A stretch of 25,715 nt of DNA from a virus: IMG/VR virus record IMGVR_UViG_3300031884_000122, positions 1-25,715 of that record. The stretch is one strand, 5' to 3'. The notes beneath the pieces are model-generated. The model was not told where the DNA came from, did no database searches, and was given only the letters and a program-made list of their open reading frames with translations. A program made the translations under genes and the position numbers. Below are positions 1 to 25,715 of the stretch, one piece after another (position 1 is the stretch's first letter; each line of letters starts with the position of its first letter).

Positions 1-2
1 TA

Positions 3-839
3 GAACTTATATCTGACAGCACTGCTGCGGAAACAACGCAAGCTACAGGTCTAACTGCATTTGGCTCAACTGGGTTTACGATTGGCGCTGAAGCCAAATT
101 AAACACCAGCACCGCCACCTACGTCGGCTGGCAGTGGAAAGGTGGCGGCACAGGCGTCTCCAACACCAATGGCAGCATCACGTCCACCGTGTCGGCTAAC
201 ACGACCGCAGGGTTCTCTGTGGTGACTTATACGGGTACGGGTGCAAATGCGACCGTTGGACATGGACTTGGTGTTGCGCCATCTATGGTTATTACAAAAA
301 GCCGCAGTTTAGCGGGAAGCCATTGGACAGTTTATCACATTAGTCTTGGTAATACGGGTGCTTTATTATTAGATACAACAGCTTCTACATATACCAGTAG
401 CACTTATTGGAATAGCACATCACCGACATCAAGTGTGTTTTCAGTTGGTGTTGATGGTGGCGTAAACAATTCTGGTTCAACTTTTGTCGCTTACTGCTGG
501 GCCGCAGTAGCTGGCTACAGTGCATTTGGATCGTACACGGGTAATGGCAGTACGGATGGACCGTTTGTGTACACAGGATTTCGTCCTCGTTATGTATTAA
601 TTAAACGCACAGATAGTACAAGTGATTGGTATATTTGGGATACGTCAAGAGACACATACAACGTAGAAGCGGCTACATTGCTTGCAGATACATCTGGTGC
701 AGAAACATCGGCTACGTCTATTGATGGTCTTTCTAATGGCTTTAAATGCCGTTCTGCTACGGTTGTTAATGCTTCTGGTGGAACATACATATATGCGGCG
801 TTTGCAGAGTCGCCTTTTCAGAGCGCAAGGGCCAGATAA
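3..839 (+). CDS. DUF7483-type phage tail fibre protein (5' end cut by window)
   Basis: The frame is open from the left edge, so the start lies outside the window and 278 C-terminal residues are visible. The visible part holds two related beta-rich segments. The second contains the pattern SYTGNGSTDGPFVYTGFRP followed by RYVLIKRTDS and WYIWDTSRDTYN, which I recognise as the DUF7483 domain common at the C-terminus of phage tail fibres or virion surface proteins. A role in host contact is inferred from family context. The stop overlaps the ATG of the next gene by one base (TAATG), so translation is probably coupled. The protein ends in S-A-R-A-R, which resembles the end of the inserted HNH gene that follows. 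Confidence 0.8.
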   Translation, partial: ELISDSTAAETTQATGLTAFGSTGFTIGAEAKLNTSTATYVGWQWKGGGTGVSNTNGSITSTVSANTTAGFSVVTYTGTGANATVGHGLGVAPSMVITKSRSLAGSHWTVYHISLGNTGALLLDTTASTYTSSTYWNSTSPTSSVFSVGVDGGVNNSGSTFVAYCWAAVAGYSAFGSYTGNGSTDGPFVYTGFRPRYVLIKRTDSTSDWYIWDTSRDTYNVEAATLLADTSGAETSATSIDGLSNGFKCRSATVVNASGGTYIYAAFAESPFQSARAR

Positions 840-844
840 TGCCA
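828..844 (+). repeat. Left copy of imperfect direct repeat flanking the HNH gene
   Basis: AGGGCCAGATAATGCCA here matches AGGGCTCGATAATGGCA at 1343-1359 in 14 of 17 positions. Each copy spans the last codons, the stop and the overlapping start of the next gene. Part of the likeness may come only from the shared need for an SD-like AGGG and a TAATG overlap. Confidence 0.5.
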
Positions 845-1354
845 GCAGCAATTGATTTATCAGGGCAAAGATTTGGAATGTTAACCGCTATAAAACGGAC
901 GGGAAAATTTACGCCAGCGGGTCAGCATATATGGGAATGTGTTTGTGACTGCGGTAAAACTTCTGAAACCAGAATTGGTAACTTAACTTGTGGAAGGTCA
1001 AAATCTTGTGGCTGCCTCCAAAAAAGAAAAGGCAAAGATCATCCTAATTGGAAACATGGATTAAGCAAAACTAAAAAGTATTATAACGAGGGATTTATGC
1101 GCGTAAAATACGGCATAACCCCCGAAAAATATAATGAAATGCTTGAAAATCAAGGCGGCGTTTGCGCTATTTGTAAAACAAAGCCGCAATTTGATACTCG
1201 GAAAAAACGTCTTTCAATAGACCATTGCCATACCACAGGGAAGGTTCGCGGACTATTATGTGATGCATGCAACCGTGGTATAGGTATGCTAAAAGATGAC
1301 ACCAGCGTTCTTATGAATGCTATAAATTACCTCAACTCCAGCAGGGCTCGATAA
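839..1354 (+). CDS. Free-standing HNH / recombination endonuclease VII-like nuclease
   Basis: This is a 171-residue nuclease. The N-terminal part (residues 8-62) has a Cys-rich motif, W-E-C-V-C-D-C-G then S-C-G-C-L, as seen in mobile phage HNH proteins. The C-terminal part (90-155) has the endonuclease VII plan: C109-x2-C112, D128-H129-C-H131, then C141-x2-C144-N145-R. The four cysteines fit the structural zinc site, and D128/H129/N145 the catalytic site of the T4 gp49 family. It sits between two virion genes and is joined to both by one-base TAATG overlaps. The base composition looks more A/T-rich than the structural genes around it, which fits a mobile origin. Homing is inferred; resolvase activity is less likely with this N-terminal domain. 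Confidence 0.9.
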   Translation: MPAAIDLSGQRFGMLTAIKRTGKFTPAGQHIWECVCDCGKTSETRIGNLTCGRSKSCGCLQKRKGKDHPNWKHGLSKTKKYYNEGFMRVKYGITPEKYNEMLENQGGVCAICKTKPQFDTRKKRLSIDHCHTTGKVRGLLCDACNRGIGMLKDDTSVLMNAINYLNSSRAR

Positions 1355-1359
1355 TGGCA
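1343..1359 (+). repeat. Right copy of imperfect direct repeat flanking the HNH gene
   Basis: Partner of the copy at 828-844 (14 of 17 identical). It covers the end of the HNH gene, which finishes S-S-R-A-R, and the ATG of the DUF7936 gene. Confidence 0.5.
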
Positions 1360-1677
1360 AACACTTACACATGGGTCGTCAACAGCATGGCTTCTTACCC
1401 ACAAGCCGAAGGTTACACGGACGTTGTCTGCACGGTTAATTGGGCCTGCAATGGTACGGATGGCACCTACACTGGCGCAATCGTCGGCTCCACGGGCGTT
1501 AAGCTCGACCCGGCTGCGCCATATACCCCCTATTCGCAATTGACCCAAGCACAGGTCATTAGCTGGGTACAGGAAACCCTTGGCGCTGCCCAAGTAACGG
1601 CCACGGAAGAAGATGTAGCGGCGCAGATCGCAAACAACTATTATACCCCAGTTGTCCTTCCTAACCCTTGGGGCTAA
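1354..1677 (+). CDS. DUF7936-like small phage protein
   Basis: A 107-residue protein starting M-A-N-T-Y-T-W-V-V-N-S-M, with the pattern Y-T-D-V-V-C-T-V-N-W and the C-terminal pattern S-W-V-Q-E-T-L-G. I recognise this as the DUF7936 family, a small protein usually found close to tail-fibre genes in phages of Gram-negative bacteria. Function is unknown; a virion or fibre-associated role is inferred from position. The start overlaps the HNH stop by one base, and AGGG lies 6 bases before the ATG. Confidence 0.75.
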   Translation: MANTYTWVVNSMASYPQAEGYTDVVCTVNWACNGTDGTYTGAIVGSTGVKLDPAAPYTPYSQLTQAQVISWVQETLGAAQVTATEEDVAAQIANNYYTPVVLPNPWG

Positions 1678-1679
1678 TC

Positions 1680-1913
1680 ATGGATATGCAAACCATCATT
1701 AACGTTGGCGGGACAGCTTTACTGGCTTCTTTAGGTTATTTTTTTAAAGAAAATGCCGATAAGGTTAGCCGACTTGAAATGCGAAACCATGATCTTGAGA
1801 TGCGGATAGCTCAAGAGTATGTCCGCAAAGATGAACTGACGAACCACTTGACGCGCATCGAGAACATGCTCGGCAAAATTTTTGATAAGCTCGACAGCAA
1901 GGTGGACAAATGA
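1680..1913 (+). CDS. Small membrane-anchored coiled-coil protein (XhlA-like)
   Basis: A 77-residue protein. Residues 6-21 form a hydrophobic segment (I-I-N-V-G-G-T-A-L-L-A-S-L-G-Y-F-F), and the rest is a charged heptad-like helix ending in a likely coiled coil (L-T-R-I-E-N-M-L-G-K-I-F-D-K-L). An upstream in-frame TTG at 1668 exists but overlaps the previous gene; the ATG at 1680 fits better. Small proteins of this plan are frequent beside fibre genes and resemble haemolysin XhlA or holin-accessory proteins. The lytic role is only inferred. The stop overlaps the next start as ATGA. Confidence 0.65.
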   Translation: MDMQTIINVGGTALLASLGYFFKENADKVSRLEMRNHDLEMRIAQEYVRKDELTNHLTRIENMLGKIFDKLDSKVDK

Positions 1914-3337
1914 CCAATACCCTTACCCCTAACAAGCTTTTCCAAGAACCTGCATCGGGTGATACGGGCTGGAATACGCCCCTCAACTTCAATTTTACAA
2001 CGATGGATCAGGTTTTTGGTTCGTCGTTTCCAATCAGCACGACGGGCGGCACGACTGCGCTGACAACCAGCACAGCGGCTGTAAGCGGCGTCTATTGGTG
2101 GACCGCACAACAATTGGCTGTGACGGGAACGCTGACGTCTAACGCCACGATTACGATCCCCACGACATTGGGGTCAGGGACAACGGGCGGCTCGTGGATC
2201 ATTAACAACGCCACCACTGGCTCGTTTACCTTGACGTTCCAAACGGCCACGGGCACGGGCGTCACGATCGCGCAGGGTACTTCGGCCTATGTCTACAGCA
2301 ACGGCACAAACGTTCTTTATGCCGACAACAACGTCACCAATTCTCTGACAAACCCAACCTTCGGCAACGTGACAGTCACGGGCACCGAAACCATTGGCTT
2401 GCCTGCCGCACAGACGGTTACAATCACCATTGCATCCCCAGCGCAGGTTTCAGCCTCTGTTGTACCAGTTGTTAACACCCCCGTGGTGTTTACGACTAGC
2501 GGTGCACTGCCAACGGGTCTTACGGCTGGCACGACCTATTATGTGATCAACCCTACGGCGTTGACGTTCAACGTTGCGACCACGATCGGTGGTACAGCGA
2601 TTAATACGTCTGGTACGCAAAGCGGTGTGCAGACGGCCACGTTTTCGTCCCAGTTCGCTGATGCTCTTAATATTACTAGCAATAACAAGCTTTCTCTAAA
2701 TCTGCCCAATATTGCCGAAACGGCCACAGTAGCGGCCACGGCGGCAACGGGTACGATTAACTATGACGTGCTGACCCAGTCGGTATTGTATTACACGACC
2801 GCAGCCACGGGTGACTGGACGCTCAACGTTCGCGGCAACTCGCTTACCACGTTGAACAGCTTGCTGGGCGTTGGGCAATCCTTGACTTTTGCATTCCTTG
2901 TTACAAATCAGAATGTTGCATCGCAATCGGTGACAATTTCGATTGCTTCTCCTGCTGTTATTACGGTTCCTACAACACTTCCTGCAAACGGAACACCCGT
3001 TGTATTCACAACATCTGGTGCGTTGCCTACTGGCATCACAGCGGGTGTAACTTACTATGTCATCAATGCATCTGGAACAACATTTAATATCTCGGCAACG
3101 GTTGGCGGCAGTGCAATTGTTACTTCTGGTACACAATCAGGCACTCAGACAGCGACTTTTTCGGGTCTTTATAATACCGTGTTCCAAATTGATGGCAGTA
3201 CCGTAACCCCTAAATGGGCGGGGGCTATCGCTCCAACAAGTGGAAATAACGGCGCTATTGACGTTTATACTTACACAATTTTTAAAACTGCATCTGCAAC
3301 TTATACTGTATTTGCAACGAAGTCGAAGTACGGATAA
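1910..3337 (+). CDS. Tail fibre / virion surface protein with repeated inserted domains
   Basis: A 475-residue Thr/Ser-rich beta protein. Residues 1-165 resemble the N-terminal part of many short fibre proteins, with N-x-L-F-x-x-P-A-x-G-D-T-G-W-x-x-P-L-N near the start. Residues 169-247 and 339-419 are two copies of an ~80-residue domain centred on TPVVFTTSGALPTG and TYYVIN. Residues 310-338 and 420-475 look like the two halves of one common phage fibre C-terminal domain (V-G-Q-S-L-T-F-A-F-L-V-T ... F-Q-I-D-G-S-T-V-T-P-K-W ... D-V-Y-T-Y-T-I), with the second copy inserted between them. Host binding is inferred. It overlaps neighbours on both sides by 4 and 1 bases. Confidence 0.75.
   Translation: MTNTLTPNKLFQEPASGDTGWNTPLNFNFTTMDQVFGSSFPISTTGGTTALTTSTAAVSGVYWWTAQQLAVTGTLTSNATITIPTTLGSGTTGGSWIINNATTGSFTLTFQTATGTGVTIAQGTSAYVYSNGTNVLYADNNVTNSLTNPTFGNVTVTGTETIGLPAAQTVTITIASPAQVSASVVPVVNTPVVFTTSGALPTGLTAGTTYYVINPTALTFNVATTIGGTAINTSGTQSGVQTATFSSQFADALNITSNNKLSLNLPNIAETATVAATAATGTINYDVLTQSVLYYTTAATGDWTLNVRGNSLTTLNSLLGVGQSLTFAFLVTNQNVASQSVTISIASPAVITVPTTLPANGTPVVFTTSGALPTGITAGVTYYVINASGTTFNISATVGGSAIVTSGTQSGTQTATFSGLYNTVFQIDGSTVTPKWAGAIAPTSGNNGAIDVYTYTIFKTASATYTVFATKSKYG
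2414..2650 (+). repeat. Inserted ~80-residue virion domain, copy 1
   Basis: Encodes residues 169-247 of the fibre protein: T-V-T-I-T-I-A-S-P-A, then TPVVFTTSGALPTGLTAGTT, Y-Y-V-I-N-P, then I-G-G-T-A-I-N-T-S-G-T-Q-S-G. The pattern recurs three more times in the window at protein level, with diverged codons. Confidence 0.8.
2924..3166 (+). repeat. Inserted ~80-residue virion domain, copy 2
   Basis: Encodes residues 339-419 of the fibre protein (S-V-T-I-S-I-A-S-P-A, then TPVVFTTSGALPTGITAG and TYYVINASG). Third positions here are visibly richer in A and T than in copy 1. The copy appears to split a C-terminal fibre domain. Confidence 0.8.
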
Positions 3338-4134
3338 TGCCAACGATTATTACCGCTGGAGCGGCATCTGCAAATGGATTTGGGGCTGCTGGAATCACTT
3401 CAGCAGTAATGAAGCAGATATTTTTAACTACCCCCAACAGTCTTTTAACATGGGTTGTTCCGTCGGATTGGAACAATAGCAATGCGACAGTTGAAACTAT
3501 TGGCGCAGGCGGTGGCGGTGGTTCTGCCGATTCTAATAACAACGTTGCAGGCGGTGGCGGCGGCGGTGCTTATTCGAGAATTGGGAACCTTAATTTTACT
3601 ATTGGCAATTCATATAGTTACCAAATAGGCGCTGGCGGATCTGGCCCAGCAGGAACATCAGGGTCATCCAATAATGGCACGGCAGGTGGCGACACTTGGT
3701 TTGGCGCTTCGACCTATGCAGCCTCCTTAGTAGCAGCCAAAGGTGGCGGCTTTGGATATGGCAACTATCAAGGGGGAGGAAGCGGGTCGGGTGGATCGGC
3801 GGCATCTGGTATTGGTGACGTAACTTATAGCGGTGGTGCTTCGGGGAACGGCGGCGGCGCGGCTGGCCCTAACGGAAGTGGTTCAGGAAGTAATGCTGAC
3901 GGGGGAACCGTTACGGCTCCTTCGGGATATGGCGCAAACGGCAATTCTGGAACTGAGTTTAATGCAACTCATGGTTGCGGAACGGGTGGCGGTCCAAGGA
4001 CTAACCAAACAAACGGCGGCAATGGTGGTGCGTATGGTGGCGGCGGCGGCGGCGCATACGCTGGCGGAAGTCCCGCAAGCGCAGGAAGTGGAGCGCAGGG
4101 TTTAATTGTCATAACTTACTATGTGGCAGCTTGA
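3337..4134 (+). CDS. Glycine-rich tail fibre / adhesin-like protein
   Basis: A 265-residue protein. Residues 25-55 carry the motif Q-I-F-L-T-T ... W-V-V-P-S-D-W ... V-E-T-I-G-A-G-G-G-G-G, typical of the glycine-rich domain of phage tail proteins. About residues 50-255 are dominated by runs of Gly with Ser, Asn and Ala. The end is G-L-I-V-I-T-Y. Such Gly-rich segments can form polyglycine-II sandwiches that display host-binding loops, as in the T-even gp38 adhesins. A receptor-binding role here is inferred. It starts with a one-base TAATG overlap with the preceding fibre gene, so the two fibres are probably made together. Confidence 0.75.
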   Translation: MPTIITAGAASANGFGAAGITSAVMKQIFLTTPNSLLTWVVPSDWNNSNATVETIGAGGGGGSADSNNNVAGGGGGGAYSRIGNLNFTIGNSYSYQIGAGGSGPAGTSGSSNNGTAGGDTWFGASTYAASLVAAKGGGFGYGNYQGGGSGSGGSAASGIGDVTYSGGASGNGGGAAGPNGSGSGSNADGGTVTAPSGYGANGNSGTEFNATHGCGTGGGPRTNQTNGGNGGAYGGGGGGAYAGGSPASAGSGAQGLIVITYYVAA

Positions 4135-4156
4135 TTTTGACAGGATGAATTGACTA

Positions 4157-4624
4157 ATGGACCCATTTACCCTTATCGCTGGCGCGACTGCAATTTACAA
4201 CTCTATCAAGTCCGCCGTCGATGCTGGTCAGGATATGATGGAGACTGCCGAAAAAGTGAGCAATCTTTTTGGCAAAATAGGCCAAATCGTTACAATTGCA
4301 TCCACGCCGCGCAAGAAAAAACTATTCCAATCGCAGGCCGAGTTTGAAGCCGAGGCGGTAAAGGTGTATGCCGTCAAAGCCAAAGCCCTCGATATGCAGC
4401 TTGAAGTCAAAAACTTGTTTGTTGGTCAATACGGAAAAGCAGCATGGGAAGGCATCCAACGGCAGATCATCGAGATGCGGAAGGATGCGGCTAGGCAGGC
4501 TGCTGCGGCGCTTAAAGAACAGGAAGAAAACCGCAGGGATTTGGTTATGGTTAGCAGCATAGTCGGTTTTCTAATATTGGGTATCGGTGCAATCGGTATT
4601 TTCCTCATGATCACGGTGAAATAA
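4157..4624 (+). CDS. Membrane-anchored phage protein of unknown function
   Basis: A 155-residue protein that is mostly helical, beginning M-D-P-F-T-L-I-A-G-A-T-A-I-Y-N-S-I-K. The charged middle (residues 60-128) looks like a long helix, and residues 129-153 are a clear transmembrane segment. I recognise the plan (M-D-P-x-T start, central E-A-x-K-V-Y-A-V-K-A-K-A, single C-terminal membrane span) from phages in which it lies next to lysis genes, but no function is established. The gap of 22 bases before it is one of the few non-coding gaps of the late operon. AGGA lies 10 bases before the ATG. Confidence 0.7.
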   Translation: MDPFTLIAGATAIYNSIKSAVDAGQDMMETAEKVSNLFGKIGQIVTIASTPRKKKLFQSQAEFEAEAVKVYAVKAKALDMQLEVKNLFVGQYGKAAWEGIQRQIIEMRKDAARQAAAALKEQEENRRDLVMVSSIVGFLILGIGAIGIFLMITVK

Positions 4625-4625
4625 A

Positions 4626-4868
4626 ATGCTTCAGGCTTTAAAACACATGTTCACAGGAGTGGACAACGCAACTTGGGATATTGGCCGCATTCTATGGGCC
4701 AAAATGTCGATTGTTTATTGTGCAGTTAGTGCTTACCACGCCGTGCAACACGGAAACTTTGACCCTCAAAATTGGGCTATCGGCGCAAGCGCCATCCTTG
4801 CAGGTGGGGGCGGCGGCCTAGCATTAAAGTCTAAGACGGAGCCAAGCAATGTTTCTTCTGCTTCTTAA
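4626..4868 (+). CDS. Holin-like small membrane protein
   Basis: An 80-residue protein with two hydrophobic segments, about residues 27-42 (S-I-V-Y-C-A-V-S-A-Y-H-A-V) and 50-68 (W-A-I-G-A-S-A-I-L-A-G-G-G-G-G-L-A-L), and a short charged tail. Position directly before the spanin and endolysin genes makes a holin or holin-like role likely. In this family no catalytic or signature residue proves it. GGTGA upstream serves as SD. The last 20 bases overlap the i-spanin gene. Confidence 0.6.
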   Translation: MLQALKHMFTGVDNATWDIGRILWAKMSIVYCAVSAYHAVQHGNFDPQNWAIGASAILAGGGGGLALKSKTEPSNVSSAS

Positions 4869-5094
4869 CCCTTGGGTACAGCGGATCGCGATCGTCGTCG
4901 CCTTGATCATCGGCTACGCCATTTGGGCTAACCATGAAAAAGACCTCGGCGCTGCGACCGAGCAGGCTCGTGAGGAAACGATCGCCATCGAGCATGCACA
5001 AAAGGTTGACGCTGTTGCTGAGGCTGTAGACCAGTCTGTGGCAAAAGATAATACCCCACAAGACACCCTTCAAAAGCAGTGGAGCCAACCATGA
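4849..5094 (+). CDS. Inner-membrane spanin subunit (Rz-like)
   Basis: An 81-residue protein with an N-terminal membrane segment (residues 7-26, P-W-V-Q-R-I-A-I-V-V-A-L-I-I-G-Y-A) followed by a charged helical domain (A-A-T-E-Q-A-R-E-E-T ... A-Q-K-V-D-A-V). This is the layout of the i-spanin, which spans the periplasm with the o-spanin to fuse inner and outer membranes at the last step of lysis. It is shorter than lambda Rz. CGGAG stands 8 bases before the ATG. The stop shares ATGA with the lipoprotein gene, the usual Rz/Rz1 order but with almost no nesting. Confidence 0.7.
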   Translation: MFLLLLNPWVQRIAIVVALIIGYAIWANHEKDLGAATEQAREETIAIEHAQKVDAVAEAVDQSVAKDNTPQDTLQKQWSQP

Positions 5095-5285
5095 AACGTT
5101 TATTGTTGCTTGCCATGTTGCCTCTTGCCGCATGCATGCCCAAGCCAGAAACCAAGATTCTCGATATGTCCTGCAACTGGGTAAAGCCTATTTATGTCCA
5201 CAAGGCTGACAAGCTAACGGACACGACGGCAAGCGAAATTCTTGCCCATGACGACAAGTGGAAGAAGTTCTGCGGGACCAAATGA
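5091..5285 (+). CDS. Outer-membrane spanin lipoprotein (Rz1-like)
   Basis: A 64-residue protein with a lipoprotein signal: M-K-R, hydrophobic core L-L-L-L-A-M-L-P, lipobox L-A-A-C at residues 12-15, so the mature form would begin at C15. The rest has the pattern C-N-W-V-K-P-I-Y, then K-A-D-K-L-T-D-T-T-A-S-E-I-L-A-H-D, which recurs in phage Rz1-like proteins. The ATG at 5091 is chosen over an in-frame GTG at 5079 because GGAG at 5081-5084 is a well-spaced SD and the signal peptide begins there. The stop overlaps the endolysin start (ATGA). Confidence 0.8.
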   Translation: MKRLLLLAMLPLAACMPKPETKILDMSCNWVKPIYVHKADKLTDTTASEILAHDDKWKKFCGTK

Positions 5286-5794
5286 AAAACAACTTCGAGC
5301 AATGCTTTTACCTCGTGCTTAAAAATGAGGGCGGATATGTCGATAACCCTGCGGACCCCGGCGGTGCGACCAACTTAGGATGCACTAAAGCAGTTTGGGA
5401 ACAGTATATTGGACATTCGGTAACCAAGGACGATATCAAGGCACTAACGCCCAACGACGTCATGCCCCTGTACAAAGCCAAGTATTGGGATACGATAAAG
5501 GGAGACGATCTTCCTGCGGGTGTGGATTATGCCGTCTTTGATTTTGCCATCAATTCGGGGCCGTCCCGCGCCGCAAAAGCCCTTCAGTCGGTACTCAATA
5601 CCAATCCAGACGGACAAATCGGACCCGCCACGCTTCGCGCTCTTGAAACGTCAAACCCTCGTGAGATTGCGACAAAAGTATGCGAAGCCCGATTAGCCTT
5701 TTTGCAAAGTCTGTCAACCTATGCTAATTTCGGTAAAGGCTGGTCGCGGCGTGTTTCGGAAGTCGAAAACACGGCATTTAACATGGCTGGGTAA
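5282..5794 (+). CDS. Endolysin, glycoside hydrolase family 108
   Basis: A 170-residue muramidase. The signature E16-G-G-Y-V-D-N-P-A-D-P-G-G-A-T-N at residues 16-31 is that of GH108 lysozymes; E16 is the expected catalytic acid. The pattern F-D-F-A-I-N-S-G near residue 85 and the C-terminal G-Q-I-G-P-A-T-L-R-A-L (peptidoglycan-binding type 3 region) complete the usual length. It cleaves the peptidoglycan glycan chain during lysis. No signal peptide or SAR segment is seen, so it should need the holin. The ATG at 5282 is preferred over a GTG at 5258, since it overlaps the lipoprotein stop as ATGA. Confidence 0.93.
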   Translation: MKNNFEQCFYLVLKNEGGYVDNPADPGGATNLGCTKAVWEQYIGHSVTKDDIKALTPNDVMPLYKAKYWDTIKGDDLPAGVDYAVFDFAINSGPSRAAKALQSVLNTNPDGQIGPATLRALETSNPREIATKVCEARLAFLQSLSTYANFGKGWSRRVSEVENTAFNMAG

Positions 5795-5799
5795 TAGAA

Positions 5800-6600
5800 A
5801 TGACCACGACGACGACAGCTCTATCCTACAACGCATATGTGACCCAGATCGCGACGATGGCGATCTTGCAGCAGACGCTTGTCACAACGGGCACGTCGCC
5901 AAATAGCCTTGTTACCTCGTCGGATGTTAACTTCCAGAACATCATCTCGCAGATGCTCAACTACGCCGAGCTGCGAATCAGCCGCGATGTCGATTTTCTG
6001 GCGACCCAGAACCAGCAATCATTCTCGGTGGCATCCGGCACGAATCAATTGCCGATTAATCCAACGGTTGACTTTGTCACGTTGCAGACCATCACGGCCA
6101 CCAACAACAGCACTGGCGCGGTATCGACGCTTACGCCTGTTTCCAAGAGCTTTTTGCAAAACGTCTACGGCACGGCGGCTGGCGCAGGTGCGCCGCAATA
6201 TTTCGCAATGTTCGGTGGTGACCTAGCTACTGGCGGCCAAGCCCAGCAGAACGTGATTTTTGGCCCTTGGACCGACACCAACTACACGTTTAACGTAACT
6301 GGCACGACCCGTCAGCCTACGCTCTACAATTATGCTGTTTCTGGATCGGCGGACACGACCTATACGTTTATCAGCCAGAACCTGCCGGACCTGTTGCTTA
6401 TGGCTTCGATGATCTACCTGTCGGCCTACCAACGCAATTTCGGTCGCGAATCAGATGATCCGCAGATGGCGCAGTCTTACGAGAACCAATATCAGCTTCT
6501 CCTAAAGGGCGCGATTGTCGAAGAATCCCGCAAGAAGTTCCAAGCGGATGGCTGGACATCATATTCGCCATCCCCTGTTGCCACGCCGACGCGAGGATAA
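5800..6600 (+). CDS. Phage adaptor (head-tail connector) protein, SU10 adaptor type
   Basis: A 266-residue protein. The pattern I-I-S-Q-M-L-N-Y-A-E-L-R-I-S-R-D-V-D-F-L near residue 50, a middle with V-D-F-V-T-L-Q-T-I-T, and a helical end with L-P-D-L-L-L-M-A-S-M-I-Y-L-S-A-Y-Q-R-N-F-G match the adaptor family found in SU10-like and other podoviruses. The adaptor ring joins the portal to the nozzle of the short tail. The nozzle gene follows directly, three bases after the stop, in agreement. The family call rests on recognition of these patterns. Confidence 0.8.
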   Translation: MTTTTTALSYNAYVTQIATMAILQQTLVTTGTSPNSLVTSSDVNFQNIISQMLNYAELRISRDVDFLATQNQQSFSVASGTNQLPINPTVDFVTLQTITATNNSTGAVSTLTPVSKSFLQNVYGTAAGAGAPQYFAMFGGDLATGGQAQQNVIFGPWTDTNYTFNVTGTTRQPTLYNYAVSGSADTTYTFISQNLPDLLLMASMIYLSAYQRNFGRESDDPQMAQSYENQYQLLLKGAIVEESRKKFQADGWTSYSPSPVATPTRG

Positions 6601-6603
6601 GCC

Positions 6604-9195
6604 ATGCCGCATGCAACAATGCAGCTTATCCCCGGAATTGATACAAACGAAACTCCCGCCCTTAATCAGGCGGGTTTCTCGCAATCGCAGCTTGTTCGCT
6701 TTATCCAAGATCGTACAGGCAAAGGCCTCGTGCAGAAGATCGGCGGCTGGCTTGCTTGGACAACGAGCAAATTTACCAATGCATCGGGCGTAGGCAACGT
6801 AAACGAACTTCGCGCTTGGGAAGATTTGAGTTCGGTCGCACGTCTGGCAATTGGCACGTCGACTGGCTTGTTCTATGCCCCAGCATCCAGCACCACACCG
6901 ACGCCCATTACGCCGCAGACGATTGCATCCGATTCGGTAGTCAACTCATCGCAAACGGTCACGATTACACTGGCCAATCCTGCCGTCGTGACGCCTTCTG
7001 GCGCGGTTCCCATTAATGGAACCCCGATCGTATTCTCGACGACTGGTGCGTTGCCTTCGCCTTTGGTTGCAGGCACGGTTTACTGGGTCGTAAATTCTGG
7101 GGCTACGACATATCAGGTGTCGGCCACTGTTGGCGGCACCGCCATCAGCACAAACGGCAGCAGCCAGAGCGGAACTCAAACGACCACAATCCCGATCGCG
7201 TCGACGACCTCTGGATCATCGACGGTAACGATTTACGATCTTGGCGTCGGCGTTCAATCCGTTACGTTCGCAAGCAGCGTAGTAACCGTTGGCACGGCGG
7301 CTTCTGGCGCGGCGGGTATTGTCCCCACGGCTGGGACGCCCGTTGTATTCTTGGGGTCGGTGCCTTCCGCCTTAACGGCAGGCACAACCTATTACGTGAT
7401 CAACCCAACCACTACGACGTATCAATTGGCCGCGACCGCAGGCGGCACAGCCTTGTCGTTCACGACTGGCACAGGTACGCAGTACATTCCAAATCTTTTT
7501 CAAGCCGGATACATCGTTAATATCCAGACGCCGATCAGCATCGCAAACCTGATTTTAAGTGGCGTGTACGCTATCCAAAATACGACTTCGTCGCCGTATT
7601 ACAATGTATACACCATCAGCGCTTCAACCGCCGCTAACGCAACTTCCGCTGCTGCGGCGCTGCCAACCTTTGCCCTGACGAATACGGTCAACTATGTCAC
7701 CGTCACCTTGGCAAACACCAACTACATTGCAGGCCAAACTATCACGTTTCTATACCCTACGACCTCGTCCAACGTGACGATCTATGGCAACTACATCGTT
7801 GCATCAAACCCAGCGCCAACGTCGTCTACGTTTCAAATCTCGGCAAGTACAGCGGCCAACGCTACTGCGACCGTAACCATGAACAATGGCTACGCGCATT
7901 TTGTGTACTATTTCAATATTCCGTCGGGTTATGGCGGCGGTGGGTACGGTTCTGGCGGTTATGGTTCTGGTGGTTATGGTGTTGGCATTACGCAAGGCAC
8001 AACGACCGTAAACACCATCACGACGACCGACTGGACGACCAACAACTTCGGCGAAATCCTTGTGGCAAATCCACAAGGTGGGCCAATCTATTATTGGTCT
8101 CCAACTCTTAACTCTACAAATGCTTATCTGCTGCAAAATGCTCCACTTGCTAACCAAGGCATTTTTGTCGCCATGCCTGCTCGTCAAGTAGTAGCGTATG
8201 GCTCGACGGCGACAGGCATTCAAGACCCGTTGCTGATCCGCTGGTCAGATGTTGCCGATGCTACTAATTGGACCGCTGCGGCAAATAATCAGGCTGGGTC
8301 ATATCGCATCTCTGAAGGCTCATTGATTGTTGGTGCTATCCAAGCACCGCAGCAAGCTCTAGTCTTTACTGACCTTGCCGTGTGGGCAATGCAATACATT
8401 GGCCCTCCATACGTCTATGGGTTCAATAAAATTGGCGATGGCGCAGGATTGATCGGCAAAAAAGCCGTTGGCTTGATGAACGGCGTTACATTTTGGATGT
8501 CGCCACAAAAATTTATGCTTATGGCCAATTCTGGTCCAGAGCCTATTCCATGCCCTGTATGGGATAAGGTGTTCCAGAATATCAACACGAACCTGTATTC
8601 ACTCATCCGTTGCGCCACGAACAGCACATTCGGCGAAGTGACTTGGTATTATCCATCGACCAATGCCACCTACAACGATAGCTACGTCAAGTATAACATT
8701 GCTACCCAGCAGTGGGATTATGGGACGCTTGACCGCACGGCGTGGATCGACCAATCTGTTCTCGGTACGCCAATTGGCGCGGCATCTGATGGCTCAATTT
8801 ACCAGCATGAGCTTGGCTACAATGCTGGCTCTGCGGCCATGACATCGTCGTTTCAGACAGGCTATATTCAACTTAATGAAGCAGACAATATGGTCTTCGT
8901 TGACCAGATTTGGCCTGACTTTAAATTCACCACGGCTGGCGGCGGCACGGGTGGCGCGACCAATTCAGCTACAGTTTACATCACGTTCTATGGGACAAAT
9001 TACCCCGGCGATACGCCGACGGTTTATGGTCCATACCCCGTGACATCCAGCACTGAATACATCTCGGTACGCATTCGCAATAGGCTGTTGTCTATTGGCG
9101 TTTCGACCGCAAACGGCAGCGGCGTGTCAGCCAGCAGCATCTTCTACCGCATTGGTGCCTTGCGCTATCGGTATCAACTGGATGGGAAATTCTAA
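6604..9195 (+). CDS. Tail nozzle-type protein with two inserted domains
   Basis: An 863-residue protein. The start (L-I-P-G-I-D-T-N-E-T-P-A-L-N, then V-R-F-I-Q-D-R and G-L-V-Q-K-I-G-G-W) and the end (R-N-R-L-L-S-I-G-V-S ... Y-R-I-G-A-L-R-Y-R-Y-Q-L-D-G-K-F) are those of the podovirus nozzle family that closes the short tail (P22 gp10 / T7 gp12 role). Residues 116-196 and 217-293 are two copies of the ~80-residue domain also found in the fibre gene at 1910. Residues 442-461 carry a Gly-Tyr repeat with tyrosines every five residues. A one-base overlap links it to the next gene. Its size is raised by the inserted domains. Confidence 0.8.
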   Translation: MPHATMQLIPGIDTNETPALNQAGFSQSQLVRFIQDRTGKGLVQKIGGWLAWTTSKFTNASGVGNVNELRAWEDLSSVARLAIGTSTGLFYAPASSTTPTPITPQTIASDSVVNSSQTVTITLANPAVVTPSGAVPINGTPIVFSTTGALPSPLVAGTVYWVVNSGATTYQVSATVGGTAISTNGSSQSGTQTTTIPIASTTSGSSTVTIYDLGVGVQSVTFASSVVTVGTAASGAAGIVPTAGTPVVFLGSVPSALTAGTTYYVINPTTTTYQLAATAGGTALSFTTGTGTQYIPNLFQAGYIVNIQTPISIANLILSGVYAIQNTTSSPYYNVYTISASTAANATSAAAALPTFALTNTVNYVTVTLANTNYIAGQTITFLYPTTSSNVTIYGNYIVASNPAPTSSTFQISASTAANATATVTMNNGYAHFVYYFNIPSGYGGGGYGSGGYGSGGYGVGITQGTTTVNTITTTDWTTNNFGEILVANPQGGPIYYWSPTLNSTNAYLLQNAPLANQGIFVAMPARQVVAYGSTATGIQDPLLIRWSDVADATNWTAAANNQAGSYRISEGSLIVGAIQAPQQALVFTDLAVWAMQYIGPPYVYGFNKIGDGAGLIGKKAVGLMNGVTFWMSPQKFMLMANSGPEPIPCPVWDKVFQNINTNLYSLIRCATNSTFGEVTWYYPSTNATYNDSYVKYNIATQQWDYGTLDRTAWIDQSVLGTPIGAASDGSIYQHELGYNAGSAAMTSSFQTGYIQLNEADNMVFVDQIWPDFKFTTAGGGTGGATNSATVYITFYGTNYPGDTPTVYGPYPVTSSTEYISVRIRNRLLSIGVSTANGSGVSASSIFYRIGALRYRYQLDGKF
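6949..7191 (+). repeat. Inserted ~80-residue virion domain, copy 3
   Basis: Encodes residues 116-196 of the nozzle-type protein: T-V-T-I-T-L-A-N-P-A, then GTPIVFSTTGALPSPL, V-Y-W-V-V-N, V-G-G-T-A-I-S-T-N. It follows the normal nozzle segment I-T-P-Q-T-I-A-S-D. Confidence 0.78.
7252..7482 (+). repeat. Inserted ~80-residue virion domain, copy 4
   Basis: Encodes residues 217-293 of the nozzle-type protein. The core TPVVFLGSVPSALTAGTTYY, V-I-N-P and A-G-G-T-A-L-S is clear. It is more divergent than copies 1-3 and lacks the S-G-T-Q-S-G tail. Confidence 0.7.
7927..7986 (+). repeat. Gly-Tyr pentad repeat in nozzle-type protein
   Basis: Codes for residues 442-461, with tyrosines at 443, 448, 453 and 458 in a G-Y-G-x-G rhythm. 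It is probably a flexible loop or linker. Similar Gly-Tyr runs are usual in this part of related nozzle proteins. Confidence 0.75.
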
Positions 9196-9551
9196 TGGCT
9201 AGTTTAGACGATATCCTCACTACCCAGAAGAATGGCGTACAGGCTATCAATGCCTACGTGCAGGCCTTGAACCTGCATGCTGGCACAAACAACACCAAGG
9301 AAATCGGCGCGGCGACGACGACTTTGATTAAATCGAGCAGCGGCTGGCTGGCGACGATTAGCGTAATTGCTGCTGGGTCTACAACGGGCTATCTTTATGA
9401 TACGAACAACGTGTCGTTGCTAACGGGCAATCGCATTTATGCAATCCCGTCTACGCTTGCTATCGGCACTTACCAAATCCAAGTGCCATTCGCGACTGGC
9501 CTCGTTCTTGTGACAGGCACAGGCTCCATCGTTTCTATAGGATACACATAA
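9195..9551 (+). CDS. Small virion-associated protein of unknown function
   Basis: A 118-residue protein. It begins with a helix (L-D-D-I-L-T-T-Q-K-N-G-V-Q-A-I-N-A-Y) followed by a beta-rich domain with the pattern S-G-W-L-A-T-I-S-V-I-A-A-G-S-T-T-G and I-P-S-T-L-A-I-G-T-Y-Q-I. I recognise the same layout from phages in which it also follows the nozzle gene, without an assigned function. Its position suggests a tail or virion component. It overlaps both neighbours by one base as TAATG. Confidence 0.65.
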   Translation: MASLDDILTTQKNGVQAINAYVQALNLHAGTNNTKEIGAATTTLIKSSSGWLATISVIAAGSTTGYLYDTNNVSLLTGNRIYAIPSTLAIGTYQIQVPFATGLVLVTGTGSIVSIGYT

Positions 9552-10186
9552 TGCCGCTGACCAAAGGTACGTCCCAAAAAACGATTGGCCATAACATCGG
9601 CGAGATGGTTGCAGCAGGCCACCCGCATAACCAAGCCGTGGCAGCGGCCCTGAACACGGCGCGACACTCCCGTTCTACTGGCGGCGGTTTGCCTCGGCAC
9701 AAAGTACATGTCGGCGCGATCCACAGCCCCGTGGCTGGCCGCACCGACCATCTGCCAATGAACGTGCCGTCGGGTTCGTATGTCTTGCCTGCCGACATCA
9801 TCGGCGCAATGGGTGAAGGCAACACAATGGCTGGCTTTAAGATCGCCAAGCGCATGTTTTCGTCAAAGCCGTACATGGATCATGGTGCCACGCCCTACGG
9901 GGCCGGTAATGCGCCCTACAATAGCCCCAAGGCTCCGTATAATGCTTCCGGCGCACCGTATAACGGCAGCGCTGGCCCATACGGTTCTCATTTGGCCACG
10001 GGCGGCGCAGCACCGGTTGAGATCGTTGCAGCCGGTGGCGAATATGTTATTGAACCAGACGACGTCACCCGCATCGGTGGTGGGGACATTGACCACGGGC
10101 ATGAAATCCTCGACCACTTCGTGACCGGATACCGCAAGAAAACGATTGATACATTGAAGAAACTTCCCGGCCCAAAGAGAGATTAA
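9551..10186 (+). CDS. Virion-associated protein with heptad PY repeat
   Basis: A 211-residue protein. Residues 1-40 (P-L-T-K-G-T-S-Q-K-T-I-G-H-N-I-G-E-M-V, then H-P-H-N-Q-A-V-A-A-A-L) form a motif common in small phage virion-type proteins. Residues 73-92 (P-S-G-S-Y-V-L-P-A-D-I-I) and 161-190 (A-G-G-E-Y-V-I-E-P-D-D-V ... H-E-I-L-D-H-F-V) are two related halves. Between them residues 114-144 hold five (T/A/G)-P-Y triplets exactly seven residues apart. Function is unknown; the conserved place between nozzle and ejection genes suggests a structural or assembly role. Confidence 0.7.
   Translation: MPLTKGTSQKTIGHNIGEMVAAGHPHNQAVAAALNTARHSRSTGGGLPRHKVHVGAIHSPVAGRTDHLPMNVPSGSYVLPADIIGAMGEGNTMAGFKIAKRMFSSKPYMDHGATPYGAGNAPYNSPKAPYNASGAPYNGSAGPYGSHLATGGAAPVEIVAAGGEYVIEPDDVTRIGGGDIDHGHEILDHFVTGYRKKTIDTLKKLPGPKRD
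9890..9982 (+). repeat. 21-bp coding repeat (PY heptads)
   Basis: Five units encode Pro-Tyr at residues 115-116, 122-123, 129-130, 136-137 and 143-144, an exact spacing of seven. Codons differ between units (ccctac, ccgtat, ccatac), so the protein rhythm is kept better than the DNA. Confidence 0.85.
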
Positions 10187-10187
10187 A

Positions 10188-10664
10188 ATGGAACCAACGA
10201 TTAGATTAGGAACACCCGCCGACGAAACCGCCATGCTAAAGCTGGCGCTAGATGCGTGGGAAGAAAATGGCATTAAGGACGTTAACCCGCAGAAAATGCT
10301 AGGCATGATCAAGCCTGCTTTGTATCTTTGGCAGGGGCTAGTTGGAATTATCGGGGAGCCGGGCCAAAGGATTGAAGGCGCGGTCCTTTTACGAATGAGC
10401 CAGATGTGGTATTCGGATGCTTGGATGCTCGAAGAGAAGGCAATTTTTGTCGATCCCGAGTTTCGAAGCGCAAAGGGCGGTAGGGCGCGTCGCCTTTGTG
10501 ATTTCTCGAAGAAGGTTGCTGATGAGCTTAACCTTCCATTGATTATCGGCGTTCTGTCAAATCATCGTACAGAAGCCAAAGTGAAACTATACGAGCGCTC
10601 GTTCGGCCCACCGGCTGGCGCTTTCTTCCTATACAACGTCCAGACCGGACACGCGGAGCAATAA
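10188..10664 (+). CDS. GNAT-family N-acetyltransferase
   Basis: A 158-residue protein starting I-R-L-G-T-P-A-D-E-T, the usual first strand of GNAT enzymes. It also has a beta4 strand (E-K-A-I-F-V-D-P-E-F-R, residues 83-93) followed by the acetyl-CoA pyrophosphate-binding loop S-A-K-G-G-R-A-R-R-L (94-103) and a helix. GNAT enzymes move acetyl from acetyl-CoA to an amine. The substrate is not known. Copies are frequent in this place among virion genes of podoviruses, so the target may be a virion or host protein (inference). Spacing to both neighbours is a single base. Confidence 0.85.
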   Translation: MEPTIRLGTPADETAMLKLALDAWEENGIKDVNPQKMLGMIKPALYLWQGLVGIIGEPGQRIEGAVLLRMSQMWYSDAWMLEEKAIFVDPEFRSAKGGRARRLCDFSKKVADELNLPLIIGVLSNHRTEAKVKLYERSFGPPAGAFFLYNVQTGHAEQ

Positions 10665-10665
10665 C

Positions 10666-13600
10666 ATGGGTGGTAAAACTGGAACAACGACTTCAAGCGT
10701 AGCCATTCCACCAGAGGTATTGGCTCGGTACAACGCTGTCAATACTCAAGCTCAAGCTACAGCCGGTACGCCGTTTCAGCAATATAGCACTGATCCAAAC
10801 GCGTTTGTGGCCCCCCTCAACCAAGAGCAGAACGCGGCAACGGCACAGACAAATCAATATGCTAATGCGGCCCAGCCTTCAATCGCATACGCCCAGCAAG
10901 GCTATACCCCTGAGGGTTTTCAGCAGGGCGTTCAGGGTTATATGAACCCATTCTTGCAGAATGCTATGGGCTCAACGGCGGCCCAAATGAATAACGTCAA
11001 CCAGCAGCAGCAACAGCAAATGATGGGTTCGGCTATTGGTGCTGGCGCGTTTGGCGGCGATCGAGCCAATATTGGCCTTGGTGCGCTTGAAAACCAGCAG
11101 AACCTTGTAGAAGGCCAGACGCTCGGCAACATGGCAAGCCAAGGCTTCCAGAGCGCCGCACAGAACTATCAGACGGGCCTAGGCCAGATCGGAGCACTTG
11201 GGGTTCAAGGCCAGCAGGCAGGCTTGCAGGGCGCTCAGGCCATGTTGGGTGCCGGTACGCTGGGTCAGCAAACGACGCAGGCTGGACAGTCGGCACTGTA
11301 CAACCAGTTCCAGCAGCAGCAGGCCTATCCATTCCAAGTGGCGCAGTTCCTCGCGAACATCGCGGAAGGCACCGGCGCACTGTCTGGCTCGACCACAACC
11401 ACGGCGGCACCGCAGTCATTCTTCTCCGATGCACGGCTCAAGGAAGACATCAAGCGCGTTGGCACGGCCAAGAATGGTCTGCCAATCTACACCTTTAAGT
11501 ACAAGGGCGATGATACCGAGCAGACCCATACCGGTTATATGGCTCAGGACGTTGAAAAGGTTCATCCAGAGGCCGTCGGCGAATCGAATGGCTTTAAGAC
11601 CGTTAATTATGAACAAGCTTCGAAGCCGGTGCATCGGGCGTTTGGGGGTTTAAATTTAAACCCAGCATCGACCCTGATGGGTGGAATGGGCCAAGGAAGC
11701 CAAGACCCATTGGTACTACCTCCCGTCAATGGTGGCGTTGTTCCCAATGGAAATCATAATGGGCATGACAATGTTGAGCATGGCAGCTTTGGTTTTTCTG
11801 ACATGGGCGGCCAGCAGGCATCCGACCGTTCTGATGGCGCATGGGCCCGAGGCGGTGCCGCAAACTCTGAAGGTGGCGTCGTAGCCCCGCAGCATGCCGC
11901 AGAAGGTTATTTTAACGGCGGCGATGTCGTATCGCCGTATGATCTATCGGCTATTCTGGCCGCGCAGAAAGAATCGTATGCACCGTTCCAGCAAGGCGGC
12001 ATTTATGGCGGCCAAGCTGGCGGAACTCCGGGCGGTAAAAGCTATGTCCCTTCGGCCTCCCTTGCTGTTCCGCATCTTGGCGTTGCAAGCGCAGCATCAG
12101 GCCAGCATGGCGATACGCTTATGGGTGACTTGCAGCAGGCCACAAGCGGTGCTGACACGGTCAAGAAGGCCTATGGATACGGTCAAGATATTATTGGCCA
12201 TCCTGCTACTGCTGCCAAGGCGGCTATTCCTGCTGACCCAAAAACTGGCGCAGCGGCTGTAGCAGCCGTCCCTGCCCAAAATGCAACTGGCCTAGAGTGG
12301 TTAAAAACCCTTGGTCAGCCACAAGGGCAGGCCCACGGCGGTGTTGTTGGCTATGCCGACGGCGGCGGCGTCGAGCCTTACCAGACCGACGATCCAATGT
12401 CGCAAGTGGTTTCGGACACCGAAAAAGACAAAGGCCAGCATGGCCTTATGACGGCTCAAACCCCTACTGGGCAGTCATCGAGCACGTTGGGTGACCTTAG
12501 CAAGATTGCGGCTATCCCCGGCGAAATTTCTGGCCTTGGTACGATGGCTTCTACCATTGGTTCTGGCGTCGGAGCTGCAGCAAGTGGCATCGGCAGCTTC
12601 CTTTCATCGCTTGGGCCTTTTGCTCTTGCGCTGAAGGATGGCGGTGTTGCCGAGCGCGAACATCATGCCGATGGCGACAGAGTTGGTGATGCTCCAGCAG
12701 GTGGCGTTGTTGCTCCTGCAGATGATAGTTTTGACACATCGAATGATGGTTTCACGAGTGCGGTTCCTCAGCATTGGAAGCCATTACTTTCTGCGATTAA
12801 GCAGCCAGAAAGCGGCGGTCAATACGACATTCAAAATGGCGGCAAGGGTCGAGTTGACCTTAATGCGCCACATCCCGGAGTTGTTGGGCCAGATGGCACG
12901 AGCACCGCTACGGGCGCTTACCAATTTGTCAAGGACACATGGGATCGGACAACTGGCAACGCGCCAATGACCCCTAAAAATCAAGATGCAGCAGCGATTA
13001 AGCTTGCGTCGCAAGATTACAATAAGCGTACCGGACGCGATCTGGATGCTGACCTTCAAAGCAACGGTGTTACGCCAGAAATGAAGGCGGCGCTTTCCCC
13101 GACATGGGCAGGCCTTGCAGATCGTCCAGCGCCGAATGCCGCGCCAGCCGCAAGTCAATTGAATGATGGTAAAGGTGGATTCCAAGCGCCTGATGGCGAC
13201 CAACCACAACAACCATCCCCGCTTAAAGGTATTGGCGATGCGCTTATGAGCGAACAGTTTCTTATCCCACTTCTGTCGGGCATTGGTACAATGGCTGGGT
13301 CAAACAGCCGGTATCTTGGTGCTGCCATTCTTCAAGGCATTGGTGGCGGCGCTAAGGCTTATGAAGACGTGCAGAGCAATCTTGCCCAGCGCGGCCTAAC
13401 CAATGCCCAGCGTGACGTCCAATCGACGTTGGCTGCTGGCAACGCGCAGACCGTAGCTCAGAACGCCTTCTTTAAGGGTCCAGATGGGCAGACTTACGCC
13501 ATGACCCCGCAAGGGCCGATGTTGCAAGGTCTGTGGACGCAGGCTCTTGCCCAAGGAAAATACATCCCTACGGTCGGCTACGACCAGATGATACAGATGA

Positions 13601-14535
13601 TTTCTAAAATCCCCGGCGCTCAACCGATTGCGCAGGGCAACGCGGCGCAACCTACCGATCCAAACGCGCCTCGTCCAACGCAGGCCGTCCCCGGCATGCC
13701 TACTGGCAACGAACCAGCTCCTCCGCCAAACCCATATACGGGCGTAGGCTCGGCTGGCAATGCAAAGTTTAACACAACGTATCAGCAATCATTCCTTGAT
13801 CAGCCGACGTTCCAAACAGCGAAAGCTCAATCCGATAAAATTGAGGAAGATACTAGGCTTGCTGCTGAAAATGCCAAAACGCAAGGGGGAACACTTAATC
13901 AGCTTGCAAGCACGATTTTAAGGACGAACCCCAATAGCTGGAATGCCACCGGTGTTAATAACGAGTACACCAATAATGTATCCAATTATTGGAATGACTT
14001 AGTCAGCCGCTTGGGCGGCAGCATGGGTGCAAATGCCGAGCAATTAAAGGGTTGGAAGTTAAACCCTGAAGAAGTTGGCTCAAAGCAAGCTGCTGATAAA
14101 ATTTCTGGCATGCTTCAGTTTGCCCAATTGAATAGCAACGACACTCATTCCTTGGGTGCATTGCAAACGGCTGGTCGAGTTATTCCATCGACGGCCAACT
14201 CATATGAGGGTGCCGTTGATATTCTTTCCGGTTTGTTTGCTGACAAACAGGTTACTATTGATAAAAACGCTTACCTTCAAGAATATAAAAAGTTGGCAAG
14301 CCAAAAAAGCCCTGTTTTTGCAAATCGCTATCTTGCACAAGACGCACTTCAATCGTTTGGGTCGGACCATAGCAGCAATCAATATGGCACCGAAAAAGAA
14401 CGCCTTAAAAAGGTTCTTGCTGCTCGTACCCCTGATGGCGGGTCTCTCTTTGACAAGCTTTATTCTGGAGGGAAACCAGACAATACCCTTGATGAAAAGC
14501 TTCCCGGTATGGGCCGCTACATCCGCAATAACTGA
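10666..14535 (+). CDS. Giant virion protein with S74 autoprotease and lytic transglycosylase domains
   Basis: A 1289-residue protein with four regions. Residues 1-250 are Gln/Asn/Gly-rich, with a six-Gln run at 113-118. About 253-322 form an intramolecular chaperone/peptidase S74 domain (S254-D-A-R-L-K259-E-D-I ... G-Y-M-A-Q-D-V-E-K-V-H-P-E-A-V-G). S254 and K259 have the six-residue spacing of the S74 catalytic dyad. About 702-815 form a lysozyme-like, lambda R-type (GH104-like) transglycosylase domain (Q-P-E715-S-G-G-Q-Y ... G-T-S-T-A-T-G-A-Y-Q-F), with E715 the likely catalytic Glu. The rest is Ala/Gly-rich or helical, with spaced G-G motifs. It is likely an internal ejection protein that opens the cell wall for DNA entry. 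S74 domains usually end a protein; here nearly a thousand residues follow. Confidence 0.85.
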   Translation: MGGKTGTTTSSVAIPPEVLARYNAVNTQAQATAGTPFQQYSTDPNAFVAPLNQEQNAATAQTNQYANAAQPSIAYAQQGYTPEGFQQGVQGYMNPFLQNAMGSTAAQMNNVNQQQQQQMMGSAIGAGAFGGDRANIGLGALENQQNLVEGQTLGNMASQGFQSAAQNYQTGLGQIGALGVQGQQAGLQGAQAMLGAGTLGQQTTQAGQSALYNQFQQQQAYPFQVAQFLANIAEGTGALSGSTTTTAAPQSFFSDARLKEDIKRVGTAKNGLPIYTFKYKGDDTEQTHTGYMAQDVEKVHPEAVGESNGFKTVNYEQASKPVHRAFGGLNLNPASTLMGGMGQGSQDPLVLPPVNGGVVPNGNHNGHDNVEHGSFGFSDMGGQQASDRSDGAWARGGAANSEGGVVAPQHAAEGYFNGGDVVSPYDLSAILAAQKESYAPFQQGGIYGGQAGGTPGGKSYVPSASLAVPHLGVASAASGQHGDTLMGDLQQATSGADTVKKAYGYGQDIIGHPATAAKAAIPADPKTGAAAVAAVPAQNATGLEWLKTLGQPQGQAHGGVVGYADGGGVEPYQTDDPMSQVVSDTEKDKGQHGLMTAQTPTGQSSSTLGDLSKIAAIPGEISGLGTMASTIGSGVGAAASGIGSFLSSLGPFALALKDGGVAEREHHADGDRVGDAPAGGVVAPADDSFDTSNDGFTSAVPQHWKPLLSAIKQPESGGQYDIQNGGKGRVDLNAPHPGVVGPDGTSTATGAYQFVKDTWDRTTGNAPMTPKNQDAAAIKLASQDYNKRTGRDLDADLQSNGVTPEMKAALSPTWAGLADRPAPNAAPAASQLNDGKGGFQAPDGDQPQQPSPLKGIGDALMSEQFLIPLLSGIGTMAGSNSRYLGAAILQGIGGGAKAYEDVQSNLAQRGLTNAQRDVQSTLAAGNAQTVAQNAFFKGPDGQTYAMTPQGPMLQGLWTQALAQGKYIPTVGYDQMIQMISKIPGAQPIAQGNAAQPTDPNAPRPTQAVPGMPTGNEPAPPPNPYTGVGSAGNAKFNTTYQQSFLDQPTFQTAKAQSDKIEEDTRLAAENAKTQGGTLNQLASTILRTNPNSWNATGVNNEYTNNVSNYWNDLVSRLGGSMGANAEQLKGWKLNPEEVGSKQAADKISGMLQFAQLNSNDTHSLGALQTAGRVIPSTANSYEGAVDILSGLFADKQVTIDKNAYLQEYKKLASQKSPVFANRYLAQDALQSFGSDHSSNQYGTEKERLKKVLAARTPDGGSLFDKLYSGGKPDNTLDEKLPGMGRYIRNN
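11646..11663. repeat. Perfect 18-bp palindrome inside the giant virion gene
   Basis: GGGTTTAAATTTAAACCC equals its own reverse complement. It codes for G-L-N-L-N-P just after the S74 domain and is far richer in A/T than the sequence around it. Two TTA codons lie in it. No function is established. Confidence 0.9.
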
Positions 14536-14546
14536 TAGGTGCTACA

Positions 14547-16472
14547 ATGCCCATGACCCCACAGGATGAAGACGCCGCCATTGCCGAGCTTGCAGGTGGA
14601 CCGCAGCTTACTGCGCCGCATGCGGTATCTGCTCCACGGTATGCAAGCGATGAAGACGCTATCAAATCCTTAATCGAAGAGCATTTTACGCCGCAAGGTG
14701 CCGCGCCTGCTACCCCTTCTGCACCTGCACCTGCGCCAACCGCGCATGCCGCAGCGCCAGCGCCTGACGACACAGATTACGAGAATATGTCACTCGGCCA
14801 TGCCGCATACCTTGGTATGGGCAATCTCGGCTCTAGTGCTGCAGGGAAGGCGCAGGCTCTCGGCCATGCGGTCATGAACCCATCCGAAACGCTGTCCGCT
14901 TTGGGGCAGGTGGGAACTGGCCTATACTCCAAGGCCAAGGGGATGTTTGTCAATCAAGACCCCGCTGAGAAGGCCAATAATGAAGCCGTTCTCAATGCCA
15001 TCGGTGAACACTATGGCGACACCTATGGATCAATGGCTGGGTTTAAGAAGACCCTTGCCACAGACCCTGCCGATATTGGCATGGATGTCGCCTCGTTAGT
15101 GCCGGGAGTTGGCGCTGCTGGCCGTGCCGCAGGCCTTACGGCAGACGCCGCTGGCATTGCAGGAAAGATTGCTCAGGTAGGTAGCGTAGCAGGCAAGGCG
15201 GCCTCTATGCTCGATCCTATTCAGGTTAGCTTGGAGGTTGGGTCCAAGGTAGGTGGCCTTGGGTTAAAAGCAGCAGACGCATTGGCTACCGGCGCACAAG
15301 CGACTGCCAGCGGCGTCCCTCAGACTTTGCTAAAGGTTGCTAGGTCAGCAGGCGCTACGAATGATGTTGAAAATGCAGCAGCCTATTCAAAATTTAGTCG
15401 AGGCCACGGGAGCGTATCTGATATTGCGAATACCGCAGAATCAGCCGTAGACGAATTAAAACAAAACGCCACAAATTCGTACCTTTCCGACAAAGAAAAT
15501 TTGGCTAAGTCGCAAGTTCAACTTCCAATGGATGAGGTCCAGAAGAAGCTTGATGATTTAAATCAATTCGCTGGGTACAAAACTGGAAGTGGTCGTTTTT
15601 CTGGCCAGATGAACGCCGTCGAAGACGTAAACAATCAAATTAAAGCCACCATTAATAGTCAAGACCCCAATGCGCGAACGATGATTGATCTGGATAATTT
15701 GAAGCAATCGCTTCAAGAAACAGCATCATCGCTTCCTAATGGTTCTAGGTTTCAAGGCAAAATTGGTGATATTGCCAATACAATTCGCGATACAATCGCC
15801 AACCATGATAGCACTTATGCTAAAATGATGGACGATTGGAGCGATTGGAAAGGTAAACTTGCCAATTATAAGGGTTTTGGCGTCAATGCTAAAGCTGCCG
15901 ATACAGCTAATCTTGCCAAAATGATGAAGCGAATCGATGCTGGCGACACTGATTTGCTAACCACGTTGGCTAATACACAGGCCGGTAAAACGCTTCCTTA
16001 TATGCTTGCAGGACATGCCGTTAATCCTTGGCTTGCCAATGGGTTCCAGCATCTTCAATATTTCCCTGAGTTGGCAGGCGCTCTTATGTATCCTGCGGCT
16101 CTTCCGCATCTTGCAGGACTTGTGGCCGCTTCATCGCCTAAAATAGCTGGGGCCACCCAATATGCCGCTGGCAAGATAGGAAAGTACCTTGCGCCAGTCG
16201 GAACTGCCGCTGATTACGCCACCTCGGCTCCCGCAACCTATGCGGCTACGCGCCTCGGCCAAGCAGAACAGCCGCCACAGCAAGCCTCTGGCGGTCGCAT
16301 TGGGCGCAAAAGCGGCGGTCGAGCCACTGGCGCTGCAAAAGCCAAAGCTGACCAGTTGATTGCTATGGTGGATCGTATTAAGAAGGACGAGGGCGAGGGC
16401 ACGAAGCCTTTGCTTAACGTGGATGACACAACCATCGCCAAGGCGCTGGAAATCGCAAACAGGGGTATCTAA
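14547..16472 (+). CDS. Internal virion / DNA ejection-type protein
   Basis: A 641-residue protein with an acidic start, an Ala/Pro-rich linker (about 50-75), Ala/Gly-rich amphipathic or hydrophobic helices (about 80-260), a charged helical middle (270-450), and a hydrophobic stretch around 480-560. The end is basic and then structured: G-G-R-I-G-R-K-S-G-G-R-A-T, then P-L-L-N-V-D-D-T-T-I-A-K-A-L-E-I-A-N. I recognise that C-terminal motif from internal virion proteins of other phages. No catalytic motif is seen. The place after the transglycosylase gene and the membrane-prone helices fit an ejected pore or conduit protein (inference). The stop overlaps the next ATG by one base. Confidence 0.7.
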   Translation: MPMTPQDEDAAIAELAGGPQLTAPHAVSAPRYASDEDAIKSLIEEHFTPQGAAPATPSAPAPAPTAHAAAPAPDDTDYENMSLGHAAYLGMGNLGSSAAGKAQALGHAVMNPSETLSALGQVGTGLYSKAKGMFVNQDPAEKANNEAVLNAIGEHYGDTYGSMAGFKKTLATDPADIGMDVASLVPGVGAAGRAAGLTADAAGIAGKIAQVGSVAGKAASMLDPIQVSLEVGSKVGGLGLKAADALATGAQATASGVPQTLLKVARSAGATNDVENAAAYSKFSRGHGSVSDIANTAESAVDELKQNATNSYLSDKENLAKSQVQLPMDEVQKKLDDLNQFAGYKTGSGRFSGQMNAVEDVNNQIKATINSQDPNARTMIDLDNLKQSLQETASSLPNGSRFQGKIGDIANTIRDTIANHDSTYAKMMDDWSDWKGKLANYKGFGVNAKAADTANLAKMMKRIDAGDTDLLTTLANTQAGKTLPYMLAGHAVNPWLANGFQHLQYFPELAGALMYPAALPHLAGLVAASSPKIAGATQYAAGKIGKYLAPVGTAADYATSAPATYAATRLGQAEQPPQQASGGRIGRKSGGRATGAAKAKADQLIAMVDRIKKDEGEGTKPLLNVDDTTIAKALEIANRGI

Positions 16473-16642
16473 TGGACAATTTAGAAGTAGAACTGAAGCT
16501 CACCGTGGCGCACGTCAATGCCATCCTAAAGCACCTTGCGAAGGGTGCCTATGAAGAGGTTTCAGAAGTGATCGCGATGCTTCATTCGCAGGCCAAGCCG
16601 CAAGTCGAGGCGGCAACGACAGCGGCACAGGTCGCAGAATAA
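16472..16642 (+). CDS. 56-residue late-operon protein of unknown function
   Basis: A short gene read directly from the sequence. The ATG overlaps the preceding stop as TAATG and the stop TAA lies at 16640-16642. The product starts M-D-N-L-E-V-E-L-K-L, then T-V-A-H-V-N-A-I-L-K-H-L, then Y-E-E-V-S-E-V-I-A-M-L-H-S-Q-A-K-P-Q. Small proteins with this pattern (x-V-x-x-V-N-x-I-L ... I-x-x-Q-A-x-P-Q) are common in phages, mostly beside virion genes. It is helical and acidic, with no membrane segment. It is the last gene before the terminator. Confidence 0.75.
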   Translation: MDNLEVELKLTVAHVNAILKHLAKGAYEEVSEVIAMLHSQAKPQVEAATTAAQVAE

Positions 16643-16647
16643 AAAAG

Positions 16648-16673
16648 AAGCCCGGTGCAAGCCGGGCTTTTTC
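16648..16673. terminator. Bidirectional intrinsic terminator between convergent operons
   Basis: Stem AAGCCCGGT / GCCGGGCTT closed by a GCAA tetraloop (T-G wobble at the top), followed by a T run ending at 16672. Upstream lies AAAAAAGAA (16641-16649), which gives a T tract for leftward transcripts. It stands between the last + gene (stop 16642) and the last - gene (stop 16675-16677), so it can end both. Confidence 0.9.
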
Positions 16674-16674
16674 A

Positions 16675-17016
16675 TTAGATGAATTTATCGTAGGCCAGTT
16701 CGCGGATGACGTACCCGCCGAGCTTCGACGAATACCGCGCCACGTCAAACCCATCGTGGTTGTCGCATAGGTACATCACCATAATGGCAAAGATCATGCT
16801 GTCGCCGTAGTAGGCGATGATGTCGGCTGCCGGGTCGAAGTCGGTCATCCGTTCTGCAACCTTGTGTTCAAAGCGATGAATGTTTTCATCGCCAATCAGG
16901 TTGTCAAACATGGGAAGGTCGCTGACATAGACGACCGATTCGGCGAGGGTATTTAGCTCGGTTGGGTCAAACCGAAAGCTTGGGTTAGGTACGAAGACCC
17001 TCTTGTATTTTTCCAT
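16675..17016 (-). CDS. Phage protein of unknown function
   Basis: A 113-residue protein with the opening F-V-P-N-P-S-F-R-F-D-P-T-E-L-N-T-L-A-E and the middle F-D-P-A-A-D-I-I-A-Y-Y-G-D-S-M-I-F-A-I-M-V-M-Y. The same plan occurs as an unassigned small gene in other phages. No catalytic motif or membrane helix can be claimed, although residues 73-83 are hydrophobic. AGGA stands 8 bases before the ATG. It overlaps the upstream gene by 32 bases and is the last gene of the leftward operon. Confidence 0.65.
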   Translation of the reverse strand: MEKYKRVFVPNPSFRFDPTELNTLAESVVYVSDLPMFDNLIGDENIHRFEHKVAERMTDFDPAADIIAYYGDSMIFAIMVMYLCDNHDGFDVARYSSKLGGYVIRELAYDKFI

Positions 17017-17179
17017 CTACGAATTCCTGCTCTTCCATAAAGAAGTCCCAAAGGGGCATCTCGGATTTCAACTCGATCAACATGCGATCTGCTTCTTCTT
17101 TTGTCATATCGTTGTCGATAATGATAGATGGCTGGCGCATAAAGTCGCGGCGTTCGCCTCTAATCTGATACCATGTCAT
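16985..17179 (-). CDS. Small phage protein of unknown function
   Basis: A 64-residue acidic protein (M-T-W-Y-Q-I-R-G-E-R-R-D-F ... W-D-F-F-M-E-E-Q-E-F-V-D-G-K). I do not recognise it. The ATG at 17179 is chosen because GGGAGG lies five bases upstream; the in-frame GTG at 17185 would lie inside that SD. It overlaps the upstream gene by 20 bases and the downstream gene by 32, which supports a real, coupled gene. Confidence 0.6.
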   Translation of the reverse strand: MTWYQIRGERRDFMRQPSIIIDNDMTKEEADRMLIELKSEMPLWDFFMEEQEFVDGKIQEGLRT

Positions 17180-17399
17180 TATCACCTCCCGTTAATTTTT
17201 TACGCAATAGGGCATTTTCTCTTTGCATCGGTATGACCCATGACATTGCCCGTGCAAGCTGATCTTCAAGCTCCGCGACCTTCCTGCGAAGCTCCACAAC
17301 GTGGGACAGCGTCACATCATCGGCATGGCGGTCGGCTGGGGCATATGGCCCCAACCAACGAATATCTGATGATATCTTCTTGCTGCGATAGCCGGTCAT
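17160..17399 (-). CDS. Small coiled-coil protein of unknown function
   Basis: A 79-residue protein with the heptad-like stretch L-S-H-V-V-E-L-R-R-K-V-A-E-L-E-D-Q-L-A-R (about 31-50) and a second helix ending E-N-A-L-L-R-K-K-L. I do not recognise it. A longer reading from 17534 is possible, but it would lie across the end of the membrane-protein gene. The ATG at 17399 follows AAGGGAG and begins just after that gene's stop, so it is preferred. Confidence 0.6.
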   Translation of the reverse strand: MTGYRSKKISSDIRWLGPYAPADRHADDVTLSHVVELRRKVAELEDQLARAMSWVIPMQRENALLRKKLTGGDNDMVSD

Positions 17400-17412
17400 C
17401 TCAGGCGCTCCC

Positions 17413-17610
17413 TTAACGCACATAATGTTCCAACTCCATGATGGCACTGACACCTGCAAACAGGCCCAAAATCCCGCTAAACAAGCACCACATTGCAAGC
17501 CATATGGTTGTGGCATTAGATGCAACCGAATCATTTAGGGCATTAGCGCACCAGTAGCTGGTTAATATTAAAAAAACCGTTGCTGCCACATATATCCAAA
17601 ACTTGCTCAT
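17413..17610 (-). CDS. Small two-span membrane protein
   Basis: A 65-residue protein with two hydrophobic helices, about residues 5-22 (W-I-Y-V-A-A-T-V-F-L-I-L-T-S-Y-W) and 35-56 (T-I-W-L-A-M-W-C-L-F-S-G-I-L-G-L-F-A-G-V). Function is unknown. The start shares ATGA with the stop of the DUF6378 gene, so it is probably translated together with it. It lies far from the lysis genes and in the opposite operon, so a holin role is not the first guess. Confidence 0.6.
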   Translation of the reverse strand: MSKFWIYVAATVFLILTSYWCANALNDSVASNATTIWLAMWCLFSGILGLFAGVSAIMELEHYVR

Positions 17611-17903
17611 CCTTCCATCGCCTTTGTTAAATCTAGAGTTACGGTTGGCAAATTGGTGGGGCTAGTTTGTCCGCCAAGCTTGGCATAGCCTTCGATGTCG
17701 TCCCAGTGATCGCGGAAGTCTTTATCGCCGCTCAGAAGCCGCGCCAGCTTGACTGAGATCATCTCCAGAGCCTCCTTCTGGCCATCGCTCAAGCGTTCCC
17801 AGTTCTTACCGCTCCGCAGCACGTCTTTAATGGCTTGGCTAAGGTTGGCGTTGTCGCGGTAGTTTCCGTGGGTCTTCTCGCGTGTGTTTAGTAAATTACT
17901 CAT
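17607..17903 (-). CDS. DUF6378-like phage protein
   Basis: A 98-residue, mostly helical protein. The patterns R-E-K-T-H-G-N-Y-R-D-N-A (8-19), W-E-R-L-S-D-G-Q-K-E-A-L-E-M-I-S-V-K-L-A-R-L-L-S-G-D (about 35-60) and D-H-W-D-D-I-E-G-Y-A-K-L (65-76) match the DUF6378 family of phage proteins. Function is unknown. The conserved Glu and Asp in helices recall all-alpha NTP pyrophosphatases, which is only a guess. The ATG at 17903 follows AGAGGG and shares ATGA with the upstream stop. An in-frame extension to 18182 runs through the upstream gene and is rejected. Confidence 0.75.
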   Translation of the reverse strand: MSNLLNTREKTHGNYRDNANLSQAIKDVLRSGKNWERLSDGQKEALEMISVKLARLLSGDKDFRDHWDDIEGYAKLGGQTSPTNLPTVTLDLTKAMEG

Positions 17904-18286
17904 TTTACCCTCTTTGTGATTAAATTGATGATCTTCGTATAAACGATCCGCAGCCACATAAGCCGCTTCTCGGTCTTCGCTTGCGCTTCCGCCTTTACCC
18001 TGCGGCGGTATTCCAAGTCCGCCTTGGCATCGTGCCAGTTCAGGTTTGGCTTGTGGTCGTCTCGCCGCATAAACAATTCGCACAAGATATCGTAACGCTC
18101 TTCCCAGTCTCGAATAATCCGGCGAAGGCGGCGTTCCTCTTCGAGCGTACCAATCGGTGCTTGCTCCTCGATAATGTTCCAACGATCATCCTCCCCGTTG
18201 CGATGATGGCCCTTAAGCCTAGCATTCTCGACGCTAAGGTCGACAACCTGACGCACAAGGCGTTCATAATCCAGCATATTTGGCAT
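17900..18286 (-). CDS. Coiled-coil protein of unknown function
   Basis: A 128-residue, strongly charged helical protein. The start L-D-Y-E-R-L-V-R-Q-V-V-D-L-S-V-E-N-A-R-L-K suggests a coiled coil. The middle has E-E-E-R-R-L-R-R-I-I-R-D-W-E-E-R-Y, and the end is basic and hydrophobic (W-L-R-I-V-Y-T-K-I-I-N-L-I-T-K-R). I do not recognise a family. The ATG at 18286 overlaps the upstream stop by one base (TAATG). An ATG at 18298 is also in frame and cannot be excluded. Confidence 0.6.
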   Translation of the reverse strand: MPNMLDYERLVRQVVDLSVENARLKGHHRNGEDDRWNIIEEQAPIGTLEEERRLRRIIRDWEERYDILCELFMRRDDHKPNLNWHDAKADLEYRRRVKAEAQAKTEKRLMWLRIVYTKIINLITKRVK

Positions 18287-18558
18287 TAGTTTTTCCATTC
18301 ATTTGGTGGACGCAGGCGAAACTCGTTGCCTGCATTGCCAGTGATATAGTGATTGCTACTGATGACTGCGCCAATCTCGCGTAACGCGGCGATCTGGGCG
18401 CGGACGGTATAACGCTTACTGTGGACCTCGTCGGCCATTTCCTCATAGGTGCCTGCGAATGTCTCATAACCATATCTATCAAACAACCGAATCCAAAGAA
18501 GCTTGGCTGATGAGCCAAGCCCCAAGTGGTACACGACATCCATAACTGTCTTTAGCAT
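18286..18558 (-). CDS. Winged-helix DNA-binding protein
   Basis: A 90-residue protein with a helix-turn-helix region: K-L-L-W-I-R-L-F-D-R-Y-G (19-30), then G-T-Y-E-E-M-A-D-E-V-H-S-K-R-Y-T-V-R-A-Q-I-A-A-L-R-E-I-G-A-V-I (36-66), and a wing with beta strand near H-Y-I-T-G-N. This is the layout of a winged helix as in replication-initiation or MarR-like proteins. It could be an early regulator or a replication accessory protein. Its start lies one base after the upstream stop. Confidence 0.7.
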   Translation of the reverse strand: MLKTVMDVVYHLGLGSSAKLLWIRLFDRYGYETFAGTYEEMADEVHSKRYTVRAQIAALREIGAVISSNHYITGNAGNEFRLRPPNEWKN

Positions 18559-18559
18559 T

Positions 18560-18904
18560 TTATACTTTCTCGTACTTTGGCTTTAAACCCTTCAAACGCT
18601 TGATTGCGCTATCTGGGTGTGATCGGCCAATTAACAAAATAGATTTAACCTGTTCCATCCTTTTGCGTCTGGTAACATATTCATCAACTGAGTTTGTTGC
18701 TTCATACTCAATATCTTTCATCACACTTATAATCTTCCAAATCGCATCTTTAATGCAATCCATTGTAAGATCTTCAATATATGAAGCGTTGATGAGTTTT
18801 TCGTTCTTTCGCTCATCCCTAAATTTAAAATTGTTGATATACTCTTGGACTAGTTCTCCAATCAGCATGGTGGCATCTAGGGCTATAATATCTTGCTTAT
18901 CCAT
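18560..18904 (-). CDS. A/T-rich gene of unknown function
   Basis: A 114-residue, helical protein rich in Ile, Lys, Asp and Glu (M-D-K-Q-D-I-I-A-L-D-A-T-M-L-I-G-E-L-V-Q). I do not recognise it. GGGAGG lies eight bases before the ATG, partly inside a hairpin that covers the end of the upstream gene. Base composition looks more A/T-rich than the neighbours on both sides, which suggests a different origin. It could be mistaken for non-coding DNA, but the SD and tight spacing support it. Confidence 0.6.
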   Translation of the reverse strand: MDKQDIIALDATMLIGELVQEYINNFKFRDERKNEKLINASYIEDLTMDCIKDAIWKIISVMKDIEYEATNSVDEYVTRRKRMEQVKSILLIGRSHPDSAIKRLKGLKPKYEKV

Positions 18905-18916
18905 TTACTCATCCTC

Positions 18917-18945
18917 CCAAGGGTGGGGGCTTATGCCCCCTTTGG
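18917..18945 (-). promoter_or_regulatory. Hairpin across a stop codon and next SD
   Basis: Read on the - strand: CCAA-A-GGGGGC, loop ATAA, GCCCCC-ACCC-TTGG. The six G-C pairs are strong, and the outer four pairs include two bases of the GGGAGG SD of the 114-residue gene. The loop holds the TAA stop of the 95-residue gene. No T run follows, so it is not a normal terminator. It may couple translation of the two genes or slow RNA decay. Confidence 0.55.
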
Positions 18946-19218
18946 AACCACTTTAAGAACTTCGAAGCACTTGCCATCTTTTTTGCAGGCATTGTAGAGC
19001 TTCATCTGCTCTGCGGTAACGCCGTAGGTCGAGAGAAGCAAAGCCTCGTCAAGGACTGAACGCTGCGAGAGCGATACTTTGACGTCGTATTCTGCGCCTT
19101 CGACAAGATCGGTGCCAAGGGCGATGATCTCAGCCTTGATGGCGTCTTTGGCAACTTCCAAAGCCTTGATCTGGGCGTCTACATCGTAGTAGCGGTCGGC
19201 GAGGGTGCGGTTTGACAT
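18931..19218 (-). CDS. Small phage protein of unknown function
   Basis: A 95-residue protein: an N-terminal helix (L-A-D-R-Y-Y-D-V-D-A-Q-I-K-A-L-E-V-A-K-D), then a beta part with V-E-G-A-E-Y-D-V-K-V-S-L-S-Q-R-S-V-L-D, then a C-terminal part with two cysteines (N-A-C-K-K-D-G-K-C-F). This plan of helix followed by a beta segment with R-x-x-L-D is common among unassigned phage early genes. GGAG is seven bases before the ATG. It is the first gene after the promoter at 19265-19292. Confidence 0.65.
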   Translation of the reverse strand: MSNRTLADRYYDVDAQIKALEVAKDAIKAEIIALGTDLVEGAEYDVKVSLSQRSVLDEALLLSTYGVTAEQMKLYNACKKDGKCFEVLKVVPKGA

Positions 19219-19240
19219 CTGAAGTCTCCATTTAAATTTG

Positions 19241-19259
19241 CGTCAGCGGGTTGCTGATG
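19241..19259 (-). promoter_or_regulatory. Inverted repeat at predicted transcript start
   Basis: Read on the - strand: CATCAGC-AACCC-GCTGACG, with five pairs TCAGC/GCTGA and one outer C-G pair beyond a mismatch. It begins at about the predicted +1 of the promoter at 19265-19292. It could be an operator for a repressor or a 5' stem-loop of the transcript. Confidence 0.45.
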
Positions 19260-19264
19260 TCCCC

Positions 19265-19292
19265 TTTATACATCGTCCTTTTCAGGTGTCAA
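19265..19292 (-). promoter_or_regulatory. Sigma70-type promoter for the small-gene operon
   Basis: On the - strand: TTGACA (19287-19292, perfect -35), a 16-base spacer, then TATAAA (19265-19270, five of six of the -10 consensus). The -10 covers the stop codon of the 73-residue gene. Transcription would start near 19258 and run leftward through the genes ending at 16675. Confidence 0.75.
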
Positions 19293-19487
19293 ATACTTTT
19301 TTGCACGACCTGCAGAAATATTATCTTGCATCCGCACATCCCGATTTGTCCAAGTCCAGCACTCGCCTGTTTCATCTTGGAAACAAACCCATGAGAGGTG
19401 ATGCTCGAACCCATAATCAATCAGGAAGTGCGCCATCGCTGGGCCTTTGGGTGTGTCCAGTGGCAGTGGGGGGTCAATTCGGATCAT
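19266..19487 (-). CDS. Small phage protein of unknown function
   Basis: A 73-residue protein with the patterns H-F-L-I-D-Y-G-F-E-H-H-L-S-W-V-C-F-Q-D and T-G-E-C-W-T-W-T-N-R-D-V-R. I have seen this plan as an unassigned early gene in other phages. The two Cys and several Trp suggest a compact fold. The start shares ATGA with the stop of the 32-residue gene upstream. Its last codons lie inside the promoter of the next operon. Confidence 0.65.
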   Translation of the reverse strand: MIRIDPPLPLDTPKGPAMAHFLIDYGFEHHLSWVCFQDETGECWTWTNRDVRMQDNISAGRAKKYLTPEKDDV

Positions 19488-19582
19488 TTGTTTATCTCAC
19501 ACATGATGATACGGATTATGTAGCCTAGCATGCCAAGCGCCCAAAGCAATCCTATCCATTCTGCAATTTCATGATTCGTCAC
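19484..19582 (-). CDS. 32-residue membrane microprotein
   Basis: A GTG start at 19580-19582 follows GGAGGA by six bases. The stop TGA at 19484-19486 overlaps the ATG of the next gene as ATGA. The product is M-T-N-H-E-I-A-E-W, then a hydrophobic helix (I-G-L-L-W-A-L-G-M-L-G-Y-I-I-R-I-I-M), then C-E-I-N-K. It has one membrane span with a short tail. It overlaps the upstream gene end by 14 bases. Without this gene there would be an 81-base gap in an otherwise gapless operon. Function is unknown. Confidence 0.6.
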   Translation of the reverse strand: MTNHEIAEWIGLLWALGMLGYIIRIIMCEINK

Positions 19583-19790
19583 TTCTCGTCCTCCATATCT
19601 TCATGACCTCCGCTTCGATGTGAGGCCGCAATTTATCAGGGGTCCGACCAATTTCGGCCCTGCGTTCCAACTTTGTTTCCAGATTAAGTATCCGGCAGGC
19701 ACGTTCATAGATCGCCAAGCGGCAGGCGGACTGTATCCCCGCAGGCTGATCTGTTAACGCGACTTTGCCGATCATCACATCTTCAATCAT
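19569..19790 (-). CDS. Small helical protein of unknown function
   Basis: A 73-residue protein (D-Q-P-A-G-I-Q-S-A-C-R-L-A-I-Y-E-R-A-C-R-I then L-E-R-R-A-E-I-G). I do not recognise a family. The start is uncertain. The ATG at 19790 lies just after the VRR-NUC stop but has no clear SD. An ATG at 19895 has AGGAG seven bases upstream, but would overlap the nuclease gene by 101 bases, and that SD falls on codons for its conserved Q-Q-E-Y-L. Confidence 0.5.
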   Translation of the reverse strand: MIEDVMIGKVALTDQPAGIQSACRLAIYERACRILNLETKLERRAEIGRTPDKLRPHIEAEVMKIWRTRSDES

Positions 19791-19794
19791 TTTG

Positions 19795-20208
19795 CTAGGC
19801 CGGGTGATGAACTGCCAAATATCGTCCAAACGCTTCTTGCGCCGCTTTGTGACCGAGGGCAATGCAAACAAAAGCCCCTGCTCGTTGTGCTGCATATAGA
19901 TACTCCTGCTGACCATCTTGCCACACTGATTTTGTATGGTCCCGTCTTTTTAATTCACATACAAATGCAGGCCCACCAGGGATAATGATGTCCGATGCTC
20001 CCTTCACCATGCCTTCCGCCTTTTCAATCCTGATCTTCATTGCCGACCGGACACCCTCATTGCGGGGGTGAAAAGCGATCGCACCCCACGTCTTAGGATA
20101 GTCGCGCCGCAAACGTGCAAAAAATGTAACCTGCTCCATAGATTCAGTGGCGCATTTACCCCTGTACGTCTGATCGCCGTACACATCGATATCATCAGGG
20201 AACTTCAT
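19795..20208 (-). CDS. VRR-NUC domain nuclease
   Basis: A 137-residue PD-(D/E)XK-type nuclease. E26 in the first helix, H-P-R-N-E-G at 48-52, then G-M-V-K-G-A-S-D73-I-I-I-P-G and F-V-C-E85-L-K87-R-R-D form the VRR-NUC active site. Q-Q-E-Y-L (100-104) is the usual following helix. Such stand-alone domains cut branched or structured DNA. The gene overlaps the end of the SF2 helicase gene by 14 bases, so the two are probably made together and may act together in recombination or replication. The ATG at 20208 is preferred to one at 20229. Confidence 0.85.
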   Translation of the reverse strand: MKFPDDIDVYGDQTYRGKCATESMEQVTFFARLRRDYPKTWGAIAFHPRNEGVRSAMKIRIEKAEGMVKGASDIIIPGGPAFVCELKRRDHTKSVWQDGQQEYLYAAQRAGAFVCIALGHKAAQEAFGRYLAVHHPA

Positions 20209-21967
20209 CAGGCTTCCTATTGTAGGCAATCACTTTGTACCAAGCGCCTTCTTTTTGGTAAGTGATGGTATCGGGTGCATTGCCGTTAAGATCCGTGTAC
20301 ATAGCACGTTCTTTATAGCCTTGCGACCAGTTTGGATCTTTTGGCACCCAGAACGAAAATTTCCGATACGATGTACGCACATCGATGCGCCACATTTCCC
20401 GCCCAGCCTTGCTTAGGGTATGGTTTGCCTTCCATTCTTCCACCACATCTGTCTGCCGCCTTGTGGGGTCATCTTTCATCGCCTTAAACTCAGCGATCAG
20501 CTTTTCGTTCGGATCGACGATCTCCCCCTTACATTCTGAGCAATACCGTGCGGCTATGTCATTATCAGCCTCGCAGTGGGGGCAGGTCTTTGTGGTCCAA
20601 CGAGATCCGCACTGTACTAGTTGCCCCGCCACGAGTTGCTTTGATTGGCACCGCCGACCGTAATGGGCGGGAATCATGCCATGCTCGGACACAATCGTAA
20701 TGCCATCGAGATCGCAGAAGTAACCAGAAGGACTAATCTCGAACCCCGATGGGTTTGGTCTGGCTTTAAATTCATTTTCCACCTCGCATAATGGGCAGCG
20801 CACCTTCAGGTAAAGCGCGTTTTCCTTTGCCTTTACCGTCTTGATCAAGGGGTTAAACACGTCACCGTCGGGGCAGTGGCGCTCGAGGTTCTCGGCATAA
20901 TCTAGGATCAGGCAGTCATCCTTACCCTCGAACAGGCGCAGGCCTCGACCGATGATCTGCTGCAGCAGGCCCACTGATTCTGTCGCCCGTAGGATCGCGA
21001 TCAAATCGACATGGGGCGCATCGAAGCCCGTGGTGAGCACCTGCACGTTGACGAGGTACTTGATCTCTTGGGCCTTGAACCGCGCTATGATGGCGGCGCG
21101 TTCTTGACTAGGCGTATTCCCCGTCACAAGGGCAGACAAGCCCCGTGGCAGGCTTTCCATGCACTCTTGGGCATGTTGCACCGTGGCGGCAAAGACCATC
21201 ACCCCTTGGCGCTCTCTGGCCTGCGCCACCACATCCGCAATGATTGCCGACGTTTTGCGGCCTTGGCCGATAAAGGCGCGATCAATGTCCTCGCTGTCGA
21301 ACTGATTGCGGCTATTCAGCTCCATGTCGAGGGTGTGATATGATTCGGCGTGTATCTGCCCGATCACCGGCTTTGTCAGGTAGCCCTGATCAATCAGCTC
21401 CTGCGCCGTAATCCTGTCTACGCAGACCGAAAAATATGGGTTGATGGTTTCGTGTTCTCCGACTGGCTTACCATCTGGCCACTGGCCGAAGATGTACCCA
21501 GTCCCCATCCGATAGGGCGTGGCAGTCATCCCCACGACGCGGATGTTGGCATTCTGTTCGCGAATGGCATTGACGATGTTGCGGATGGTCGGCGTGATCC
21601 CGTGGGCCTCATCGATGACGATCATCCCGAACTGGCTGCCGAAGCGCCTGATGCGGTTCTTCACCGTCAGGGGAGTGCCAAACACCACCGGGTGCTTAAG
21701 CGACTTGGCACCGGCGCTTGCCGAGAAGATCGAGCAGGGGTTTCCGGTCGCGCGGTATTTTTCGCTATTCTGCACCACAAGCTCCGCGCTAGGCGCAAGG
21801 CATAGGACGTGTTTGCCGCCCGATATGCGGTGAATAGTGTCCGCAATCGCCGCAATGATGTGGCTCTTGCCTGCGCCGGTAGCCGCCTCGATGCAGCAAG
21901 GTTCAGCCGTTTTCTTCACCCACTGGATGATCTGATCGTGCGCTTTTTGCTGATAATCACGCAGCAC
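20195..21967 (-). CDS. SF2 DEAD/DEAH-type helicase with zinc ribbons
   Basis: A 590-residue protein. Motifs: Q-x-x-A region at 5-10, Walker A A-A-T-G-A-G-K-S (28-35), D-E-A-H (119-122), motif III T-A-T (148-150), motif V T-T-G-F-D-A-P (312-318), motif VI Q-Q-I-I-G-R-G-L-R (336-344). About 391-479 hold Cys pairs, C-P-L-C, C-P-H-C and C-S-E-C, likely two zinc ribbons. It should move on or open duplex DNA with ATP during phage replication or recombination. The start is GTG at 21967 with GGAG seven bases upstream; it overlaps the GIY-YIG gene by 11 bases. Whether it is the replicative helicase cannot be told here. Confidence 0.92.
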   Translation of the reverse strand: MLRDYQQKAHDQIIQWVKKTAEPCCIEAATGAGKSHIIAAIADTIHRISGGKHVLCLAPSAELVVQNSEKYRATGNPCSIFSASAGAKSLKHPVVFGTPLTVKNRIRRFGSQFGMIVIDEAHGITPTIRNIVNAIREQNANIRVVGMTATPYRMGTGYIFGQWPDGKPVGEHETINPYFSVCVDRITAQELIDQGYLTKPVIGQIHAESYHTLDMELNSRNQFDSEDIDRAFIGQGRKTSAIIADVVAQARERQGVMVFAATVQHAQECMESLPRGLSALVTGNTPSQERAAIIARFKAQEIKYLVNVQVLTTGFDAPHVDLIAILRATESVGLLQQIIGRGLRLFEGKDDCLILDYAENLERHCPDGDVFNPLIKTVKAKENALYLKVRCPLCEVENEFKARPNPSGFEISPSGYFCDLDGITIVSEHGMIPAHYGRRCQSKQLVAGQLVQCGSRWTTKTCPHCEADNDIAARYCSECKGEIVDPNEKLIAEFKAMKDDPTRRQTDVVEEWKANHTLSKAGREMWRIDVRTSYRKFSFWVPKDPNWSQGYKERAMYTDLNGNAPDTITYQKEGAWYKVIAYNRKPDEVP

Positions 21968-22466
21968 TTTTCTTCTCCAAATATTCTATATAATCTATTA
22001 ATTGCCAACCAGTTACGGCCAATTTAGGTTTAAATGGAGTGCCATGCGCTGACAGCCCCGGCTTCGGTGGGATAAGAATATGGCCTAAGGTGCCATCGTC
22101 TATAAGTTTGTTAAAAGTTCCCCCACCAATATCTAAGATTTCGCATACCTCATACGGCCTATAAATAGGGTTAAACCGAACAATTTTTGCAGTCAAATCT
22201 CGCCTTGATTCTTGCGACCTTTCTTCTCTATAAATTTCTTTTGTTTTTTGAATATTATGTAATGGTTTTTCCTGACGAATAGCTAACGTTTCAGCTTTTA
22301 ATGCTTCTTCCCTTGTATCAAAATGTTCGATTGTAACATTACTGATAGTTTTGAACCATGCGGAATGATCCGCATGTTGGCCTAGCCTGTTCAAAGCGCT
22401 TAAGGAAATTCCCACATAAAGAAGCGTTCCGTCTTTATCAAAATGGCGGTAAAGGCTCGTTCTCAT
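21957..22466 (-). CDS. GIY-YIG endonuclease with C-terminal helix-turn-helix
   Basis: A 169-residue protein. Residues 4-75 form a GIY-YIG nuclease domain (L-Y6-R-H, L-L-Y17-V-G-I-S, R27, H31, catalytic Glu E59 in E-E-A-L-K-A-E-T, then P-L-H-N). Residues 100-130 look like a MerR/excisionase-type helix-turn-helix (Y-R-P-Y-E-V-C-E-I-L-D-I-G-G-G-T-F-N-K-L-I-D-D-G-T-L). This is the plan of a small homing or mobile nuclease that finds DNA through its C-terminal domain. Base composition looks more A/T-rich than the helicase next to it. Its first 29 bases overlap the end of the upstream gene, and its last 11 overlap the helicase. Confidence 0.85.
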   Translation of the reverse strand: MRTSLYRHFDKDGTLLYVGISLSALNRLGQHADHSAWFKTISNVTIEHFDTREEALKAETLAIRQEKPLHNIQKTKEIYREERSQESRRDLTAKIVRFNPIYRPYEVCEILDIGGGTFNKLIDDGTLGHILIPPKPGLSAHGTPFKPKLAVTGWQLIDYIEYLEKKSAA

Positions 22467-22926
22467 TTTTTAAATCTTCCATTTTATTTAGATTGACCTG
22501 TGGCACCATCCATGCCGGTGCGCCCTTGCCGTTGGGATCGTAGAGGTATTTGTCCTGCTTGGCTTCGTTGGTTCGTATCCAACCGGCCATTGTGTAGGTA
22601 GGCATGCGATTAATCACGAGGACGACAATCTCGTCCTTCTTGTCGTTTGCCCGGATGATCAGCTTGCCATGCTCGTGCTTGGTGGATCGCACCTGCATGA
22701 CCCCGACATCCGGTGCCTTGAATGTATTCACCGATGGCTCGTAGTAGACATCCAGCCACTTCGCAAAGGCCATTTCGGCGGCTGCCCCATCGACATCAAT
22801 CTGCCACTGCGAATCAGTTGGCGAGTGCTTGTTTTGAACGAGATTTCCAAGCGACGATATGCTTCGCATGTTGCCGACAAGCCCGGCAACCATGAGTTCG
22901 GGCTTGGTTAGTTTAATGGTATTCAT
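22438..22926 (-). CDS. Phage protein of unknown function (possible nuclease fold)
   Basis: A 162-residue protein. Patterns: P-E-L-M-V-A-G-L-V-G-N-M-R (9-21), D-G-A-A-A-E-M-A-F-A-K-W-L (47-59), S-V-N-T-F-K-A-P-D-V-G-V-M-Q-V-R (66-81), then I-R-A-N-D-K-K-D-E-I-V-V-L-V (91-104) and M-P-T-Y-T-M-A-G-W-I. I have seen this family as an unassigned protein in other phages. The order E, D, Q-x-R with beta strands suggests a PD-(D/E)XK-like fold, which is inference. The ATG at 22926 overlaps the methyltransferase end by 14 bases. Its C-terminal nine residues are encoded in DNA shared with the GIY-YIG start. Confidence 0.65.
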   Translation of the reverse strand: MNTIKLTKPELMVAGLVGNMRSISSLGNLVQNKHSPTDSQWQIDVDGAAAEMAFAKWLDVYYEPSVNTFKAPDVGVMQVRSTKHEHGKLIIRANDKKDEIVVLVINRMPTYTMAGWIRTNEAKQDKYLYDPNGKGAPAWMVPQVNLNKMEDLKNENEPLPPF

Positions 22927-24487
22927 TGGCAATCCTTTTACCTATCCAAGCCATTACTGGCACAGCCATAGAATTGCCAAGAGACTTGTAGCGTGGACCA
23001 TCGGCTGCGCCGGGGATGGCGGTATAGTCATCTGGAAAACCCTGTAGGCGTTCACATTCTCGTGGGGTCAGACGGCGGACGGCCATAATATTTCCAGTTA
23101 TGGACCCATTAAAACAATCTGTTCCAATAGACTGCATATACGCCACGGCCATAGGGTTTTTTGCCTGTAATGTGGTAGATTGATTATCGCCTACAGATGG
23201 TTCTGACATATGTGCGCTGAAAGTGACGGGTTGCACAATATAATCCCCCCCTTGGTTACCGCCCGTAGGCCCAGCGGCCATAACAGGTTGTGCAACATCC
23301 ACTTCACGGGCTTTATAATCTTTACCGGAGTTCATTGGCATAATTGAATAAGGCTGCGCCACATAAGTTGTACTTTCATGCTTATCAGCCTTTGATGCAC
23401 CAGAACGTAAACAATGCCCAAGATCAGGATTTTCACCTACACCGAAGGGAACTGGTTGGGCTATATAATTAGTTTGCTTCATTCCTGAATCTGCCGCCAA
23501 CGCTCCTACAATTTGTCCATCCCCATTTATATATCGCACTTCATCCCGTGTGTTTTGTTGAAATGCCATTGGTTGCATCACCGCCCAATTGCTATCTATT
23601 CCTTCAGTTCCTCGCATACCCTTACTAATGCCTGCCGTAATTGGTCCGGTAATATGGGCTACAATGCTTGGAGATTGGAAACCAGTGGTTTGATTAGCAC
23701 CTACCGATAATGTATCGGATACCTCCTCAGTGTATTGGGGCGCTACTCCTTCAGAAACATGTGAATTAGTCATTATAGGCAAGGTTTCTGTTTCTGGATC
23801 GTAACGCTGACCAACGCCTGTTGTAAGGCATTTGGCAGTTTCTTTCCCCTTGCTTCTGCACGGCGGAGTATCCCTTCGCAAGCCTTCGCGCTCAAAAAGA
23901 ACTTCTGCGGGATCGAATCCGTCTCGAGCACTTGCGACAACGAACAGACGACGGCGTCGTTGGGCCACTCCAAAGTATTGAGCGTCGAGAACTCGCCACG
24001 CCGCACGTCTTTTCGGTCCCATAACCATACCTGAGTTTGTCCATTTGCCCCCTGTCGGGATGAGGGGTTCATCGTTTCCCACAAGGGCACCAAGGAAGCA
24101 TCCGAAGGCGTTGTCCTTAACGGAGAGCACTCCGGGGACGTTTTCCCATACGATGATTGTTCCATCAGATCGAAGATCGTCAATTGCATCTGCAAGCCTT
24201 ACAAATTCTAGGGTCAAGTTACCACGGTCATCACCTAAACTATTACGAAGCCCTGCAACAGAGAAGGCTTGGCAAGGTGTGCCACCAACTAAGATGTCAG
24301 CGTCTTTTATCCAATCTTGTTCACGCAAAACGGTAAAGTCGCCATGTAGAGGTACATCTGGATAGTGGTGGGTTAACATCTTACGCGGAAATGGTTCAAT
24401 CTCACTGAATGCTAATGGTTCCCAACCTAATGAGTGCCAAGCAACGGTGGCGGCTTCAATACCAGAGCATACTGATAAATATTTCAT
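22913..24487 (-). CDS. DNA cytosine-5 methyltransferase (Dcm type)
   Basis: A 524-residue enzyme that methylates carbon 5 of cytosine in DNA using SAM. Motif I is V-C-S-G-I-E-A-A near the start. Motif IV is G-G-T-P-C72-Q-A-F-S with the catalytic Cys. Motif VI is E-N-V-P-G (116-120), VIII is Q-R-R-R-R-L-F (176-182), and IX/X lies at the end (R-R-L-T-P-R-E-C-E-R-L-Q-G-F-P, then S-L-G-N-S-M-A-V-P-V). The recognition region, about 200-465, is unusually long and holds repeated Q-P-V/M motifs. The ATG overlaps the adenine-type methyltransferase stop by one base (TGATG). No restriction partner is seen, so self-protection against host restriction is the likely use. Confidence 0.95.
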   Translation of the reverse strand: MKYLSVCSGIEAATVAWHSLGWEPLAFSEIEPFPRKMLTHHYPDVPLHGDFTVLREQDWIKDADILVGGTPCQAFSVAGLRNSLGDDRGNLTLEFVRLADAIDDLRSDGTIIVWENVPGVLSVKDNAFGCFLGALVGNDEPLIPTGGKWTNSGMVMGPKRRAAWRVLDAQYFGVAQRRRRLFVVASARDGFDPAEVLFEREGLRRDTPPCRSKGKETAKCLTTGVGQRYDPETETLPIMTNSHVSEGVAPQYTEEVSDTLSVGANQTTGFQSPSIVAHITGPITAGISKGMRGTEGIDSNWAVMQPMAFQQNTRDEVRYINGDGQIVGALAADSGMKQTNYIAQPVPFGVGENPDLGHCLRSGASKADKHESTTYVAQPYSIMPMNSGKDYKAREVDVAQPVMAAGPTGGNQGGDYIVQPVTFSAHMSEPSVGDNQSTTLQAKNPMAVAYMQSIGTDCFNGSITGNIMAVRRLTPRECERLQGFPDDYTAIPGAADGPRYKSLGNSMAVPVMAWIGKRIANEYH

Positions 24488-25005
24488 CACTGTCCTACGA
24501 AGATTGTGGGTTGCGGGTCGTTAAAATCAAACAGATACCAGCAGCAATTATCTTTGCCAGCCGTATTTCCAAACCACTTCACCCGCCCCACCGATACAAT
24601 TTTCTTGCAGTGCGGCAGGTAAGGCGTGGCCTGCTTGGTGTGCATCCAATCCGCATCAAACAGCAACCATGTCGGCCCCCAAAACAAGGATCTCTCGATG
24701 ATCTGGTGCATCACATCGCGGCCCCAAGGCGGGTTTGTAATCACAACGTCGGCGCGGTTCATGTCTTCGCGTGTCAAAAATGACGCATCTGCCTGTTTCA
24801 CGATCTTGTGGCGAGGCTCGACGTCATAAGCAGCAACACACTTGTGGCCATGTTTCTGCAAAATGCGGATCAAAGCCCCGTCACCGGCGCAAGGCTCCGC
24901 ATAATATGACCCCTTGGGTAGGTGAGAAAGAAGCGGCAGGACCGCCTCCTCCGGTGTTGCATAGGCATCGAGCTTGTGCGGTTTAAAGTTGCTACGCTTG
25001 CCCAT
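24487..25005 (-). CDS. Adenine-type DNA methyltransferase (NPPW class I SAM enzyme)
   Basis: A 172-residue SAM-dependent methyltransferase. Motif I is A-E-P-C-A-G-D-G-A-L (36-45), and motif IV is I-T-N-P-P-W-G (89-95), the form seen in N6-adenine (and some N4-cytosine) enzymes. C-terminal residues V-K-W-F-G-N-T-A-G-K-D-N form a feature often seen in small phage enzymes of this kind. No separate target-recognition domain is evident. It overlaps the exonuclease gene by 14 bases at its start and the cytosine enzyme by one base at its end, so it belongs to one translated unit with both. Confidence 0.85.
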   Translation of the reverse strand: MGKRSNFKPHKLDAYATPEEAVLPLLSHLPKGSYYAEPCAGDGALIRILQKHGHKCVAAYDVEPRHKIVKQADASFLTREDMNRADVVITNPPWGRDVMHQIIERSLFWGPTWLLFDADWMHTKQATPYLPHCKKIVSVGRVKWFGNTAGKDNCCWYLFDFNDPQPTIFVGQ

Positions 25006-25591
25006 CTAAATATTTCTCCGCGTTTGGAAGCTCACGTTCAATCAGATATTTTTCATAAAAACTTTTTAGAACGGGAAGAACCGTGTGCAAAAATTTATCG
25101 TCCCGATCTATTCGCTCCAACGCATCCCCATATGGCGTCCACTGGTAGAAGTCACACCAATCGCGATCCGTAGCAAATAGCTGTATTTGCATCTGCGCGT
25201 AATAGTGGGTCTGCATTGCTGCCGTCTTGAATACCGGGGGTCTTTTGTACCGAATGCCAAACGGGCACTTGATCTCGACCAGTCCGCGATCGCCCACCAG
25301 TCCATCGGGGCTGGCCCCGAGCCAATGCTCGTATTGGTAGAAGGCGCACGGTTCAACCGTGTTGCCGGTGACCATCTCGTATTCAAGAAGGGCACCGGCC
25401 TCGTTCTGTACGCCCCAGTTAGTGGCTATGTTTCCCGTAAACTCACTGGGAGCCTTGTGCCAATCACGAACCATGCGGCGCAAGATGTCCGCTTGGTTCG
25501 CAAAGGGTGCGATACCGAGGATTGCTCCAACGGCTGAACCGGTCACCCGGCCCTTTCGAATGTTAAACCATTCCTCGGATCGCTGTTTCAT
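24992..25591 (-). CDS. YqaJ-family recombination exonuclease
   Basis: A 199-residue enzyme of the lambda exonuclease fold. The opening R-S-E-E-W-F-N-I-R-K-G-R-V-T-G-S (4-19) is the YqaJ signature. G-V-Q-N-E-A-G-A-L-L-E-Y-E (60-72) and D96-G-L-V ... V-E106-I-K108-C-P-F give the metal site, and Y-Y-A-Q-M-Q-I-Q-L (130-138) the last motif. It should degrade one strand of double-stranded DNA ends for single-strand annealing. A partner annealing protein is not in the window. It begins with a one-base TAATG overlap with the gene cut by the right edge. Confidence 0.93.
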   Translation of the reverse strand: MKQRSEEWFNIRKGRVTGSAVGAILGIAPFANQADILRRMVRDWHKAPSEFTGNIATNWGVQNEAGALLEYEMVTGNTVEPCAFYQYEHWLGASPDGLVGDRGLVEIKCPFGIRYKRPPVFKTAAMQTHYYAQMQIQLFATDRDWCDFYQWTPYGDALERIDRDDKFLHTVLPVLKSFYEKYLIERELPNAEKYLDGQA

Positions 25592-25713
25592 TATCTTTCG
25601 TCCTTTAAAGGCCAGCCCAATATCTTACAAAGGTCATCGGATGGGTTTACTTCGTCCATTATAATTTTGCGTTCTCGCTCCAAAAGACCAATGACATCGC
25701 CAATCAGATCAAT
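25591..25713 (-). CDS. C-terminal part of an unidentified gene (cut by window)
   Basis: Reading on the - strand from the right edge, one frame stays open to TAA at 25591-25593 and gives 40 residues (I-D-L-I-G-D-V-I-G-L-L-E-R-E-R-K-I-I ... I-L-G-W-P-L-K-D-E-R). The other two frames close within the first dozen bases. The stop overlaps the exonuclease start (TAATG), as elsewhere in this operon. The piece is too short to name a family. Confidence 0.6.
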   Translation of the reverse strand: MDLIGDVIGLLERERKIIMDEVNPSDDLCKILGWPLKDER

Positions 25714-25715
25714 TT

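Follow-up and report, generated by a model that had tools for sequence, protein, structure and literature searches.

The S74 domain and other parts of the protein

The window, meaning here the whole stretch of 25,715 nucleotides analysed (IMG/VR virus record IMGVR_UViG_3300031884_000122), encodes a virion protein of 1289 residues whose parts and neighbours are listed in Table 1. Residues 254-304 of this protein match the Pfam family Peptidase_S74 (PF13884; E = 7e-13, 49.1 bits against a curated cut-off of 22), and together with a short C-terminal end the domain extends to about residue 322 (nt 11631). A Pfam search of the whole record found no other S74 domain, and the S74 profile also matches the S74 chains 6f45, 3gud and 7dc3 in the PDB. 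The original prediction, which had placed an S74 domain with a Ser-Lys dyad at 11422-11631, behind a Gln-rich part, is accurate to one codon: the domain is internal, with 968 residues downstream of it, the 253 residues before it contain 18.6% Gln, and the dyad S254/K259 is in place. The Ser is the first residue of the domain and the Lys lies five residues further, with the same spacing as in S911/K916 of endoNF and S587/K592 of mouse MYRF (PMC8326128).

In PHROG, residues 1-321 are similar to families of DNA ejection and virion structural proteins, with matches that extend to the C-terminal end of the profiles (phrog_6121, 112-390 of 392; phrog_4287, 4-385 of 392). In an AlphaFold2 model the N-terminal part is all-helical at low confidence (helices 16-33, 53-78, 82-125 and 130-237), with no beta-helix stalk upstream of S74, and S74 itself has a well-defined core (pLDDT about 76-90). 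A PDB fold search with the S74 monomer model matched no S74 structure, perhaps since the solved S74s are intertwined trimers, and in BFVD the same model matches other annotated S74 proteins. The fold search with the N-terminal part and S74 together gave helical matches only and was uninformative.

Table 1. Features of the S74-bearing gene and its two neighbours in the window
Feature	Position	Strand	Basis
Acetyltransferase-like gene directly upstream	10188..10664	+	phrog_1249, E 0.0009; synteny
Virion (ejection-type) protein, 1289 aa, probably a fusion	10666..14535	+	Open frame; full-length IMG/VR homologues; PHROG ejection/structural families
N-terminal part, residues 1-253	10666..11424	+	Gln/Ala/Gly-rich; predicted all-helical; phrog_6121, phrog_4287
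Peptidase_S74, short form (residues 254-322) lacking the C-terminal coiled-coil helix	11425..11631	+	Pfam, AlphaFold2, PDB profile
S254 codon, predicted nucleophile; predicted scissile bond F253-S254	11425..11427	+	Aligned with the 3gud Ser and the MYRF site
K259 codon, predicted general base	11440..11442	+	Spacing as in endoNF and MYRF
Most hydrophobic 19-residue stretch, residues 638-656, AASGIGSFLSSLGPFALAL	12577..12633	+	Hydropathy
Putative lambda-R-like lytic transglycosylase region, residues 701-810	12766..13095	+	PDB profile; Pfam match below cut-off
Hydrophobic Gly-rich conserved segment, residues 856-935	13231..13470	+	phmmer and profile search
Next virion-type gene, 641 aa	14547..16472	+	Open frame 12 nt downstream; same order in homologous loci

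No wall enzyme was detected when the whole protein was searched against Pfam, NCBIfam and the PDB, and the transglycosylase was reached only by searching its region together with its relatives. A profile built from four relatives matches lambda lysozyme (3d3d, 1am7) with an E value of 0.002 at about residues 716-780, and the Pfam family Transglycosylas (PF06737) matches the window protein below its cut-off (E = 0.0016). Lambda lysozyme is a lytic transglycosylase. E715, the Glu of an ESGG motif that is conserved in four relatives, is likely to be the catalytic residue of the region, and the identity as a lytic transglycosylase is supported more weakly than that of S74. The window also contains a separate GH108 endolysin gene at 5258-5794 (+), and the putative transglycosylase would therefore not be the sole wall enzyme encoded.

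One, two or no S74 among the homologues

More than 200 loci (numbered L below) were collected from IMG/VR, from GTDB genomes and from named phages. Counts are based on 97 distinct complete proteins of 774-1767 aa with the N-terminal part of the window type, from which the distant unfused proteins L022-L024 and L028 were excluded. An internal S74 is present once in 65 of these proteins, twice in 29 and not at all in 3 (L026, L111 and L176), and every S74-bearing protein has at least 532 residues after its last S74. The internal position, which had been noticed as an isolated oddity, is thus the rule within a large phage family (94 of the 97). The S74 match is not due to chance, because the domain recurs at the homologous position in about 100 distinct relatives, and its internal position in 94 distinct complete homologues likewise rules out an assembly artefact.

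The second S74 copy in the 29 relatives begins at residues 511-864 and bears its own Ser-Lys pair. In a tree of 82 N-terminal parts, the two-copy state requires 16 changes, at least 11 of which are forced by well-supported branches, and the second copy has therefore often been gained or lost. The first copy is cleanly absent between conserved flanks in L176 when compared with L137 (61 of 66 residues identical in the left flank) and in L111 when compared with L123; two sister pairs (L105 vs L097 and L033 vs L032) show a clean absence of the second copy. These clean absences and the shifting two-copy state are as expected of what may be a movable joint.

Other parts of the chain vary as well. 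The similarity of the window protein to L004, L008, L009, L017 and L018 ends abruptly at about residue 911-983, and the C-terminal part differs in each of these five, giving a mosaic C-terminus. A different split is seen in L050 and L065-L070, where a separate gene starts before the equivalent of residues 856-935. The wall-enzyme slot is occupied by unrelated enzymes in L008, L029, L050, L065, L082 and the window, a modular swap within one protein; the kinds are lambda-R-like, SLT, GH24-like lysozyme, amidase-like and, by eye, M15-like. The record of L066 (138254 bases) contains six S74 domains, among them those in two frames of 1.5-1.6 thousand codons that have an internal S74 and lie far apart; it possibly represents two related phages or a concatemer.

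Gene neighbourhood and probable fusion

The acetyltransferase-like neighbour also precedes the S74 gene in several of the named unfused phages, and the order found in this cassette is tail genes, acetyltransferase, S74 ejection protein, wall-hydrolase ejection protein and a further internal protein. In the window the S74 ejection protein and the wall-hydrolase protein of this order form one chain, which is followed by a product of 641 aa with no significant Pfam or PHROG family. The unfused relatives have an ejection protein of 300-500 aa with the same short S74 at its end. Among relatives with a second type of N-terminal part, 57 complete proteins stop just after S74, the exceptions being one with a longer tail and one without S74. 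In nearly all unfused relatives the following gene begins at -8 to +12 nt, that is, abutting or overlapping.

Pfam matches in 43 of these next genes comprise 10 SLT, 4 Phage_lysozyme2, 3 Transglycosylas, 2 M15_3, 2 M15_2, 2 CHAP and 1 SLT_3, where one gene may match more than one family. The corresponding matches in 36 fused proteins are 4 SLT, 3 Hydrolase_2, 1 Phage_lysozyme2 and 1 SLT_4, and GH24-type lysozymes were recognized by eye only in L008, L050 and L065. Separate S74 and follower genes are found in PAE2, RHph_I3_18, RHph_N2, pCB2047-C, vB_OspP_OH, phiM5, MW202496 and EBPR podovirus 2; MW202675 has the fused form. For phiM5, the annotation gives the homologous S74 protein and the products of the next three genes as present in phage particles. 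Given that the unfused proteins stop immediately behind S74 and are often followed by a peptidoglycan hydrolase gene, the best reading of the window protein is that of two neighbouring ejection-cassette genes that have been fused with S74 at the joint, which agrees with the fusion suggested in the original prediction. This reading rests on gene position and shared kinds of wall enzyme, and the comparison is unrooted, so that it fits a fusion or a fission.

Among the closest known systems are the P22/LUZ24-like ejection proteins that end in S74 (phrog_6121 and phrog_4287; for example phiM5, pCB2047-C, EBPR podovirus 2 and vB_OspP_OH). They share with the window protein the short S74, the dyad, the helical type of N-terminal part and the gene order; however, in these phages S74 closes the protein and the next gene encodes the wall hydrolase, whereas the window has one chain for both. 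P22 gp7/gp20/gp16 and T7 gp14/gp15/gp16 have an analogous cassette position and role. T7 gp16 also carries a transglycosylase, and none of these P22 and T7 proteins is known to have an S74.

A conserved Ser-Lys pair without the coiled coil

To keep the dyad out of the search model, an S74 profile was built that starts after the domain's first six residues. With this dyad-free profile, Ser and Lys were found in 97 of 97 and then in 216 of 216 distinct S74 copies, so that the conservation of the dyad does not stem from the search model itself; three copies listed as odd proved to be register shifts (SDRNTK, SDRGDK). Among 67 similarity-filtered copies, only the S, the D, the K and one G are invariant. 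The presence of the dyad in all 216 copies therefore favours retained chemistry. Its conservation is not tied to fusion, because the unfused proteins keep the dyad too.

On the other hand, the C-terminal coiled-coil helix alpha4 is absent in the window S74 and in all ejection-type relatives. A Gly/Pro break follows the S74 core at a median of 11 residues in first copies and 13 in second copies, and none of the 31 second copies shows a coiled-coil-like stretch; 2 of the 121 first copies do, though not immediately after the core. We treat this helix as defining for the trimeric, tested members of S74 and not for the Pfam family. S74s that have been tested require a trimer. In MYRF, alpha4 forms a C-terminal triple coiled coil that is the main driving force of trimerisation, and L692A or R695A blocks cutting (PMC8326128); a mutation in the leucine zipper, L683A, likewise causes a defect (PMC3742443). 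The view of the domain as a trimerising folding switch is not borne out in the form proposed, given that alpha4 is missing throughout the relatives and that the upstream part is predicted to be alpha-helical rather than a triple beta-helix. The records of L004 and L009, two close relatives of the window, encode separate fibre-type S74s that bear the helix (L276 and L277; LVPVLIKAIQELDAKFEAYK, IVGVLIEAIKELRAEVVDLRSKM), and the short form is therefore specific to the ejection proteins.

Several relatives are named 'tail fiber domain-containing' or 'tailspike' in databases, names that derive from the S74 hit and that would make the protein a tail fibre or spike with S74 as its usual chaperone. 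This is highly improbable and is largely refuted by the helical N-terminal part, the wall-hydrolase domains, the internal-virion neighbours and the coiled-coil fibre-type S74s encoded separately in close relatives. The endosialidase-type S74s (K1F endoNF, GA-1 gp12 and the T5 L-shaped fibre) share with the window domain the Pfam family, the Ser-x4-Lys dyad and the core sequence, but they form the fibre C-terminus, preceded by a beta-helix and with a trimeric coiled coil as their last part, whereas the window S74 is internal, follows a helical part and lacks the coiled coil. It is also evident that S74 is not confined to the C-terminus of fibres, as had been assumed: it ends ejection proteins here, and in MYRF it is internal and active (PMC3742443). 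MYRF and MrfA share with the window protein an internal S74 (the ICA domain) with large parts on both sides, and once the chain is cut, their S74 is retained by the C-terminal piece (PMC3742443, PMC8326128). MYRF is in this sense the working precedent. It differs by its alpha4 coiled coil, by its beta-helical stalk and as a eukaryotic membrane transcription factor rather than a virion protein.

On balance we lean towards a fused ejection cassette of a short-tailed phage in which S74 cuts between F253 and S254 and the oligomer is provided by the helical part. We infer the following course, its timing and the source of the oligomer included. A single chain would be synthesised from the fused gene; its helical ejection part would oligomerise and build the S74 active site in place of the C-terminal coiled coil; and S74 would then cut the F253-S254 bond, as S74 does elsewhere. 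Cleavage before S254 is the likely outcome predicted from the aligned site, and its products would be a helical ejection protein of 26 kDa and a piece of 107 kDa (computed masses) that starts with S74 and carries the putative transglycosylase. Cutting would thereby restore two separate products like those that the unfused relatives make from two genes. Freeing the wall enzyme, which had been proposed as the purpose, is not supported in that form: some relatives (L044) have S74 with no wall enzyme seen, and L026, L111 and L176 have the N-terminal part in a long protein that lacks S74. These three relatives show that cutting can be dispensed with.

It is somewhat unlikely, though it deserves weight, that the short S74 merely folds, oligomerises or chaperones the ejection protein during assembly and leaves one chain of 133 kDa in the virion. 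The coiled coil that MYRF requires for cutting (PMC8326128, PMC3742443) is absent in all copies, and the remaining chain is intact in the S74-less relatives. However, Ser and Lys are kept in every one of the 216 copies although most other positions vary, and if the domain were purely structural, the dyad should have been lost in some of them.

Hydropathy was measured in 19-residue windows, as the fraction of a protein's windows that are as hydrophobic as the one before S74. Second and C-terminal S74s lie directly after one of the most hydrophobic windows of their protein (median fractions 0.002 and 0.009), which suggests that S74 may cap membrane-active segments of ejection proteins. That it acts mainly as such a temporary cap, with cutting freeing the end of the segment, is nevertheless unlikely, since no hydrophobic segment precedes the first copies, that of the window among them (median fraction 0.28). 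The window protein would retain only this first, less hydrophobic site for a cap. Residues 638-656 correspond to the site where 29 relatives carry the second S74; the window protein has none there, and its hydrophobic segment is still present.

If cutting at the joint does occur, a broader and more tentative proposal is that S74 serves as a reusable self-cutting joint, used once or twice between the modules of a single chain without the coiled coil or beta-helix otherwise considered necessary, and yields a self-processed polyprotein for injection and wall opening. S74 would then be a self-processing joint in DNA-injection proteins besides a fibre-release device, several injected parts could be made from one gene with no separate protease required, and S74 catalysis would be independent of the coiled coil. 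If the domain does not cut, the absolutely conserved Ser-Lys pair requires another explanation. Either way, this natural small variant of about 70 aa makes the trimer requirement of S74 directly testable. Already known are the S74 domain itself, its occurrence as the last domain of ejection proteins (from annotation) and its internal placement in MYRF. In the literature searched we found no description of fused ejection/wall-hydrolase proteins with an S74 that is internal, in some cases double, and free of the coiled coil; the main text of the phiGT1 paper, which summarises virion mass spectrometry, is silent on S74 or cutting. BFVD and UniProt hold large proteins of uncultured phages that are annotated solely by their S74 domain.

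Elsewhere in the window, two genes may encode homing-type endonucleases: an endonuclease VII/HNH-like one at 839-1354 (+), in the block of virion genes, and a GIY-YIG one at 21957-22466 (-), adjoining the helicase gene. A pair of adjacent DNA methyltransferase-like genes lies at 22913-24490 and 24487-25005 (-), and the first of these frames is unusually long (525 aa), with its C-5 cytosine methylase match in two stretches.
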